Assembly: GCA_944321945.1 (NCBI GenBank)
Contig: CALUNE010000003.1
Coordinates: 62,001-126,000 of the forward strand
DNA from: an uncultured Alistipes sp.
GTDB taxonomy: Bacteria; Bacteroidota; Bacteroidia; Bacteroidales; Rikenellaceae
DNA length: 64,000 nt
Direction: 5' to 3'
Position numbers and translations under genes: made by a program. Below, one piece after another: positions 1 to 64,000 of this stretch (positions are counted from its first letter, which is position 1; each line of letters opens with the position of its first letter). Under the pieces are notes generated by a model. The model had not been told where the DNA came from. It worked only from the letters and a program-made list of their open reading frames with translations, and did no database searches.

Positions 1-1437
1 GTTCAGGAAGAAGGCCACCGCTTCGCGGCAATGCACCGGGCGGATACCCATCCAGTTGCCCGACGGACCGCCGTCCGGACGGTCCGGATCACCATTGAAA
101 AGGCTGAAGGCGATGGTCCAGCCGTGGAGGATCTGACGCAGCTTCTTCCAATAGGGATCCTCGGATTCGATCGTGAATTCGACCCCCTCGAAATCGGCCG
201 CCTCCAGCTGCGGAATCTCCACCCAGCGGCCCGAGGCCGATCGGCACACCGTCGGACGCAGGGTCTGCGGCAACCGCTCGTAGAAGTCCGCAAAGGGCGG
301 AATGCTGTCGAACCACGCCAGGTCGAGATACTCGTCGTCGACGCGCGGAATGCGTGCCCGAACCAGCACCCCCGAGAGGGCCCGCGGCGAATAGAACCGC
401 GCATGGAGTTCGCCCGCATCGGTCACCGCGATCTGAAGCGGTGCCGCCGTATTGAAGCGCCGCTGGGCGGGATCCGTGTAGACGGTCTTCGATTCGCCGT
501 CCTGGAGGATCAGCCCGTGCGCCCCCTCGTCGTAGGCCCGCTGCGTAAGGAACATCGTCCCCGACGAATTGTCCGGATGGACCACCGGCGTGTGAATCTG
601 CCCGATGCGGTTGGCTTCGAGTCGCTCGAGTTCGAAGCCGAAGAGCCGCCGGACCTGACCGCCCCGATAGGTGCGCGTCACCAGTTCGATCTCACCCCGC
701 AGCGGATGCCCCTCGACCGTAGGCAGGAAGCAGTAGCTCGCCACGGAATCGAGATCGGTCTCGAAAGCCAGCTCGTCGCTCCGGCCCGTGAACGCTCCGC
801 CGCCGGTCATTCCCGTGCGGAAACGGGCGCCGCCGAGCGTGGCCCGCAGCGACACCAGCGCCGTGCGGATATAGGGATTCGCGTAGGTAAAGTCGAAGTC
901 GGCGCGTCCGATGATGCGCTGCTGGGAGGTCTGCGTGCCGGTCACCACGGAGGAGACCTCCCCTGCGGCCGAGGTCGTCACCCGCACCGTGAAAGGTGTC
1001 TGCGAATAGAAGTATTCGGCGACGAGCGGCTTGCCGAGATCCTCGGGGAAGCTCACCCACTCTTCATCGACGTGTCCGATCGGATGGACCTCCACGCCGT
1101 CCTGCTCCCAGTCGCCGCGGATGCCCAGCACCAGCAGACGGTAGTCGCCCTCGCGCAGCCCTTCGATGCGCAGCACCGAACTCTGCGGATCGTACAACCC
1201 CTTCAGATTCGGGACCGTGCTGCCCGAAGCATCGTCGACCACGCGGAACTCCACCCGGTCGTAGTTCGTCCGCAGCCCGGCCGACCGAAGCGCCGGCCGA
1301 TCCTCGTAGTCTGCCGCATCGAGGCGGAAAACCGCCTCGTCCGACTCCTTGACCGGCGTCGCCGGCACCCGCTCGTCGCGCTCGCACGCAACCAGCAGCA
1401 GGCAACTCCACAAAACAACGGAAAGAATTCTGCTCAT
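1..1437 (-). CDS. Lipoprotein of unknown function, 3' end beyond window
   Basis: An open frame runs from ATG at 1437 (minus strand) to the window edge without a stop, so at least 479 residues are present and the C-terminus is missing. The N-terminus is a lipoprotein signal: a basic start, a hydrophobic stretch and the lipobox LLVAC with Cys18, so the mature protein should be membrane-anchored outside the cytoplasm. After it comes a region rich in short beta-like segments, as in Bacteroidota surface lipoproteins. I recognise no catalytic motif and assign no function. It is divergent from the Crp/Fnr gene. A minus-strand -7 box (TACTTTTG, 1537-1544) and a perfect dyad at 1566-1581 lie upstream. 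Confidence 0.75.
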   Translation of the reverse strand, partial: MSRILSVVLWSCLLLVACERDERVPATPVKESDEAVFRLDAADYEDRPALRSAGLRTNYDRVEFRVVDDASGSTVPNLKGLYDPQSSVLRIEGLREGDYRLLVLGIRGDWEQDGVEVHPIGHVDEEWVSFPEDLGKPLVAEYFYSQTPFTVRVTTSAAGEVSSVVTGTQTSQQRIIGRADFDFTYANPYIRTALVSLRATLGGARFRTGMTGGGAFTGRSDELAFETDLDSVASYCFLPTVEGHPLRGEIELVTRTYRGGQVRRLFGFELERLEANRIGQIHTPVVHPDNSSGTMFLTQRAYDEGAHGLILQDGESKTVYTDPAQRRFNTAAPLQIAVTDAGELHARFYSPRALSGVLVRARIPRVDDEYLDLAWFDSIPPFADFYERLPQTLRPTVCRSASGRWVEIPQLEAADFEGVEFTIESEDPYWKKLRQILHGWTIAFSLFNGDPDRPDGGPSGNWMGIRPVHCREAVAFFLN

Positions 1438-1453
1438 TTGGCGTTTTTATTTG

Positions 1454-1461
1454 TATCTTTG
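1454..1461 (+). promoter_or_regulatory. Predicted -7 box (TATCTTTG) toward the Crp/Fnr gene
   Basis: TATCTTTG matches TANNTTTG on the plus strand and could start a transcript near 1465 that reads the Crp/Fnr gene with a leader of about 150 bases. No clear -33 box is seen at the usual spacing. Confidence 0.35.
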
Positions 1462-1536
1462 TACGGTCTGAAAACGTTTCGGCGCGAAACCTGCTCCCGG
1501 ACATCGGCCGGATGCCTGTTCCCTCCGGAACGGGTG

Positions 1537-1544
1537 CAAAAGTA
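1537..1544 (-). promoter_or_regulatory. Predicted -7 box of the lipoprotein promoter
   Basis: On the minus strand this reads TACTTTTG, matching the Bacteroidota -7 consensus TANNTTTG. It would place the transcript start near 1533, about 95 bases before the ATG at 1437. No good TTG -33 box sits 19-21 bases upstream; that position is close to the dyad at 1566-1581, as expected for an activator-dependent promoter. Confidence 0.4.
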
Positions 1545-1565
1545 GAGCAACGAAACAACCTTTCG

Positions 1566-1581
1566 CGTAACAAATGTTACG
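1566..1581. promoter_or_regulatory. Perfect dyad CGTAACA-AA-TGTTACG, candidate Crp/Fnr site
   Basis: The two 7-base arms (1566-1572 and 1575-1581) are perfect inverted repeats with a 2-base spacer. The site lies between the divergent lipoprotein and Crp/Fnr genes. Its centre is about 40 bases upstream of the transcript start predicted for the lipoprotein gene, the geometry of a class II Crp activator site. It is also a few dozen bases upstream of the preferred Crp/Fnr start codon, so autoregulation is possible. Confidence 0.45.
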
Positions 1582-1612
1582 ACGAATCCGCAACTGCAAA
1601 ATTCGATCCTCG

Positions 1613-2224
1613 ATGGAGTGTGAAATCTATGACATGCCTCTTTTCCGGGGAGGCGACCGTTCCGTACTGGAAGCGGCTCTGCAACGCTCACCCGGACGTT
1701 ACGCCTCCTTCCGCAAGGGAGACTTCATCGCCATGCAGAACAATGCGTGCCGTTCGCTGCTGCTGCTCTGCGAGGGAAGCGTCTATGCCCAGATGACCAG
1801 CAGCGAAGGTCGGGAACTCACCCTCGACACCCTCTCGGCCCCCGATACGCTCGCCTCGGCCTTCCTCTTCGGCACCGAAAACCGCTACCCGGTCTCGATC
1901 ATCGCCAATGCCGACTGCCGGCTCTGGATCATCGACCGCGAATGCCTGCGCCAGATCCTCGAACAGGACCGCACCGTGATGAACAACTTCCTGACGATCA
2001 TCTCCGACCACAGTCTCTTCCTGAGCCGCCGGATCAACGAATTCGCCCTGCAGAGCCTCTCGTCGCGCATCATGGGCTATCTGAAGGACAACCACACGAT
2101 CCGCAACCTGCAGGAGGTGGCCTTCATTCTGGGGGTGGCACGCCCGTCGCTCTCGCGCATGATCGCCCAGATGGTCGACCAGGGCGTCGTCCGCAAAACC
2201 CCCGACGGATACATCCTCGGCTGA
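1613..2224 (+). CDS. Crp/Fnr family transcriptional regulator
   Basis: A protein of about 203 residues with an N-terminal cyclic-nucleotide-binding-like beta barrel and a C-terminal winged helix (helix-turn-helix around NLQEVAFILGVARPSLSRMI). No cysteine cluster typical of Fe-S FNR proteins is seen, so the effector is unknown. I chose ATG 1613 because the earlier in-frame ATG at 1574 lies inside the dyad at 1566-1581; ATG 1634 is a further alternative. The gene is divergent from the lipoprotein gene, which may be a target through that dyad. A hairpin terminator follows at 2412-2448. Confidence 0.85.
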   Translation: MECEIYDMPLFRGGDRSVLEAALQRSPGRYASFRKGDFIAMQNNACRSLLLLCEGSVYAQMTSSEGRELTLDTLSAPDTLASAFLFGTENRYPVSIIANADCRLWIIDRECLRQILEQDRTVMNNFLTIISDHSLFLSRRINEFALQSLSSRIMGYLKDNHTIRNLQEVAFILGVARPSLSRMIAQMVDQGVVRKTPDGYILG

Positions 2225-2383
2225 CCCTGCCGCCACTCCGAGCCACCTCCGGGCCACAGATCGGGCTCCCGGGCCTTCACCGGGCCATTGCCAGCACCGT
2301 TTCTCCGCCCCGCCAGCGGATTCCGGCCCCATCAACCGCCATTCCCGTTCCGCTACCGGACCACAACCGACCTGCGCCGCGCT

Positions 2384-2419
2384 CCAACACACAACGACGC
2401 CCCAACACACGACGACGCC
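2384..2419. repeat. 18-bp tandem duplication beside the terminator
   Basis: Two 18-base units (2384-2401 and 2402-2419) differ at one position (CCAACACACAACGACGCC versus CCAACACACGACGACGCC). The second unit supplies most of the left arm of the terminator stem, so the duplication gives that stem a competing partner. Confidence 0.6.
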
Positions 2420-2448
2420 CCGGCCTGCAAGGACCGGGGCGTCGTTTT
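2412..2448 (+). terminator. Rho-independent terminator after the Crp/Fnr gene
   Basis: A 12-base GC-rich stem (2412-2423 with 2434-2445), a 10-base loop and a short T run (2445-2448). It lies between convergent genes; the T run favours the plus strand. Its left arm is part of an 18-base tandem duplication at 2384-2419. Confidence 0.6.
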
Positions 2449-2467
2449 CGCATCCGCCGTTCGCGGA

Positions 2468-3901
2468 CTACTGGTGCTGGGGGCGCAGCAGATCCTGCAC
2501 CACCTTCACCGGCGAGAAGGTCGTGATGGGCACATCGACGAAGACCGTGTTCCAACGCGCCATCGCACCGTTCCACAATCCGGGCAGCTCCTGGGCACGC
2601 AGTTCGCGGCCGCCGCTCGACTTCGACGAGATGAAGCCCGTCGAGGGGTCGGTGTACTGCCGCAGATCGAACTTTCCGCCCTTCGAGGTTTTCACGCCGC
2701 AGACCAGATCCACCGGATTGAAGTGCGTGGCGGCCTTCATCAACGGCTGATCGTCGGGACCGATCTGGCTCGACTCGGCAATCTGCAGCGACTCCGTGCC
2801 GTCGGGATTCCCCACCCAGAAGGGGCCTCCGCCCGGCTCGCCCTCGTTGCGGACCATGCCGCAAACGCGGATCGGGCGGTCCAGCACCGCACGCAGCAGC
2901 GCCGAATCGTAGTCCGCAGGCAGCTTCACGCACAGCCGCCGCTCGATGAACTCCGCAATCGGAGTCAGCTCGCAGCCGCCGACCTCCAGCGCCCGGAGAT
3001 ACTCGAAGGCCTGCTCCTGCAGTTCGAGCAGCACGCCGGCCAATACCTTTTTATAACGGATCGTATCGCCGCGGCGGGCATCGGTCGTCACGTTGTCGAT
3101 GTTCTTGATGAAGATCACGTCGGCATCGATCTCGTTCAGGTTCTCGATCAGTGCACCGTGGCCCGCCGGACGGAACAGCAGCCGGCCGTCCTCCTGGCGG
3201 AAGGGCGTATTGTCGGGGTTCACGGCAATGGTGTCCGTCGAGGGTTTCTGCACCGAGAACGAGATGTCGTACCGGATGCCGAAGCACTTCTCGTAGAGGG
3301 GCACTTTTCGGGCGAGCAGCTCCTTGAATCCCTCCATGTGTTCGGGCGAGACGGTGAAGTGGATCCGCGCCACACCGTTCGACGAGGCGTAGGCCGCCCC
3401 CTCGACCAGATGCTCCTCGACGGCCTTGCGCGCCCCCTCTGGATAGGCGTGGAACGTCACCAGACCTTTGGGTTTATGGCCGTAGTTCAGGCCGTCGTTG
3501 ACGATGGCGTTGACCGTCGCACGATCGTCGGCCCCCTCGGGCAGCACCGCCTTCAGCTCGGGCCAGAAGGCGAACCGCTCGAGGTTCGACAACAAGGTAT
3601 CGATGCCCGGGGTGCGTTTGCCCTCGTTGACGAAGGCGAACAGCTCCTTGAACATCCGCGTGGCGGCCCCCGAGGCCGGAACAAACTTCACCACACCCAA
3701 TCCCGCAGCCGCCTTCTCGTAACGCGACGCGGCGGCATCGGCCTGCGCCGCGTCGAGCATCAGAATGCCGTCACCGGGCGAGGCGGCACGTACGACGTTC
3801 AACCACGGAAATCCGCGGCGGAAATTCTCCAGTTGGGCTTCGACCCGGGCCACGGTCAGACCGTGGTCGGCAATTTGCTGTAAATCCTGTTCGGTAAACA
3901 T
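2468..3901 (-). CDS. DUF4301 family protein
   Basis: A 477-residue cytoplasmic protein with no signal peptide or membrane segment. It matches the Bacteroidota-restricted DUF4301 family in length and in conserved stretches such as KFVPASGAATRMFKELF, HFTVSPEHMEGF and the FWVGNPDG region. The family is thought to have a nucleotidyltransferase-like fold, but no biochemical role is established and I assign none. It is convergent with the Crp/Fnr gene and divergent from murB, with only 61 bases separating the two start codons. Confidence 0.85.
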   Translation of the reverse strand: MFTEQDLQQIADHGLTVARVEAQLENFRRGFPWLNVVRAASPGDGILMLDAAQADAAASRYEKAAAGLGVVKFVPASGAATRMFKELFAFVNEGKRTPGIDTLLSNLERFAFWPELKAVLPEGADDRATVNAIVNDGLNYGHKPKGLVTFHAYPEGARKAVEEHLVEGAAYASSNGVARIHFTVSPEHMEGFKELLARKVPLYEKCFGIRYDISFSVQKPSTDTIAVNPDNTPFRQEDGRLLFRPAGHGALIENLNEIDADVIFIKNIDNVTTDARRGDTIRYKKVLAGVLLELQEQAFEYLRALEVGGCELTPIAEFIERRLCVKLPADYDSALLRAVLDRPIRVCGMVRNEGEPGGGPFWVGNPDGTESLQIAESSQIGPDDQPLMKAATHFNPVDLVCGVKTSKGGKFDLRQYTDPSTGFISSKSSGGRELRAQELPGLWNGAMARWNTVFVDVPITTFSPVKVVQDLLRPQHQ

Positions 3902-3948
3902 ATCTATCGGTTAAGGGTTTTGTGCAATAAAGTTACGCAAATTATTCG

Positions 3949-3956
3949 TAACTTTG
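3949..3956 (+). promoter_or_regulatory. Predicted -7 box (TAACTTTG) directly upstream of murB
   Basis: TAACTTTG matches TANNTTTG and ends six bases before the ATG at 3963, so the transcript start would fall at or next to the start codon. This implies a leaderless or nearly leaderless murB message if the box is used. Confidence 0.45.
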
Positions 3957-3962
3957 CGCATC

Positions 3963-4970
3963 ATGATCCGAGAATTTCACCACATTTCGCTGCGCGACCG
4001 CAACAGTTTCGGTGTCGAGCAGCAGGCTACGCGGCTCGTCGAGTTCGAAACGGCGGACGATCTGCGCGACGTCTTCGCCCACGGAGTACCTCCCCGCTGG
4101 ATGGTCCTCTCGGGCGGCAACAACATCCTCTTCACGCAGGACTACGACGGACTGCTCCTGACACCCGTCTCCCGGCAGATCTCGATCCTGCACGACGGGG
4201 AAACTGCGGTGCGCATCCGCGTCGAAGCGGGCGTCGAATGGGACGATCTGGTCGCCTGGGCCGTGGGGCACGATCTGTGGGGGCTGGAAAACCTCTCGCT
4301 CATCCCCGGCAAGGCCGGCGCCGCCCCCGTGCAGAACATCGGAGCCTACGGAGCCGAAGCCGCCGATACGATCCGCCGTGTGGAGATGTTCTGCACGGAG
4401 ACCTCGACGATGCTCACGCTCGACACCGCCCACTGCGGCTTCGGATACCGCGAAAGCGTCTTCAAACACGCCCTCAAGGGGCGCGTCATCATCACGGCCG
4501 TCGAACTGGAGCTCTCGCGAACGCCCCGTCCCCGGCTTGCCTACGGCGATGTCGAACGCGAGGTCGAGGCCCGCGGCGGCGCCACGCTCGCCAACATCCG
4601 CGATGCCATCTGCGCCATCCGCCGCTCGAAGCTCCCCGACCCGGCCGTGCTGGGCAACGCCGGCAGCTTCTTCAAAAACCCCGTCGTCGAGGCCCCGGTG
4701 GCCGAAGCCCTGCTGGCCCGCTACCCTGAGATGCCCCACTATCCGGCTCCGGACGGACGGGTCAAACTGGCCGCCGGATGGCTCATCGACCGCGCCGGAA
4801 TGAAGGGCCATCGCGAAGGGGCGGTCGGCGTCCACGAACGTCAGGCCCTGGTGCTGGTCAACTACGGCGGCGCCACGGGCGGCGAGGTCATCGCCTTCGC
4901 CCGCAAGGTCCAGCAGCGGGTCCTCGACCGATTCGGCATCGCCATCGACACGGAAGTCAACATCTTGTAA
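3963..4970 (+). CDS. murB: UDP-N-acetylenolpyruvoylglucosamine reductase
   Basis: MurB reduces UDP-GlcNAc-enolpyruvate to UDP-MurNAc with NADPH in cytoplasmic peptidoglycan synthesis. The 335-residue protein has the FAD-binding signatures LSGGNNILFT and SLIPGKAGAAPVQNIGAYG, the catalytic serine in GNAGSFFKNP and the C-terminal glutamate in DTEVNIL, as in the long type I enzymes. ATG 3963 is preferred; a TTG at 3954 is also in frame but overlaps the predicted -7 box. It is followed at once by tilS, holA and an aminotransferase-like gene, apparently one transcript. Confidence 0.95.
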   Translation: MIREFHHISLRDRNSFGVEQQATRLVEFETADDLRDVFAHGVPPRWMVLSGGNNILFTQDYDGLLLTPVSRQISILHDGETAVRIRVEAGVEWDDLVAWAVGHDLWGLENLSLIPGKAGAAPVQNIGAYGAEAADTIRRVEMFCTETSTMLTLDTAHCGFGYRESVFKHALKGRVIITAVELELSRTPRPRLAYGDVEREVEARGGATLANIRDAICAIRRSKLPDPAVLGNAGSFFKNPVVEAPVAEALLARYPEMPHYPAPDGRVKLAAGWLIDRAGMKGHREGAVGVHERQALVLVNYGGATGGEVIAFARKVQQRVLDRFGIAIDTEVNIL

Positions 4971-4984
4971 GGAGGATACGAGCC

Positions 4985-6328
4985 ATGACACTGATCGAAG
5001 CCTTTCAACACTACATCGACGAGAACCACCTCGCCACACACGACGACCGCATCCTGCTGACCGTCTCGGGCGGCGTGGATTCGATGGTCATGCTTTCCCT
5101 CTTCGTGCGCTGCGGCTACACGGTGGGGGTCGCCCACTGCAACTTCCAGCTGCGCGGCGCCGAAAGCGACGAGGACGAGGTGCTCGTGCGCGACGAAGCC
5201 GCCCGCTACGGCGTGCCGTGCTACAACCGCCGCTTCGAAACCGCCGCCGAAATGGAACGTACCGGCGAATCGATGGAGATGGCGGCCCGCCGGCTGCGTT
5301 ACGCCTGGTTCGACGAGCTGAGCCGCCAGGAGGGTTACACCGTGGTGGCCATCGCCCACCACGCCGACGACTCGATCGAAACCTTCTTCATCAACCTGCT
5401 GCGCGGTACCGGCCTGCGCGGCCTGACGGGCATCTCCACCCAGGTCGGCAAGGTCATCCGGCCGCTGCTCTTCGCCTCGCGCCGCGAGATCCTCGAGTAT
5501 GCCGCCGCCAACCACATCCCCTACCGCGAGGATTCGTCGAACCGTTCGACCAAATACCTGCGCAACAAGATCCGCCTGGGGCTGATCCCCCGCATCCGCG
5601 AAATCAACCCCAAGTTCACCAGTCTGATGTGCCGCAACCTGGCCCGCCTGACCGACGCGCAGCTCTTCATCAACCACGGCATCGAACGCATCCGCGAAAT
5701 CGCCGTCACGTCGGAAAACGGCATCGACACGATCCATCTCGACCGCATCGATCCGGCCTTCCCGCGGGAGTTCGTCATCTACGAACTGCTCAGTTCGGCC
5801 TACGGATTCAAGGGTGACGTGACCGATTCGCTGTGCCACGCCCTGGAGCAGGGTGCCACCGGACGCCGTTTCTACGCCCGCGACCACGTGGCCACGATCG
5901 ATCGCGGACGGATTCTCGTCTCGCCGATCGCCCCCGACGACGAGTGTCTGGTGAGCGTCCCGAAGGGCGCGCAGCGCAGCTACTGCGGGAACTCGGTCCT
6001 CTACTTCGAATACTGCGACATCGATACGATCAAGAACTTCGGGGTCCCGGAACAGATCGCCCAGGTCGACGCCGACCGGCTGCAGTTCCCCCTCACGCTG
6101 CGACGCTGGCGCGAGGGCGACTGGTTCATCCCCTTCGGCATGACGGGCCGCAAGAAGGTCAGCGACTTCCTGATCGACGCCAAGGTCTCGCTGCCCGAAA
6201 AACAGCGGCAGTTCGTGCTGCTGTCGGGCGACGACATCGTCTGGCTCGTCGGACGGCGCATCGACGACCGCTACCGCCTGACCTCCACGACCGAAAACGT
6301 ACTGCGCATCACCAAAGAGATCGTCTGA
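4985..6328 (+). CDS. tilS: tRNA(Ile)-lysidine synthetase
   Basis: TilS puts lysine on C34 of tRNA-Ile(CAU), changing its decoding from AUG to AUA. The 447-residue protein carries the PP-loop signature SGGVDS near residue 30 and a C-terminal TilS-C domain (LRRWREGDWFIPFGM, KKVSDFLID). ATG 4985 is preceded by a strong AAGGAGG ribosome-binding site that overlaps the murB stop. An open frame extends further upstream but lies inside murB. The next gene, holA, starts two bases after the stop. Confidence 0.95.
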   Translation: MTLIEAFQHYIDENHLATHDDRILLTVSGGVDSMVMLSLFVRCGYTVGVAHCNFQLRGAESDEDEVLVRDEAARYGVPCYNRRFETAAEMERTGESMEMAARRLRYAWFDELSRQEGYTVVAIAHHADDSIETFFINLLRGTGLRGLTGISTQVGKVIRPLLFASRREILEYAAANHIPYREDSSNRSTKYLRNKIRLGLIPRIREINPKFTSLMCRNLARLTDAQLFINHGIERIREIAVTSENGIDTIHLDRIDPAFPREFVIYELLSSAYGFKGDVTDSLCHALEQGATGRRFYARDHVATIDRGRILVSPIAPDDECLVSVPKGAQRSYCGNSVLYFEYCDIDTIKNFGVPEQIAQVDADRLQFPLTLRRWREGDWFIPFGMTGRKKVSDFLIDAKVSLPEKQRQFVLLSGDDIVWLVGRRIDDRYRLTSTTENVLRITKEIV

Positions 6329-6329
6329 C

Positions 6330-7400
6330 ATGGCCAAGGGTACGCTGAAATTCAAGGATTCGGTTGCCGCCTTCGACCGGATCATGAGCGACATCGCCGC
6401 GCGTCGTTTCGCGGGCATCTACCTGTTGATGGGCGAGGAGAGCTACTTCATCGATCAGATCGCCGACCGGCTGGCCGCGACGATTCTCGACGAGGCGGCA
6501 CGCACCTTCAATCAGATTACGGTCTACGGCCGCGATTCGGATGCGGGGCAGATCGTCAACCTCTGCCGCCAGATGCCGATGATGGGCCAGTACGAGGTGG
6601 TCATCGTCAAGGAGGCCCAGCAGCTCAAGGGGATCGACCGCCTCTCGCTCTACACCCAGAAACCCTCGCCGACGACCATCCTCGTCATCTGCCACAAGGA
6701 GAAGAACGTCGACAAGCGTTCGGCCTTCTACAAGGGGTGTGCGGCCAACGGCGTGGTGCTGGAGTCGGTGCGGCCGCGCGACTACGAGATCGCCTCGTGG
6801 CTGCAGCAGTTCATCCGCCGCCGCGGCCTGGAGATCGATGCCAAGGCCCTCTCGATGCTCACCGACCATCTGGGCACCGACATCTCGAAGATTGCCAACG
6901 AATTGCAGAAACTCACCGTCTCACTGCCCGAGGGTACCAAACGCATTTCGGACCGCGACATCGAGGCCAATATCGGCATCTCGAAGGATTTCAACAACTT
7001 CGAGCTGTGCAAGGCCGTCGTCACGCGCGACATGAACCGGGCGCTGATGATCGCCGACCACTTCGCCCGCAATCCGAAGGAGAATCCGCTGCTGCTGACC
7101 GTCATGGCACTGTTCAACCAGTTCCGCGACCTGTTCATCGTCAACTACCTGCGCTGGCTGACGCGCCACCGCAACAAGCCCTTCCCGTCGGATCAGGAAC
7201 TGATGTCCATCCTGCGCAAAAACAACACCTTCATCCTGGGCGAAATCAAGCAGAATGCCTCGCTGTGGGACAACCGCAAGGTCTTCCAGGTGCTGGGGCT
7301 GCTGCGCGAATACGACGCCAAGAGCAAGGGCATGGCCTCGGGCGGCGCCTCGGACGGCGAACTGCTGCGCGAACTGCTGCTGAAAATCTTCCTGCTGTGA
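6330..7400 (+). CDS. holA: DNA polymerase III delta subunit
   Basis: HolA opens the beta sliding clamp as part of the clamp loader. The 356-residue protein matches the family over its length: an N-terminal AAA-like segment (GIYLLMGEESYFIDQIAD), a middle domain with KDFNNFELCKAV, and a helical C-terminal collar domain. The start lies one base beyond the tilS stop. Its own TGA overlaps the GTG start of the next gene (GTGA), so translation is probably coupled. Confidence 0.93.
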   Translation: MAKGTLKFKDSVAAFDRIMSDIAARRFAGIYLLMGEESYFIDQIADRLAATILDEAARTFNQITVYGRDSDAGQIVNLCRQMPMMGQYEVVIVKEAQQLKGIDRLSLYTQKPSPTTILVICHKEKNVDKRSAFYKGCAANGVVLESVRPRDYEIASWLQQFIRRRGLEIDAKALSMLTDHLGTDISKIANELQKLTVSLPEGTKRISDRDIEANIGISKDFNNFELCKAVVTRDMNRALMIADHFARNPKENPLLLTVMALFNQFRDLFIVNYLRWLTRHRNKPFPSDQELMSILRKNNTFILGEIKQNASLWDNRKVFQVLGLLREYDAKSKGMASGGASDGELLRELLLKIFLL

Positions 7401-8098
7401 CGGACCTCTACCTCTATCAGACGGTGCACGTGGCCCGCGGCCGGGCACGACGTGTCGGGGAGCATGCGGCGCTGCTCGATGCCGCTTCGCGTCGGTGGTA
7501 CGGACGCCCCTATCGCCCGGACATTCTGGCGCTGACGGCCCGCATCGAGGCACTCGCCGTCGCGGAGCACTATCCGACAGGAGTTTCGTGTTTCATCCGC
7601 ATCGAACTGCCCGCCGACGGCTCGGAGCGGCTCGTTGCGGGCGGCGTATCGCTTTACGACGGCCCGGCCTACCGGAGCCTGCGCCCGGCGGCGGTATCCC
7701 TGCACTACGAAGTGCCGTTCGGCGAAGGTCCGACGTCGGCCCACGAGGCGGCCACGCTGCTGGCCCGCCAGGCAGCCCGGCAAGCCGGCGCCGACACGGC
7801 GGTCCGCTGCGACGGCAACGGTCTCTTCCACGAAGCCGAGGGCGCTCCGCTCTTCGCCGTCACGGGCCACACGATTCTGGAGGCTCCGGGAGCAGAGTGC
7901 GTCGAACGGACGATGGTCCGGCAGGCGGTGGCGGCCTCGGGGCTGACGCTTCGGGAGGAGGACTTCGGGCGTCCCGACCTGAAGCACCTCGATGAACTCT
8001 TCTTCGTGGATCACCGCGGCATCACCTCGCTCTCGTCCTGCGACGGCATGCCGCTGATGGCGCTCCTTGCCGAACGGATCGCCGCCGCCCTGAAATAG
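7397..8098 (+). CDS. Class IV aminotransferase-like protein lacking the PLP lysine
   Basis: A protein of about 233 residues from a GTG start that overlaps the holA stop. The C-terminal two thirds follow the class IV aminotransferase/ADC-lyase pattern: ARQAGADTAVRCDGNGLFHE, then LFAVTGHTILEAP, then a segment like the GITR...VLELA helix, ending SLSSCDGMPL. In active relatives a Schiff-base lysine lies about 20-25 residues before the GADxAV segment. Here that stretch reads EVPFGEGPTSAHE and has no lysine; the only lysines are near the C-terminus. It may therefore be a non-PLP relative or an inactive paralogue. Family assignment is moderate and the substrate is unknown. Confidence 0.7.
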   Translation: MTDLYLYQTVHVARGRARRVGEHAALLDAASRRWYGRPYRPDILALTARIEALAVAEHYPTGVSCFIRIELPADGSERLVAGGVSLYDGPAYRSLRPAAVSLHYEVPFGEGPTSAHEAATLLARQAARQAGADTAVRCDGNGLFHEAEGAPLFAVTGHTILEAPGAECVERTMVRQAVAASGLTLREEDFGRPDLKHLDELFFVDHRGITSLSSCDGMPLMALLAERIAAALK

Positions 8099-8259
8099 TC
8101 CAAGGGGCCAAAAAGAGAAGCCGGGACCACAGGAAAACCACCCCGGGCCGCGGGGAAACCCGAGGAGATGGAGAACCCGGGACAGCAGGAAAAACCGAAG
8201 GGAGGGGGGGGGCAGGCGAAGATGCCGAAATTCGGCCCATACGATGGCGATTCGCGGCA

Positions 8260-8324
8260 TTTCCACGAAAAATGGAAATCGTTCAAGACATTGCGGTCCT
8301 ATCTTGCGGGTTGAAACCAACCCG
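8260..8324 (+). promoter_or_regulatory. Leader with two hairpins before the spanin-like gene
   Basis: The gap 8099-8330 begins with a purine-rich, G-rich strand. It then holds an ATTTCCA/TGGAAAT hairpin at about 8260-8280 and a perfect CGGGTTG/CAACCCG hairpin (8307-8313 with 8318-8324) ending seven bases before the ATG at 8331. A near-consensus -7 box (TATCTTGC) is at 8300-8307. The second hairpin could affect ribosome access. Confidence 0.35.
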
Positions 8325-8330
8325 TTATCC

Positions 8331-9104
8331 ATGAAAAAATACCTGATCATCTATGCGCTGCTGGTGACGGGCGCCCTGTTGTTCACACTCCGCCACTACC
8401 GCAGCCAAACGCGCCGCCTCGTCCAGAACCAGGAGGCCCTCACCTCGGATCTCACCCGTTACCGGACCCGGGCCGGCCAGGAGGCCGCCACGGCACAAGT
8501 TCTGCGGCTGCGCTGCGCGGAGTTCGAACGGCTGCGCGAGGCCGATGCCGAAGAGATCCGCCGCCTCGGAATCCGCCTCCGACGGCTGGAGGCCACGTCC
8601 AAGACCGCCACCGCCACCCAGCTCGAAATCCGGGTCCCGATCCGCGATTCGCTCGTCATCCGCCGCGATACCGACGGAGTGCCTCCTCCCACGGACAGGG
8701 TACATCCCGAAGACCGGCCCGACACCGCCCGACGGTCGGGCGCCGCCGGGAACCCGCTCGAATCACAGCCCGACACGACGCAACCACGCGGTGTCTCAGC
8801 CAAGGAACCTCTCGCGACACGACACAGTGTGACGAAACGGCCCGGCTCCGCAGCCGGAGTACAGATCGACACGCTGCGCAGTTTCCGCTGGGAGGATCCC
8901 TGGACCGTGGTCGAGGGAAGGCTCCGCAACGACTCCGTCACATGCCGCATCCGCAGCGTCGACACCCTGCGACAGATCGTCCACCGCATTCCCCGCCGCT
9001 TCCTCTTCATCCGCTGGGGCACCAAGGCCCTGCGGCAGGAGATCGTCAGCTCGAACCCCCATACGCGGATCGTCTACGCCGAATACATCCGCCTGGAACG
9101 CTGA
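8331..9104 (+). CDS. Membrane-anchored coiled-coil protein, spanin-like (DUF6549-type)
   Basis: A protein of 257 residues from ATG 8331: one N-terminal membrane anchor (MKKYLIIYALLVTGALLF), a long charged coiled coil, a Pro/Arg-rich linker, and a C-terminal domain with RWEDPWTVVEGRL and SSNPHTRIVYAEYI. This layout resembles the Rz-like/DUF6549 proteins found near lysis genes of Bacteroidota prophages; I judge that by memory of the pattern. No lysozyme, holin or tail gene is nearby, so it is either a phage relic or a domesticated envelope protein. It is followed by a terminator at 9174-9208. Confidence 0.6.
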   Translation: MKKYLIIYALLVTGALLFTLRHYRSQTRRLVQNQEALTSDLTRYRTRAGQEAATAQVLRLRCAEFERLREADAEEIRRLGIRLRRLEATSKTATATQLEIRVPIRDSLVIRRDTDGVPPPTDRVHPEDRPDTARRSGAAGNPLESQPDTTQPRGVSAKEPLATRHSVTKRPGSAAGVQIDTLRSFRWEDPWTVVEGRLRNDSVTCRIRSVDTLRQIVHRIPRRFLFIRWGTKALRQEIVSSNPHTRIVYAEYIRLER

Positions 9105-9173
9105 CCCGAACCCACCCCCGAATCAACCATTCCACACAGACGAAACGCCGTTCCGCTGCGGAATCCGCGAATA

Positions 9174-9208
9174 AAACCCCGAAAACGTTCGGGGTTTGCG
9201 TTTTTTTT
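9174..9208 (+). terminator. Strong intrinsic terminator
   Basis: A perfect 10-base stem AAACCCCGAA/TTCGGGGTTT with loop AACG, a GCG, then eight T. It ends the spanin-like transcript just before the coaD promoter. Confidence 0.85.
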
Positions 9209-9209
9209 C

Positions 9210-9217
9210 TACCTTTG
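9210..9217 (+). promoter_or_regulatory. Predicted -7 box (TACCTTTG) of coaD
   Basis: TACCTTTG matches TANNTTTG and ends six bases before the coaD ATG, giving a very short leader. It would drive coaD, lpxD and the TlpA-like gene. Confidence 0.55.
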
Positions 9218-9223
9218 CCGAAT

Positions 9224-9694
9224 ATGGAACGCATCGCTATCTTTCCGGGGTCGTTCGACCCCTTCACCCGCGGCCATGCCGCTCTGGTCGACGAGGCCCT
9301 CAATCTCTTCGACCGCGTGGTGATCGGCATCGGCAACAACACCTCGAAATGCGGTCTGCTGAGCGTCGAGAACCGCAAACGCCTGATCGACGACGTCTAC
9401 CGCGGCGAACCCCGCGTCGAGGCCCGGATCTACACCGGTCTGACCGGCGAATTCGCCGAAGAGACCGGCGCCTGCGCCATCATCCGCGGCGTACGCAACA
9501 CCACCGACTTCGAGTACGAACGCACGATGGAGGCCACCAACCACCGCATCTACCCGGCACTGACCACCGTGATGCTCTTCACGCCGGCCCCCGTCGCCGA
9601 CATCTCCTCGTCGACGGTCCGCGAAGTCCTCTCGTTCGGTCGCAACGTCGAGGAGTTCCTCCCCCACGGAATCGATATCAACCAATATCTCTGA
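9224..9694 (+). CDS. coaD: Phosphopantetheine adenylyltransferase
   Basis: CoaD transfers AMP from ATP to 4'-phosphopantetheine, the penultimate step of coenzyme A synthesis. The 156-residue protein has the nucleotidyltransferase motif [10 protein letters not shown] at its N-terminus, the substrate-binding [14 protein letters not shown] stretch and the C-terminal ISSSTVRE motif. ATG 9224 follows a consensus -7 box. lpxD begins six bases after its stop, so the two are probably cotranscribed. Confidence 0.95.
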
Positions 9695-9699
9695 CAACT

Positions 9700-10752
9700 A
9701 TGATGGAATTTACGGCCGAAATGATCGCCGGCTTTCTGGGCGGCGAGGTCGTCGGCGACAAAAACGCCGCAGTACATACCGTCTCCTCGATCGAGGCGGG
9801 AAAAGCCGGCTCGCTGGCCTATCTGACCAATCCCAAATACGAACCCTGGCTCTACACCACCCAGGCCTCGATCGTCCTGGTCGACCGTACGTTCGAGCCC
9901 TCGCAGCCCGTCGCCACGACCCTGGTCAAGGTGGATAATGCCGCGGCCTGCGTCGTGAAGCTGCTCGCCATGTACAACGCCGCCAAACCCCGCCGCAAGG
10001 GCATCAGCCCCCGCGCCTCGATCGCCGAAAAGGCCTCGGTCGGCGAGGAGTCCTACGTCGGCGACTTCGCCGTCATCGAGGAGGACGCCCGCATCGGCCG
10101 CGAATGTCAGATCTACCCCCAGGTCTACATCGGACCCGGCGTCACGATCGGCGACCGCACGACGCTCTACCCCGGCGTGAAGATCTACGAGGGATGCTCG
10201 GTGGGTGCCGACTGCATCCTCCACGCCGGTGCCGTCATCGGCGCCGACGGCTTCGGATTCATGCCCAATGCCGAGGGAGGTTTCGACAAGATCCCCCAGC
10301 TGGGCAACGTCATCATCGAAGACAACGTCGAGATCGGCGCCAATACCTGCATCGACCGCGCCAAAACCGATTCGACGATCATCCGCCGCGGCGTGAAGCT
10401 CGACAACCTGATCCAGATCGGCCACAACGTCGAGATCGGCGAAAATACCGTATCGTCGGCCCAGACCGGCATCGCCGGCACGTCGAAGGTCGGCCACAAC
10501 TGCTTCCTGGCCGGTCAGGTCGGAATCGCCGACCATGTCACCGTCGGCAACTTCGTGAAGGTCGGCTCGAAGAGCGGCATCGACAAGCATGTCCCCGACG
10601 GCGAAATCCGCCTCGGATACCCGGCTCTGCCCGGCATGCAGTATCATCGTTCGTCGGCCGTCTTCAAGAACCTGCCGGAACTCGCACGGCGCGTCAACGA
10701 ACTCGAAAAACAACTCAAGGAACTCAACGAACTCAAAAACAGTCAACAATGA
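9700..10752 (+). CDS. lpxD: UDP-3-O-acylglucosamine N-acyltransferase
   Basis: LpxD adds the N-linked hydroxyacyl chain in lipid A synthesis, using acyl-ACP. The protein of about 350 residues has an N-terminal uridine-binding domain, a long left-handed beta helix of hexapeptide repeats ([31 protein letters not shown]) and a short C-terminal helix ([17 protein letters not shown]). ATG 9700 and ATG 9703 are adjacent candidates. Its TGA overlaps the ATG of the next gene, indicating translational coupling. Confidence 0.95.
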
Positions 10753-11804
10753 AAAAAATCCTCATTTTCGCAGCCTGCACGGCCCTGCTGGCAAGCTGCG
10801 GCAGCAAGAACCAATATGTGATCGAGGGCAAGGTCGAAGGCTCGAATGCCATGGTTTACCTCTTCGACCAGCAGGACAACATCCTCGACTCGGCCGCCGT
10901 CAAGGAGGGTGTCTTCCGCTTCAAGGGAACGGCCGAAGAGCCGCAGATGGCTCTTCTGCGCGACGCCCGTGACGAGAGCGCCACGTTCGTAGCCCTGCTG
11001 CTGCTCGAGCCCGGTACGATCCAGGTCAACGATGATCCCGAGAACCCGATGCGCAAACGCGTGACCGGTACCCCGGCCAACGACGCCAGCACGCTCTACA
11101 ACGATACGGCCTACCAGCTCATCACGGAGTTCCGCGACAGTTCGACCACCGAGGAGCGCCGTGCCGCCATCGAAAAGGAGTATGCCGATCTGGCTCACGT
11201 GGCCGTGGAGCAGAACCGCAACAACATCTTCGGCGCCATGCTGCTGGCCGACCAGATGAGCTACGAACTCTCGGGACAGGAGCTCCTCGACCAGATCGCC
11301 CAGTTCTCGCCCGAGATGCAGAAGACGAAGGTCCTCACCGACCTCAAGGCCCACGCGGAGACCAAACTCAAGACCGATGTGGGTCAGCCGTTCATCGACG
11401 TCGTGGCTGCGGATGCCGACGGCAAGGAGATCACGCTCAAATCGGTGGTCGAGAACCCCGCCAACAAATACGTGCTGCTCGACTTCTGGGCTTCGTGGTG
11501 CGGCCCCTGCATGGGTGAGGTTCCCCACCTGAAGCAGACCTACGACGAATTCCACAAGAAGGGTTTCGAGATCTTCGGCTACTCGTACGACAGCGACCGC
11601 GACAGCTGGCTCCGCGCCATCGACAACAATCAGATGAACTGGATCCAGGTCAGCTCGCTGAACGGGTTCGACAACCAGTCGGCCAAGGATTACGCCATCC
11701 AGGGCATCCCGTCGAACTTCCTGATCGACAGCGAGGGCAAGATCGTCGCCAAGAATCTGCGCGGCGAGGATCTCTACAACAAGATCGCCGAACTGCTCAA
11801 GTGA
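10749..11804 (+). CDS. TlpA-like thioredoxin lipoprotein with DUF4369-type N-domain
   Basis: A 351-residue protein with a lipoprotein signal (LLASC, Cys17), a DUF4369-like N-terminal beta domain and a C-terminal TlpA/AhpC-type thioredoxin domain. It keeps the redox motif WCGPC in [19 protein letters not shown] and the cis-proline in GIPSNFLI. It should be an envelope thiol-disulfide oxidoreductase; the partner is unknown. The start overlaps the lpxD stop. Compare the paralogue at 35583-36728, which has lost the CXXC. A terminator follows at 11822-11861. Confidence 0.9.
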
Positions 11805-11821
11805 TCGCATCGTCACATCGG

Positions 11822-11861
11822 CGCCCCTGCGGATCCGGATCGCCGGCCGCGGGGGCGTTTT
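11822..11861 (+). terminator. Rho-independent terminator after the TlpA-like gene
   Basis: An 11-base GC stem (11822-11832 with 11847-11857, one wobble), a 14-base loop and four T. Confidence 0.65.
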
Positions 11862-11919
11862 CGTTCCACACCGGTCCGCTCGCATGGCGCAGGCCGCAGA
11901 TACCGAAATCGACAAGACA

Positions 11920-12537
11920 ATGAAACCGCAGGAGAGATTCCGCATCATGGGCATCGACCCCGGCACGAACTACATGGGTTACGGCGTGCTGGAGATCGAG
12001 GGACGCACGGTCCGATCGGTCGTGTTGGGGGCAATCGATCTGCACCGCCTCACGGATCCCTACGCCAAGCTGCGCTACATCTTCGAACGGGTCGGGAAGC
12101 TGATCGACGAATATGCACCGCGGGAGGTGGCGCTCGAATCGCCGTTTTTCGGCGAGAACGTGCAGTCGATGCTCAAACTGGGACGGGCGCAGGGCGTCGC
12201 CATGGCCGCTGCATTGAGCCGCGAACTGCAGGTCTACGAATACGCCCCGATGCGGATCAAGCAGGCCATCACGGGTCGGGGTTCAGCCACCAAGGAGCAG
12301 GTGGCGGCCATCGTCTGCCGGCTGCTGACCATCGACCAGCCTCCGCGTCGGCTCGATGCCACGGACGGCATGGCGGTCGCCCTGTGCCACTATTTCGCCA
12401 GTGCAAGCCCGCTGAACGAGGTGCTGGGCGACGAACGAGTCAAGGGGCTTGGAGGCGGCAAAAAGGCGGCCTCGAAGGGTGGATCGCAAAGTTGGGAACA
12501 ATTTCTGAAAAAACATCCCGACCGAGAGATCAAATGA
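11920..12537 (+). CDS. ruvC: Holliday junction resolvase
   Basis: RuvC cleaves Holliday junctions with RuvAB. The protein has the RNase H-fold acidic residues in IMGIDPGTNYMG, in ALESPFFGENVQS and in LDATDGMAVALCH. It is about 205 residues from ATG 11920, with a C-terminal Gly/Lys/Ser-rich tail of some 35 residues beyond the core fold. ATG 11884 is an in-frame alternative start adding 12 residues. It is the last chromosomal gene before the integrated element. Confidence 0.92.
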   Translation: MKPQERFRIMGIDPGTNYMGYGVLEIEGRTVRSVVLGAIDLHRLTDPYAKLRYIFERVGKLIDEYAPREVALESPFFGENVQSMLKLGRAQGVAMAAALSRELQVYEYAPMRIKQAITGRGSATKEQVAAIVCRLLTIDQPPRRLDATDGMAVALCHYFASASPLNEVLGDERVKGLGGGKKAASKGGSQSWEQFLKKHPDREIK

Positions 12538-12665
12538 CATTCCGCCCCCTTAAAGAGCCGCAACGGGTACCGGAAAAAGCGCTTCACACAATCGTCTGAC
12601 AATCTGCAAACAAGAATATCAACGGATAAAAAAGATTGAATTTGTAAAATTTTTTCAGCAAAATA

Positions 12666-12697
12666 TTTGCACGGTTCGGAAATTTGCCCTACATTTG
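12666..12697 (+). promoter_or_regulatory. Promoter of the left tRNA-Arg
   Basis: TTTG (12666-12669) and TACATTTG (12690-12697) separated by exactly 20 bases match the Bacteroidota -33/-7 consensus. Only the -7 box lies within the 102-bp repeat. The copy at 27246-27253 keeps the -7 box but has no TTTG at the same spacing. Confidence 0.7.
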
Positions 12698-12790
12698 CAC
12701 TCGCAATCAAGGAAAGGCGCCGTAGCTTAATTGAATAGAGCATCTGACTACGGATCAGAAGGTTACAGGTTTGAGTCCTGTCGGCGTCAC
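12689..12790 (+). repeat. Left 102-bp direct repeat flanking the element
   Basis: Identical base for base to 27245-27346. It covers the tRNA -7 box, 19 bases of leader, the complete tRNA-Arg and one base beyond. The crossover point of the integrase should lie within this stretch. Confidence 0.9.
12716..12789 (+). tRNA. tRNA-Arg(ACG), left copy at the element junction
   Basis: A full cloverleaf of 74 nt: acceptor GGCGCCG with CGGCGTC (one G-T pair), D stem GCTT/GAGC, anticodon stem TCTGA/TCAGA with loop CTACGGA (anticodon ACG), T stem ACAGG/CCTGT and discriminator A. CCA is not encoded. It is identical to the copy at 27272-27345. Confidence 0.93.
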
Positions 12791-12800
12791 TCTCAAAATC

Positions 12801-12831
12801 AACCACTTACAGCAATGTGAGTGGTTTTTTT
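12801..12831 (+). terminator. Terminator just inside the left end
   Basis: An 11-base stem AACCACTTACA/TGTGAGTGGTT (one wobble), GCAA loop and a seven-T run. It is element DNA and now terminates the left tRNA-Arg transcript; the chromosomal equivalent is probably the hairpin at 27351-27376. Confidence 0.8.
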
Positions 12832-12873
12832 GTGTGCTGTTTCGGGCGGTTTTCACGGGCTTTTTACCCAGTT

Positions 12874-12894
12874 GTGTAAACCAGTGTGTAAACC
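12874..12894 (+). repeat. Paired GTGTAAACC motif, left end
   Basis: Two direct copies of GTGTAAACC (12874-12882 and 12886-12894) with a 12-base period, just upstream of the integrase start. The same pair recurs at 27153-27173 and in variant form at 27464-27484. Candidate integrase arm-type binding sites. Confidence 0.5.
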
Positions 12895-12904
12895 GAAAAA
12901 ACCG

Positions 12905-14137
12905 ATGAACACCACCATCGAAGCGGTTCTCTACACCTCCAAGACTTTATCCAACGGCCAGCACCCCATCCTGTTACGGCTGACCAAGAATCGGAAACGG
13001 AAGTACATCAGCCTCCATATCTCCCTCCCGCAGGAGCAATGGGATGCCGAAAAGTGTAAACCACGCCGCAACTGCCCCGACCGAGAGCGGATCGAGGCCC
13101 TCATCCAGCAAAAGACGCAGGAGCTCCAGCATCAAGTCATGGACTTCAAGACGAGCGACAAGGAGTACACGTTGAGCACGCTGATCGCAAAGGCATCCCG
13201 CAAGGTCGTACGCCAAACCGTCGGTGATTATCTGAACGGTTACATCGACCGTCTGCTGGCCGTGAACCGTGTCGGAAACGCCAAGACCTTTCAGGAACTC
13301 CGCACCTCTCTGACCCGATTCTGTCATTCGCTGGACTTCTACTTTCTCGACATCAACACCGAATGGCTGAAACGCTACGAACAATGGTTACGGGTAGAGC
13401 GTCACTATTCGGACAACTCCATCGGCATCCGCTTTCGTTCGTTGCGCGCACTCTACAACAGTGCCGTTACCGACGGGCTCATCATGAAGACGGACTACCC
13501 TTTCGATACGTTCAAGGTAAGCCGATTCAAGGAGGCCACAGCCAAACGATCGCTCACAAAGGAGGAGATTCGGCGGATCATGGATTGCGAGGTGCGGATG
13601 CTGACCAAGTACCCCAAACCGTTCCTGCAACTGGCCAAAGACCTGTTCCTGTTCAGCTATCTGTCGTGCGGCATCAATCTGACCGACATCCTGCATATCC
13701 GCTATGCCGACATCGTGGACGGACGCTTGGTCTTCAACCGCCAGAAAACGGGCAAACTCCTCTCGTTCCATCTACAGCCCGAGGCTCTTGCCATTCTTGA
13801 CAAGTACCGTCAGCCAAACGCTCATCCGCAGGATTACATCTTTCCCGTGCTGAAACGAACCGTCCACGTCACGGCCCAGCAACAATACGGACGGGTGCAA
13901 CGGACGAACAAACGGGTCAACCGTTACCTGAAGCTCATCGGTGAACACTTGCACCTACCCATCCCGCTGACAACCTACGTAGCCCGCCACAGCTTTGCCA
14001 CCGTGTTGAAAAGATCGGGAGTTTCGACCTCCATCATTTCGGAATCGCTCGGACACAGTTCGGAAAAGACCACGCAAATCTACCTCGATTCATTCGAGAA
14101 CTCGCAAATCGACGAGGCCATGCGGCATCTGCTGTAA
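12905..14137 (+). CDS. Tyrosine recombinase (integrase)
   Basis: A 410-residue phage-type integrase of the Bacteroidota kind: an N-terminal arm-binding domain (MNTTIEAVLYTSKTLSNGQH), a SAM-like core-binding domain and a C-terminal catalytic domain. Visible catalytic residues are the Arg in the SYLSCGINLTDIL region, Lys in RQKTGKLL, H-x-x-R as ARHSFATVL, then LGHSSEKTTQIY with the second histidine and the nucleophile Tyr. It is transcribed inward from the left repeat and should catalyse integration and excision at tRNA-Arg. I chose ATG 12905; the longer open frame includes the GTGTAAACC motifs and is unlikely to be translated. Confidence 0.93.
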   Translation: MNTTIEAVLYTSKTLSNGQHPILLRLTKNRKRKYISLHISLPQEQWDAEKCKPRRNCPDRERIEALIQQKTQELQHQVMDFKTSDKEYTLSTLIAKASRKVVRQTVGDYLNGYIDRLLAVNRVGNAKTFQELRTSLTRFCHSLDFYFLDINTEWLKRYEQWLRVERHYSDNSIGIRFRSLRALYNSAVTDGLIMKTDYPFDTFKVSRFKEATAKRSLTKEEIRRIMDCEVRMLTKYPKPFLQLAKDLFLFSYLSCGINLTDILHIRYADIVDGRLVFNRQKTGKLLSFHLQPEALAILDKYRQPNAHPQDYIFPVLKRTVHVTAQQQYGRVQRTNKRVNRYLKLIGEHLHLPIPLTTYVARHSFATVLKRSGVSTSIISESLGHSSEKTTQIYLDSFENSQIDEAMRHLL

Positions 14138-14204
14138 GAATCGGGAGGTCGGCGGCCACATTGGTAACCGACCTCCTTTCTTCCGATGACAAGTTGCGTT
14201 CCCA

Positions 14205-15044
14205 TTACCCGAGGTATTTTTCCAGTGTGTCATAGGTCGCTTGTTCCCGCGAAACATCCTCTTCCGTCTTGGGGTTCATGATCTCTTTCACCTGCTCCTC
14301 CGTCAGACTTCTCAACTTCTCTTCCATCTGGCTGCTGAACAGCATGGGATCCGCCGCATGGTTGAACTTCTTAATCAGGAAGGTGATCAGATACTTTTTC
14401 GCCAGGAACGCATTCGGAATCCGTTCCGACGCCGCCTCATACCACTTGACGCTTCGGTGGAACCATCCTGCATCTCCAAAGGCCCGCGGCAGTACTTTGC
14501 TCTTGACACTGGCTACAAGGTCTTTCGGTTTGAGGGAGTTGGCACCCGTACACCAGAGTGAGATGGTCGCCAGCGGGAAGCCCTTCGTCTGCAACTCCAC
14601 GGCAAAGTCAAAGACCTCATTCTTTTCTCCGAGAGCCATTGCTGGAGCCGCCATATAATCGGTTCCCTTCCACGAGGTCGTACAGATGTTCATCTCGGCA
14701 ATCAGGGCCGCAATCTCCATCTCGGCATTCAGCGCCTCACAAATCACGAGGTCATCCAAGTTCTTGCCCAAGTTCATCCATGCGACCACTCGGTGCTGTC
14801 CATCCACCACGGCATAGTACTGTTCTGTCTGCTTGTCGGGGATGTCGTTTCCCTGCAGGTCGACCAGATGGCCGCTCATCAGGTAGACATCCTCACCCTT
14901 CACGACGGTGATGGGCGACAGCTGCCCATGCTCCTGCATCGATTTCTCCTTGGCCTTCACGGTCTTGGCATTGGTCGGGCGGTTACCCTTTACAAATGCG
15001 AACTGACGATTCTGGTTGTCCGAGGTGATAATCAGCTTTTTCAT
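14205..15044 (-). CDS. ParB/Srx-fold domain protein
   Basis: A 279-residue soluble protein with a ParB/sulfiredoxin-like N-terminal domain: a KTVKAKEKSMQEHGQLSPITVV segment (here given only as family resemblance) followed by the hallmark VVDGQHRVVAWMNLG near residues 77-91. The C-terminal half is helical and charged. ParB-fold proteins can be CTP-binding partition factors, nucleases or adaptors; nothing here decides among them. It stands alone on the minus strand, with a small CTCCGT/ACGGAG hairpin upstream at 15057-15073, and is close in composition to the integrase and to the ATPase/DUF3871 pair, which suggests one backbone. Confidence 0.75.
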   Translation of the reverse strand: MKKLIITSDNQNRQFAFVKGNRPTNAKTVKAKEKSMQEHGQLSPITVVKGEDVYLMSGHLVDLQGNDIPDKQTEQYYAVVDGQHRVVAWMNLGKNLDDLVICEALNAEMEIAALIAEMNICTTSWKGTDYMAAPAMALGEKNEVFDFAVELQTKGFPLATISLWCTGANSLKPKDLVASVKSKVLPRAFGDAGWFHRSVKWYEAASERIPNAFLAKKYLITFLIKKFNHAADPMLFSSQMEEKLRSLTEEQVKEIMNPKTEEDVSREQATYDTLEKYLG

Positions 15045-15193
15045 GGCTATAAATTACTCCGTCCTTTACGGAGGGGCGTTGGTTATGCTGCTGGCCTTGC
15101 CCGAGGGGTTGCAGGTCGGTTGGACCATCCTTCCGACGGATACAAAGCTCGGCAAAATTCCACCTCTCTTTAGGGAGTAAAATACGACCCGAC

Positions 15194-16027
15194 TTACTCT
15201 CCCTCTTCCTGGGACAGGATCAGTCCGCCCGTATAAACCCGAGGCTCCAGTTGGTTGAAGTCTGTCTTTCCGTACTGTTTCAGGACGCCTTTCAGCGAGG
15301 AGCTGTCGACCGTGAAGGATTCATTAACGGTCAATCGGCAGAAATAGATGATGCGGGAGACAAGGAGCAGTTTGCTGTACGATACGACCTCTCCCCGTTT
15401 GGCACGCAACTCGGGTAATTGGAGCAGATCGAACAGCTCCTTGAACAACCGATACATCAACACCTGCTGTTGAGCCGTGGAGAGCGATTCCGTATAGTTC
15501 CTGTATCGAGGATCAATCGTCAGGATTTTTTGTCGGGGCGGTTCTGGATATTGCGCCAGCTCCTGCTGGACGAAACGACGCAGGCAGTCCAGAATCAACG
15601 GACTGTTGGTTTCGTAGCGCTCACTTTTGCGCAACTCCCGATCCTCCGAAAGGTAGAGAACCGTTTTCGGATGCTGTTGCAGGAAATCGTTGAGTTCCGT
15701 CAGAACCTCATAATCCGTCTTGCGGACATCAGCGGCATTCAGGCAGAACGAGGTCGTAATGTCGTAGATGAAGAGCAGTGCATACCAGAACTTTTCGGCA
15801 TCCAGTCCGTACCCCTCCAGTGTAGCCATGATGTCGTCGTTATCCCTGAAGGCTTCATAGGTGAAGGGAGCTTTCACCAAGCCTTTGTTCAGACGGGAAA
15901 GGAATCGGAGGCTCCAGTCACTCGGACAAGGGCCCTCTCCGTCCCAGCCTACATTGATTCGGTCGGCCAGTCGGTTGGCATACTCCATGACTTCATCATT
16001 CCAGTTTTGAGGGATCGTACAGTTCAT
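15194..16027 (-). CDS. Element protein of unknown function
   Basis: A 277-residue soluble, helix-rich protein without signal peptide, membrane segment or a motif I recognise. A central SEDRELRKSERYETNSP stretch is strongly charged, and tryptophans use TGG. A consensus promoter (TTG-N20-TATTTTTG, 16052-16082 on the minus strand) lies just upstream of the start. About 150 bases separate it from the ParB-fold gene, so both may be on one transcript. No function is proposed. Confidence 0.7.
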   Translation of the reverse strand: MNCTIPQNWNDEVMEYANRLADRINVGWDGEGPCPSDWSLRFLSRLNKGLVKAPFTYEAFRDNDDIMATLEGYGLDAEKFWYALLFIYDITTSFCLNAADVRKTDYEVLTELNDFLQQHPKTVLYLSEDRELRKSERYETNSPLILDCLRRFVQQELAQYPEPPRQKILTIDPRYRNYTESLSTAQQQVLMYRLFKELFDLLQLPELRAKRGEVVSYSKLLLVSRIIYFCRLTVNESFTVDSSSLKGVLKQYGKTDFNQLEPRVYTGGLILSQEEGE

Positions 16028-16051
16028 AGTCAGTTCGGGGTTTCAGTTACT

Positions 16052-16082
16052 CAAAAATAGCGAAAGTCTACCAAAATATCAA
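16052..16082 (-). promoter_or_regulatory. Promoter of the 15194-16027 gene
   Basis: On the minus strand TTG (16080-16082) and TATTTTTG (16052-16059) are separated by exactly 20 bases. It is divergent from the plus-strand promoter at 16127-16158. Confidence 0.55.
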
Positions 16083-16126
16083 TCATACAACTAATCGGGA
16101 AAACAGCCGAAAATATTATCAAATAA

Positions 16127-16158
16127 TTTGATTCATTGTAAAATATTTTATATATTTG
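16127..16158 (+). promoter_or_regulatory. Consensus promoter upstream of the helicase-like gene
   Basis: TTTG (16127-16130), 20 bases, TATATTTG (16151-16158). The transcript should start near 16165 and meets the hairpin at 16211-16236 after about 45 bases. Confidence 0.65.
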
Positions 16159-16164
16159 TACAAC

Positions 16165-16236
16165 TTTTCTACGAAAGACAACCACCATTCAAATAGGGAT
16201 AATTTTTGTTAAGGCAGATTCGTCTGCCTTTTCTTT
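16165..16236 (+). ncRNA. Candidate short RNA or attenuated leader
   Basis: A consensus promoter is followed by a perfect 8-base stem AAGGCAGA/TCTGCCTT with a TTCG tetraloop (16211-16230) and a T-rich tail. This gives a transcript of roughly 70 nt unless the polymerase reads on to the helicase-like gene at 16355. The ends are inferred only from promoter and terminator positions. Confidence 0.4.
16211..16236 (+). terminator. Hairpin terminator or attenuator in the leader
   Basis: Stem AAGGCAGA/TCTGCCTT, loop TTCG, followed by TTCTTT. It lies between the promoter at 16127-16158 and the gene at 16355, so that gene would be expressed only by readthrough or antitermination. The AT-rich remainder up to 16354 holds one 10-codon ATG...TAA frame (16310-16342) in phase with the gene. 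Confidence 0.55.
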
Positions 16237-16354
16237 GCGCTGTCTTTCCACATTTTTTGAGTGTGAAATAAAAGTCTCCTTTATAAATATAGATTCAAGA
16301 TTAAAAAAGATGGAAGAATATACAGATATTTCTAATTATTAAATATATAAGCAT

Positions 16355-18173
16355 ATGAACACAAATCAAAACTGAACGATTGAAGCTCCCGAAGGAGCAA
16401 CTTATCTGTCGGACTTTCTGACAGAGATTCCTAATAACTGTCTCTTCAACAAGAGACAAACAGGGTGCGGTGCTACTGAACTGGCCATCCGTAATCCGAT
16501 TCCTACAATTATAGCCATGCCTTACGTGGCACTGGTCAAGAACAAAACCATCTACCGACAAGACAACGTTTCCGTGCTAGGCGTTTACGAAGGGATCGAG
16601 GAACAGGATGTTATGGAATACGCGCAAAGCCACTCTCCCTTAAAGATCGCCGTTACATACGATTCGCTACCACGAACCATCAGGGCATTACAGGCTGCAG
16701 GTCTCGATCCTTATAACGACCTTTTCCTGCTGGTTGATGAATGACATGTCTTATTCAACTCCTACTCGTTCCGTCATACAGCCATCAAGAATCTATTGGC
16801 GGAGTCTGGAAAATTCGCCAGTGTCACTTACATGACCGCTACTCCGATTGAACGGGAGTATGTTTTGGAAGAGCTGAAGCATCTGCCCATATGCGAAATT
16901 AGCTGACCTCATCTGACAGAGATCCATGTGCGTTCCCGTCAAACATCCAAGCCTGCACAATATATCGTTAAAGAGTGCCGCAAGGTATTGGATGGTGGCT
17001 TGCCTTACAATCTACACATCTTTGTAAACAGCGTAGAGTTCATCGCAAGGGTGATAGATATGGCTAAACTCACCCCCGACCAAGTGAAAGTGGTTTGCTC
17101 CACAAGCGGGGATAATAGCGAGAACAACCAGCGCAAGTTAGGCAAGGACTATCCCATTGATCAGCCGTCAGACCCCGTGAAGAAGATAAACTTTTACACC
17201 TCGACCTGTTTTGAAGGATGTGATCTGTATGATGAAAACGGGGGTTACTTTCATCGTCAGCGATGGCAACAAGGCTCATACCTTATTGGACATCTCAACC
17301 CTGTTTACTCAAATTTGCGGGCGGGTACGCGATTCCAAATACAAAAGGGAGATTATCCATGTCTTCTCAACGACCAAATACAGCCGAGAGGTAACATTGA
17401 ATGAATATGTGGCCGCCACTCAAAAGACATTGAAGGAAGCCGTACAGTATGCCCAAGAGATCAATGCGTTGAGCGACAAAACTCGGGTAAAGACCTTGTC
17501 TAAGATCAAATATATCAACGAGCAATATGTAAGGATTGAGGACAACAAGCTGGTCGTGGATAAGAATCTGGCCAATATGGACATCGTAAACTTCAAGATA
17601 TGCCGCCATATTTACAGAACCTATGTAAACCTTTCCAGCGAACTGAAACGAAACGGATACTTCATTACACAGCACTCATTCAGCGAGATTATCGAGAAGC
17701 TGGAGGATAAAAACAATGCGCGGGTTACATTCAAGGAGTTGTTTGAAGAATACCATCGACTGAAAACGTCCCAGCCTTTTTTCTCATTGGTAAGCCATGA
17801 AGAACTGTGTGCCCAGATTGCTGTCAAATATCCTTTGGTAAAGCAGGCTTATGAGGTGTTGGGAACAGCCAAAATACAGGCGTTGAAATATCATGTAGGC
17901 AACATCCGCAGGGAGTTAACGAAACAGTGTTCTGTTCCTGTCGAACGCAAGATTGTCAAGATGATAAATGAGACATTTGCCAAGCAGGCATCCATCGCAA
18001 AGAGCAAGGTCAAAACTGAACTGCAAAAGATATACGACAGTTTGGGTATTCAACAAACTGCAAAAGCGACCGATCTTGCCAAATGATACGAGGTGAAAAC
18101 GACATCACCGAAAATCAATGGCAAAACAACGGCATGTATAGTTATCGTAAGAGATAGAATGGTTACAAAATAA
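16355..18173 (+). CDS. SF2 DExH helicase-like gene with four in-frame UGA codons at Trp positions and one frameshift
   Basis: Read with UGA as Trp and one base skipped in the G5 run at 17240-17244, this is a 605-codon gene ending in TAA at 18171. It has superfamily 2 helicase motifs: Walker A-like QTGCGATELA (residues 35-44), motif II VDE-UGA-H (127-131), motif III TYMTATP (158-164) and motif VI QICGRVRDS. UGA occurs at 16373, 16742, 16904 and 18084, and no UGG occurs in the frame. The UGA at 18084 is followed by 28 more plausible codons (YEVKTTSPKINGK) before the TAA. Under the standard code only fragments (16517-16744, 16928-17404, 17211-18086) could be made. Either a recoded gene or a pseudogene; the helicase assignment itself is firm. 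Confidence 0.72.
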
Positions 18174-18178
18174 TATGA

Positions 18179-18649
18179 TCAAGGGTTATCCATCTGCCTA
18201 CGAATCAAATTAAGATTTACCTGAAGTTGCATGAGGTTTTCATGCTGAACTTCCAAACTCTTAATAACTGAAAGTATTGTGGGCTTGGACGGATTTTGTG
18301 AAACCAGTTTTTCCAAGACCTCATCTGTTAGATTTGTCTTGAAGGTTGATTTCATTTCTTCAAGACAAGTCTCATAGGTAAATCCAGAAACCATTTTACA
18401 CTTGCCTGCACTATATTGCACAATCAGCCTTTCTAAATCATCTTGAATTTGTAAAGATAGTCTTTGAGTAGCCTTAAACTGAATGATTAAATGTTCCAAC
18501 TCTTCTTTGGGCTTTGAGAAAAATTGCATTCTGATTGTCCACAAAGTAAGTAATACACAAACAAAACCTATGATTATATCAATAGTGCTTGCACAATCCA
18601 TAAAATGAAAGCTATCTATACCAATGCAAAGATACTCATTAAAACGCAA
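18179..18649 (-). CDS. Small membrane protein with coiled coil
   Basis: Up to 156 residues (shorter from ATG 18601). One membrane segment (IDIIIGFVCVLLTLWTI) near the N-terminus is followed by a long cytoplasmic helical region with heptad-like spacing. No catalytic motif is visible and no function is assigned. It is convergent with the helicase-like gene, separated from its TAA by five bases, and lies between that gene and the first terminator/ORF module (18677-18961). Its AT-rich composition matches the cargo segment. Confidence 0.6.
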   Translation of the reverse strand: MRFNEYLCIGIDSFHFMDCASTIDIIIGFVCVLLTLWTIRMQFFSKPKEELEHLIIQFKATQRLSLQIQDDLERLIVQYSAGKCKMVSGFTYETCLEEMKSTFKTNLTDEVLEKLVSQNPSKPTILSVIKSLEVQHENLMQLQVNLNLIRRQMDNP

Positions 18650-18676
18650 TATATTCCGTACGCTCCTAAACCTTGT

Positions 18677-18732
18677 AAAACACCTCTCTCCCTATTCGGA
18701 CTGTAAAACGGATTTCGAGAGAGTGTGTTTTT
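18677..18732 (+). terminator. Cargo-boundary terminator, copy A
   Basis: AAAACACCTCTCTC paired with GAGAGAGTGTGTTTTT around a 26-base interior. Related in sequence and layout to copies at 21745-21800 and 23238-23290: each has GTAAAACAC, a pyrimidine run, TTCG, a run of A with CG, then the pairing purine run and T tract. Confidence 0.55.
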
Positions 18733-18739
18733 ACTGGTT

Positions 18740-18961
18740 ATGGCAATAATTTTTCTGAATGAATATAACGATAAGGAGCTGTGCGATTTCTGTAAGGCCA
18801 AAGGGGTGGCAGCATCCAGACGAAACAAGGTGGCATTATCGGTTCTGCTTACCAAGTACAATGCCGTTGGCGTTCCGAATACGGAGCCGATAAGTCTGAC
18901 CTGCCAACTCAACAAGCGTTGCAAACAGCTTCCCGAGAAGGTTTCCATCCCCTATTTATAA
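18740..18961 (+). pseudogene. Small repeated ORF, copy A (one-base deletion)
   Basis: From ATG 18740 the product begins MAIIFLNEYNDKELCDFCK and is closely similar to the fragment at 21842-22084. Copy A ends IPYL at a TAA. Relative to copy B one T is missing there, and the rest of the shared protein (IKVLDMQEQYREVVEK) continues in another frame until about 19018. So this is a 3'-frameshifted copy of a gene of about 110 codons. The CDFC pair could bind metal; function unknown. Confidence 0.5.
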
Positions 18962-19105
18962 AGGTGCTTGATATGCAGGAACAGTATCGGGAGGTGGTGG
19001 AGAAGAGCAGACGGATTTCAAAAGTTTTTTTCAGGTTTTACAATAAAAACATCATTTTAAGCGTAGCACAAAGAATATCAATAATTCAGTTTGCAACTAC
19101 TTTAT

Positions 19106-19113
19106 TATATTTG
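19106..19113 (+). promoter_or_regulatory. Predicted -7 box (TATATTTG) of the restriction-modification pair
   Basis: TATATTTG ends 21 bases before the methylase ATG. No -33 TTG is found at the usual spacing. Confidence 0.4.
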
Positions 19114-19134
19114 CAAAATAAAAGTTCGGATTAT

Positions 19135-20010
19135 ATGAAACCCATTATAAAATATAGAGGAGGAAAATCTAAGGAAATTCCCCTGCTCGTCCCTTACATT
19201 CCTAAATTTTCAGGAAGATATATAGAACCTTTCTTAGGGGGAGGGGCTATGTATTTTTATCTGGAACCCTCTAATGCCATTGTTAATGACATTAACAATA
19301 AATTAATGACCTTTTACAAAGGCGTTCAACAAAATTACCTGGAACTAAAAAGAGAACTATCAGAAATCGAAAAAATATATACTATTAACCGATCAGCCTT
19401 TGAAGTTCTCAAAAAGAAACATCCAGAAGAAAGAGTTACGGATGGGAATGAAACTCTTTATTATTTTCTAAGAGATATGTACAACGATTTAATTCCGCCG
19501 TCTTATTCATCTGCGGCTCTTTATTACTTTATCAATAAAACAGCCTATAGCGGAATGATAAGATATAACTCTAAAGGTGAATATAATGTCCCTTATGGTA
19601 GATACAGGAATTTTAATACAGGGCTGATTACAGACGCTCATCATAAGTTATTGGCTAATACAAAAATATTTACAGGTGATTATTCTCATATATTTGAGAT
19701 GGCTAATAAAAATGATTTTATATTCTTAGATCCTCCTTATGATTGTATATTTTCCGACTATGGGAATGACGAATACAAAGAAGGATTTAATGAAGCCAAT
19801 CATAGAAAATTAGCGGCTGATTTCTTTAATTTGAAATGTAAGGCTCTTATGGTAATTGGAGCAACTCCTCTTACCAGAAAATTATATGGCAATAATATTA
19901 TAGCGGAATACGGTAAAAGTTATTCTGTAAATATACGAAATAGGTTTCAGGCTGAGGCAACTCATATAATAATAACGAATTATGGCAATCCTCAGGAGTC
20001 ATCCAATTAA
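19135..20010 (+). CDS. D12-class N6-adenine DNA methyltransferase (Dam-like)
   Basis: A 291-residue methyltransferase. The N-terminal IKYRGGKSKEI and FLGGGAMYF segments form the AdoMet site of D12/Dam enzymes, and FIFLDPPYD supplies the catalytic DPPY motif. It should methylate adenine in the target of the endonuclease gene that follows and overlaps its 3' end by 29 bases. For an AlwI-type enzyme (GGATC) a GATC-specific methylase would protect both strands. ATG 19135 was chosen for its fit to the family N-terminus; the longer frame upstream is the tail of the repeated ORF. Strongly AT-rich compared with the backbone. Confidence 0.9.
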   Translation: MKPIIKYRGGKSKEIPLLVPYIPKFSGRYIEPFLGGGAMYFYLEPSNAIVNDINNKLMTFYKGVQQNYLELKRELSEIEKIYTINRSAFEVLKKKHPEERVTDGNETLYYFLRDMYNDLIPPSYSSAALYYFINKTAYSGMIRYNSKGEYNVPYGRYRNFNTGLITDAHHKLLANTKIFTGDYSHIFEMANKNDFIFLDPPYDCIFSDYGNDEYKEGFNEANHRKLAADFFNLKCKALMVIGATPLTRKLYGNNIIAEYGKSYSVNIRNRFQAEATHIIITNYGNPQESSN

Positions 20011-21679
20011 TGGGAAGACACTTTTCTTTACGACGTCCCCGAGAACTCCTTTTAAAGTATTACCAGAAATAAAACTTTTGGTAAATAATATGAACGGAGA
20101 AGTGTGGGACTCTAATACACAAAGAAGATTTTATCAATTACTGGTTGATAATGATTTTTTTGAGGGAACCGAATCAAAAAATCCTGCGTTATCTGCCAGA
20201 GATAGAATTAATCGAATTCCCAAAGCATTAGGTTTAATTACGCTACCTATAATTGGCTATTCTGATGCAGGAAAGGAGTTTGTAGAATCTGAAAATAACA
20301 AGGAGGAGATATTACTTCGTCAATTGCTGAAATTTCAACTGCCTTCACCATACCACCCTTTAGGGAGATCGGCTACCGATTACAATGTAAAACCATATTT
20401 AGAGATATTAAGGCTAATTTATGATCTGGACGGTTTGGCTTTTGACGAGCTTCAAATATTTGGGATGCAACTGGTTAATTATACTAGATATGAGGAAATA
20501 GTAGCTAAAATTAAGAATTTCAGAGTCCAAAAGGACGCTTATAAAGGTAAATACAAGGAATTTAAGCAACAAATATTTTATAACGAAGCCAGAAAAATTT
20601 ATTCAAAAGAGATCGTTGCAGGAGACATAAATACCAGGGAAAGTAAAACCACGACAATTGAAGATTTCTTGAGCAAAAAAATAAGAAATCTTAGAGATTA
20701 TTCTGATGCTGCAGTCAGACATCTGAGAACAACAGGTATAATAAATGCCACAGCTATAGGGAAGACATTGTCAATCGCTCCAGAAAGAAGAAAAGATGTG
20801 GAGTATATTCTAAAAACTGTTTCCAGAGAGCCTGTTTTTATTTCAGATTTAACCTCCTATCAAGAATATCTATTTAATCCCAATCTTCCGATCCTTCTTA
20901 CGGATGATAGAGCCAATATCCTGGAGAAATTATCTGATGAATTTAAAATAACACCAGATATTAATCTCAATTTAAACCAACTAAAGGATCTGTTAAATAG
21001 GAGGATCGAGGAGAGACGCTCACAGCGAATTGCTGCAAAGGTAAAAGATATAAAGGATTACAAATTATATGAAGATATTGAGAATGTCTTTAATTCCATA
21101 AATAATTACTATGAACCATCATTATTTCTTGAATGGAACGCATGGAGAGCCATGACAATGTTAAATGGTGGTAATATTAAAGCAAATTTAAAGTTTGATG
21201 ATGAGGGTAATCCGATGAATACAGCCTTAGGTAATATGGCTGACATAGTATGTGATTATGGCGACTTTGACATAACTGTAGAGGTTACTATGGCCAAGGG
21301 GGCCCTACAGTTCAAGATGGAAGGAGAGCCTGTTCCCAGACATATCGGGCAATTAAAGAAAAAGACGAATAAAACTACATATTGTTTTTTCATTGCACCA
21401 ACCATAAATCCAGCTACTATTGCTCATTTTTATACGTTATATATCTCTAATATTGACATGTACGGAGGCAAGTGCTGCATAATACCCCTAACCATAAATA
21501 CATTTAGAAAAATGCTAAAGGCGGCTGTAGATGCACCACATAGGCCGAATCCGTCTGATCTAAAGAAACTTTTTGATGTCTCTAAAAGATATGTTAAAGA
21601 GTGTATTAGTAATGATAAAACAGAAAATGATTGGTATAGTAGGATTACAGAGACAGCTACTAATTGGTTATCTGCATAA
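19982..21679 (+). CDS. AlwI-family type II restriction endonuclease
   Basis: A 565-residue protein of the AlwI family, recognised from the C-terminal catalytic region: NTALGNMADIVCDYGDFDI, VEVTMAKGALQFKMEGEPV (an E/D...ExT-K-like nuclease core), RHIGQLKKK and YCFFIAPTINP. AlwI cuts near the asymmetric site GGATC; specificity here is inferred from the family. It overlaps the methylase gene, the usual arrangement of a restriction-modification module. Trp codons are TGG, unlike the helicase-like gene. The module lies between two terminator/ORF repeats, so it looks like an exchangeable cassette. Confidence 0.87.
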   Translation: MAILRSHPINGKTLFFTTSPRTPFKVLPEIKLLVNNMNGEVWDSNTQRRFYQLLVDNDFFEGTESKNPALSARDRINRIPKALGLITLPIIGYSDAGKEFVESENNKEEILLRQLLKFQLPSPYHPLGRSATDYNVKPYLEILRLIYDLDGLAFDELQIFGMQLVNYTRYEEIVAKIKNFRVQKDAYKGKYKEFKQQIFYNEARKIYSKEIVAGDINTRESKTTTIEDFLSKKIRNLRDYSDAAVRHLRTTGIINATAIGKTLSIAPERRKDVEYILKTVSREPVFISDLTSYQEYLFNPNLPILLTDDRANILEKLSDEFKITPDINLNLNQLKDLLNRRIEERRSQRIAAKVKDIKDYKLYEDIENVFNSINNYYEPSLFLEWNAWRAMTMLNGGNIKANLKFDDEGNPMNTALGNMADIVCDYGDFDITVEVTMAKGALQFKMEGEPVPRHIGQLKKKTNKTTYCFFIAPTINPATIAHFYTLYISNIDMYGGKCCIIPLTINTFRKMLKAAVDAPHRPNPSDLKKLFDVSKRYVKECISNDKTENDWYSRITETATNWLSA

Positions 21680-21744
21680 TCGATCAATAGGTTAAATTAT
21701 TACTCTAACATACCACAAAGATTAGACGACTTCATACACTCCGT

Positions 21745-21800
21745 AAAACACTCCTTCTCTCGTTCGAATTGGAAAACGAATGTCAGGAGGAGTGTTTTTT
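21745..21800 (+). terminator. Cargo-boundary terminator, copy B
   Basis: A perfect 11-base stem AAAACACTCCT/AGGAGTGTTTT with an inner TTCG/CGAA stem and a six-T tail. It follows the endonuclease gene. Confidence 0.7.
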
Positions 21801-21841
21801 ACTGATTTTGGCAATAATTTTCCTGCTGTAAGGCCAAAGGT

Positions 21842-22084
21842 TTGGCAGCGCCCAAGCGAAACAAGGTGGCATTATCTGTACTGCTTACAAAGTACAATGC
21901 CGCAGGTGTTCCGAGTACGGAGCCAATAAGCCTGACCTACCAGCTCAACAAGCGTTGCAAACAGCTACCCGAGAAGGTTTCCATTCCTTACTTTATAAAG
22001 GTGCTCGATATGCAGGAACAGTATCAGGAGGTGATGGAGAAGAACAAACAGAGTAAAGAGAAGTTTGGAGGGTTTGAGTTTTAG
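21842..22084 (+). pseudogene. Small repeated ORF, copy B (5' truncated)
   Basis: Encodes KRNKVALSVLLTKYN, KRCKQLPEKVSIPYFIKV and MQEQYQEVMEKN, nearly identical to copy A, but with about 35 bases deleted in the region that encodes NEYNDKELCDF in copy A, and with a stop at 21815 in frame upstream. It has no ATG and is probably a remnant. It shows that the terminator plus ORF unit was duplicated on either side of the restriction-modification genes. Confidence 0.5.
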
Positions 22085-22126
22085 AAATGTGATTCTCAAA
22101 TAGAAGCCGACCTAATAAAAAAGCAT

Positions 22127-22134
22127 TAACTTTG
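22127..22134 (+). promoter_or_regulatory. Predicted -7 box (TAACTTTG) of the HNH gene
   Basis: TAACTTTG ends 21 bases before ATG 22156, the same distance as at the methylase gene. Confidence 0.45.
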
Positions 22135-22155
22135 CAAAACAAATTTAAAACTGAA

Positions 22156-23169
22156 ATGGGAAGAGGAATCGGCTCTGTATTGGCTGGCATATTAATATTA
22201 GCATTATTATACTATGCTGCTATTATCGTATTTATTATCGTAGCAGTTTATGCAATAGTTCGCGGAGGCTATCGCCTTTTTCTTTCAATTTATTTCTCAT
22301 CTAAAAAGTTCGCAAGATTGAAAGGCGCTATTGAGGACAATATCCAAGATTGCAACAATCTGAACCTCCATATTGAAGAGTTAAAACATTCATATAACAA
22401 ATACTATAGACATCAATTAGACGCTGGAGTATCAACCTTTGTTGATGAAAGTTCTTGGGATTATCAAAGAACAGAATTAAGCAAGTATACAGAAGCTAAT
22501 AATACCTATAATTGTTCAAGGCAAGTTTGTTCCAATGCAAGAGCGCAACCATTCAAATACATATGTAAGTATTTTAATATTGTTTGCAACGAAGAAAGTC
22601 TGGCATTTTATGAAGATCTGACAAATCAATTTGCAGCTGTTGAGCAAGGTAAAGAATCCTACATTGCAGAGCGAGATGCCTTAATGGCATCCATACAAAC
22701 AGAAGTTCCTAGCCTTATCATGCGATTCAGTAAGCAACGACTTTACGATGAACTGGGAATTCAACCATTCAAATTCTACGATCAATATTATCCATCTTAC
22801 AAATTCTTATATATCAGTTCTGGCGGTAATAGTTCATTGGAATGCGTGGTTGATTTTGATGTCCCTACTTTAGAAAAGTTTACCCGCTACATAGTATCTG
22901 CCATTGAAAAGAAAAAATCTATTATTTATCAAAGACAATTGATGACAACGAGTTTAAGAGAGCAGATAAAACAGCGAGATGGATACAAATGTGTTTGTTG
23001 CGGGACCTCATTAAAGGATGAACCCCATTTGCTGCTAGAAATAGACCACATCATTCCAGTCTCAAAGGGAGGGAAAACGGTTCCAGAGAATTTACAAACA
23101 CTATGTTGGCGTTGCAATAGAGGTAAAAGCAACAAAATAGACTTTCTTCCAGACAATAAAAAGCATTGA
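22156..23169 (+). CDS. Membrane-anchored HNH endonuclease
   Basis: A 337-residue protein from ATG 22156. The N-terminus has a hydrophobic hairpin or long membrane segment (ILILALLYYAAIIVFIIVAV), followed by a helical linker and a C-terminal HNH domain. The HNH domain shows the zinc-knuckle cysteines C-V-C-C and C-W-R-C, the catalytic histidine in LEIDHIIPVSKGG and ENLQTLC. The nuclease therefore should face the cytoplasm at the inner membrane. It is alone between terminator copies B and C, and Trp is TGG. Cargo position, membrane tether and nuclease domain suggest a phage-defence effector, but that is inference. Confidence 0.8.
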   Translation: MGRGIGSVLAGILILALLYYAAIIVFIIVAVYAIVRGGYRLFLSIYFSSKKFARLKGAIEDNIQDCNNLNLHIEELKHSYNKYYRHQLDAGVSTFVDESSWDYQRTELSKYTEANNTYNCSRQVCSNARAQPFKYICKYFNIVCNEESLAFYEDLTNQFAAVEQGKESYIAERDALMASIQTEVPSLIMRFSKQRLYDELGIQPFKFYDQYYPSYKFLYISSGGNSSLECVVDFDVPTLEKFTRYIVSAIEKKKSIIYQRQLMTTSLREQIKQRDGYKCVCCGTSLKDEPHLLLEIDHIIPVSKGGKTVPENLQTLCWRCNRGKSNKIDFLPDNKKH

Positions 23170-23237
23170 CTTGTCAAGCCTCCTCTACTCGCTAAGGATT
23201 AGATATTGACATATTCTATACGCTATAACACCCCGTA

Positions 23238-23290
23238 AAACACCCCTCCCCCTGTTCGGTTTGAAAAACGAATTTCGGGGAGGGATTTTT
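23238..23290 (+). terminator. Cargo-boundary terminator, copy C
   Basis: Stem CCCTCCCC/GGGGAGGG with an inner TTCG/CGAA stem and a T tail. It follows the HNH gene. The repeated small ORF is absent here. The rest of the gap to 23385 has an ATGATGA/TCATCAT hairpin (23343-23370) and a near -7 box (TAACTTG). Confidence 0.65.
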
Positions 23291-23385
23291 TGTGGTAGAT
23301 TATCGGGAATTTTTCCAGACTAACAACAAAAGCAACAGACAGATGATGAGTGTATTTATTTATTCATCATCTAACTTGTAGCTTT

Positions 23386-24114
23386 ATGCAATTACGTCCA
23401 TCCATGCGCCGTGCAGCCAAAATGAGGCTGGCACTGGCTGGAGCTTCGGGGTCGGGAAAAACCTACTCCTCGCTCCTCATCGCTTACGGCATGACCTCCG
23501 ACTGGTCCCGTATTGCCGTCATCGATTCCGAGAACGGTTCGGCCGATCTCTATGCCCATCTGGGCAATTATCAGGTTCTCACCTTGCCTGACTACTCTCC
23601 CGAGACCTACATCGAGGCCATCGGTATTTGTGAACAGGCGGGTGCCGAGGTGATCGTCATCGACAGCATCTCCCATTGCTGGGATTACCTGCTCGATTTC
23701 CACGCCAACCTGCAAGGCAACTCCTTTGCCAACTGGGCCAAGGTCACACCCCGTCAGAATGCCTTCATCCAACGCATTCTCAACTCCTCGTGCCACATCA
23801 TCTGCACCATGCGCTCCAAGCAGGATTATGTCCTCTCGGACAAGAACGGCAAGATGGTGCCCGAGAAGGTGGGCTTGAAGGCCGTGCAGCGTGATAACGT
23901 GGACTATGAGTTCACCGCCGTGCTGGACATCGCCATGAATCACAAGGCCACCATCTCCAAAGACAGAACGGGGCTTTTTACAGGTCGTCCCGAGTTCACG
24001 ATAACACCTGCCGTGGGGCAAGCCATCCTCAAATGGTGCAACATGACGCAGACCACGCAATCGAATCCTTCCACGCAAAACCTCCACAGCCATGCTTCCA
24101 GCCTTTCAGCCTGA
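23386..24114 (+). CDS. RecA-like/AAA P-loop ATPase
   Basis: A 242-residue ATPase with Walker A GASGSGKTY near residue 20 and Walker B-like AEVIVIDSISHCW, as in the AAA/RecA-like proteins of Bacteroidota phages and integrated elements. No DNA-binding domain is obvious; a role in replication or recombination of the element is the usual inference. ATG 23386 fits the family better than the upstream in-frame ATG at 23350. The last 23 bases overlap the DUF3871 gene, indicating coupling. Composition is close to the integrase and less AT-rich than the cargo. Confidence 0.82.
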   Translation: MQLRPSMRRAAKMRLALAGASGSGKTYSSLLIAYGMTSDWSRIAVIDSENGSADLYAHLGNYQVLTLPDYSPETYIEAIGICEQAGAEVIVIDSISHCWDYLLDFHANLQGNSFANWAKVTPRQNAFIQRILNSSCHIICTMRSKQDYVLSDKNGKMVPEKVGLKAVQRDNVDYEFTAVLDIAMNHKATISKDRTGLFTGRPEFTITPAVGQAILKWCNMTQTTQSNPSTQNLHSHASSLSA

Positions 24115-25129
24115 ACCCGAATTTGCCGCAGGGTTAAATCTTCCCGTGGAGGAGGCAACCATCGTAGAGGAGCGTCCCGCAACGTCGATTGTATCGCTGG
24201 GAACCGCACCACGTACCCGTCACTTTATCGAGGCCAACACCAAGCCTGTCGATGTGGCCCACCTGAAGAACGATTGTGTCGTTCCCGTATTCAGCAAGGA
24301 CAACGAGGTGACGATCTCCCATCAGAGTTTTATCGAGACCGTTTGGAATGCGGCCCATCGGTTGTTTCCACAGGAGACCATCGACACGCCCGATATTGTC
24401 GTTTCGCATATCATCAAGGGGCGGATTCCCGAGGCCATTCACAAGCCCGTGAACCAGCTCTTGGAGACGGACAAGACCATCTATTACGAACGCATGGCCT
24501 TCTGCTTTGAGATTCCCTCGATTTATGAGGAGGTGGCAGGCTATCGACTCAATCTCTCAATTGGAGGAGTAAGGGCCTATAACCACGAGAACCTCTATTC
24601 GAAAAAGACGGTCGAGAAGTTCAAGGTCTTCATCGGCTTCAAGAACCTTGTCTGCTGCAACCTGTGTGTCTCGACCGACGGATTCAAGCGGGAATTGCGG
24701 GTGATGAGTGTGCAGGATCTGTTTGAGGCTTCGTTGCAGTTGTTCCAGCGATACGATGCTGAACGGCACATTCGGCAGATGGCAGCGCTGCAACGTCAAT
24801 CGCTCAGTGAACACCAGTTCGCCCAGTTGATTGGCAAGGCACGTTTGTATCAATACCTGCCCACCGCCGAGAAACGGCAGCTTCCAGCCATGGAGTTTAC
24901 CGACTGCCACATCAATGCCGTGGCAAAGGCTTACTACACGGACGAGAACTTTTCCCGAGGAAACAATCCCGAGATTGACCTGTGGAAGGTCTACAATCTC
25001 TTTACGGGAGCCAACAAGTCCAGCTACATCGACACCTTCCTTGACAGGTCGCTGAATGCAACGGAGCTGATTACAGGAATCAGCCGTGCCTTGGAGGGAG
25101 ATACCGAATACAGCTGGTTTGTGGAGTAA
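24092..25129 (+). CDS. DUF3871 family protein
   Basis: A 345-residue soluble protein that fits the DUF3871 family of Bacteroidota mobile elements: VPVFSKDNEVTISHQSFIE, RVYNHENLYSKK-like RAYNHENLYSKK and a C-terminal KVYNLFTGANKSSYID segment. It resembles phage DUF932-type proteins in layout, but its function is unknown. It overlaps the ATPase gene and ends at a strong terminator (25145-25179). Together with the ATPase it is probably the replication/maintenance backbone of the element. Confidence 0.85.
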   Translation: MLPAFQPEPEFAAGLNLPVEEATIVEERPATSIVSLGTAPRTRHFIEANTKPVDVAHLKNDCVVPVFSKDNEVTISHQSFIETVWNAAHRLFPQETIDTPDIVVSHIIKGRIPEAIHKPVNQLLETDKTIYYERMAFCFEIPSIYEEVAGYRLNLSIGGVRAYNHENLYSKKTVEKFKVFIGFKNLVCCNLCVSTDGFKRELRVMSVQDLFEASLQLFQRYDAERHIRQMAALQRQSLSEHQFAQLIGKARLYQYLPTAEKRQLPAMEFTDCHINAVAKAYYTDENFSRGNNPEIDLWKVYNLFTGANKSSYIDTFLDRSLNATELITGISRALEGDTEYSWFVE

Positions 25130-25144
25130 CGCTTTACAGAGACG

Positions 25145-25179
25145 AATACCCTTGCTGTCTTATGACGGCAGGGGTATTT
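25145..25179 (+). terminator. Strong terminator after DUF3871
   Basis: A 15-base stem (25145-25159 with 25164-25178) with three wobble pairs, TTAT loop and a short T tail. It lies within the 5' end of an unsupported 66-codon frame, which I therefore do not call. Confidence 0.8.
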
Positions 25180-25428
25180 CCTTATGCTCCAAAACAAAGC
25201 GTACTAATATATAGCAAGATGGCTATATTATTCACAATCTACACATTACGATTTATTGCAAAATCTGCAACATACGGTTCGGAAATTTATGCTGACATAA
25301 AGTCGGAATCCGTGGTTTTGAAGGTTCTGAAAAGTAACGTTTTAGAGTTTATGCAAGCGTAAAGTCCATTTTTAACTGCAACAGCTCCGAGAAATCGGGA
25401 AGATGTTTTACTTTTCAGTTTGTTTGCC

Positions 25429-25436
25429 TATCTTTG
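25429..25436 (+). promoter_or_regulatory. Predicted -7 box (TATCTTTG) of the leader RNA
   Basis: TATCTTTG with a TTTT (25406-25409) 19 bases upstream as a weak -33 box. The transcript would start near 25443, ahead of the inverted repeats at 25477-25607. Between the terminator at 25179 and this box I see no gene. Confidence 0.5.
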
Positions 25437-25476
25437 TGGGACATACGAACAAACACGGAAAGTGTAGCTCATTCCT

Positions 25477-25607
25477 TTAGAGTGAACGTAGGAAATTCAA
25501 TCTGAAGAGGGAATTGGCGAACATCTTGCCGCGTCATATCCATTCGTGGGTATAGGCGTGGGGCTGTTGCTTATTTTATCTTCAAGGTTTCCTACGACCT
25601 ACTCTAA
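25477..25607 (+). ncRNA. Structured leader or non-coding RNA with nested stems
   Basis: Three perfect inverted repeats nest in order: TTAGAGT (25477-25483) with ACTCTAA (25601-25607), CGTAGGAAA (25487-25495) with TTTCCTACG (25588-25596), and TGAAGA (25503-25508) with TCTTCA (25579-25584). They enclose a 70-base G-rich interior. A further pair CAGCACC (25621-25627) with GGTGCTG (25672-25678) lies between this and the ATG at 25707. A -7 box is upstream. The RNA therefore looks like a compact folded domain in the leader of the envelope operon, or an independent RNA. I cannot match it to a known family. Confidence 0.6.
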
Positions 25608-25706
25608 TGAAATAAGTTTTCAGCACCACGCTTTCTGTTTTTATAAATCAAACATGATGAATCGTCGTGCAGGTGCTGGGACGACAAACCTAAACTTATT
25701 GCAACC

Positions 25707-26183
25707 ATGAAAAAGCTGTTTTTTACCGCATCCTTCATTGGTCTTTGCGGCGGATGTCTCCTCACGCTAAATAGCTGTGATCTGTTACCAGCGAACAAGG
25801 AGAAAAAAGAAAAAGCCAGGATTGAACAAATGAGAACAGAATATAATCGGAAAATAGCAGAAAGAGACAGAAAATGGTTGGATCAAAATGAAGCAACAGC
25901 CAGAAATTTTGCAAAAGATTTCGCTCGAGATAAGGGATATACTATTCAATCAATGACCTTGGAAACAAGAGAAGCCTCCGATGTTGGAGCCAGCGGTATG
26001 AGATTCGTGGAATATGATAAACCAATTCCAACCGAAATACAATCGGCATGTTATAATTATAACATTGTCACGGGAGATATCAGTGATAATGGAGGCTTAA
26101 TCCATATTCTGGTACGAGTTAAATACACCCAATATGAAAGTCCCCATTGGACAGTTGATTCTTTCCAAGCGTTCCGTAACTAA
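25707..26183 (+). CDS. Small lipoprotein
   Basis: A 158-residue protein with a lipoprotein signal (lipobox TLNSC, Cys24). The mature part begins with a very charged helix rich in Lys, Glu and Arg, then a small mixed alpha/beta domain ending HWTVDSFQAFRN. It is the first gene of a three-gene operon behind the structured leader. No known family is recognised and no function is proposed. Confidence 0.7.
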   Translation: MKKLFFTASFIGLCGGCLLTLNSCDLLPANKEKKEKARIEQMRTEYNRKIAERDRKWLDQNEATARNFAKDFARDKGYTIQSMTLETREASDVGASGMRFVEYDKPIPTEIQSACYNYNIVTGDISDNGGLIHILVRVKYTQYESPHWTVDSFQAFRN

Positions 26184-26191
26184 TACTTGCT

Positions 26192-26440
26192 ATGAAACAG
26201 TTAATCTGCAATATATTTGAAGCTGTATGTACAGGAATGTTGGTAGCGGGTTCTGTAGCCGTAATGTTATTCGTGGTAAGTTTTATCACAAAGCAATTTT
26301 ATTTAATAGAGCCCCCTATAATTAAATATGTCTTATACGGGATCAGCAGCGTGACATTTCTTATAGATTTCATTTATTTACAGATAGAAGACCGCAGAAT
26401 ATCAAAAAAGCAAATTATAGCTTTTCCTTCTCGACTATGA
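26192..26440 (+). CDS. Two-span small membrane protein
   Basis: An 82-residue protein with two membrane segments (MLVAGSVAVMLFVVSFI and YVLYGISSVTFLIDFIY) and a short basic C-terminus. It starts eight bases after the lipoprotein gene and its TGA overlaps the ATG of the next gene. The tight operon suggests the three products act together in the envelope; nothing more can be said. Confidence 0.6.
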   Translation: MKQLICNIFEAVCTGMLVAGSVAVMLFVVSFITKQFYLIEPPIIKYVLYGISSVTFLIDFIYLQIEDRRISKKQIIAFPSRL

Positions 26441-26997
26441 AAAAAATACTATTATTAGCTCATTTGTTGCTTATGTGCAATTGGGTTGGAGCTCAAAATA
26501 TAGATGGATTCGTTTTAGGGGAAAGTAGATTAGCAACCATCAGTCACATACCAATGGGATTCAAATATGTAACAACAGATAATCCCAATAAGCTGCAATA
26601 TGAGAAGATATCCAATGCATATGATGGTTTTAGCGGAACGTCCTATCAGCTATCATTCAAGGAAAATAAGCTATGTAATATCACGAAACATCTATCCGAT
26701 GTATATAGAGACGATATGCATAAAACACCAGAACAATGGTTTGCGGATATATATATAGTCTATATGGAAAGATTTGGCAATCCAACCATGCAATATGAAG
26801 GTACTTCCTTTTGGTACTGCTATTGGACTCTACCCGATTCTCAATTATCTTTTAAGTTTTCTTGGACGATCAGACAAAAAGAAGAACAAGAGGCTGGTGT
26901 CTTGTTTGGCCCCTTGAAAACACGAACATATTATTATCTCAACATAACAATAGAATGGAAAACCAAAGAATCGCTCCAATCATTAGATGGTTTATGA
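26437..26997 (+). CDS. Secreted protein of unknown function
   Basis: A 186-residue protein with a cleavable signal peptide (hydrophobic LLLAHLLLMCNWVGAQ, cleavage likely after GAQ). The mature part has several aromatic-rich beta-like segments (SFWYCYWTLPDSQLSFKFSW). The start overlaps the previous stop (ATGA). It is the last gene before the right end of the element. About 250 bases without a gene follow, holding the paired GTGTAAACC motif and then the repeat. Confidence 0.65.
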   Translation: MKKILLLAHLLLMCNWVGAQNIDGFVLGESRLATISHIPMGFKYVTTDNPNKLQYEKISNAYDGFSGTSYQLSFKENKLCNITKHLSDVYRDDMHKTPEQWFADIYIVYMERFGNPTMQYEGTSFWYCYWTLPDSQLSFKFSWTIRQKEEQEAGVLFGPLKTRTYYYLNITIEWKTKESLQSLDGL

Positions 26998-27152
26998 TTA
27001 TAATACAAAAATATTAAAGCAAAATAGAAGGCATGCATTACTATGAACAGGCTCTGCAAAAGGACATATTTGAGCCTCTTAGTGGAAGTTGTTCTTTTAA
27101 TACCTATCTGCTCAATTCACTTATTGTTTAACCAGCACTGTTTTGTAAGATT

Positions 27153-27173
27153 GTGTAAACCAATGTGTAAACC
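27153..27173 (+). repeat. Paired GTGTAAACC motif, right end
   Basis: Two direct copies of GTGTAAACC (27153-27161 and 27165-27173) with a 12-base period, same orientation as at the left end, 71 bases before the right repeat. Candidate integrase arm sites. Confidence 0.5.
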
Positions 27174-27244
27174 GATCGAAACAGCCGCACAGAAAACGAG
27201 CAAACTCCAGATGGGTAAATCCTCGGAACTATCTGTCAGTCAAA

Positions 27245-27346
27245 CTACATTTGCACTCGCAATCAAGGAAAGGCGCCGTAGCTTAATTGAATAGAGCATC
27301 TGACTACGGATCAGAAGGTTACAGGTTTGAGTCCTGTCGGCGTCAC
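27245..27346 (+). repeat. Right 102-bp direct repeat flanking the element
   Basis: Identical to 12689-12790, including the -7 box TACATTTG at 27246-27253, but the bases upstream differ and contain no -33 TTTG at the normal spacing. Confidence 0.9.
27272..27345 (+). tRNA. tRNA-Arg(ACG), right copy
   Basis: Identical in all 74 bases to the left copy and able to form the same cloverleaf with anticodon ACG. It keeps the -7 box but lacks a recognisable -33 box, so its expression is uncertain. A hairpin follows at 27351-27376. Confidence 0.92.
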
Positions 27347-27350
27347 AAGG

Positions 27351-27376
27351 AAGGAGAGTCTGAAAAGATTCTCCTT
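27351..27376 (+). terminator. Hairpin after the right tRNA-Arg
   Basis: Stem AAGGAGAGTCT/AGATTCTCCTT (one wobble), GAAA loop, weak T tail. Probably the original chromosomal terminator of the tRNA gene. Confidence 0.55.
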
Positions 27377-27463
27377 CTTGCATTTACCGGAATCCGCTTG
27401 CAAATCCCGAGACTCTTCCCGGCTCCGATTTCAAATTAGTCCGCTCAACGAAATCGAAAAGTT

Positions 27464-27484
27464 GTTTAAACCGACGTTTAAACC
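27464..27484 (+). repeat. Variant paired motif GTTTAAACC outside the right repeat
   Basis: Two direct copies of GTTTAAACC (27464-27472 and 27476-27484) with the same 12-base period as the GTGTAAACC pairs inside the element. It suggests the end of a second, lost element at the same tRNA. The rest of 27377-27752 has no gene that I can support; it ends in a G run at about 27714-27725. Confidence 0.4.
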
Positions 27485-27752
27485 GGAATCGATCATACCC
27501 GTCCACACCAGAGCCCGATTGCTGACGACTGCCGCATCACCCGAAGCAACTTGCAAAAGATCGTCCTCAGCTCCGTGCAACTCGACAAGCCCACTACCCA
27601 TAGATCCCCGGAATGTCAATTTCAACCGTTCAGAATCCACACCGACGCCTCTTCCAGCCGCATGATCCAGCCCACGCGGCCAAAATCCGAAAACAAAATT
27701 TCGCAGATCGAAAGGAGGGGGGGGGAAATCCGCAGACAGAATCAAAAGCAAT

Positions 27753-27785
27753 AAAAAAGCGGACAACTCTTACGAATTGTCCGCT
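27753..27785 (-). terminator. Terminator of the initiator tRNA gene
   Basis: Read on the minus strand: a perfect AGCGGACAA/TTGTCCGCT stem followed by six T. Confidence 0.85.
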
Positions 27786-27786
27786 G

Positions 27787-27862
27787 TGGTAGCGGGAGAA
27801 GGACTCGAACCTCCGACCTTCGGGTTATGAGCCCGACGAGCTGCCAACTGCTCCATCCCGCG
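27787..27862 (-). tRNA. Initiator tRNA-fMet(CAT)
   Basis: A 76-nt cloverleaf on the minus strand with anticodon CAT in loop CTCATAA, three G-C pairs in the anticodon stem (GGG/CCC), an unpaired first acceptor position (C1 opposite U72) and encoded CCA. The GC triplet and open first pair are initiator features. Confidence 0.9.
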
Positions 27863-27930
27863 ATATATCTTTCGATCTTGCGACGATCCTGTCGATCTCG
27901 CCCGATCCCTCTTTATCGCCTTTGCGTGTG

Positions 27931-27962
27931 CAAAGATAAGTCAAAAAAATCGTTTCTCCAAA
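27931..27962 (-). promoter_or_regulatory. Promoter of the initiator tRNA
   Basis: On the minus strand TTTG (27959-27962), exactly 20 bases, TATCTTTG (27931-27938). Confidence 0.75.
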
Positions 27963-28029
27963 TCATTTTTTCAGCCGAACCGTCCCGAGGTCCGGAAACG
28001 ACCGTCAATCAGGAGTTTGCACACAAAAA

Positions 28030-29811
28030 TTATTTGATCGAAGCGGCAACGATCTCCGAAAGGTCACGCACCTGGCTTCGCGTTCCGCGTCCGATGGCCT
28101 TCTTGCAGAGCGGACAGGCCGTGACAATCACCTCGGCACCCGTGGCCTCCAACTCCGCCGCCACCGAACGGGCAATCTGCAGCTGCTGACCGTCCGAAAT
28201 GGCCGTATTGGCTACCGACGAACCGCAACACAGTGCATTTTCCCGCGTAGAGGCCGGCTCCAGCAGTTCGCCTACGGCCTCGATCACGGCCCGGGGTTCG
28301 TCGTAGATGCCGCTGCCGCGTCCCAATTCGCAGGGGTCGTGGTACGTAAAGCGCGTCGAGCCGTGCTCAAGCGTCAGACGGCCGGCACGGATCAGCCGCA
28401 GGATGTACTCCGAATGATGGAGCACCTCGATGCCCGGCAGATCGTAATCCTCGCGGAAGACCTTCAGACAGATCGGACACGAGGTAACGAGCGTCGTGAT
28501 GCCGTGTTTGCGGAAGAGATCGGCGTTGTATTTCATCATCTTGCGGGCCGAATCGGTCTCGCCGGCCAGCTTCAGCGGACGTCCGCAGCAGACCCCGCCC
28601 TCGCGGTCGGCCCACCAGACCTCCTCGCCCGCCGCCTCGAAGATCGCCGTCATGGCCGAGAGCGTCCGCGGCGTCAACAAGGTCATGCAACCTGCGAAGT
28701 ACCCCACACGGCCCTGCCCCGACGAACGATCCAGATCCTTGAAATAGCCATAGCGGCGTTCGTCGGGAACGTTACGCATCCGGTCGCGCGAATTGAGACG
28801 CAGCGTGTTGAGGTCGATGTCGACGGGGCACCGTTCGGCACAGCGCCCGCACATCAGGCAGTTGTCGGCCACCTGCAGCCGCAGGTGGTTATATCGGCGG
28901 TCGCGCAGGAAATAGACTGACTGCACGTCGTTGATTCCCAGTACGCTCTGCAGCTGACACGGATCGATGCAGATGCCGCACCGCGAGCAGGCCTCGACCT
29001 GGAAGTTGTCGTACGACGACTCCTTTTCGCCCGAACGGATTCCGTAGCGGCGCAGGAAGATGAGCGGAATCTCGGTAAAGATGTGCATATAGCGCGAGAA
29101 GGGCAGCGCCACGAAGAAGATACCCAGACACGAGGAGTAGAACCACCAGGCGGCGGACTCCATCGTCAGCAGCGGCATGATGCCGATGTGGTCGGCCATC
29201 CATCCGCCGAGGCCGCCCGTGAGGAATCCCCCTCCGCCGTAGATGGCGCACGTGGTGCTTTCGGCCACCAGGCGGGCCGGGAAGATGAACCACAGCGCCG
29301 AGAGGGCTATGCGGTCGCCGAGAACGTGTTTCGTCGTGCGTTTCAGCCCCATGGCGCGCGAGTAGAAGCGCTTGCCCCAGGCCAGCGCCACGCCCGAGAG
29401 GACGAAGAGCAGCAGCAGATCCATCAGCTGATCGAACACAGGCTTGTGGGCGAGCCCCGTGGCGAAGTACTTGAAGAAGACGTGTCCCTGCAGGGGAACG
29501 TATCGGAAACCGAGGTAGGCGATCGTCTCGATCCACCCCACGGCGATGAGCAGGAACCATCCGAAGGCCAGCGACATGTGCATGTATCCCAGCAGCGGAT
29601 TGACCCGGAAGATGCGCCGGTGGAGCAGCGATTCGCTGATGACCTCGCCGACGGCCTGCAGCGTGCGCCGCGTGGGCAGGCCGCGCAGCAGACGCATCTT
29701 GTCGCGTCGCGGCAGCAGCCAGAGCCATTTCCCCCACTTCCACGCCAGGGTGAGGAACATCACCGCAGCGCCGAGGATGAACGGCAGACAGAAGGGTGCG
29801 TAGAAAGTCAT
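28030..29811 (-). CDS. Membrane Hdr-like iron-sulfur protein (HdrE/HdrD-type fusion)
   Basis: A 593-residue protein. The N-terminal half has about five to six membrane segments like nitrate-reductase gamma/HdrE cytochromes. Then come two 4Fe-4S motifs (CSRCGICIDPC and CLMCGRCAERCPVD) and two CCG-type domains (YFAGCMT...GVCCGRP, and YHDPCELGRGSG...CCGSS), as in HdrD. It should pass electrons between the quinone pool and a cytoplasmic Hdr-like complex; the true substrate is unknown because the gut Bacteroidota do not make CoM/CoB. Last gene of a five-gene operon, two bases after the HdrC-like gene. Confidence 0.85.
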   Translation of the reverse strand: MTFYAPFCLPFILGAAVMFLTLAWKWGKWLWLLPRRDKMRLLRGLPTRRTLQAVGEVISESLLHRRIFRVNPLLGYMHMSLAFGWFLLIAVGWIETIAYLGFRYVPLQGHVFFKYFATGLAHKPVFDQLMDLLLLFVLSGVALAWGKRFYSRAMGLKRTTKHVLGDRIALSALWFIFPARLVAESTTCAIYGGGGFLTGGLGGWMADHIGIMPLLTMESAAWWFYSSCLGIFFVALPFSRYMHIFTEIPLIFLRRYGIRSGEKESSYDNFQVEACSRCGICIDPCQLQSVLGINDVQSVYFLRDRRYNHLRLQVADNCLMCGRCAERCPVDIDLNTLRLNSRDRMRNVPDERRYGYFKDLDRSSGQGRVGYFAGCMTLLTPRTLSAMTAIFEAAGEEVWWADREGGVCCGRPLKLAGETDSARKMMKYNADLFRKHGITTLVTSCPICLKVFREDYDLPGIEVLHHSEYILRLIRAGRLTLEHGSTRFTYHDPCELGRGSGIYDEPRAVIEAVGELLEPASTRENALCCGSSVANTAISDGQQLQIARSVAAELEATGAEVIVTACPLCKKAIGRGTRSQVRDLSEIVAASIK

Positions 29812-29813
29812 CG

Positions 29814-30149
29814 TCAGAAATCTCCCAGTTTACGTTTTATGAGCATCACCACCCCGCGCGTATTGATCCCCCGCGGGCAGACCAGGCGGCACTTGCCGCA
29901 CAGCATGCATTTGTTCATCTCCTCGTAGGCGCCCTGGTACTCGCCGCGGCGGACGAGCGTATGAACGCGCCGGAAGTTGAACGACGTGAGGTTGCCGGCC
30001 GTACAGATGGCCGTGCAGGCGCCGCAGCCGATGCAGGTCTGCAGTTCGGGCATCTCGCGCAGGATCTCGTCGCTTTTGCGCAGGTTGTTGCGGTCCAGGT
30101 CGATGACCCGGGGCTTCGAGATCGTATATCCGAAATTGATCGCTGCCAT
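29814..30149 (-). CDS. HdrC-like 4Fe-4S ferredoxin subunit
   Basis: A 111-residue protein with two 4Fe-4S motifs (CIGCGACTAICTAGN and CMLCGKCRLVCPRGIN), the size and pattern of HdrC. In each motif the usual final Cys-Pro is partly altered: the first has C-T instead of C-P. It would link the flavoprotein subunit to the membrane subunit. ATG 30149 lies two bases after the HdrA-like stop. Confidence 0.85.
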   Translation of the reverse strand: MAAINFGYTISKPRVIDLDRNNLRKSDEILREMPELQTCIGCGACTAICTAGNLTSFNFRRVHTLVRRGEYQGAYEEMNKCMLCGKCRLVCPRGINTRGVVMLIKRKLGDF

Positions 30150-30151
30150 CG

Positions 30152-31159
30152 CTATGCCTCCACGTATCGCACCGCGGCATCGGCCGCAGCGGTTGCTTCG
30201 TTCAACGATTCGCCGATGGTCTTCGGCGCGGTGACGGTTCCGGCGTAGAAGATGCCGCCGACATTGCTGGCGACATTGCCCAGGAAAAGATCCCGCGGCG
30301 CCATGAAGCCGCTCCGGGCACGCTGCAGGCCGGCGCCGTCGGCCAGCCGGGCGTTGTCGTCGTTGGCGCGCATGCCGATGAGCAGCACCAGCATGTCGAC
30401 GCTCATGCGCAGCGGACGTCCCGTGAGCGTATCCTCGGCCTTGATCTGCACACGTCCCTCCAGCGTGGGGCTCGCCTCCGAGATGCGGCCGCGCACGAAA
30501 TGGATGTTGTACGACTGCTGCGCCTCGCGGTAGAGCTCCTCGTAGCCGGGTCCGAACATGCGGATGTCCATGTAGAAGTTGAAGACGTCGGCCTCGGGGA
30601 AGAGGCGCTTCATCTCGATGGCCTGCTTGACGCCCGTCACGCAGCAGACCTTCGAGCAGTGCTGCTGGCAGACCTTCTCGTCGCGCGAACCGACGCAGTG
30701 CAGGAAGGCGATGCGGCGCGGAGCCGAGCCGTCGGCCTTGGTCACGCGGCCCTCGTTGAACATGCGCTCGAGGTCGGCCGACGTGAAGACGTTGTCGTAG
30801 ATGCCGTAGCCGTACTCCTCCTTGATCGAGGCGTCGAAGAGCGTCGAGCCCGAGGCCAGCACCACCGAATCGCACGTCAGCCGGCGGCCGTCGGCGAGCG
30901 TAACGCCGCGCGGCTCCAGGCCGACAACCTCGGTGGAGGTCATCACCTCGATGCCGCGTTCATTGACCCTCCGCCGCAGATCGGTCAGCACCTGCTCGGC
31001 CGGTGTGAACGTGGGGAACAGCACGTGCCAGCCCCTCAATTTACCGCCCAGTTCGGGCTCCTTCTCGACGATCACGGGTTCGATGCCCTGCTCCGCGAGG
31101 CGCAGGGCCGTCTGCATGCCCGCTACGCCGCCGCCAATGACGATGATGCGTTTCTTCAT
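30152..31159 (-). CDS. HdrA-like FAD oxidoreductase
   Basis: A 335-residue flavoprotein with the N-terminal FAD dinucleotide-binding motif IIVIGGGVAGMQTALRLA, a KCC-like cluster region (VCQQHCSKVCCVTGVKQA) typical of HdrA, and a C-terminal GNVASNVGGIFYAGTVT segment. It is shorter than methanogen HdrA because the ferredoxin insertions are absent; these are supplied by the neighbouring small subunits. Its ATG overlaps the HdrB-like stop (TAATG). Confidence 0.87.
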   Translation of the reverse strand: MKKRIIVIGGGVAGMQTALRLAEQGIEPVIVEKEPELGGKLRGWHVLFPTFTPAEQVLTDLRRRVNERGIEVMTSTEVVGLEPRGVTLADGRRLTCDSVVLASGSTLFDASIKEEYGYGIYDNVFTSADLERMFNEGRVTKADGSAPRRIAFLHCVGSRDEKVCQQHCSKVCCVTGVKQAIEMKRLFPEADVFNFYMDIRMFGPGYEELYREAQQSYNIHFVRGRISEASPTLEGRVQIKAEDTLTGRPLRMSVDMLVLLIGMRANDDNARLADGAGLQRARSGFMAPRDLFLGNVASNVGGIFYAGTVTAPKTIGESLNEATAAADAAVRYVEA

Positions 31160-32250
31160 TACTCTCTGATGTCGTATATCGTGTCCGTCGGGCAGCAGTT
31201 GACCACCGCCGACGCGGGTTTGCCGATGTATTTGCCGTTGCGGCCCAGATACTTGGCCGCCGGGTCGTATTCGATGCCCATCTTGTCCAGCAACGGTTCG
31301 ACGTCGACCTGGTGCATCTGGATGCCCAGCGCCCAGGGGTCGTAGCCCAGTACCAGTCCGGCCATCTCCTCGTAGGTGAGTACCGGGATGCCGTGGCCGT
31401 TCTGGCCGTAGGTCGTCCCCTCCATCTCGGCGATGGCATACTGCCACTTGTCGAGGAACATGGCGCACCCCGGGCAGTTGGCCACGATGAAATCGGGCTT
31501 GTAGGGGGCCATGCTTTCGAGCTTCTTGTGCGAGTTGGCGATCGAATAGCCGCGGTTGGCCTGGACCAGGTAGTTGCGGAAACCGAATCCGCAGCAGTGG
31601 CGACGCTCGGGATAGTCGACCACCTCGCCGCCCCACGATTCGATCATGCCGGCCAGCACGTAGGGGAATTCCGACCCGCCGATTCCGGATTTGGGGAAGA
31701 TCTTGGCGTAGTGGCAGCCGATGTGCTCGACCACACGCAGCGGTTCGCCCGTCACGGCATTGACCAGGCGGTGTTTGGCCCGCGCGGCGATCTCATCGCG
31801 GAAGTGGAACATCACGTCCGACGTATGGGCGACGTTGGCCGGTTTGCGGAATTCGCGTCCCGTGGCCTTGAAGAGGTTTTCGCGGGTCTTCTCCTCGGTT
31901 TCGGGGAATTCGTGCCACGTGGCGAGGATCTCGGTGTAGATGCCGAACGAGGTGATGCACGAGGTGACGAAGTTCTCGTAGCCGGCCTCGTTCATCAGCG
32001 AGAACTGACGCGCCACCACCGTCATGATGGTCTCCAGCGGCACGATGTCCGAATGGTAGCCGATTCCGGTGCAGGACGAGTGCTTCGGGTCGTCCAGCAG
32101 ATCCTTGCCCAGATCGTTCGTCAGAATATCGATAAAGGCCTTTTCGCTGCCCGGAAAGAAGTTCTGCCGGATGCAGCTGCGGGCGTAATAATAGCGGTCG
32201 TCGGCGATCTCCTTCTGATACTCCTGCCAGCTTCTGCGTTTCATCGTCAT
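31159..32250 (-). CDS. HdrB-like subunit with CCG domains
   Basis: A 363-residue protein from ATG 32250 (ATG 32244 also possible). The two cysteine-rich CCG domains are visible: SSCTGIGYH and VTSCITSFG in the first half, then HIGCHYAK, RHCCGFGFR and NCPGCAMFLDKW in the second. In methanogens these bind the noncubane clusters that reduce a disulfide. Here a disulfide or other thiol-based substrate is inferred but not known. A longer frame extends upstream but lies in the preceding gene. Confidence 0.87.
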   Translation of the reverse strand: MTMKRRSWQEYQKEIADDRYYYARSCIRQNFFPGSEKAFIDILTNDLGKDLLDDPKHSSCTGIGYHSDIVPLETIMTVVARQFSLMNEAGYENFVTSCITSFGIYTEILATWHEFPETEEKTRENLFKATGREFRKPANVAHTSDVMFHFRDEIAARAKHRLVNAVTGEPLRVVEHIGCHYAKIFPKSGIGGSEFPYVLAGMIESWGGEVVDYPERRHCCGFGFRNYLVQANRGYSIANSHKKLESMAPYKPDFIVANCPGCAMFLDKWQYAIAEMEGTTYGQNGHGIPVLTYEEMAGLVLGYDPWALGIQMHQVDVEPLLDKMGIEYDPAAKYLGRNGKYIGKPASAVVNCCPTDTIYDIRE

Positions 32251-32264
32251 GAGTGAATTTGCTG

Positions 32265-32963
32265 CTAATAATGCTCGTTGCTGTTGTTGGTGAAGACGTC
32301 CATCATGTACTGCTGATCGGCGCCCTCCTCGTAGCCCATTTCGCGGGCCTTGCGGTCGGAGTGTTTCTCGATGGTCTCGAACATCTCGCTGCCGCCGCTG
32401 ACTTCGAAGATGCGGTTGATCTCGGCGAGCGACTCCTCGTCCAGCCGGCGCAGGGCTCCGGCGCCGTGGCGCATGTAGACGGGCGAAAACTGCCCGTAGA
32501 CCTCCTTGTCGTGGTCGTAGATCCACTGCCAGACGGTGCCCTGTTCGGGATGGAGTTCGGGTTTGACCAGCCGCGGGACGATGCAGTAGCCCGTGCGGAG
32601 GATGTTCTCGCCGATGATGCGTTTGAGGGCGAGTTGCTGACGGCCCTTTTCGCTCTCGACGAAGAAGCCGAGCTTCTGCGACAGCGTGCGCAGGGCCTGG
32701 ATGACGTAGCCCGGCGTATTGCCCCGCGGGCAGCGTGGCCGGCACGACATGCACTCGCCGCAATACCAGATCGTATCGCTCTTCAGCAGAGCCTCGATGG
32801 CCTCGTCGTCACGCGACTGGACAATCGAGACGATCTGCCGCGGGTCGTAGTTGTAGAACTCGGCCGCGGGGCATACGCCCGTGCAGACGCCGCAGTTCAT
32901 GCAGGCGTTCAACCCCTCGCGCATGCGCACGTCTTCCATCAGCATGTCGAAATACTTTCCCAT
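32265..32963 (-). CDS. HdrC-like 4Fe-4S dicluster protein, first gene of the operon
   Basis: A 232-residue protein with two 4Fe-4S motifs near the N-terminus (CMNCGVCTGVCPAAE and CGECMSCRPRCPRGN), followed by a helical C-terminal extension of about 130 residues ending in an Asn-rich tail (NNSNEHY). It resembles HdrC of Hdr-like complexes. A -7 box and a 19-bp palindrome lie upstream. A second, shorter HdrC-like gene is in the same operon. Confidence 0.85.
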   Translation of the reverse strand: MGKYFDMLMEDVRMREGLNACMNCGVCTGVCPAAEFYNYDPRQIVSIVQSRDDEAIEALLKSDTIWYCGECMSCRPRCPRGNTPGYVIQALRTLSQKLGFFVESEKGRQQLALKRIIGENILRTGYCIVPRLVKPELHPEQGTVWQWIYDHDKEVYGQFSPVYMRHGAGALRRLDEESLAEINRIFEVSGGSEMFETIEKHSDRKAREMGYEEGADQQYMMDVFTNNSNEHY

Positions 32964-32981
32964 ACCTTATCGTACAAAAAA

Positions 32982-33001
32982 ACCTTTGCAGTGCAAAGGT
33001 A
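32982..33001 (-). promoter_or_regulatory. Hdr operon promoter overlapped by a 19-bp perfect palindrome
   Basis: The minus-strand -7 box TACCTTTG (32994-33001) overlaps ACCTTTGCA-G-TGCAAAGGT (32982-33000), a perfect 9+1+9 inverted repeat that would span the transcript start (near 32987). A repressor bound there would block transcription. No -33 box is seen. It lies 19 bases before the first ATG. Confidence 0.55.
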
Positions 33002-33050
33002 GGGATTCCGCGCCGGCTGCGCGGTGGTATAAATGCGTAATTTTCGCTCC

Positions 33051-33240
33051 GGGACGGAGAAGCCGCGGGGACGGGAATGCCGCGGGGTCGGGAATGCCGC
33101 AAGGTCGGGAAAGCCGCAAGGTCGGGAAAGCCGCAAGGTCCGGGAGGGACGAGGAAGCTGCGGGGACGGGGAAAGCCGCAAGGTCCGGGACGGGAAGCCG
33201 TGAGAGCCCGGGACGGGAAGCCGTGAGAGCCGGCCGAGCG
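33051..33240. repeat. Degenerate GC-rich tandem repeat
   Basis: About ten imperfect units of the type GGGAAAGCCGCAAGGTC, mostly 15-19 bases apart, in the gap between folA and the Hdr operon. No gene is supported here; frames on both strands are long only because of the repeat composition. Confidence 0.6.
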
Positions 33241-33266
33241 CATGCCGGTTTTCCGAACCTGACGCC

Positions 33267-33356
33267 AAACAGCCGTCTCCAATCAGCCGTCTCCAAACAA
33301 CTGCCTCCAAACAGCCGCCCCCAATCAGCCGCCCCCAATCAGCCGCCCCCAATCAG
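33267..33356. repeat. 14-bp tandem repeat array
   Basis: Six units of 14 bases (33267-33350), consensus AATCAGCCGCCCCC, plus a partial seventh. The last two full units are identical and the first ones diverge, suggesting growth at one end. Confidence 0.75.
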
Positions 33357-33401
33357 AAACCGACCCCAATGTCGGCCGTCACCGCCGCGCGGCCGCCTGC
33401 C

Positions 33402-33881
33402 TCAACGACGCTCCCAGCGTTCGAAGGCAAAGGGCCAGGGATAATCCTTGCCGCAGGCAAAGGTCTCGGAGCCGGCCAGCCGCCATTCGTCCTCGTTCCA
33501 GTTTGGGAAACGCGTATCGCCTTCGTAATTGCGGAAAACCCGCGTCAGATAGAGTCTTTCGGCCCGCGGCAACGCCTGGGCATAGATCTCTCCGCCGCCG
33601 ATGACGAACAGCTCCTCGTCGGGGCCGAACAGCGCAAGGGCCTCGTCGAGCGAATGAACCACCCGACAGCCCGGGATCTCGATCGACTGACGCGTGATGA
33701 CGACATTGGTCCGGTTCGGCAGCGGACGCCCGATCGACTCGTAGGTCTTGCGCCCCATCAGGACGGGATGGCCCGTCGTGAGGGCCTTGAAGTGTTTCAA
33801 ATCCTCCGAGATGTGCCACAGGAGGGAGTTTCTGTCGCCGATGACGCCGTTTTCCGCAACGGCCACGATGATGGAGAGCAT
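33402..33881 (-). CDS. folA: Dihydrofolate reductase
   Basis: FolA reduces dihydrofolate to tetrahydrofolate with NADPH. The 159-residue protein has the substrate-binding N-terminus [20 protein letters not shown] with the key acidic residue, the NADPH-binding [14 protein letters not shown] and the [13 protein letters not shown] motif. It is 44 bases downstream of thyA on the same strand, the common folA/thyA pairing in which ThyA produces dihydrofolate and FolA recycles it. Confidence 0.95.
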
Positions 33882-33925
33882 GTCTGTGCGTACCTTTAGT
33901 TATAAATACGATCCTTGCGAAGGGT

Positions 33926-34819
33926 TCAGAACGACATCGGAGCCTTGATCGCCGGCCAGGGGTCGTAGCCCTCGAGGGTGAAATCCTCGTACCGGAAGTC
34001 GAAGATCGACCCGACGTCGGGATTCAGCCGCATCGTCGGCAGCGGACGCGGTTCGCGACGCAGTTGTTCGGCGGCCTGCTCCAGATGGTTCAGATAGAGG
34101 TGCGTGTCGCCCAGCGTATGGATGAACTCCCCGGGGCGCAGTCCGCACGTCCGGGCCATCATCATCGTGAGCAGCGCATAGGAGGCGATGTTGAACGGCA
34201 CGCCGAGGAACGTGTCGGCGCTCCGCTGGTAGAGCTGGCACGAAAGCCGCCCCCGGGCGACGTAGAACTGGAACAGCACGTGACACGGCGGCAGGGCCAT
34301 CTGTTCGATCTCCGCGACGTTCCACGCCGAGACGACAATGCGCCGCGACTCGGGATTCGTGCGGATCAGCTCCTGGGCCCGGGCGATCTGGTCCACCACC
34401 CCGCCGTCGGGCCGCGGCCACGAACGCCACTGATAGCCGTAGACGTGGTTCAGATCGCCGAAGCGGTAGCCCTCGATGGGCGACTCCTCGCCCGCCGCCT
34501 CAAGGAAAGCCTCGCGGTCGAGCGGCAGCACACCGTTCTTCACACAGAGTTCGTTGTAGTAGCGGAAGGCGTCGTTGTCCCAGATATGGACCCCGTTGCG
34601 AACCAGGTAGGCGATGTTGGTATCCCCCTTCAGGAACCACAGCAGTTCGTGGATCACCCCCTTCAGAAAGACCCGCTTGGTGGTCAGCAGCGGGAAGCCG
34701 GCCTCCAGATCGAAGCGCATCTGATGGCCGAAGACCCCTTTGGTTCCGGTTCCGGTGCGGTCGCCGCGCACGATCCCTTCGTCCAGGATCCGGTGCAGCA
34801 GATCGAGGTATTGTTTCAT
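33926..34819 (-). CDS. thyA: Thymidylate synthase
   Basis: ThyA converts dUMP to dTMP with methylene-tetrahydrofolate. The 297-residue protein has [18 protein letters not shown] at the N-terminus, the active-site cysteine in [14 protein letters not shown] and the dUMP-binding [20 protein letters not shown] 34819 overlaps the lpxH stop by four bases. The longer frame upstream is inside lpxH. Confidence 0.96.
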
Positions 34820-35586
34820 GATTCGAGCATTTTCAGTGTGAGTTCGCCCCCTTCGTCCAGCACGGCGTAGGAGGGGTTCTTCTCCCACCCGCCGAGGTTC
34901 ACCACATGCAGCCCCCCTTCGCGGAAATCCCGCGCGAAGTGCATGTGACCGAAGACAAAGTGGTCTACGCGGTGCGTGGCGGCATACTGCCGGGCATATT
35001 CGATCAGCGGTTCGGTGAGCCGTTCGTCGAAGCCCTGTCCGCGGCCTGTCAGCCGGGCCCGCTCGTCGGCATCGTTGTGTTTCTGACGCGACTTGCCGCT
35101 CCACCAGTGGCCGAACTTCAGCGCCAGATCGGGGTGCAGCCCCCACGAAAAGAGATACTTGAGCGTCCGCGAACGAAACGTGCGGTTCAGGAGTTTGAGG
35201 ATCGGCTGTCCGTCGATGTTCATGTTGTCGCCGTGGGCCACGAAGACCTGCCTTCCGGCGAGTGTCAGCAGTTGCGGCGAGGTAAAGATCTCCACGCCGC
35301 ATTCACGCGCGAGGTAGTCGCCGACCCACATGTCGTGGTTGCCCGTGAAGAAGACCACGCGGATGCCGCGGTCGGTCAGTTCGGCCAGCTTGCCGAGCGT
35401 GCGCACGAAGCCTTTGGGCACCACCCGCCGGTATTCGAACCAGAAATCGAAGATGTCGCCTACCAGAAAGATCGCCTCGGCATCGCGTCCGGCGCGGTCG
35501 AGCCACTCGACAAAACGATGTTCCAGCGCCCTGGCCACGTGACGGTCGCCCGCGCCCAGATGGATATCGGACGCGAAATAGATCAT
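34816..35586 (-). CDS. lpxH: UDP-2,3-diacylglucosamine diphosphatase
   Basis: LpxH hydrolyses UDP-2,3-diacylglucosamine to lipid X in lipid A synthesis. The 256-residue protein has all metallophosphoesterase metal ligands: [27 protein letters not shown] and FGHMHF. It overlaps the gene upstream and thyA downstream by a few bases each, so the four genes from 36728 to 33402 are probably one transcript. Confidence 0.9.
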
Positions 35587-36728
35587 AATCCGGTCAGTTC
35601 GGCCAGTTTCTTCTCCAGCTCCTTGCCGTAGATGTCACGGGCGACGATCGAGCCGTTCTTGTCGATCAGGAAGTTGGTCGGGAGTTTCTGGACGTTGTAG
35701 AGGCCCAGGGCGGCCGAGCCGCGTCCGCGCAGATCGCTTACCGAGATCCAGGGCAGCTGCTGCTCCTGTACGGCCGTGATCCACAGCGGCTTCGACGTAT
35801 CGATGGCCACCTGGTAGACCTCGAAGCCCACCGGAGCCTCGGCATACTTGCGATAGATCTCCTTCAGATCGGCATTGAGCTGGTTGCTCGAGCCCAGTTC
35901 GGCGGACCAGAAGTCGAGCAGGATCACCTTCCCGGCCAGTGACGAGAGGCGGATCTTCTTGCCGTAGATGTCCATCAGTTCCAGATCGGGGTACTTCGAT
36001 TCGGTGATGCGTGACGAAAGGTTCAGCCGGGCATCCATCCGGGTAATCTCGGCCAGCAGCGTCTGCAGATAGGGCGATTCGGGATAGCTCTTCTCGAGGG
36101 CTTCGGCCACCGTACGGTAGTAGACCACGTCGCTGTCGCCGTTGAACAGATAGGCATCGCCCGGCAGCCGCTGGTAGAGGGCATAGACGGCGGCCAGCGA
36201 GGATTTGTTTTCGATGATGAAGCGCAGCTGTTCGCGGCGGATGCGGTAGTATTCGGCCGTATATTCCGAAGCGAGCTCCTTGCGTTGTGCCTCGCTCAGG
36301 TCGGGCTCGGCGAAACGGGCGGCCAGCAGATCGAGTTGCTGGGCCCCCTCCACGAACGCCTGGTAGAACTGCCGCAGCAGATCCGATTCGACAGAGCCTT
36401 CGACCGTGTAGTTGCGCACGACGCTGCCCACGGACGAGACCGTCACCCGGTCGCCGCCGGCCAGCAGCAACGGGATGCGTTCGCCGTCGTAGATCAGGTT
36501 GTAGAGAACGGGGGTCGGAGCGACCTCCTTGAGCCGGAACTCATATCCGCCGTCTTCGGCCAGCGTCGCCGAATCGATGATTGCCGGCGAGAGCGGGGCC
36601 AGTTGTTCGAGATAGACCTTCGAGGCGTCGTTTCCGACGAAACGGCCCGAAATCTTCACTTTCGACGACTGGCAGCCGCACAACAGCACGCCTGCCAGAA
36701 CCGTTCCGAAAAACGTTTGTGTATTCAT
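35583..36728 (-). CDS. TlpA-like thioredoxin lipoprotein lacking CXXC
   Basis: A 381-residue lipoprotein (lipobox LLCGC, Cys19) with a DUF4369-like N-domain and a C-terminal thioredoxin-fold domain. The strand leading to the active site is conserved (VILLDFWSAELGSSNQL), but the WCGPC motif is replaced by SAELGSS, with no cysteine. The cis-proline region LPTNFLIDKNGSIVA is kept. It should have no thiol redox activity and may be a binding or scaffold protein. Compare the intact paralogue at 10749-11804. Confidence 0.87.
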   Translation of the reverse strand: MNTQTFFGTVLAGVLLCGCQSSKVKISGRFVGNDASKVYLEQLAPLSPAIIDSATLAEDGGYEFRLKEVAPTPVLYNLIYDGERIPLLLAGGDRVTVSSVGSVVRNYTVEGSVESDLLRQFYQAFVEGAQQLDLLAARFAEPDLSEAQRKELASEYTAEYYRIRREQLRFIIENKSSLAAVYALYQRLPGDAYLFNGDSDVVYYRTVAEALEKSYPESPYLQTLLAEITRMDARLNLSSRITESKYPDLELMDIYGKKIRLSSLAGKVILLDFWSAELGSSNQLNADLKEIYRKYAEAPVGFEVYQVAIDTSKPLWITAVQEQQLPWISVSDLRGRGSAALGLYNVQKLPTNFLIDKNGSIVARDIYGKELEKKLAELTGL

Positions 36729-36791
36729 GAATGAACTTTTTCGCGGTTTAATGGAAGTAAAGATAACTATTTTTCCGCAAATCCGTACCGC

Positions 36792-37490
36792 TTACTTCGA
36801 AGAATTGCGATGCGCGCCGTTATTTTTCACGAAACCGCGGTGAGCCTGCTGGCCGCGGTTTTTTTGCTGACGCTGCTGTGCGTGGGGCTGACGATGCTGC
36901 TGGGGGCCCTTCTGGGGACGTGCCGAAAAGGGCTGTTTATAGTCGCTTCGGAGATTATTCAGGGCCTCTTCATCGAGTTGGATGTTTCCTCCGGACATGC
37001 GTTTGATGTCACGAACGATCACCTCGTTGTTGGGGTGTTCCTGGTTGTATTCGTAGCTTTTCGTGCGCATGTACCGGGCCAGGTTGTCGACCGTCGAGGC
37101 TACGGCGCGCGGATCGCGGACCGAGGTCAGACTGCCGATCATGCGCTCGACATACTTGCCGTAGTGCTTGTAGGCGATACGGCTCTGGGTGTAGGCCATG
37201 TGGCGGGGCGAAACGGTCAGCTCCTCGCGCGAGGGACGGGGATAGGGCGAATCGACATCCAGCTGAAAATCAGACATAATGAAGAGGTGATCCCAGAGTT
37301 TGTGCGTGAAGTCCGCCGTATCGCGCAGCAGCGGGTTGAGGTTGCCCATCACGGCGATGACGGCGCGGGCCTGACGGTTGCGTTCGTGACGGTCCTCGAT
37401 CTCCATGAGCGAATCGATCATCTCCTGGATGTGGCGCCCGTATTCGGGCAGATACAACTTGCGTCGCGTGTAGTTATAGTTCTTTTTCAT
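36792..37490 (-). CDS. DUF4290 family protein
   Basis: A 232-residue soluble protein that fits the Bacteroidota DUF4290 family: LYLPEYGRHIQEMID near the N-terminus, KLWDHLFIMSDF and the segment with SREELTVSPRHMAYTQSRI. The last 50 residues are low-complexity and rich in Gln, Arg and His, a basic tail suggesting nucleic-acid or ribosome contact; this is inference. No role is established for the family. Possible minus-strand -7 box at 37696-37703 (TACATTTG). Confidence 0.83.
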   Translation of the reverse strand: MKKNYNYTRRKLYLPEYGRHIQEMIDSLMEIEDRHERNRQARAVIAVMGNLNPLLRDTADFTHKLWDHLFIMSDFQLDVDSPYPRPSREELTVSPRHMAYTQSRIAYKHYGKYVERMIGSLTSVRDPRAVASTVDNLARYMRTKSYEYNQEHPNNEVIVRDIKRMSGGNIQLDEEALNNLRSDYKQPFSARPQKGPQQHRQPHAQQRQQKNRGQQAHRGFVKNNGAHRNSSK

Positions 37491-37616
37491 AGTGCGGTGT
37501 GCGGTTCGACAATCTGTTTCAAAACGTCCGCCGGGGTGTCCGGGCGGGTTTCCGCGATGAACCGATTCAAGAGATCTACGACCGGAAATCCGAACCCGGG
37601 GTTGCGGCGTCGGGAT

Positions 37617-37647
37617 TGGTTTTACGCCGCAGAAAGCCCTACCTTTG
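37617..37647 (+). promoter_or_regulatory. Promoter of the sigma-54 activator gene
   Basis: TTG (37617-37619), 20 bases, TACCTTTG (37640-37647). The leader to ATG 37728 would be about 75 bases. Confidence 0.55.
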
Positions 37648-37727
37648 GGGACGGAAGCCGTGCAAAACAGAGGCTGATCCGGAGCATATCTTCGGCAAAT
37701 GTACTAAAATTTCAGAAAAAACAAGCT

Positions 37728-38864
37728 ATGGCAAAGGTTTTAATACTGGACCGATCAAAAAGCGTGCGAAACGTTTTGCGGGAGCGGTTGGAATACGAAG
37801 GATTTTCGGCCGAGGCGGCCGAGGACGAGGCGACGGCCACCTCGCTGTGCGGGAAGATTCCCTTCGATGTGATCATCTCCGACACGGCCTTTGCGCTTCC
37901 CGATACGGGGGTGCCGGTCATTGCGCTGTCGTCCGATCCGTCGATCGACACGGCGGTGGCGGCCGTGCGCAACGGAGCGCGGGATTTTCTGACCAAACCC
38001 GTCGACATGAACCGCCTGCTGCAGTCGATCCACCGGACGATCGACCAGCCGGAGACCGTCCCGGCGCCACCCTCCGCCGCACCCCACCGCAGCCGCCGGG
38101 CCCATGCCGTGCAGGCCGAGCAGATCATCGGGCGTTCGCCCGAGATCGAACACGTCCGCGAACTGATCGACAAGGTGGCGCCGTGCGAGGCGCGGGTGCT
38201 CATCACCGGAGAGAACGGCACGGGCAAGGAGCTCGTGGCGCGATGGCTGCATGCGAAGAGCCGGCGGGCCGGGGCACCGTTCGTCGAGGTGAACTGCGCG
38301 GCCATCCCCTCGGAGCTGATCGAGAGCGAGCTGTTCGGCCACGAACGCGGGGCCTTCACCTCGGCCGTCAAGCAGCGCAAGGGCAAGTTCGAGCAGGCCG
38401 ACGGCGGCACGCTCTTCATGGACGAGATCGGCGACATGTCGCTGGCGGCACAGGCCAAGGTGCTGCGGGCGCTGCAGGAGAGCCGTATCAGCCGCGTGGG
38501 CGGCGACAAGGAGATCGAGGTCGACGTACGCGTCATTGCCGCCACGAACAAGGATCTGCGCGAGGAGATCCGCCAGGGGCACTTCCGCGAGGATCTCTAC
38601 CACCGCCTGGCGGTGATCGTCGTCCGGGTTCCGGCCCTCCGGGAGCACCCCGAGGATATCCCGACGCTGGTCGACCACTTCATCCGCACGCTGGCCGACG
38701 AATACGGCAAGCCGCCCAAGCCGATCGATGCGGAGGCGGTGACGCTGCTGCGCGGGATGCCGTGGACGGGCAACATCCGCGAACTGCGCAACGTGGTCGA
38801 GCGGCTGCTGATTCTCTCGGGCGATCGCATCACGGCCGACGACGTACGCCTTTATTGCCAATAG
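37728..38864 (+). CDS. Sigma-54-dependent response regulator without HTH domain
   Basis: A 378-residue protein: an N-terminal receiver domain (phosphoacceptor Asp in FDVIISDTAF, conserved Lys in FLTKPVD), a linker, and a sigma-54-interaction AAA+ domain with Walker A TGENGTGKE and Walker B TLFMDEIGDM. The receiver is short: the stretch between the phosphoacceptor and VPVIALS lacks about a dozen residues. The sigma-54 loop reads GAFTSA instead of GAFTGA. The protein ends at the AAA+ C-terminal region (NIRELRNVVERL), with no Fis-type helix-turn-helix, so it cannot bind an enhancer by the usual means. Open frame upstream is not part of the gene. Confidence 0.9.
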   Translation: MAKVLILDRSKSVRNVLRERLEYEGFSAEAAEDEATATSLCGKIPFDVIISDTAFALPDTGVPVIALSSDPSIDTAVAAVRNGARDFLTKPVDMNRLLQSIHRTIDQPETVPAPPSAAPHRSRRAHAVQAEQIIGRSPEIEHVRELIDKVAPCEARVLITGENGTGKELVARWLHAKSRRAGAPFVEVNCAAIPSELIESELFGHERGAFTSAVKQRKGKFEQADGGTLFMDEIGDMSLAAQAKVLRALQESRISRVGGDKEIEVDVRVIAATNKDLREEIRQGHFREDLYHRLAVIVVRVPALREHPEDIPTLVDHFIRTLADEYGKPPKPIDAEAVTLLRGMPWTGNIRELRNVVERLLILSGDRITADDVRLYCQ

Positions 38865-38892
38865 CGCCTTCCCCGCCACCCCGAGGGCCGCG

Positions 38893-39543
38893 CTACAACA
38901 GCGCAATCAGCTGATCGGGACGGTCGACCAACTGGCAGGCGCCCGCTGCCTGGAGCTCCTCCCGGTCGCGGAATCCCCACGTCACGCCGGCCGAGCGCAC
39001 TCCGGCGGCACGCGCCGTCTGCATGTCGACCCCCGAATCGCCGACATAGAGCACCCTCTCCTTCGGCGTACGGGCCCGGGCCAGGATCTCGTCGACGACC
39101 GCCGGATCGGGCTTCAGCGGCACGTCGGGACGCTGTCCGAAGACCGCCACGAACTCCACCCCGGGGAAGAACCGCGCGATGAGCTTCTCGGTTCCGGCCT
39201 GGAACTTGTTCGAGGCCACGGCCATCCGCACGCCGCGACGCGTGAGTTCCTGCAACAGCTCCGGAATCCCGGCATAGGGTTTCGTATGGCAGTCGATGTG
39301 GTCGATGTAGTATTTCACGAAGTCGGCCCGGGCCGCCGCCACGTTTTCGGGCGTGCGCAGCACCTCGGGCAGGGCCCGTTCGACCAGACGCAGGATGCCG
39401 TTTCCGACAAAGTGGCAATACTCCTCGTAGGAGTGCTGCGGAAGCCCGCGCAGGGCCAGCATGGCATTGCAGGCGACGGCCAGATCGCCGATCGTGTCGA
39501 GCAGCGTGCCGTCGAGATCGAAGATGACAAGTTCGGTATTCAT
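38893..39543 (-). CDS. HAD-family phosphatase, phosphoglycolate phosphatase-like
   Basis: A 216-residue HAD hydrolase with the nucleophile motif VIFDLDGTLLDT, motif II in VASNKF, motif III lysine in LKPDP and the YVGDSGVDMQTA metal site. The layout matches Gph-type phosphatases with a helical cap; the substrate is not proven by sequence. Its ATG overlaps the stop of the NhaC gene, so the two are cotranscribed. Confidence 0.88.
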   Translation of the reverse strand: MNTELVIFDLDGTLLDTIGDLAVACNAMLALRGLPQHSYEEYCHFVGNGILRLVERALPEVLRTPENVAAARADFVKYYIDHIDCHTKPYAGIPELLQELTRRGVRMAVASNKFQAGTEKLIARFFPGVEFVAVFGQRPDVPLKPDPAVVDEILARARTPKERVLYVGDSGVDMQTARAAGVRSAGVTWGFRDREELQAAGACQLVDRPDQLIALL

Positions 39544-40979
39544 TGCTGTTTTTTGATCTTCCAGCCGATGGCCGCCACCAGCAGCGACATCAACGGCGAT
39601 ACGATGTTGAATATGCAGTAGGGCATGTAGACGAAGGTCGAGACGCCGAGGACCGTGGCCTGCGTCATGCCGCACGAGTTCCAGGGGATCAGCACCGAGC
39701 AGACCGTGGCCGAATCCTCGACCGAACGGCTCAGCAGCCGCGGTTCGAGCCCTCGTTCGGCGTAGAGTTCGCGGAACAGGCGCCCCGAGAGGATGATCGA
39801 GATGTACTGGTCGGCGGTGCAGAGGTTGAAGAAGATGCCGGCGCCGACGGTCGAGGCCACGGCCGAGAAGGTCCGCCGCACCCAGCGCAGGAAGATCTCC
39901 GTGAGCGAGCGCAGCATGCCGCTGCCGGTCATCACCCCGCCGAAACACATCGCACAGATGATCAGCCACACGGTGTTGAGCATGCCGGCCATGCCGCGCG
40001 TGGCGACCAGTTCGTCGAGTTGGGGCGTCCCGGTGGGGATGGCCGTCGGTCCGTAGCAGGTCGACAGCACGCCGCGGAAGGCGGTCATGGCATCGAGCTC
40101 CGTGCCGCCGCCGACCTGCATCACCAGATGGGGCTGTGCCACCAGCATCGCCACGCAGGCAAAGACCACCGCACAGAACAGCGTCACGATGGCCGGCAGT
40201 TTGCGGGCGATGAGGATGCCCGTGGCCAGCGGCACCAGCAGCAGCCAGGGCGAGATGTGGAACGTCGCATCGAGCGTCTCGGCATAGAGTTCGGCATGGG
40301 TGGCGGCGCCGTGGTCGAGCGTCAGTCCGGCCACGGTGAAGGTCGTCAGGGCAATGAGCATCGACGGCACGGTCGTATAGAGCATGTAGCGGATGTGGGT
40401 GAAGACGTCGACACCGACGGTCGACGAAGCCAGCACCGTCGTATCGGAGAGCAGCGAGAGTTTGTCGCCGAAGTAGGCTCCCGAAATGATCGCGCCGGCA
40501 ACCCACCCTTCGGGGAATCCCATCGCCCGGCCGATTCCCATCAGCGCCACGCCGATGGTGGCGATGGTGGTCCACGAGCTGCCGGTCATCAGCGAGACGA
40601 TCGCACAGATGGCGCACGAGGCCACGAGGAAAAAGGCCGGATGAAGAATCTTCAGTCCGTAGTAGATCAGCGTGGGGACCACGCCGGAGATCATCCACGT
40701 GCCGGCGATGGCGCCGATCAGCAGCAGGATCAGGATGGCCGAAGCCGAGGCGCGGATGTTTTCGATGATGGCCTCCTCGAGGCGGGCCCAGCGGCAGCGG
40801 TAGATGCCGATCGAGAGCATCACGCAGACCGACGTGGCGGAGAGCAGGGCGATCTGGCTTCCGCCGTCGATGGCCGCGCCGCCGAAGGCGCGGATCACCA
40901 CGTAGAGCAGCAGCGTCAGGACCACCAGCGGGATGGCCGACACCCACGGCGAGGGGAGTTTTGCGGTATTTTCCTTCAT
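39540..40979 (-). CDS. NhaC-family Na+/H+ antiporter
   Basis: An integral membrane protein of about 479 residues with around a dozen hydrophobic segments and NhaC-family signatures (SLMTGSSWTTIATIGVAL, ISGAYFGDKLSLLSD, FFNLCTADQYISI, SVLIPWNSCG). It should exchange Na+ for protons at the inner membrane. ATG 40979 is preferred; ATG 40991 is in frame and lies very close to the predicted transcript start (-7 box TACTTTTG at 41002-41009, minus strand). Confidence 0.9.
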   Translation of the reverse strand: MKENTAKLPSPWVSAIPLVVLTLLLYVVIRAFGGAAIDGGSQIALLSATSVCVMLSIGIYRCRWARLEEAIIENIRASASAILILLLIGAIAGTWMISGVVPTLIYYGLKILHPAFFLVASCAICAIVSLMTGSSWTTIATIGVALMGIGRAMGFPEGWVAGAIISGAYFGDKLSLLSDTTVLASSTVGVDVFTHIRYMLYTTVPSMLIALTTFTVAGLTLDHGAATHAELYAETLDATFHISPWLLLVPLATGILIARKLPAIVTLFCAVVFACVAMLVAQPHLVMQVGGGTELDAMTAFRGVLSTCYGPTAIPTGTPQLDELVATRGMAGMLNTVWLIICAMCFGGVMTGSGMLRSLTEIFLRWVRRTFSAVASTVGAGIFFNLCTADQYISIILSGRLFRELYAERGLEPRLLSRSVEDSATVCSVLIPWNSCGMTQATVLGVSTFVYMPYCIFNIVSPLMSLLVAAIGWKIKKQQ

Positions 40980-41001
40980 TTGTTCGAGCATGTTCGAGGG
41001 G

Positions 41002-41009
41002 CAAAAGTA
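41002..41009 (-). promoter_or_regulatory. Predicted -7 box of the NhaC-phosphatase operon
   Basis: TACTTTTG on the minus strand matches TANNTTTG. The transcript start would be near 40998. Confidence 0.5.
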
Positions 41010-41191
41010 CGAAAAATTGGCGGTTTCGCAGCAGACCGTCGTCCCGGGACGGGGAACTTTTTTCGCAACGGGCTCCGTTCCTGCAGGATAGCGGTCGGCC
41101 GGCCGATGGCAAAACCCGCCGCAAACAGCCGTCCGCAACACCCCCGACACGGTTTTTTCGCCCGAAATGGCGGAATTCTGCAAAAAAGCAC

Positions 41192-41199
41192 TACCTTTG
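41192..41199 (+). promoter_or_regulatory. Predicted -7 box of the cytochrome bd operon
   Basis: TACCTTTG on the plus strand, 39 bases before the DUF4492 ATG. No -33 TTG at the usual spacing, so an activator may be needed. Confidence 0.5.
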
Positions 41200-41238
41200 A
41201 TTCCGACAGCCTGACCGAACCACACACCGAACCTCGCC

Positions 41239-41445
41239 ATGAAGACCCTGCGCAGCGTATTCCGATTCTACGTCGACGGATTCCGGGAGATGACTCTCGG
41301 ACGCACGCTCTGGGCCATCATTCTGATCAAACTCTTCGTGATGTTCGTCATCCTGCGGCTGCTCTTCTTCCCCGACCTGCTGGCCGGGAAAGACCCGCAG
41401 GAACGCGCCGACTATGTACTCGAAAACCTGATCCCCGAAAACTGA
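41239..41445 (+). CDS. DUF4492 family small membrane protein
   Basis: A 68-residue protein with one membrane segment (LWAIILIKLFVMFVILRLLF). DUF4492 genes are regularly found just before cydA in Bacteroidota and epsilonproteobacteria, and this one ends four bases before cydA. A role as a small subunit or assembly factor of cytochrome bd is inferred from that context. Confidence 0.88.
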   Translation: MKTLRSVFRFYVDGFREMTLGRTLWAIILIKLFVMFVILRLLFFPDLLAGKDPQERADYVLENLIPEN

Positions 41446-41449
41446 TACC

Positions 41450-43015
41450 ATGATTACCGACTACCTCTCGACCGTCGACTGGTCACGGGCCCAATTCGCC
41501 ATGACGGCCATCTACCACTGGCTGTTCGTTCCGCTGACCCTCGGTCTGGGGGTCCTCGTCGCCCTGATGGAGACCCTCTACGTACGCACCGGAGACGAAT
41601 TCTGGCGCCGCACGACCAAGTTCTGGATGCGCCTGTTCGGCGTGAATTTCGCCATCGGCGTGGCCACGGGGCTGATCCTCGAATTCGAATTCGGAACCAA
41701 CTGGTCCAACTACTCCCACTTCGTGGGCGACATCTTCGGCGCCCCGCTGGCCATCGAGGGCATCTTCGCCTTCTTCCTCGAGGCGACCTTCGTGGCCGTG
41801 ATGTTCTTCGGCTGGAACAAGGTCTCCCGCGGATTCCACCTCACGGCCACGTGGCTCACGGCCATCGGCGCCAACCTCTCGGCCTGGTGGATTCTGGTGG
41901 CCAACGCCTGGATGCAGCACCCCGTGGGCTGCGACTTCAACCTCGAAACGGTGCGTAACGAGATGACCTCCTTCTCGGAGGTGGCCCTCTCGCCCGTGGC
42001 CGTCAACAAGTTCTTCCACACGGTCACCTCGTCGTTCACGCTGGCGGCGCTGTTCGTCGTGGGGGTGAGCGCCTGGTACCTGCTGCGCGGGCGCGAAAAG
42101 CGCATGGCCTCGAAGAGCATCGCCCTGGCCTCGGTCTTCGGATTCGTCTTCGCCCTCGCCACGGCCTACACGGGCGACCGTTCGGGAGCCATCGCCGCCC
42201 AAACGCAACCCATGAAGCTGGCCGCCATGGAGGCCCTCTACGACGGCGGAGAGGGAGCTCCGCTCACGGTCGTCGGCGTGCTGCGCCCCGAGGCCGAACG
42301 AAGCTCGAACGACGATGCCTTCCACTTCAGGATCGATATCCCGAAACTGCTCTCGGTGATGAGCTTCCGCGACGCCGGGGCCTACGTCCCGGGCATCAAC
42401 GACCTGCTCGCGGGCAATGCCGAACGGGGCATTCTGTCGGCCGAAGAGAAGATGCGCCGCGGACGTGCCGCCATCGACGAACTGGAGCGCTACCGCACGG
42501 CCCGCAATGCGGGCGATACGGCCACGATGGAGGCTGTCAGCCGGCTCTTCGACCGCTCGACCCCCGAGGGCGAGGCCTTCCTGCGCGACTACTTCGCCTA
42601 TTTCGGATACGGATACATCGACCGTCCGGAGCAGCTCGTACCCAATGTGCCGCTGCTCTTCTATTCGTTCCGCGTGATGGTCGGCGCCGGATGCTTCTTC
42701 ATCCTGCTGCTGGCCGTCGTCTGGTGGCTGAACCGCCGCGACCGTCTGGCATCGAAACGCTGGCTGCTGTGGGTGGCCGTCTGGACGATTCCGCTGGCCT
42801 ACCTCGCCTCGCAGGCCGGATGGATCGTCGCCGAGGTGGGCCGCCAGCCCTGGGCCATTCAGGAGATGATGCCCGTAGGCATCGCCGCCTCGAAGATCCC
42901 CAGCGGCTCGGTCACCACGACCTTCTTCCTCTTCCTGGCACTCTTCACGGCGCTGCTCATCGCCGAACTGAGCATTCTTTTCCGTCAAATCGCCCTCGGG
43001 CCCAAAAACGACTGA
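41450..43015 (+). CDS. cydA: Cytochrome bd quinol oxidase subunit I
   Basis: CydA oxidises quinol and carries hemes b558, b595 and d; the complex reduces oxygen to water. The 521-residue protein has the quinol-site motif GWIVAEVGRQPWAIQ, the conserved EFGTNWSNYSHFVGDIFG region and multiple membrane segments. It sits in a DUF4492-cydA-cydB operon. In an anaerobe it serves oxygen scavenging or microaerobic respiration. Confidence 0.97.
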   Translation: MITDYLSTVDWSRAQFAMTAIYHWLFVPLTLGLGVLVALMETLYVRTGDEFWRRTTKFWMRLFGVNFAIGVATGLILEFEFGTNWSNYSHFVGDIFGAPLAIEGIFAFFLEATFVAVMFFGWNKVSRGFHLTATWLTAIGANLSAWWILVANAWMQHPVGCDFNLETVRNEMTSFSEVALSPVAVNKFFHTVTSSFTLAALFVVGVSAWYLLRGREKRMASKSIALASVFGFVFALATAYTGDRSGAIAAQTQPMKLAAMEALYDGGEGAPLTVVGVLRPEAERSSNDDAFHFRIDIPKLLSVMSFRDAGAYVPGINDLLAGNAERGILSAEEKMRRGRAAIDELERYRTARNAGDTATMEAVSRLFDRSTPEGEAFLRDYFAYFGYGYIDRPEQLVPNVPLLFYSFRVMVGAGCFFILLLAVVWWLNRRDRLASKRWLLWVAVWTIPLAYLASQAGWIVAEVGRQPWAIQEMMPVGIAASKIPSGSVTTTFFLFLALFTALLIAELSILFRQIALGPKND

Positions 43016-43018
43016 TCC

Positions 43019-44161
43019 ATGGATACGCTGTCGCTGCTTCAACACTACTGGTGGTTTCTGATTGCGCTGCTGGGCGCGCTGCTCGTCTTCCTGATGTTCG
43101 TCCAGGGCGGCCAGGCCCTGCTCTATGACCTGGGACGCACGGAGGAGGAACGCAACCTGATAGCCCACTCGCTGGGCCGCAAGTGGGAGCTGACCTTCAC
43201 GACGCTGGTCACCTTCGGCGGGGCCTTCTTCGCCTCGTTCCCGCTCTTCTACTCGACGTCGTTCGGCGGGGCAACCTACGTCTGGATGGCCATCCTGTTC
43301 TGCTTCGTCCTGCAGGCCGTGGCCTACGAATACCGCCGCAAACCGGCCAACGTCTTCGGCGAAAAGACCTTCAACATCTTCCTGATGATCAACGGCATCC
43401 TCGGTCCGCTGCTGATCGGCACGGCCGTCGGCACGCTCTTCACCGGTGCGGAGTTCACCGTCGACCGGCTGAACCTGGCCGGCGAAGGAGGCGCCGCCGT
43501 GATCTCGCAATGGACCTCGCCGTGGCACGGGCTGGAGGCCGTCGCCAACTGGCGCAACGTGCTGCTGGGCGTCTGCATCACACTGCTGGCACTGACCCTC
43601 GCCGCACAGTATCTGATGAACGACATCGCCGACGAAACCCTCCGCCAGCGTGCCGCCCGCCGCATGCGCCAGGTCTCGGTGGCCTTCGTCATCCTCTTCG
43701 TCGTGTGGCTCGTGGCGCTGCTGCTCGCCGACGGTGCCACGGCCGACGCCGCAGGGGTGATCGTCCTCGAGCCCTACAAATACCTCCACAACCTGCTGGT
43801 GCTGCCCTACGTGGCGGTGACGCTGATTGTCGGCGTGGTGGCCGTGCTGTGGAGCATCCGTCTGGGTTGGAACGGCAGCCGCCGCGCCATCTGGTTCGGC
43901 GGAGCGGGGAGCATCCTCGCGGTGCTGTCGCTGCTGCTGCTCGCCGGCTGGAACCAGACGGCCTACTACCCCTCGCTGAGCGATCTGCAGTCGTCGCTCA
44001 CCATCGCCAACTCATCGTCGAGTCTCTTTACGCTGCGCGTCATGGCCTGGGTATCGCTCTTCATCCCCGTCGTAGTGGCCTACGTCTGGTACGTCTGGCG
44101 GGCCCTGAACCGCCGGCCGCTCACCCGCGAGGAGCTGCACGAAGGCGGTCCCCAGTATTGA
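43019..44161 (+). CDS. cydB: Cytochrome bd quinol oxidase subunit II
   Basis: A 380-residue membrane protein of the CydB family with eight or nine hydrophobic segments. It pairs with CydA and begins three bases after its stop. The family N-terminus (WWFLIALLGALLVFLMFVQGG) and the GRKWELTFTTLVTFGGAFFA region are clear. A bidirectional terminator (44287-44328) ends the operon. Confidence 0.96.
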   Translation: MDTLSLLQHYWWFLIALLGALLVFLMFVQGGQALLYDLGRTEEERNLIAHSLGRKWELTFTTLVTFGGAFFASFPLFYSTSFGGATYVWMAILFCFVLQAVAYEYRRKPANVFGEKTFNIFLMINGILGPLLIGTAVGTLFTGAEFTVDRLNLAGEGGAAVISQWTSPWHGLEAVANWRNVLLGVCITLLALTLAAQYLMNDIADETLRQRAARRMRQVSVAFVILFVVWLVALLLADGATADAAGVIVLEPYKYLHNLLVLPYVAVTLIVGVVAVLWSIRLGWNGSRRAIWFGGAGSILAVLSLLLLAGWNQTAYYPSLSDLQSSLTIANSSSSLFTLRVMAWVSLFIPVVVAYVWYVWRALNRRPLTREELHEGGPQY

Positions 44162-44192
44162 CCCGCCCCGACACGCACCGTCCAGCCCGGCA

Positions 44193-44268
44193 CAACCCAT
44201 TCGGCACGGCGCAACCCATTCGGCACGGCGCAACCCATTCGGCACGGCACAACCCATCCGGCCCGGCA
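44193..44268. repeat. 19-bp tandem repeat after cydB
   Basis: Four units of 19 bases, consensus CAACCCATTCGGCACGGCG, starting at 44193, 44212, 44231 and 44250. The first three are nearly identical; the fourth differs at a few positions. No gene is supported in 44162-44393. Confidence 0.8.
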
Positions 44269-44286
44269 TACCCCCGACAACCTGAT

Positions 44287-44328
44287 AAGAAAAGAGCGGT
44301 GGCAGAAGCCATCGCTCTTTTCTTTTCC
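44287..44328. terminator. Bidirectional terminator between cydB and fabI
   Basis: A 17-base stem AAGAAAAGAGCGGTGGC/GCCATCGCTCTTTTCTT (one wobble) with an AGAA loop. The A-rich left arm gives a T run on the minus strand, so it can serve both convergent operons. Confidence 0.8.
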
Positions 44329-44393
44329 ACGGGTCTGCGGCGATTGCCGGGCGTTTCGCGTATATTCGAACGCCGACTCGCCCCGGATCCGGA

Positions 44394-45272
44394 CTATTTC
44401 TTCGCCTCCGAAGGATCGCCCCCGAAGGGATACTGATGTTCGTGTACGTCGTCGAAACGCATGCCCTTCTCGTAGGTCTTCATCGCACGGCGCGACATGC
44501 CCATCGACGAGAAACCGCCGTCGTGGTAGAGGTTCTGCATCGTCACCTTGCGCGTGTAATCCGAAAAGAGCGTCAGCACGTAATCGGCGCAATCCTCGGC
44601 CGTGGCGTTGCCCAGCGGCGACATGCTCTCGGCAAAGGCCATCAGATCGCCCAGTCCGAGCACGCCGCTGCCTGCGGTGGTCTGCGTCGGCGACTGCGAG
44701 ACGGTGTTGATGCGCACATGCTTCTCACGGCCGTAGATGTAGCCGAAACTGCGGGCGATCGATTCGAGCAGCGCCTTGGCATCGGCCATGTCGTTGTAGC
44801 CGTACAGCGTACGCTGGGCGGCGATGTACGACAGCGCCACGATCGAACCCCACTCGTTGATGGCGTCCTTCTTGCGGGCCACCTGGATGGCCTTGTGGAA
44901 CGAGATGGCCGAGATATCGAGTGTTTTGGAGAGGTAGTCGTAGTCCAGATCGTCGTACGTACGGCCCTTGCGGACGTTGGGCGACATACCGATCGAGTGG
45001 AGCATGAAGTCGAACTTGCCGCCGAAATGCTCCATGGTTTTGTCGATCAGGTTTTCGAGGTCGGCAACGCTGGTGGCGTCGGCCGGAACGACGATCGTAT
45101 GACATTTTTCAGCCAGCTGGCTGATGGTTCCCATGCGGATCGAGACGGCTGTATTGGTGAGGACAATCTCGGCTCCCTCCTCCACGGCACGTTCCGCCAC
45201 TTTCCAGGCAATGGATTGCTCGTTCAGGGCTCCGAAGATAAGACCCTTCTTTCCTTTCAGTAAGTTTCCCAT
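44394..45272 (-). CDS. fabI: Enoyl-[acyl-carrier-protein] reductase (NADH)
   Basis: FabI carries out the last reduction of each fatty acid elongation round. The 292-residue protein is a short-chain dehydrogenase with GLIFGALNEQSIAWKVA at the cofactor site, LHSIGMSPN and the catalytic Tyr and Lys in YGYNDMADAKALL (Y-x6-K). Its -7 box TATATTTG is at 45299-45306 on the minus strand. The C-terminus is about 30 residues longer than in E. coli FabI, ending in an EHQYPFGGDPSEAKK tail seen in Bacteroidota. Confidence 0.95.
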   Translation of the reverse strand: MGNLLKGKKGLIFGALNEQSIAWKVAERAVEEGAEIVLTNTAVSIRMGTISQLAEKCHTIVVPADATSVADLENLIDKTMEHFGGKFDFMLHSIGMSPNVRKGRTYDDLDYDYLSKTLDISAISFHKAIQVARKKDAINEWGSIVALSYIAAQRTLYGYNDMADAKALLESIARSFGYIYGREKHVRINTVSQSPTQTTAGSGVLGLGDLMAFAESMSPLGNATAEDCADYVLTLFSDYTRKVTMQNLYHDGGFSSMGMSRRAMKTYEKGMRFDDVHEHQYPFGGDPSEAKK

Positions 45273-45298
45273 CGTATGTTTTGGTTTAAAAATTCGGG

Positions 45299-45306
45299 CA
45301 AATATA
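45299..45306 (-). promoter_or_regulatory. Predicted -7 box of fabI
   Basis: TATATTTG on the minus strand, 26 bases before the fabI ATG. Confidence 0.5.
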
Positions 45307-45418
45307 ACAATTTTTTTTCAATCAAGCGGTTGCAGCCCAATTCTTGGGGTTCGGGCCGTCTGAGGGAACGCGCCTGCCAACGCGTCGGGACACCCTGCGC
45401 AGACGTTCTCCGAATACG

Positions 45419-45453
45419 AAAAAGGGCCGGCAACTTGCGTGCCGACCCTTTTC
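45419..45453. terminator. Terminator-like hairpin in the fabI-DeoR gap
   Basis: AAAAGGGCCGGCA pairs with TGCCGACCCTTTT (one mismatch) around a short loop, with T or A runs on both sides. The gap 45307-45657 has no gene I can support; it also holds the 47-bp repeat at 45551-45645. Confidence 0.55.
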
Positions 45454-45550
45454 AGATCTCTGTTTCGAAAGCGGATTGAAATTGAAGATACTGGGGCCGC
45501 AACGAGGTCCTGCCATCCGCCGGTCGGATTATCCGGCCACTCGCAGTCTT

Positions 45551-45645
45551 CCGGCCCCGTGTACCGCCGGCCTGATCATCCTCCGCCCCGCAGCTCCTCC
45601 GGCCCCTTGTTCACCGGTCTGATCATCCTCCGCCCCGCAGCTCCT
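45551..45645. repeat. 47-bp tandem duplication before the DeoR gene end
   Basis: Two near-identical units; the shared core CTGATCATCCTCCGCCCCGC begins at 45572 and again at 45619, period 47. A partial third unit follows. It lies just past the DeoR stop, in the terminator region. Confidence 0.7.
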
Positions 45646-45657
45646 CCGGCCTCCGGA

Positions 45658-46431
45658 TTATTTGACGACGATCAGATCCACACCGGCCTCTTCGAGCGCC
45701 GAAGCCATCTGTTCCGAAACCTCGGCATCAGTCACGATCACGTCGACATCCTCCAGCGAACCGATGCGTCCGAAACCGCGCTGTCCGAATTTCGACGCAT
45801 CGGCCAGCACGATCGTACGCGAGGCCGAAGCCATCATCCGACGGGTCAGCTGTGCCTCCTCGATCGTCGAGGTGGTGATGCCGTGTTCGAGGTCGATACC
45901 GTCGACCCCGAAGAAGAGTTTCGAACAGATGCAGTCGTCCAGCCCCCGCGCGGCCTCGGTACCCAGTACAGAAAGCGACTTCTTGTGGATCGTACCACCC
46001 AGCTGTACCACATCGACGTTCTCAACCTCGTTGAGCAGCACCCCCAACCGCAGGAACGGCGTGACGATGTTCAGATGATGCCACGCCCGCATGCGGATCT
46101 CCTCGGCGAAGGCATAGATCGTCGACCCCGAGGCCACGATCACCGAATCGTTGTCGTCGAGCAGCTCCACGGCACGGCGGGCGATGGCCCGTTTGGCGTC
46201 ACGGTTGATGTTGTCCTTGACATGCACGTCGAGGTCGGCCACATGGGGGTTGGCCGGGCGGGCACTGCCATGAACCTTGTAGAGCAGGCCTTTGCTCTCG
46301 AGGATCTTCACATCCTTGCGGATGGTGACCTTCGTTACGCCCAGTTCGTTGGCGATATCGGTGATTCGCACGAATCCGTGTTCGTTCAGCGAATCGAGAA
46401 TGTATTTGTGTCGTTCGGCAATGCTCAACAT
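45658..46431 (-). CDS. DeoR-family transcriptional regulator
   Basis: A 257-residue repressor-type protein with an N-terminal helix-turn-helix (ITDIANELGVTKVTIRKD) and a DeoR C-terminal sensor domain (SVIVASGSTIYAFAEEI, VVQLGGTIHKKSLSVLG, KLFFGVDGIDLEHGITT). The family senses sugar phosphates; GlpR, which senses glycerol 3-phosphate, is the closest analogue given the neighbours. It is on the same strand as the transporter and dehydrogenase genes but has its own promoter. Confidence 0.9.
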   Translation of the reverse strand: MLSIAERHKYILDSLNEHGFVRITDIANELGVTKVTIRKDVKILESKGLLYKVHGSARPANPHVADLDVHVKDNINRDAKRAIARRAVELLDDNDSVIVASGSTIYAFAEEIRMRAWHHLNIVTPFLRLGVLLNEVENVDVVQLGGTIHKKSLSVLGTEAARGLDDCICSKLFFGVDGIDLEHGITTSTIEEAQLTRRMMASASRTIVLADASKFGQRGFGRIGSLEDVDVIVTDAEVSEQMASALEEAGVDLIVVK

Positions 46432-46478
46432 GGCAGTCTGCGTTCAATCGGGTTCGACAAAGTCCCCTCTGTCAAGGG

Positions 46479-46509
46479 CAAAGATAGGTAAAAATCCGGT
46501 CTTTCCAAA
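46479..46509 (-). promoter_or_regulatory. Promoter of the DeoR gene
   Basis: On the minus strand TTTG (46506-46509), 19 bases, TATCTTTG (46479-46486). Confidence 0.65.
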
Positions 46510-46541
46510 AACGGAACCGCACGACCGGATCGGGTTGGCCC

Positions 46542-46574
46542 GGGACGGCGGGAACGGTGGTCCTCCGCCGTCCC
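46542..46574 (-). terminator. GC-rich hairpin after the transporter gene
   Basis: A perfect 10-base stem GGGACGGCGG/CCGCCGTCCC 13 bases past the transporter stop. There is no T run, so terminator function is likely but not certain. Confidence 0.4.
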
Positions 46575-46586
46575 GCTTGACCGGAA

Positions 46587-48050
46587 TCAATGCTTCGCAG
46601 CGGCCGGATCATCGTATCCGTCGGCCCGGGCACCCCACATGAGCAGGAAGACCGCCATGCCGATCAGCGCCATCGCGAGGATTCCGACATAGGCCCAGTT
46701 CCAGCCGTAATGCTGGGCAACGTACCCCAGACCGACGCCCGAGACCAACGTCGAGGCGTAGCCGAACAGACCGGTCAGGCCGTTGGCCGTAGCGGCAGCC
46801 TTTTTGGTGGCCTGGTTGGCCGCGGCGATGCCGATCAGGGCCTGGGGTCCGTAGATGCAGAAGCCGGCGGCGCACAGCGTGGCGAACAGCAGTCCGATCG
46901 GCGCATCGGCCGGCAGCCGCCAGAAGAGAAAGACAAACAGTGCGGCTCCGGCCATGCAGAAGACACACGTCCGATGGGCACGTCCCTTCAGCCAGCGGTC
47001 CGTAGCCCATCCGGCGAATAACATGCCGAGGATGCCGGCGATCTCGAACATCGCCACCAGCCAGCCGGCATGAGCCATGCTGACCCCCTTCGACTGGCTC
47101 AGGAGCGAAGGCCCCCAGTCCAGCACCGAGAAGCGGACGACATAGACGAAGAAATTAGCCACACCGAGGATCCAGATCAACGGATTGCGGAAGACATGCT
47201 TCATCAGGAAGGCCTTGTGCTCAGCGCCCTTTGCCTCGGCGGCTGCAGTCTCCTCGTGCAGCTCAGTGCCCTCGAGTTCGGGCAGCCCCACCGACGAGGG
47301 GGTATCACGCAGGAAGACCACCAGACCGATGGCCCCGGCAAACGAGATGGCCGAAGGGATCCAGAAGCACCAGCGCCAGGCTCCCGAATGGGCCGCGAAA
47401 TTCATCACCGTGGCCATGGCGGCCGGGTCCGACGGATCGGCCCCCAGATGACCGGCAATACGGGCCACGGCCTCGGGATCGGCCGAGAGATTCTGTCCCA
47501 GATGGCCCATGATGTAGCCGCAGAGAATCACGACCAGTCCGGCGCCGATCGAGTGTGAGGTATTCCAGATGGACATCTTCGTGGCCAGCTCCGTGGGTGG
47601 GATCCAGTGCGTGAGCAGCCGCGCGCAGGGCGGAAATCCGGCCCCCTGCAGCAGACCGTTGACCATCCACATGATGCCCATGAAGAGGATCATCGTATTG
47701 GTGAAGCGGTCGCCGGTCTGTTCGCCGGTGATCCACGTGGAGATATCCTCGCCGAATCCGAAGGCGAAGTTGGCCACGGCGCAGAGTGCCAGACCGATGG
47801 CCATGTACCAGCGGGCGTTCATGCGGTCGGCCAGGATGCCGTTCACGAACCGCGACAGACCATAGATGATACCGTTGAGCGTCAGAAAGATACCCAGACT
47901 GACCTTCGAGATGCCCAGGTCGGCCTCCAGTCCGGGCATGGCCAGCGAAAAGTTCTTGCGGACGAAATAGAAGAGCGCGTAGCCGATCATCGTGGCGATG
48001 ATCGTGCGCATTTGCCATTGTTTGAAACGTTTGTTCTGTTCGGGGGTCAT
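46587..48050 (-). CDS. OPA-family MFS transporter (GlpT-like)
   Basis: A membrane protein of about 487 residues with twelve hydrophobic segments and organophosphate:phosphate antiporter signatures (FYFVRKNFSLAMPGL, SRFVNGILADRMNAR, NGLLQGAGFPPCARLLTHW). Such proteins import glycerol 3-phosphate, hexose phosphates or phosphoglycerate against phosphate. Neighbouring glycerophosphate genes favour glycerol phosphate. ATG 48050 is chosen because the upstream ATG (48077) lies in the -7 box (TATCTTTG, 48075-48082, minus strand). Confidence 0.88.
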   Translation of the reverse strand: MTPEQNKRFKQWQMRTIIATMIGYALFYFVRKNFSLAMPGLEADLGISKVSLGIFLTLNGIIYGLSRFVNGILADRMNARWYMAIGLALCAVANFAFGFGEDISTWITGEQTGDRFTNTMILFMGIMWMVNGLLQGAGFPPCARLLTHWIPPTELATKMSIWNTSHSIGAGLVVILCGYIMGHLGQNLSADPEAVARIAGHLGADPSDPAAMATVMNFAAHSGAWRWCFWIPSAISFAGAIGLVVFLRDTPSSVGLPELEGTELHEETAAAEAKGAEHKAFLMKHVFRNPLIWILGVANFFVYVVRFSVLDWGPSLLSQSKGVSMAHAGWLVAMFEIAGILGMLFAGWATDRWLKGRAHRTCVFCMAGAALFVFLFWRLPADAPIGLLFATLCAAGFCIYGPQALIGIAAANQATKKAAATANGLTGLFGYASTLVSGVGLGYVAQHYGWNWAYVGILAMALIGMAVFLLMWGARADGYDDPAAAKH

Positions 48051-48074
48051 CGTACTACGAATTACATCAGACAA

Positions 48075-48082
48075 CAAAGATA
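48075..48082 (-). promoter_or_regulatory. Predicted -7 box of the OPA transporter gene
   Basis: TATCTTTG on the minus strand; the transcript start would fall near 48071, about 20 bases before ATG 48050. Confidence 0.5.
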
Positions 48083-48135
48083 GACCGTTCGGATGACAAA
48101 ATGGTTACAAAACGGCTAAAACAGGTCCGTCCTCT

Positions 48136-49482
48136 TTATTGGCGGGGAATACTCCAGATGCAACCGGGAGCGAACAGGCGGTCGAGCCACTCCTCGAACC
48201 ATCCGCAGCGGACCGCCACGTCGACCACCGAATAGCGGCTGCGCATGTAGGGAATCCGCCGGAAGGCCTCGCGGAAACGCTGGCGCGACACGCCGATCTG
48301 TTCAGGTTCATACGGGGCACCGACCAGTTGCAGGCGCTGCCGCACCTCGCCGAAGGGGATAATCTGGCGGCTGATACGCTCGCGCAGCTGAGGCCAGGCC
48401 CTCTTCAGACGCGTCAGTTCTTCGCGCAGACCCTCGCCCGCCACATATTTGTCGCGCGTCTCCTTCAGGGCGCGGGTCACCAGATCGGCATTCTCCTCGA
48501 AGAGGCTGCGGATCGTCGTCTCGGTTTCAGCCCACGTGGGCCACGCCGCCACGCAGCGTTCGACATCGAGCGTTTCGACCGGCGCTTCGAGCAGCATCTC
48601 GAAGAGAGCCGTCGTGGCGAGGGTTCCGATGCCGACCTTGAAGCCGTGCGACACCGACGCACCGTTATAGCGCAGATGCTCCATGTCCCAAAGGTGGCTG
48701 AACTGATGCTCGGCCCCCGAAGCGGGACGGCTCGACTGCACGGCCTGCATGGCGAATCCGCTCAGAATCAACCCCTCGGCCAGCTGCCCGGTTTTCGCGA
48801 CGTCTCCGGCATGCACCCCTGCGGGATCGGACAACGCCTCCTGCAGATCGTCCTGCACGAGCGCGAAGGCAAACGGATCGATCGGATCCGCTCCTACGGC
48901 ATCGGCCAGCATCCAGTCGGCGCCGGCCGGGATCTTGGCGATCAGATCGGCGTAGCCCGATGCCGAGAGAGCGGCCGGGGCCGCAGCGGCAATCGACGGA
49001 TCGAAGAGCATACCGAGCGGAGCCGGGCAATCGAACGTACGCTTGTTGCCATCCTTGGTGATCGAGGCGCCGTAAGCCGTATAACCATCCATCGAGGCAG
49101 CCGTTCCGACGATCATGTAGCGGCGATGGTTGTGGTGCGACGAGAGTTTGGTCAGGTCGTTGATGACGCCCGATCCGACCGCCACGGGAATAGCATCCGT
49201 ACGCGAGAGCCGTGCGTCGAGTTCCTCGATGAAACGCCATTCGGCATAGAGTCCCGGATCGGTAAAGAGATGGGGATCGTCCTGCGGAATGCCGGCCTGT
49301 TCGAGGGTGCGGTGAACCTCCTCGCCGGCCACACGCCACGTGTTGGGGTCCGCCACGACGACGGCCCGGCAACCCGGGAACAATTGCGTGAAGAGTTCGG
49401 CCACACGGGGAAGGGTTCCGACCCCGAACACCACGGCCCGGGTATCGGTCGTACGTTTCAAAGCGCTTTCGATCTTATCCAT
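48136..49482 (-). CDS. sn-Glycerol-1-phosphate dehydrogenase (AraM/EgsA-like)
   Basis: A 448-residue iron-alcohol-dehydrogenase-fold enzyme. NAD binding is shown by PVAVGSGVINDLTKLSSH and the family-typical VGTAASMDGYTAYGASI. Metal ligands are the Asp in ASGYADLIAKI and the histidines in HLWDMEHLRY and SHGFKVGIG. The family interconverts sn-glycerol 1-phosphate and DHAP, the archaeal-type enantiomer, and also occurs in Gram-positive AraM. It has its own promoter and is divergent from the glycerophosphodiesterase gene. Confidence 0.88.
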   Translation of the reverse strand: MDKIESALKRTTDTRAVVFGVGTLPRVAELFTQLFPGCRAVVVADPNTWRVAGEEVHRTLEQAGIPQDDPHLFTDPGLYAEWRFIEELDARLSRTDAIPVAVGSGVINDLTKLSSHHNHRRYMIVGTAASMDGYTAYGASITKDGNKRTFDCPAPLGMLFDPSIAAAAPAALSASGYADLIAKIPAGADWMLADAVGADPIDPFAFALVQDDLQEALSDPAGVHAGDVAKTGQLAEGLILSGFAMQAVQSSRPASGAEHQFSHLWDMEHLRYNGASVSHGFKVGIGTLATTALFEMLLEAPVETLDVERCVAAWPTWAETETTIRSLFEENADLVTRALKETRDKYVAGEGLREELTRLKRAWPQLRERISRQIIPFGEVRQRLQLVGAPYEPEQIGVSRQRFREAFRRIPYMRSRYSVVDVAVRCGWFEEWLDRLFAPGCIWSIPRQ

Positions 49483-49584
49483 ACGAGTTGATTTTGGTTA
49501 CCTATTATATAAAGACGATTTCGATCATCCGAACCGGCATCCGCAGCGAATGACAGGAAGGCGGCCGAATCGATCCGGACTTGA

Positions 49585-49616
49585 CAAAAGTAAAGACAAA
49601 TTTTCTTTTATGCAAA
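49585..49616 (-). promoter_or_regulatory. Promoter of the glycerol-1-phosphate dehydrogenase gene
   Basis: On the minus strand TTTG (49613-49616), exactly 20 bases, TACTTTTG (49585-49592). Confidence 0.7.
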
Positions 49617-49806
49617 TAAAAAGAAGAAATAAGATATAAAAAGATAGAATAAGAAACATAAAAACGCTTCATTCAAACCGTATCGAAAATAAAACAGCAA
49701 AATGGGACCGAGCGCGGGGCGAATACAACACACACTTAATCAACCAAATAGCCCATAAAGCAGCACAAGATAAGGCCATGAAACCAAATTTTAACAACAA
49801 AAAAAG

Positions 49807-49837
49807 TTGTCAAAAAGGAAATTAAAGCATAAATTTG
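49807..49837 (+). promoter_or_regulatory. Promoter of the glycerophosphodiesterase gene
   Basis: TTG (49807-49809), exactly 20 bases, TAAATTTG (49830-49837). The rest of the 475-base gap 49483-49957 is AT-rich and shows no gene. Confidence 0.6.
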
Positions 49838-49957
49838 AAAACCCAAAACGCAGAATTTCACGTCGTCCCCACCGGACGAAGCAACAGCAAAAGCCCCGAA
49901 TTCCTGCACGAAAGGGTCATAACCGCAAAAAGAACGAACCCTCAAATTCAAAGAGAC

Positions 49958-50854
49958 ATGAACAAACTGCTGCTTCCGCTCCTCGGAACAATCGCCCTGC
50001 TGGGCGCCTCGTGTTCGGAGACTCCGGCACCCGCCGGCACCCCCTGCCACATCGACATCCAGAGCCGCACCGATCTGCACGCCTGGTTCCGCTATTCGCC
50101 GACCCGTCCGATCGTCATCAGCGGACATCGCGGAGGCATGATCTCGGGTTATCCCGAAAACTGCATCGAATCGTTCGAGAAGACACTCACAATCATGCCG
50201 TCGTTCTTCGAGATCGACCCGCGGCTGACCCGCGACAGCGTGATCGTCCTGATGCACGACGCCACGATCGACCGCACGACCGACGGCAGCGGCCCCGTCT
50301 CGGACTACACCTGGGAAGAGCTGCAGCGTTTCCGGCTGAAGGATCGCGACGGCAAGCTCACCGACTTCCGCATCCCGACACTCGAGGAGGCGATCCGCTG
50401 GAGCCAGGGCAAAACGATCCTCAACCTCGACATCAAGGACGTACCGCTGGAGTTCATGTCGCAATTCATCAACCGTCTCGACCCGGCCAACGTCATGTAT
50501 ACGGTCCACAATGCCCGACAGGCCCGGATGCTGCTTGACCGCGATCCCGAAGCGATGTTCTCGGCCTGGTGCAAGAACCTCTCCGAATACCGCGCCTATC
50601 GTGAGGCACAGATCCCCGCTTCGCAGATGATGGCCTACGTCGGCACGATGATGTACGCCGACCAGCAGCCGCTCTACGACTCGCTCCACCGCCAGGGCAT
50701 CATGTGCATGATCTCCGTAGCCCCGACCCACGACCGCCGTGCCACCGAAACCCAGAAGCAGGAGGGTTATATCCTCGAAATCGCCTCGGGATGCGACGTC
50801 ATCGAGACCGACTATCCCTATCTGTTCGAGGGGCTGAATCTCGAACGCCGATAA
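49958..50854 (+). CDS. Glycerophosphodiester phosphodiesterase lipoprotein
   Basis: A 298-residue lipoprotein (lipobox LGASC). The GDPD catalytic residues are visible: HRGG with the first His, the ENCIESF segment, the metal-binding E-x-D in FFEIDPRLT and the second His in VLMHDATIDRTTDG. It should release glycerol phosphate from glycerophosphodiesters in the periplasm or at the surface, feeding the OPA transporter. ATG 49958 gives a normal signal; the longer frame is not supported. Confidence 0.9.
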   Translation: MNKLLLPLLGTIALLGASCSETPAPAGTPCHIDIQSRTDLHAWFRYSPTRPIVISGHRGGMISGYPENCIESFEKTLTIMPSFFEIDPRLTRDSVIVLMHDATIDRTTDGSGPVSDYTWEELQRFRLKDRDGKLTDFRIPTLEEAIRWSQGKTILNLDIKDVPLEFMSQFINRLDPANVMYTVHNARQARMLLDRDPEAMFSAWCKNLSEYRAYREAQIPASQMMAYVGTMMYADQQPLYDSLHRQGIMCMISVAPTHDRRATETQKQEGYILEIASGCDVIETDYPYLFEGLNLERR

Positions 50855-50908
50855 CCGGCCGAAAGACGCACCGAACCGCACACCTACCGGAAAAACCAAC
50901 AAGACAAG

Positions 50909-51796
50909 ATGAGCAGCTTTGACCGCTACCGCTCCATCTGGGAGCACAAAGAGCTGATGCGGCGTCTGGCCGGCATTCGACACGTCGCCCTCGACATGGA
51001 CGGCACGATTTACATGGGATCGGAGCTCTTTGCCTGGACGCCCGCCTTCCTGACCCGACTGCGGCAACTCGGAATCGGCCATTCGTTTCTGACGAACAAC
51101 CCCTCGAAATCGATCGCCGACTACCTGCAGAAACTGCAAGCATTGGGGATCCAGGCCTCCCGCGAAGAGATGTATACCACGACGCTGGCCACGATCGACT
51201 ACCTGCGAAGCCACTATCCGGCGGTCCGACGGCTCTTTCTGCTCGGCACTCCGTCGATGATTTCGGAGTTCGAGGCGGCAGGTTATGTCTCGACGACCGA
51301 TTCGGCCGAAGACCGACCCGATGCCGTGGTCGTCGCCTTCGACATGACGCTTTCATACGGGCGACTGTGTCGTGCAGCCTGGTGGATCCGACAGGGGCTG
51401 CCCTACCTGGCGACCAACCCCGACCGGGTCTGCCCGACCAATCTGCCGACGGTGCTGGTCGACTGCGGATCGATCTGCGCGGCCCTCGAACACGCCACGG
51501 GCCGCAAACCCGACATCACGCTCGGGAAACCCGATCCGAACATGCTCTCGGGCATTCTGCAACGCCATGGACTCCGGGCCGACGAGACCATCATGGCAGG
51601 CGACCGCATCTATACCGACATCGAGATGGCCCACAACGCCGGAGCCCTGGGTGTACTGGTTCTTTCGGGCGAAACGACACTCGAGGTGGCCGACCGGGCT
51701 CCGCGCCAGCCCGAGTTGATCGTCGATCACATCGGAACGCTGGGCGAACTGCTTGCCGAAGCCCGGAAGGAATCACTCCCCGAACCCCTCGCCTGA
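50909..51796 (+). CDS. HAD-IIA family hydrolase (NagD-like)
   Basis: A 295-residue HAD hydrolase with nucleophile motif VALDMDGTIYMGS, motif II FLTNNPSKS, motif III lysine in LGKPDPNML and motif IV MAGDRIYTDIEMA. The C2 cap and length fit the NagD/phosphoglycolate and glycerol-phosphate phosphatase group. Placed 54 bases after the phosphodiesterase gene, it may act on glycerol phosphate, but that is inference. A terminator follows at 51932-51977. Confidence 0.88.
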   Translation: MSSFDRYRSIWEHKELMRRLAGIRHVALDMDGTIYMGSELFAWTPAFLTRLRQLGIGHSFLTNNPSKSIADYLQKLQALGIQASREEMYTTTLATIDYLRSHYPAVRRLFLLGTPSMISEFEAAGYVSTTDSAEDRPDAVVVAFDMTLSYGRLCRAAWWIRQGLPYLATNPDRVCPTNLPTVLVDCGSICAALEHATGRKPDITLGKPDPNMLSGILQRHGLRADETIMAGDRIYTDIEMAHNAGALGVLVLSGETTLEVADRAPRQPELIVDHIGTLGELLAEARKESLPEPLA

Positions 51797-51931
51797 TCCA
51801 CGTCCGCCACACAGCAACGGAGCGACATCCATACAACCGACCGTCGCATCCGTACAACCGGACGCCAGTCCGGCTTGTTCCGGATCGATATCCGTATCTT
51901 ACGACGCAAACATTGACTCTTCACACAAGAA

Positions 51932-51977
51932 CCCCCTCCTTTCGTCTGAGACACGAAGGAGGGGGCACCTTTTTTCC
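51932..51977 (+). terminator. Strong terminator after the HAD-IIA gene
   Basis: CCCCCTCCTTTCGT pairs with ACGAAGGAGGGGG (one bulge) around CTGAGAC-like loop bases, followed by CACC and six T. The remaining gap 51797-52066 has no gene. Confidence 0.75.
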
Positions 51978-52066
51978 GGGACGTCTGCGCCAAACGACAT
52001 CCGGTTCAGCCCGTCCGCCGGACCTCATCCGGACAGCATACACCGCGCCGGCCACGCAAAATACTC

Positions 52067-53089
52067 CTACAACAACAGATTGCGCACCGAACGGCGAACC
52101 ACCAGCGTAGGAGGCAGATGCAGGCGCGAAGCCTCCGTTCCCGGTTCGCGAATCGCCCGGATCAACAGTTTGATGGCCAGCGAACCGATCTCGTCGGTGG
52201 GCTGCGCGATGCAGGTGATGGCCGGATCGAGGTAATTGAACAGCATGTTGTCGTCGAACGAGATGACGGAAATATCATCCGGGATACGCAACCCCGACTC
52301 CTGCACGGCCTTCACCACGCCGAGCAAAATAAGGTTGCTCAAGGCAAAAATAGCCGTCGGACGCTCCCCCGCCCCCGAAAGAGCCAGTTTGGTCTCCAGG
52401 TAGCCGTTCTGTACCGAGAAATCCTCGCCCCGCACCGCCACCCGCTCACCCAGTCCGCGGGCACGCATCGTATCCATAAATCCCCGCACACGATCGCGCA
52501 CGGGCATCGAATGCGGCGTGCCCTGAATGCAGACGATCCGGCGATGACCGTTCTCGAGCAGGTATTCGGTCGCCATCACCGCCCCGCGATAGTTGTCCGT
52601 GGTTACATACGACAACGATTGCACTTCGGGCAGATAACGGTCGACCAGCACCAGCGGCATTCCGTCGCGCTGAATCCCCGCAAAAAGTTCGGCATTGCTG
52701 CTGCAGGGCACGGCGACAATGCCGTCGACGCTCCGAGCCAACAGAGCGGAAAGTCCATCCTGCTCGTTGCGGTCGTCCTCCTGTGTGTCGGAGACGATCA
52801 CCTTGTAATTGTAGTTGCGCGCCTCACGGATCATAACTCCGGCAACATGAGCGAAAAACGAGTTCTCGATGTCGGGAATCAGCAGCCCGATCGTATCGGT
52901 GCGATTGGTCCGGAGCCCCTTGGCCAGCAGGCTGGGCGTATAGTTGCAACGCCGGACCTCCTCCATGACGCGGTCGACGGTAGGCTGACTGATGCGATAC
53001 TTGGCCGCATTGCCGCTCAGGACCCGCGAAACGGTCGAGACCGAGCATCCGGCACGTTCGGCGACACTGACGAGACTTTCTTTTTTCAT
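52067..53089 (-). CDS. LacI-family transcriptional regulator
   Basis: A 340-residue regulator with the N-terminal LacI helix-turn-helix (VAERAGCSVSTVSRVLSG, followed by the hinge YTPSLLAKGLRTNRT) and a periplasmic-binding-protein-like sensor domain (IGLLIPDIENSFFA, VLVDRYLP, FALSNLILLG). It is divergent from the ribokinase operon and very probably controls it, with ribose or a nucleoside-derived sugar as effector. Its own promoter is at 53116-53148. Confidence 0.93.
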   Translation of the reverse strand: MKKESLVSVAERAGCSVSTVSRVLSGNAAKYRISQPTVDRVMEEVRRCNYTPSLLAKGLRTNRTDTIGLLIPDIENSFFAHVAGVMIREARNYNYKVIVSDTQEDDRNEQDGLSALLARSVDGIVAVPCSSNAELFAGIQRDGMPLVLVDRYLPEVQSLSYVTTDNYRGAVMATEYLLENGHRRIVCIQGTPHSMPVRDRVRGFMDTMRARGLGERVAVRGEDFSVQNGYLETKLALSGAGERPTAIFALSNLILLGVVKAVQESGLRIPDDISVISFDDNMLFNYLDPAITCIAQPTDEIGSLAIKLLIRAIREPGTEASRLHLPPTLVVRRSVRNLLL

Positions 53090-53115
53090 TTTCTTTATTT
53101 TCTGTTCGCTCGTTA

Positions 53116-53148
53116 CAAATATATGAAAATATCAAGAAAGTAAACAAA
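53116..53148 (-). promoter_or_regulatory. Promoter of the LacI gene
   Basis: On the minus strand TTTG (53145-53148), 21 bases, TATATTTG (53116-53123). Confidence 0.6.
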
Positions 53149-53162
53149 AAACAAGCAATTTA

Positions 53163-53200
53163 TTTTGGATGTTTCCAAAAAGTAATTACATTTGCGCAAA
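53163..53200 (+). promoter_or_regulatory. Promoter of the ribokinase-SusCD operon with palindromic operator candidate
   Basis: TTTTG (53163-53167), 19 bases, TACATTTG (53187-53194). The palindrome TTTGCGCAAA (53191-53200) overlaps the end of the -7 box and the start region, and a half-like CGCAAACG follows at 53208. TTGCGCAA cores are typical of LacI-family operators. The leader to ATG 53385 is about 185 bases and contains no gene. Confidence 0.6.
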
Positions 53201-53384
53201 CGAAGGGCGCAAACGACGCGAAAAAATCAGGATTAGAAAGCGGACCCCACGTATCAGCGCGCGAAAACAAAGGATCGGTCCGCCTCGAAATCCGGAAACG
53301 TTCGGCGCAAATCGGGAAAAACGCCCCTCGCCAACCCTTGAGAAGCTACCGCACACCGAATACCAACCCTACTACCTTTTAACG

Positions 53385-54290
53385 ATGAGCAAAATTCTGA
53401 TCATAGGGAGCAGCAACATCGATCTGATCGCCTGCGTCAAACACCTTCCCGCCCCCGGCGAGACCGTCGGCGAGGCCCGCTTCATGCAGTCCAACGGCGG
53501 CAAGGGCGCCAATCAGGCCGTAGCCGCAGCCCGACTGGGCGGCGACGTGACCTTCGTATCGTGTCTGGGCGACGACGCCAATGCCGCCTCGCTCCGCCAG
53601 CAGTTCTCCAACGACGGCATCGACACCCGCGCCCTCCTCACCGCCTCGCACACCCCGACCGGCACGGCACTGATCTACGTCGCCGAGGACGGCGAAAACT
53701 GCATCGCCGTAGCCCCGGGAGCCAACCGGCTGCTGGGTCCCGAGGCCATCGACGCCCTCACGGACCGCATCGCCGAGGCCGATTACCTGCTTCTGCAGCT
53801 CGAAATCCCCATGGAGAGCGTCGCACGGGCCATCGAAAAGGCCGCGGAAGTCGGCACCCGGGTAATTCTCAATCCGGCCCCGGCCCACCCGATCGCCGAC
53901 GAGCTGCTGCGCAAGATCTATCTGATCACCCCCAACCGCAGCGAAAGCGAGATCCTGACGGGCTGCCAGGTCCGCACGCCGCAGGAGGCCTCCGAAGCCG
54001 CCGCCCGGCTGTTGGAAAAGGGGGTTGAGAACGTCATTATCACACTGGGATGTCACGGCGCCCTGATCCGCACGCCACACGCCGAGACAATCGTTCCGGC
54101 CTGCAAGGTGACGGCCGTCGATACGACCGCCGCCGGCGACGTCTTCAACGGAGCGCTGGTCGTAGCCCTGGCCGAGGGGATGACGCTGGTCGAGGGAGCC
54201 CGCTTCGCCGCCCGCTGTTCGGCCGTCTCGGTCACCCGGCCCGGAGCCCAGACCTCGATCCCCTGGCGCAGCGAAATCGATGCGCGCTGA
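53385..54290 (+). CDS. rbsK: Ribokinase
   Basis: RbsK phosphorylates ribose to ribose 5-phosphate. The 301-residue PfkB-family kinase has GSSNIDLIACV at the N-terminus, the substrate motif NGGKGANQAVAAARLGG and the catalytic base motif DTTAAGDVFNGAL. ATG 53385 fits the family; the long in-frame extension upstream is leader. First gene of an operon with a transporter, a nucleoside hydrolase and SusC/D. Confidence 0.92.
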   Translation: MSKILIIGSSNIDLIACVKHLPAPGETVGEARFMQSNGGKGANQAVAAARLGGDVTFVSCLGDDANAASLRQQFSNDGIDTRALLTASHTPTGTALIYVAEDGENCIAVAPGANRLLGPEAIDALTDRIAEADYLLLQLEIPMESVARAIEKAAEVGTRVILNPAPAHPIADELLRKIYLITPNRSESEILTGCQVRTPQEASEAAARLLEKGVENVIITLGCHGALIRTPHAETIVPACKVTAVDTTAAGDVFNGALVVALAEGMTLVEGARFAARCSAVSVTRPGAQTSIPWRSEIDAR

Positions 54291-54355
54291 CCGCCCCCGA
54301 CATCCCGACCGCATCGCACCCAAACCCGAATCAAACCTCAAAAACTTCTGATCGC

Positions 54356-55366
54356 ATGTTTGTCGTACACAGTTATCCCCTGGCCGTACTCTTCTGCTTC
54401 ATCACGATGCTCTGCTGGGGCTCGTGGGGAAACACCCAAAAACTCGCCGGCAAGACCTGGCGCTACGAACTCTTCTACTGGGACTACGTCATCGGCATGG
54501 TCCTCTTCGCCGCCCTGCTGGGTCTGACCATGGGCAGCTTCGGGACCGAAGGCCGCCCCTTCCTGACGGACCTCGCGCAGGCCGAATGGCGCGGCATCGG
54601 GAGCGTCATCCTCGGGGGCGTGATCTTCAACGCCTCGAACATCCTGCTCTCGGCATCGGTCTCGCTGGCCGGATTGTCGGTGGCCTTCCCGCTGGGCGTG
54701 GGACTGGCCCTGGTTCTCGGCGTCATCATCAACTACATCGGCGCCCCGAAAGGTGATCCCGTCATTCTGTTTCTGGGCGTGGCGCTGATCGTCGTGGCCA
54801 TCGTCTGCAACGGCATCGCCTCGGGACGCATGCGCCAAGGCGGCGAATCCGCCTCGCAAAACCGCAAGGGAATCCTGCTGGCCGTCGTTGCCGGCGTGCT
54901 GATGTCGTTCTTCTACCGCTTCGTGGCCGCCGCCATGGACCTCGAGAACTTCACATCGCCCACCCCCGGTATGCTGACCCCCTATTCGGCCATCTTCGTC
55001 TTCTCGATCGGCGTTCTGCTGAGCAACCTGCTCTTCAACACCTACGCCATGCGCCGGCCCTTCGTCGGCAAACCGGTTGCCTACCGCGACTACTTCCGCG
55101 GTTCGCTGGCGACCCATCTGGTCGGCATGCTCGGCGGCGCCATCTGGTGTCTCGGCACGGCCTTCAGCTACATCGCCGCCGGCAAGGCCGGAGCCGCCGT
55201 CTCCTACGCCCTCGGGCAGGGCGCTCCGATGATTGCCGCCGTGTGGGGCGTCTTCATCTGGAAGGAGTTCCGCGGTGCCGACCGCAAGACCTCGGCCCTG
55301 CTGATCGTCATGTTCCTCTTCTTCATCGCCGGCCTCGGCTCGATCGTCGTCTCCGGCAGCAACTGA
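54356..55366 (+). CDS. GRP/DMT-type sugar transporter
   Basis: A 336-residue inner-membrane protein with ten hydrophobic segments, resembling the glucose/ribose porter and RhaT-like group (CWGSWGNTQKLAGKTWRYELF, SVAFPLGVGLALVLGVIINY, the repeated AGKAGAAVSYALGQG). Between ribokinase and nucleoside hydrolase it most likely imports ribose or nucleosides; specificity is inferred from context. Confidence 0.85.
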   Translation: MFVVHSYPLAVLFCFITMLCWGSWGNTQKLAGKTWRYELFYWDYVIGMVLFAALLGLTMGSFGTEGRPFLTDLAQAEWRGIGSVILGGVIFNASNILLSASVSLAGLSVAFPLGVGLALVLGVIINYIGAPKGDPVILFLGVALIVVAIVCNGIASGRMRQGGESASQNRKGILLAVVAGVLMSFFYRFVAAAMDLENFTSPTPGMLTPYSAIFVFSIGVLLSNLLFNTYAMRRPFVGKPVAYRDYFRGSLATHLVGMLGGAIWCLGTAFSYIAAGKAGAAVSYALGQGAPMIAAVWGVFIWKEFRGADRKTSALLIVMFLFFIAGLGSIVVSGSN

Positions 55367-55377
55367 CCCCCATCGCC

Positions 55378-56409
55378 ATGAAAACCATCCCGACACTCAC
55401 CGCCCTGCTGCTCCTCGGCGCCACGGCCTGCGCCTCCGGGCCCGACGACCGGACGACGGAACCCATCCGCCTGATCGTCGAGACCGACATGGGCAACGAC
55501 ATCGACGACGCACTGGCCTTCGATCTGATCTACAAGGCCATGGACGAAGGCCGGATCGATCTGCTGGCCATCGGCAACCACAAGCTGAGCCCCACGGCCA
55601 CCGACTACATCGACATCCTCAACACGTGGTACGGATACCCCGACATCCCGCTGGCCCGCTCGACCACACCGGTGCGCAACGAGGAGGCTCCGGACTATAC
55701 GGCCGCCGTCTGCGCAATGACCGATTCGACGGACGCACCGGCCTTCGCCCGCAGCAAGCGTCCGCAGCAGATCGAGCAGCCCGTCGTCCTCTACCGCCGC
55801 ATCCTGGCCGCACAACCCGACCATTCGGTGACGGTGCTGTCGCTGGGTTTCGCCACCGAACTGGCCAAACTGCTCGACAGCCCGGCCGATTCGCTCTCCC
55901 GGCTCACGGGGCGCGAACTGGTCGCCCGCAAGGTCCGCCTGCTCTCGATCATGGCCGGCAGCTACGGCGAAAAACAACGCGCCGAATACAACGTGGTCAA
56001 CGATACGGCGGCCATGCGCAAACTCTTCGCCGAATGGGAGACCCCGATCGTGCAGAACCCCTTCGAGCTTGGCAAACGGATCATGTACCCCGGCTCGGCC
56101 ATCGAGAACGACTTCGGCTGGGCACCGCTCCATCCCGTGGTCGAGGGCTACCGCAACTACCACACGATGCCCTACGACCGTGCCACGTGGGATCTGCTGT
56201 CGGTGGTATGGCTGCTCCGGCCCGACCTCTTCACGCCAAGTCCGCGGGGACGCATTGCCGTCGACGAACGGGGATTCACCCGCTTTACCCCCGATCCGCA
56301 GGGCAACGCCCGCTATCTGACCGCTACCGACGAACAGGCCGCCCAACTGCGCGAATACATCATCCGCACGACCACCCGGGCGCCGAAACGCTATCTGAAC
56401 CGACACTAA
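55378..56409 (+). CDS. Nucleoside hydrolase lipoprotein
   Basis: A 343-residue protein of the inosine-uridine nucleoside hydrolase fold with a lipoprotein-type signal (lipobox GATAC). The calcium-binding motif appears as VETDMGNDIDDALAFD. The enzyme splits N-ribosyl bonds of nucleosides, giving free ribose for the kinase upstream. The signal places it in the envelope, so hydrolysis happens before uptake of the sugar. The start lies 11 bases past the transporter stop. Confidence 0.88.
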   Translation: MKTIPTLTALLLLGATACASGPDDRTTEPIRLIVETDMGNDIDDALAFDLIYKAMDEGRIDLLAIGNHKLSPTATDYIDILNTWYGYPDIPLARSTTPVRNEEAPDYTAAVCAMTDSTDAPAFARSKRPQQIEQPVVLYRRILAAQPDHSVTVLSLGFATELAKLLDSPADSLSRLTGRELVARKVRLLSIMAGSYGEKQRAEYNVVNDTAAMRKLFAEWETPIVQNPFELGKRIMYPGSAIENDFGWAPLHPVVEGYRNYHTMPYDRATWDLLSVVWLLRPDLFTPSPRGRIAVDERGFTRFTPDPQGNARYLTATDEQAAQLREYIIRTTTRAPKRYLNRH

Positions 56410-56428
56410 CACATCAAACAACCCGAAT

Positions 56429-59400
56429 ATGAACCATTCTGACAACCGATCCGCCATCCGCCGGTCCGGCAAGGCAGGCTTTCTGGCGCTGCTTCTGCTG
56501 CTGGTGTCGGGACAGCTTCTCGCCCAGAGCAGGAGCATCTCCGGAATCGTGAAATCCCAGCAGGGCGAGCCGCTCGTCGGCGTCACCGTCCTCATCGAAG
56601 GAACCACCCAGGGCACGTCGACCGATGCCGACGGCGTCTTCACCCTCACGGTCTCACCCGAAAACACGCTGCTCTTCTCCTACGTCGGCTACCGGAGCGA
56701 ACGCATCCAGGTCGGCACCCGTACGCGGCTGGAGGTGCAGCTCAATGAGGACCAGAATCTGATGGACGACGTGATCGTCGTCGGCTACGGCACCCAGAAG
56801 AAACGCGACGTGGTGGGGGCCATCGAGCAGATCCGGGGCGAGGAGCTCACCTCGCGGCCCAATCCGAACGTCGTGCGCTCGATGCAGGGCCAGATACCGG
56901 GCCTGACGCTCGAATTCCGCGACGGCAAGCCCAGCCACGGCGCCACGCTGGCCATCCGCGGTGCGACGAACAGCATCGGTTCGGGCGGTTCGGCGCTGGT
57001 GATGGTCGACGGCGTCGAAGGCGATCTCACGACGGTCAACCCCGAGGACATCGCCTCGATCACCGTGCTGAAGGATGCCTCGTCGTGCGCCATCTACGGT
57101 GCGCGCGGATCGTTCGGCGTGATCCTCATCACGACCAAGAACGCCGAAGCGGGCCAGTTCACCGTCAAGTACGACGGCGCCGTATCGTTCCATTCGCGCA
57201 CGGTCGAGCCCAAGCTGGTGACCAACAGCGTCGAATGGATGGAGCAGTTCCTCGAATCGTACGTCAACTGCTACGGCTACAAACCCTCGAGCATCAACAA
57301 CCTCTTCCCCTACAACGACGCCTGGTACGAGGAGCTGAAGCGTCGTGCCGCGGATCCCTCGGCCGAACCGTGGCGCGTCAACGACCAGGGCCGCTACGAA
57401 TACTTCGGAAACACGGACTGGGATGACCTGATGTACCGCGACGTGGCCCTCTCGCACCAGCACAACGTGACGATGACCGGCGGCAGCGACCGCATCCAGT
57501 TCCTCCTCTCGGGCCGCTACTTCCATCAGGACGGCATCTACAATTCGGACAGCGACTGGTACTGGCAGGCCAACGGCCGCGCGAAGATCACGGCCCGCAT
57601 CAAGGACTGGTGGACGGTCGAGAACAGTCTGGACTTCGTGCGCCGCAAGTACAAGCAGCCGATGGCCTACAGCGGCAAGATGTCGTTCCAGCGCCAGATG
57701 GAGCATCAGGGCTACCCGATGACCCTGCCGTTCAACCCCGACGGCAGCTACACCGACGCAGCCGTCTGCATCGGTTACGCCGCCTTCCAGACGGGACTCT
57801 CCTACCAGGAGAACCTGAAGTTCGACATGACCGAGACACTCGTCAACACGTTCCACATCATCCCCGAGGTGCTGGACTTCCAGGTCGACTTCTCCTACGT
57901 CTTCAACAACTCGCAGCGCAACCGCAAGGAGAACATCTACGAATACGGTCTGGGGCCCGAAATCACCGGTTCGCGCGCCGAAACCGACTCCTACGAGGAG
58001 CAGCACTACAACTTCGACTACTGGAAGAACAACGGCTTCGCCACCTTCACGCCCCGCCTGGGCGAGAACCACTCGCTGAAGGTCATGGCCGGCTACAACG
58101 TCGAATGGAAGAGCTACCGCGGAACCTCGGTCTACCGCCGGGGGCTGATCCGCGACGACAAACCCAACTTCTCGCTCATGAACGGCGACTACTACGAGGT
58201 GCGTGACACGGGCAGCTACATCTGGAGTTACGTCGGCTTCTTCGGGCGCGTCAACTACAACTACAAGGACCGCTACCTGGCCGAGGTGAGCGCCCGCTAC
58301 GACGGATCGTCGAAATTCCCGACCAACCAGCGCTGGGGATTCTTCCCCTCGGCATCGGTCGGCTGGCGCATCTCCGAGGAGGCCTTCATGGCCGGCACGC
58401 GCGACTGGCTCGACAACCTGAAGATCCGCGTCTCGGCCGGCACGCTCGGCAACGGAAGCGTCTCGCCCTACGCCTATCTGCAGACGATGTCCATCGCCCA
58501 GTCGTCAATTCTGGTCAACGGCGGCAAGGTGGCCCAGACGCTGGCTCCGAACCCGATTCCAGACGGTCTGACCTGGGAACGCGCCACGACCTACGACGTG
58601 GGACTGGACATCGACCTGCTGGACAACCGGCTGAACTTCGTGGGCGACTACTACCGCCGCCTGACCACCGACATGTACACCGTCGGGCGGACGCTGCCGG
58701 CCGTCTTCGGCAAGGACTCGCCCAAGGGCAACTACGCCGACATGAAGACCGAAGGCTGGGAACTGAGCCTCGGCTGGCGCGACGCCTTCCAGCTCGGCGG
58801 CCGCGAATTCTCCTACGGCATCAAGGCGATGGTCTGGGACAGCCGCAGCTTCATCACCCGCTACAACAACGCCACCCGCATGCTGACCGACTACTACGAG
58901 GGCATGGAGATCGGTGAAATCTGGGGCTTCAAGGTGGCCGGGCTCTTCGAGAGCGACGAAGAGGCCGCCTCGTGGCCCGATCAGAGCTCGTTCTTCCGCA
59001 TCAACCGCAACGGCAACCAGTTCCAGGCCGGCGACATCAAGTTCGTCGATCTGGACGGCAGCGGCGCCATCGACTACGGCAAGAATACGGCCGACGATCC
59101 GGGCGACATGCGCGTGATCGGCAACTCGACGCCGCGTTACTCCTACGGTCTGAACCTCAACGCCAGCTACTGCGGCGTGGGCATCAGCCTCTTCTTCCAG
59201 GGCGTGGGCAAGCGCGACTGGTATCCGGGCATCAATACCGGATACTTCTGGGGCAAGTACAACCGTCCCTACTCGTTCATGCTCGAGGCCCACACGGGCG
59301 ACAACATCTGGACCGAGGAGAACCGCAACACCAACGCCCTGTGGCCCCGCATGACGGGTTACCTGACGACCGATGCCCAGGGCGTGCTGAGCAAGGCGGC

Positions 59401-59704
59401 CAACGACCGCTTCCTGGTCGACGCCTCGTACTGCCGTTTGAAAAACATCACCATCGACTACACCTTCCCGAAGCGGATGCTCAAAAAGATCGGTCTGCAG
59501 GGGTTGCGCGTCTATGTCACGGGCGAGAACCTCTTCACCTGGTCGCCGATCACCAAATGGACCGACAACTTCGACCCGGAGGTCATCCAGGCCGGCGACA
59601 CGGACTTCAACAGCGCCAACAGCTACGCGAACGGCGACCAGGCCGACGGTTACAGCTACCCGATGCTGAAGTCGGTCACCGTGGGCGTCAACATCACCTT
59701 CTAA
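56429..59704 (+). CDS. SusC/RagA-family TonB-linked outer-membrane transporter
   Basis: A 1091-residue outer-membrane protein: signal peptide, carboxypeptidase-regulatory-like beta sandwich (ISGIVKSQQGEPLVGVTVL), the SusC signature around VIVVGYGTQKKRDVVGAI, a plug domain (GARGSFGVILITTKN) and a 22-strand barrel ending in VTVGVNITF. With SusD it imports an oligomeric nutrient across the outer membrane, here probably nucleosides or ribose-containing glycans. In the same operon as rbsK and nucleoside hydrolase. Confidence 0.96.
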   Translation: MNHSDNRSAIRRSGKAGFLALLLLLVSGQLLAQSRSISGIVKSQQGEPLVGVTVLIEGTTQGTSTDADGVFTLTVSPENTLLFSYVGYRSERIQVGTRTRLEVQLNEDQNLMDDVIVVGYGTQKKRDVVGAIEQIRGEELTSRPNPNVVRSMQGQIPGLTLEFRDGKPSHGATLAIRGATNSIGSGGSALVMVDGVEGDLTTVNPEDIASITVLKDASSCAIYGARGSFGVILITTKNAEAGQFTVKYDGAVSFHSRTVEPKLVTNSVEWMEQFLESYVNCYGYKPSSINNLFPYNDAWYEELKRRAADPSAEPWRVNDQGRYEYFGNTDWDDLMYRDVALSHQHNVTMTGGSDRIQFLLSGRYFHQDGIYNSDSDWYWQANGRAKITARIKDWWTVENSLDFVRRKYKQPMAYSGKMSFQRQMEHQGYPMTLPFNPDGSYTDAAVCIGYAAFQTGLSYQENLKFDMTETLVNTFHIIPEVLDFQVDFSYVFNNSQRNRKENIYEYGLGPEITGSRAETDSYEEQHYNFDYWKNNGFATFTPRLGENHSLKVMAGYNVEWKSYRGTSVYRRGLIRDDKPNFSLMNGDYYEVRDTGSYIWSYVGFFGRVNYNYKDRYLAEVSARYDGSSKFPTNQRWGFFPSASVGWRISEEAFMAGTRDWLDNLKIRVSAGTLGNGSVSPYAYLQTMSIAQSSILVNGGKVAQTLAPNPIPDGLTWERATTYDVGLDIDLLDNRLNFVGDYYRRLTTDMYTVGRTLPAVFGKDSPKGNYADMKTEGWELSLGWRDAFQLGGREFSYGIKAMVWDSRSFITRYNNATRMLTDYYEGMEIGEIWGFKVAGLFESDEEAASWPDQSSFFRINRNGNQFQAGDIKFVDLDGSGAIDYGKNTADDPGDMRVIGNSTPRYSYGLNLNASYCGVGISLFFQGVGKRDWYPGINTGYFWGKYNRPYSFMLEAHTGDNIWTEENRNTNALWPRMTGYLTTDAQGVLSKAANDRFLVDASYCRLKNITIDYTFPKRMLKKIGLQGLRVYVTGENLFTWSPITKWTDNFDPEVIQAGDTDFNSANSYANGDQADGYSYPMLKSVTVGVNITF

Positions 59705-59717
59705 ACAGACTTCGACC

Positions 59718-61496
59718 ATGAAAAAACAGATCAGCATACTTCTCGCCGCCACGGCCGTGGCATTCAGTTCGTGCGAGAACTTTCTGGAGCAGGACTCGCC
59801 GAGCACGATACTGGCCAGCACCTACTTCACCAACGAGAGCAGTCTGGAGACCTACGCCAACGGACTGCTGAACGCCTACACACCCTCCTACACGACGCTC
59901 ACCTACGGCGATCAGGACGCCGACTGCGTGGCCCGCACCAACCAGTCGAACTTCTTCACCGGATCGTGGAGCCCCAACGAGCAGGACGGCTGGGATACCG
60001 GCGACTGGAAAATGCTCTACGACGTGAACTACTTCCTCAAGCACATGGGCGAGGCCGACGTCGACGAAAAGACCCTGCTGCACTATCAGGGCGTGGCCCG
60101 CTTCTGGCGCGCATGGTTCTACTACGCGAAGGTCCGCACCTTCGGCGGCGTGCCCTGGTACGACGAACCGATCGATGCCGAAGACCAGGAGGCCCTCTAC
60201 AAGGGGCGCGATTCGCGGGAGTACGTCATGCACCGCGTCCTCGAGGATCTCGACTTCGCGGCCAGCAACTGCTCCACCGAATCGAAATACGTCAACTGCG
60301 GCGTCATCAACGGCTACATCGCCCAGGCCTTCAAGGCCCGCGTCTGCCTCTTCGAGGGAACCTACCGCAAGTATCACACGACCAACCCCGAGACACAGGC
60401 CCCCTGGAGCACGGAATACGAGCAGGCGGAGGACTTCCTGCGGGCGGCCGTCACGGCCTGCGAGGCGCTGATGAACAACAGCCCCTACCAGCTGGTCGAC
60501 AACCCGGCGAACGTCGCCACGCAGTACCACACGCTCTTCAACCAGGAGAAGATCGACTACACGGAGATCCTCTGGGCCCGCGAGTATTCGGCATCGCTGC
60601 CGCTGCTGCACGAGACGACCTGGAAGTTCAACTCCTCGACCAACGGCAACTGCTGGTCGATGGACAAGGAGTTCCTCAACACCTACCTGCTGCTCGACGG
60701 ATCGCGCTACACCGACCAGCCCGACTACGCCACGAAGAGCTACGTCGACGAACTCTCGGGACGCGACTACCGCCTGCAGCAGACCATCATCACCCCGGCC
60801 TACCGCAAGAAACAGAACGGCGTCGAGGCGGAGTACACCCCCAACTTCAGCATCACCCGCACGGGCTACCAGGTCATCAAGTGGAACATCGACGACGATG
60901 CCTACGAGCTGAGTGCGCAGAGCTACAATTCGCTTCCGATCTTCCGTTTTGCGGAGGTGCTGCTCAACTACGCCGAGGCGAAGGCCGAGCTGGGTGAATT
61001 CGGACAGACGGAGTGGGCGGCCACAATCGCCCGGCTGCGGGCCCGCGCGGGAGTTGCAACCGACGCTCCGCAGACGGCCGATCCCTACCTGATCAGCTAC
61101 TTCGACAACTCGGTCAGCGACAAGTGGATCCTCGAGATCCGCCGCGAACGGGGCATCGAACTCTTCATGGAGAACCTCCGCTACGACGACCTGATGCGTT
61201 GGAAACTGGGCCAGCTGATCGAACGTCCGTGGACGGGCATCTACGCTCCGCTGGGACGCAAGCAGCCCCTCAACGCCGCCGGCACGAAGTTCATCTGCGT
61301 GATGCAGGACCGCGAAGGCACCGAGATCGGCACCGAATACATCGTTCTGGCGCAGAATCCGAGCCTTTCGCTCCAGAACAACCAGCTGGTCTTCGAGCCG
61401 ATCAAGCGGGTCTGGAACGACCGCATGTACCTGCGGCCGATTCCGCAGGCGGCCCGCGACGTCAACGGCAATCTGGCCCAGAACCCCGAGTGGTAA
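59718..61496 (+). CDS. SusD/RagB-family nutrient-binding lipoprotein
   Basis: A 592-residue lipoprotein (FSSCENFLEQDSP at the mature N-terminus) with the helical TPR core of SusD proteins and the conserved C-terminal WILEIRRERGIELFMENLRY and DDLMRWK region. It forms the lid of the SusC transporter. It begins 14 bases after the SusC stop. Confidence 0.95.
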   Translation: MKKQISILLAATAVAFSSCENFLEQDSPSTILASTYFTNESSLETYANGLLNAYTPSYTTLTYGDQDADCVARTNQSNFFTGSWSPNEQDGWDTGDWKMLYDVNYFLKHMGEADVDEKTLLHYQGVARFWRAWFYYAKVRTFGGVPWYDEPIDAEDQEALYKGRDSREYVMHRVLEDLDFAASNCSTESKYVNCGVINGYIAQAFKARVCLFEGTYRKYHTTNPETQAPWSTEYEQAEDFLRAAVTACEALMNNSPYQLVDNPANVATQYHTLFNQEKIDYTEILWAREYSASLPLLHETTWKFNSSTNGNCWSMDKEFLNTYLLLDGSRYTDQPDYATKSYVDELSGRDYRLQQTIITPAYRKKQNGVEAEYTPNFSITRTGYQVIKWNIDDDAYELSAQSYNSLPIFRFAEVLLNYAEAKAELGEFGQTEWAATIARLRARAGVATDAPQTADPYLISYFDNSVSDKWILEIRRERGIELFMENLRYDDLMRWKLGQLIERPWTGIYAPLGRKQPLNAAGTKFICVMQDREGTEIGTEYIVLAQNPSLSLQNNQLVFEPIKRVWNDRMYLRPIPQAARDVNGNLAQNPEW

Positions 61497-61534
61497 AACC
61501 GACAATCGACATAAAACCCTAACACCCTAACACC

Positions 61535-64000
61535 ATGAAACGATCATTCGCAGTATGGGCCCTGCTGCTTCTGGCCGCAGGCTGCTCCAAAGACGAAACC
61601 GAGGGCGGCGGTTCGCCGTCCGAAACAACCGCCTTCACGCTTGAGATGACCAGTTCGAACGTGATCTCCGAGAGCTGGGGAACCCGTTCGGCCGTCTCCG
61701 AAGGCATCGTCTCGTTCACCGCCGGCGAGAGTGTCGGCATCGTGGGCGACAACCTCGCCTATGCCGAATACGCCACCGCGGCGGCCGGCACCTCGACGAC
61801 CCTCACCCCGAAAGGCAGCGCCACCCCGGCCTGGGGCCAGACTGCCGCAACCTTCAACTATTACGCCGTGATGCCCTACTCGCCCTACGCCGACGGAGCC
61901 TTCGAGGTCTCGATTCCCGCCGTGCAGAAGGTGGTCAACGGCGTCAACACCACTCCGGTCATCGCCTTCGGCTCGGGCAGCTGCTCCTACGACGGGACCA
62001 CCGCTCCGCAGAGCATCCCGCTGACGATGAAACCCTACAGCGCGGTCATGGAGCTGATCCTTCCCGGCACGGGCCAGCATGTCCGGAGCCTCGACATCGC
62101 CCCCGTCACGGAGAGTGATCTGACGGGCGGCTTCTCGGCCGAACTGACCATCTCGACCGACGGAAGTTCGACGACGAAGAGCGCCGGCAAGAGCCTGCAC
62201 CTCGACTTCTCGGGCGACGAGGGCGACTTTCTGGCCCTGACCTCGAGCCAGAAGATCCTCATCCCGATGGGCGACTTCCAGCTCGCGGCGGGCGACGGCC
62301 TGCGCCTGACCTTCACCATGGAGGACGGCGCCACGAAAAACCGCACGATCTGCGCCGGCGAAGCCTTCAACTCCTGGACCGAACTCGAGGGCGTGAAGTA
62401 CTACCAGCACATGACCCTGCAGCTCACCTCGCTCGAGCAGATGGAGAGCATCCTCTACGAGACGTTCGGCAACGAGGGCAACTCCTCGCCGCTCGAATCG
62501 ACCGGCGCCGGAAGCCTCTATCAGCTGGCCAAATACTACACGGGATACCAGCCGACGGGCGTCGGTTCGAAGAGCGTGGCCTACTGGTCGGGCATGCGCG
62601 TGGATCTGCGCCAGAACGCCTTCCGCACCGACGATTCGCAGCCCGACGACAGCTACATGTACTTCGGCAACACGAACAACAACGTCGTCGGCGGATCGGG
62701 AACGATCACCGACATCGCCGGCTACACCGCCTGTGCCGACGTCAACGGGCGTCTGAGCTTCTACCTCTGCAACGTCAACATCGGCAAGGGGTGCGAAAAG
62801 GCCCAGCTGAGTTTCGACGTCAAGACCTCGGGTCACACCAACGTCGTGGCCAGCTGCGGCGAGCAACCCTTCTACGACGCGCTGAAGAACCTCATCCGGG
62901 TGGAATACACGCTCGACTACGGCAAAACGTGGCAGGATATGACCAACCTGAGCGGCACGTCGACTTCGTCGGAGATCTGGCGCTACTCGACCGAAACGAT
63001 CGACCTGTCGGGCTACAACGACGAATTCATCACCTTCCGCATCCGGGCCACGATGAAGCAGACGCTCAACATCGACAACCTTTCGGTCGAGACCATCGGC
63101 GGCACGCCGACCGAAAACACGGCCCCCTCGGTTGTCGAAGTCTACCGCCAGACCCCGACGACGGCCTATCTCGTCTGCCGTCCGGCCGCCTCGACGAAGA
63201 TGACCGCGGCCGACATGCAGAGCGTCGTCCCCTACGTGGGCAACGCCAACCAGTCGCTGAACGCCTGGCCGGATTTCGAGGTCCGCAACATCGACGAAAC
63301 CTACCAGGTCTTCGAGATCCTGCTCCGGGGGCTCGAAACCTACGGCAACGAACTCCACGTGGCGCTGAACTGGAACGGTCAGACCGGCGGCCGGAAATCC
63401 TTCTACGAATCCTTCTCGAACGAGATCTTCAGCGTCAACTTCGACCGCTTCACCAACGGCGCGAACCCCGTGAAGTCGATCGAACTGGGCTGGCAGCTCA
63501 GCGGCAGCATCTCGACCTTCGCCTCGCCGAACGGCTCCGGATCGAAGGATTACGACACCAAGTACAGCCGCCAGTTCGACACCCATAACCCGGCCCGCCG
63601 TCAGGAGGTCTTCGCCTCCTACAAGACCGCTCCCGAGGGCGGTATCATGGCCGGAGGCACGGTTCACCGCGGCACGAACAACATGGAAGCCTGGTTCCGC
63701 AACACGGAGGGCATCACCACCAGTCCCGACGTCACGACCGACGGCGCCATCTCGGCCGGCAAGTTCTTCAAATACGACTGCGAGATGGACGGCTGGACCG
63801 GCCAGCTGATCTACGAACTCGAGGGCTACATCCAGCTCGGCACCGGCTCGACGAAGGGCTGGGACGAGGCCGTGGAGAGCAACCGCACGTTCCTCTGCAC
63901 ACCGAAGATCGGCACGGCTGCCATTCCGGAGGGTTCGACCGCCGCCGTCGAATTCTCGTTCGAGGTGGCCAAATACGACAGTTCGTCGGTCAACGAGGTG
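61535..64000 (+). CDS. Fimbrillin-like/surface lipoprotein, 3' end beyond window
   Basis: An open frame of at least 822 codons from ATG 61535 running off the window. The signal is a lipoprotein type (LLLAAGC, Cys17). The N-terminal 280 residues resemble the fimbrillin-family domain (EMTSSNVISESWGTRSAV, FNYYAVMPYSPYADG). Later parts look like several beta-sandwich domains, including one resembling discoidin-like/choice-of-anchor folds (CDVNIGKG-like CNVNIGKGC, VKTSGHTNVV). Its place right after SusD suggests a surface glycan- or substrate-binding protein. Confidence 0.8.
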   Translation, partial: MKRSFAVWALLLLAAGCSKDETEGGGSPSETTAFTLEMTSSNVISESWGTRSAVSEGIVSFTAGESVGIVGDNLAYAEYATAAAGTSTTLTPKGSATPAWGQTAATFNYYAVMPYSPYADGAFEVSIPAVQKVVNGVNTTPVIAFGSGSCSYDGTTAPQSIPLTMKPYSAVMELILPGTGQHVRSLDIAPVTESDLTGGFSAELTISTDGSSTTKSAGKSLHLDFSGDEGDFLALTSSQKILIPMGDFQLAAGDGLRLTFTMEDGATKNRTICAGEAFNSWTELEGVKYYQHMTLQLTSLEQMESILYETFGNEGNSSPLESTGAGSLYQLAKYYTGYQPTGVGSKSVAYWSGMRVDLRQNAFRTDDSQPDDSYMYFGNTNNNVVGGSGTITDIAGYTACADVNGRLSFYLCNVNIGKGCEKAQLSFDVKTSGHTNVVASCGEQPFYDALKNLIRVEYTLDYGKTWQDMTNLSGTSTSSEIWRYSTETIDLSGYNDEFITFRIRATMKQTLNIDNLSVETIGGTPTENTAPSVVEVYRQTPTTAYLVCRPAASTKMTAADMQSVVPYVGNANQSLNAWPDFEVRNIDETYQVFEILLRGLETYGNELHVALNWNGQTGGRKSFYESFSNEIFSVNFDRFTNGANPVKSIELGWQLSGSISTFASPNGSGSKDYDTKYSRQFDTHNPARRQEVFASYKTAPEGGIMAGGTVHRGTNNMEAWFRNTEGITTSPDVTTDGAISAGKFFKYDCEMDGWTGQLIYELEGYIQLGTGSTKGWDEAVESNRTFLCTPKIGTAAIPEGSTAAVEFSFEVAKYDSSSVNEV

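Follow-up and report, generated by a model that had tools for sequence, protein, structure and literature searches.

The window analysed here, a stretch of 64,000 nucleotides from an uncultured Alistipes species (family Rikenellaceae), carries a helicase-like gene whose reading frame is crossed by UGA codons and by no other stop. This raises the question of whether the gene is a decaying one or is written in a code in which UGA specifies tryptophan and, if the latter, what decodes it; its full protein needs something that lets the cell read UGA as Trp, and the neighbouring genes spell Trp normally.

A helicase gene with four in-frame UGA codons

The gene consists of two frame segments, with the following features.

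16355..17245, + strand: helicase, first frame segment up to the frame change (ORF translation)
16373..16375, + strand: in-frame UGA, codon 7 counted from the ATG at 16355 (sequence)
16742..16744, + strand: in-frame UGA, codon 130, the Trp of a DEWH box (sequence, alignment)
16904..16906, + strand: in-frame UGA, codon 184, a Trp that is invariant in our alignments (alignment)
17240..17244, + strand: run of five G residues, site of a one-base frame change (sequence)
17232..18173, + strand: helicase, second frame segment, ending in TAA at 18171-18173 (ORF translation)
18084..18086, + strand: in-frame UGA, codon 577 in earlier numbering and 285 within the second segment, a Trp invariant in the full-length alignment (alignment)
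18087..18170, + strand: tail of 28 codons after the last UGA, under purifying selection (pN/pS 0.25, nine pairs pooled)

An earlier note on this DNA had placed UGA codons at 16373, 16742, 16904 and 18084 and a TAA at 18171; these coordinates are exact, and TGG, TAA and TAG are all absent from both frame segments ahead of the terminal TAA. The second UGA does lie inside the DExH box, where it takes the place of W in a DE-W-H motif (D128, E129, H131), between E129 and H131. Among the loci examined, only the window copy changes frame at the run of five G residues, which could reflect either a recent loss or an error in the assembly; the available sequence is a draft of 2.2 Mb, 77.65% complete.

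Pfam DEAD matches two of the 18 aligned members of the helicase family, weakly (best 2.7e-4). P0001 alone gave no match to a Pfam helicase domain, P0001 and P0002 gave nothing convincing against Pfam and PHROGs, and a PDB profile search returned no match. Relatives in plasmids and in one phage are annotated as DEAD/DEAH or DEAD-like helicases.

UGA codons appear to specify tryptophan across the helicase family

Relatives of the window protein were found in 33 of the 268 Rikenellaceae genomes searched. Among the 40 matches listed, 16 contain internal TGA codons and a 17th is the second piece of the G564 gene, giving 16 loci in 14 genomes, the window copy included, all with at least 46% identity. 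A further 23 listed Rikenellaceae matches fall below 35% identity; 22 of these have no in-frame stop and one has a TAG. The TAG in the distant G359 helicase was considered as a case of recoding and rejected, as it aligns mostly with Tyr or Phe and appears to be an ordinary nonsense change.

The aligned parts of the 16 loci contain 56 TGA and 17 TGG codons and no TAA or TAG, with two to five TGA codons per gene; five homologues from other families of the order have 18 TGG and no TGA. When the one-step changes possible in the window gene are weighted equally, 42 of 258 nonsense changes yield TGA, just four of them from a Trp codon. A pattern in which all 56 of 56 'stops' are TGA is far beyond chance.

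TGA and TGG replace each other at the same sites. At site 130 six loci have TGA, six have TGG and four encode Tyr. Two loci have TGG at site 184, against 14 with TGA, and one has TGG at site 285 of the second segment, against 15. Both codons also occur at sites 84 and 96 and, in the second segment, at site 76. Of the five homologues from outside the Rikenellaceae, all TGG users, every one has Trp at 184; four have it at 577, where G158 has Val, and three at 130, where the other two have Tyr. Both W184 and W577 are invariant in a full-length alignment of 16 sequences (13 from Rikenellaceae and three others), and among helicase relatives below about 30% identity the residues at the UGA sites vary freely. 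Codon 7 is TGA in nine of the 16 loci and Gln, Lys or Ser in several Rikenellaceae loci. Conservation of Trp at the four sites, which the earlier note had proposed as a check, is thus borne out at 184 and 577 and mostly at 130, but residue 7 varies, and outside close relatives its UGA does not align with a UGG-coded Trp as those at the other three sites do. The possibility that UGA directs insertion of selenocysteine or some other residue was rejected, the alternative codon at the same sites being UGG.

The protein is under purifying selection. Values of dN/dS were computable for eight of 12 helicase pairs, the other four being saturated, and range from 0.05 to 0.16, two of the eight pairs having dS above 2. 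With nine pairs pooled, pN/pS is 0.14, 0.12 and 0.17 in the segments between UGAs, and 0.25 beyond the last UGA, in the tail that the earlier note had called plausible. Selection both between and beyond the UGAs means that ribosomes must pass all of them often enough for the downstream parts to be selected. The frame is intact in 13 of the 16 loci; the three exceptions, the window copy, G411 and G564, are each interrupted by a single frameshift, and its position differs between them. Two genomes assembled as single contigs, G545 and G573, bear the UGA pattern with intact frames, so the pattern is not a sequencing artefact. A coding-potential scan across the stops was uninformative.

These comparisons make it very probable that UGA encodes Trp in the helicase gene and that selection keeps the full protein. 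Judged as a gene of genetic code 4, it has no other in-frame stops and shows purifying selection across the UGAs, with one frameshift in the window copy. Decay and sequencing error were rejected for the family, given 56 TGA against no TAA or TAG and the purifying selection. The earlier note had read the gene as written in a UGA=Trp code rather than randomly decayed, and the lack of TAA and TAG in the clade, the exchanges of TGA and TGG and the selection uphold that reading; decay, it had added, would be indicated by close relatives with stops of all three kinds, and none of them shows a TAA or TAG.

In a tree of helicases the 16 UGA loci and the virus record L162 form one clade (support 95/97), sister to the TGG-only helicases of G205, G230 and G372, with five phage helicases branching further out. 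The bacterial genomes searched yielded UGA helicases in no family other than the Rikenellaceae. As all the UGA loci fall in one clade, this link between host family and UGA codons represents one evolutionary event and not 16.

The helicase lies in an element integrated at a tRNA gene

The surroundings of the helicase have the following features.

12689..12790, no strand: left 102-bp direct repeat with tRNA-Arg(ACG), attachment site (100% identical to 27245-27346; ARAGORN)
12821..14137, + strand: tyrosine integrase, Trp encoded by TGG, likely true start Met 29 of the ORF (Pfam PF17293, PF13102, PF00589; codon counts)
14205..15044, - strand: ParB-like protein (weak PHROG matches, best 5e-5)
15194..16027, - strand: protein divergent from the helicase; it has homologues close to the helicases of other elements, and all its Trp codons are TGG (codon counts)
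27245..27346, no strand: right 102-bp direct repeat with tRNA-Arg(ACG) (repeat search; ARAGORN)

The window element thus combines an integrase with attachment repeats on either side that contain a tRNA gene. Elements bounded at each end by one and the same tRNA gene occur in the window, G397, G594, G545 and G405b, and those delimited in this way are about 9-15 kb long. No phage structural genes or relaxase were recognised in ten window ORFs compared with Pfam, in nine ORFs and a helicase segment compared with NCBIfam, or in four ORFs compared with PHROGs. The window element DNA has no near match in the phage records, and the G397 element is covered to about 1%. The helicase elements, integrated at Rikenellaceae tRNA genes, resemble phage satellites; the satellite label is putative, as is mobilisation by a helper.

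The window element also carries a Dam-type methylase gene and an AlwI-type restriction gene (18919-21679), located between direct repeats at 18790-19015 and 21826-22052. These repeats are 88-90% identical, and the two genes lie as if inserted by duplication.

Other genes of the element and host use UGG for tryptophan

The homologues of the G397 integrase in Rikenellaceae contain 42 TGG codons (counting the second integrases of two loci) and seven TGA codons, all of them terminal stops; the integrase ends at TGA in seven Rikenellaceae loci. Other genes of the same element behave similarly: orf98 has 73 TGG, no internal TGA and two terminal TGAs, orf266 has 35 TGG, no internal TGA and two terminal TGAs, and orf174 has 15 TGG and no internal TGA. 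In G545 the integrase stops at UGA and the helicase holds four in-frame UGAs. Host ORFs of at least 150 amino acids in the window end with TGA in 17 cases, TAA in eight and TAG in eight, as counted in the output of a crude ORF caller, some of whose ORFs are false. The integrase, orf98, orf266 and host ORF counts agree with the earlier observation that in other genes of the element and host Trp is written UGG and UGA is often the stop. As judged by these codon counts, the use of UGA for Trp is gene-specific, inside an element of a host with the standard code.

We scanned 21 loci pairwise for further UGA=Trp genes. The scan flagged the helicase, several ORFs opposite the helicase, a small gene that we call MNRYKQ, and others. 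The MNRYKQ gene (L077:3846-4319, strand not given, with homologues in L065, L066 and L076; identified by comparison of UGA and Trp codons) is a frame of 158 codons whose protein starts MNRYKQPKTEW. Across four elements it contains 11 TGA and three TGG codons; nine of the 11 TGAs stand where the G397 reference has Trp, and the other two are in G405b, the most distant copy. Each of the four copies has its first UGA at codon 10 or 11, and pN/pS is 0.19-0.25 in three pairs and 0.61 in comparisons with G405b. No match to MNRYKQ was found in phages, IMG/VR or PHROGs.

Four of the other candidates were rejected: the ORFs in G404 and G545 run antisense to genuine genes, as the one in G411 probably does, and the UGA of the G397 candidate sits ahead of the orf98 start. 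With the window integrase as query, three TGA, three TAA and one TAG in Rikenellaceae loci were found at query residues 15-28, before the likely start at Met 29.

A conserved leader precedes the helicase

Upstream of the window helicase are three features.

16151..16158, + strand: TATATTTG, which we take to be like the -7 box of the Bacteroidota promoter consensus (sequence)
16211..16230, + strand: hairpin of the helicase leader, terminator-like, with a T run behind it (hairpin scan)
16252..16289, + strand: conserved box ATTTTTTGA-N4-GAAAT...CTTTATAA, the sole match to this motif in the 64-kb window (motif scan)

Many helicase loci share this order, with a TATATTTG-like box (in some), the hairpin and T run, and then the ATTTTTTGA-N4-GAAAT...CTTTATAA box. 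Hairpins were found upstream of most related helicases, with stem sequences that differ by locus, in a scan run without a shuffle control that was also positive in two non-Rikenellaceae leaders. Among 14 other Rikenellaceae regions the strict leader motif occurs once in 12, twice in G597 and not at all in G545, and every strict match in these regions precedes a helicase. A shorter form of the motif occurs 21 times in 15 sequences, compared to 1.05 occurrences expected from shuffles. The strict box is absent from the virus loci examined, with the exception of L162; two IMG/VR matches look like chance. The leader box and hairpin suggest a second, transcriptional control of the helicase.

Host tRNAs and release factor 2

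The window's own genome showed no tRNA(UCA) in the 30 of 33 tRNA places scanned, and the sole Trp gene among those places, in this 77.65% complete assembly, has anticodon CCA. The single-contig genomes G545 and G573, in which the element is present, each show a single tRNA-Trp(CCA) sequence, and no UCA anticodon turned up in them; all listed places were read bar one 14.5-bit partial match, and calls of at least 100 bases were dropped. None of these three genomes thus showed a tRNA(UCA), and the candidate decoders include an external supplier and the tRNA-Trp(CCA) itself. ARAGORN found no tRNA with a UCA anticodon in 26 related loci, and a specific pattern for tRNA(UCA), which misses tRNAs of other sequence, gave five hits in the 268 Rikenellaceae genomes, none of them a tRNA. 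The release factor gene prfB was found in all ten genomes tested.

Motif CTTTGAC of the prfB programmed frameshift is missing from four genomes of the genus Alistipes, where the start region lies in one frame; it is found in three other Rikenellaceae genomes and in G372 (L305-L308 compared with L303, L304, L311 and L309), and G230 and G205 gave no clear call.

The host tRNA-Trp(CCA) is itself unusual. All 16 Rikenellaceae genomes examined (L109-L124) have the same atypical D-arm and anticodon arm in it, bearing U11-A24, G10-U25 and G27-U43 (numbered by hand), and in six other Bacteroidales tRNA-Trp genes we found C11-G24 or U11-G24 and a Watson-Crick 27-43 pair. The A24 corresponds to the Hirsh change; both G24A and G43U are reported to promote UGA reading by the tRNA-Trp of E. 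coli (PMC13092985). In the Rikenellaceae tRNA the 27-43 position is a G-U pair and is not open. Genome G529 has a second tRNA-Trp of the ordinary type (L131, G529:C10), possibly on a foreign contig, as the genome shows 3% contamination.

Phage records with homologous helicases

A profile search of IMG/VR returned eight loci with a homologous helicase. One, L162, is a 19.9-kb satellite-like record whose helicase shares the positions of some UGAs with the element copy G405a; the other records range from 15 to 204 kb. Three of the eight (G656, G658 and G662) encode a tRNA(UCA), and none was found in the other five, some of which are fragments. As G656 and G658 share an identical tRNA(UCA) and the same helicase identity, they are probably one phage type, and the three records amount to about two cases; the tRNA(UCA) of G662 differs. 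ARAGORN labels these tRNAs as tRNA-SeC by their anticodon, and charging with Trp is our assumption.

The G656 terminase is a frame of 735 amino acids with five in-frame UGAs that matches the PHROG terminase large subunit over residues 76-710 (1.6e-68). Two UGAs lie in the matching stretch in G656, G657 and G658, and G658 has another terminase-like match with no UGA. The phage helicases mostly use UGG, with UGA at W184 only in L166 and in the satellite-like L162. In the L166 fragment TGA is absent from the 11 predicted ORFs on the left of the helicase and present in the helicase itself and in the nine ORFs on its right. L163 shows a mixture of TGA and TGG on either side of the helicase. Coverage by code-4 ORFs is weak evidence for recoding in these phages because in L163, L166 and L169 the gain from taking TAA as sense is equal or larger, and the data for a pairwise phage test are thin. 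In L167 and L168, which also have a helicase homologue, the gain in ORF coverage is clearly larger with TAG than with TGA as sense, and these phages are possibly UAG-recoded.

We found no phage shown to infect Rikenellaceae. A comparison of a 19.9-kb stretch of G656 with the 268 Rikenellaceae genomes, in which two candidates were scored per genome, gave mainly two short stretches that match tRNA genes. One terminase with an internal TGA (G601) was present among the Rikenellaceae matches listed, so that recoded prophages are not evident.

What decodes the UGA codons?

The reading that we prefer, with a probability of about 0.55, is that these Rikenellaceae mobile elements carry a translation-gated helicase that is unlocked by a UGA-recoded phage. 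In the resting cell, release factor 2 would terminate helicase translation early, giving little or no protein; this early stop is placed near the start, since the first UGA is codon 7 in nine of the 16 loci. A phage using UGA for Trp would then infect, bringing its own tRNA(UCA), by which all of the helicase UGAs would be read as Trp and the helicase made, and the element could replicate alongside the phage. The UGA codons would act as a sensor of the helper phage. We regard it as an even bet that the decoder is a phage-supplied tRNA(UCA), and suggest somewhat more tentatively that a satellite senses its helper by the helper's genetic code, such that the code switch of the phage triggers its own parasite. 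For a drift in UGA number from two to five between relatives to be nearly neutral, the UGAs would have to be decoded efficiently whenever the gene is active.

The tRNA(UCA) genes in three of eight phage records and the UGA-containing G656 terminase count for phage supply, and the lack of tRNA(UCA) in G545 and G573 counts for an external source; the mainly UGG phage helicases, the UGA-free terminase-like match in G658 and the mixture in L163 count against phage supply. The recoded helper phage named in the earlier note thus has circumstantial support from the phage tRNAs and terminase, but its claim that the gene is translatable only with a UGA-reading tRNA is not proved, as the host tRNA-Trp(CCA) has features linked to leakiness.

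Those features permit the main rival explanation, in which the Rikenellaceae tRNA-Trp(CCA) itself reads UGA to a useful extent and the UGAs attenuate a harmful or copy-limited helicase to a low level in every cell, with no phage involved. The occurrence of the unusual tRNA-Trp and the UGA helicases in the same family, among the bacterial genomes searched, favours host leakiness, and the A24 and U43 seen in all 16 genomes are both tied to UGA reading (PMC13092985). We nonetheless rank this explanation, a serious one, second and consider it rather unlikely as the sole cause, because many host ORFs and several element genes end at UGA, neighbouring element genes avoid UGA for Trp, distant Rikenellaceae relatives of the helicase have no UGA, and the 27-43 pair is G-U and not open. 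Furthermore, two to five UGAs in series would cut output multiplicatively, leaving next to no protein if decoding were inefficient, yet their number varies between close relatives.

Some other conditional decoder is improbable, whether a stress or growth state, an element factor, an unrecognised tRNA, depletion of release factor 2, or A-to-I RNA editing. The conserved leader box and hairpin indicate that specific control of the gene may exist, but ARAGORN found no UCA-anticodon tRNA in the related loci and prfB is present in every genome tested; as for editing, the contexts of the UGAs vary widely, unlike the fixed sequence context of bacterial TadA editing. Ordinary decay of a pseudogene with stops that are UGA by chance is very improbable and could hold for the window copy should its frameshift prove real, which like G411 and G564 has a frameshift in a draft assembly, but for the family it is contradicted by the 56 TGAs with no TAA or TAG, the low dN/dS, the UGG of relatives at the same sites and the intact frames of the single-contig genomes.

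If phage-supplied decoding is true, stop-codon recoding is not confined to phage genomes, and single genes of chromosomal elements in standard-code bacteria use it as a lock. The 16 loci, some of them in isolates, would form a natural comparative system in which one codon is a stop in one gene and Trp next door, and would offer a test of why phages recode. Such genes have probably been annotated as broken fragments.

Comparison with known systems

Gut phages recoded at UGA or UAG have reportedly been described by Borges et al. in 2022. For crAss-like and other gut phages with UGA or UAG recoding, the recoding is thought to time late gene expression (PMC7886860, PMC10879173), and crAss-like phages that are recoded in part and have suppressor tRNAs are known (PMC7886860). 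As in those phages, UGA specifies Trp in some genes of a genome and not in others, within a standard-code host, and the proposed decoder of the helicase element is likewise a phage suppressor tRNA. Unlike them, the UGA gene here resides on a bacterial chromosome, in an element with no suppressor tRNA of its own and no recognised phage structural genes in the ORFs scanned, and recoding in the element is seen in the helicase and one small gene. Searches of the literature, from which subscription journals mostly fell out of scope, found no earlier report of a UGA=Trp gene of this kind in an element.

The suppressor-type bacterial tRNA-Trp(CCA), with its 4-bp anticodon stem and Hirsh G24A change (PMC13092985), is a second point of comparison. 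The Rikenellaceae copy is similar in having A24 and U43, and differs in that 27-43 is a G-U pair and host ORFs still end at UGA. The main text of PMC13092985 makes no mention of Alistipes or Rikenellaceae.

To our knowledge, known satellites sense their helpers through proteins. Sensing a helper by its genetic code would be new, and helper dependence is putative here. In other respects there are parallels to PICIs and P4-like satellites (PMC10111431, PMC8628076): the helicase elements are similarly small, with a tyrosine integrase, attachment repeats in a tRNA gene and a helicase, and they carry cargo, which in the window consists of the Dam and AlwI-type restriction genes.
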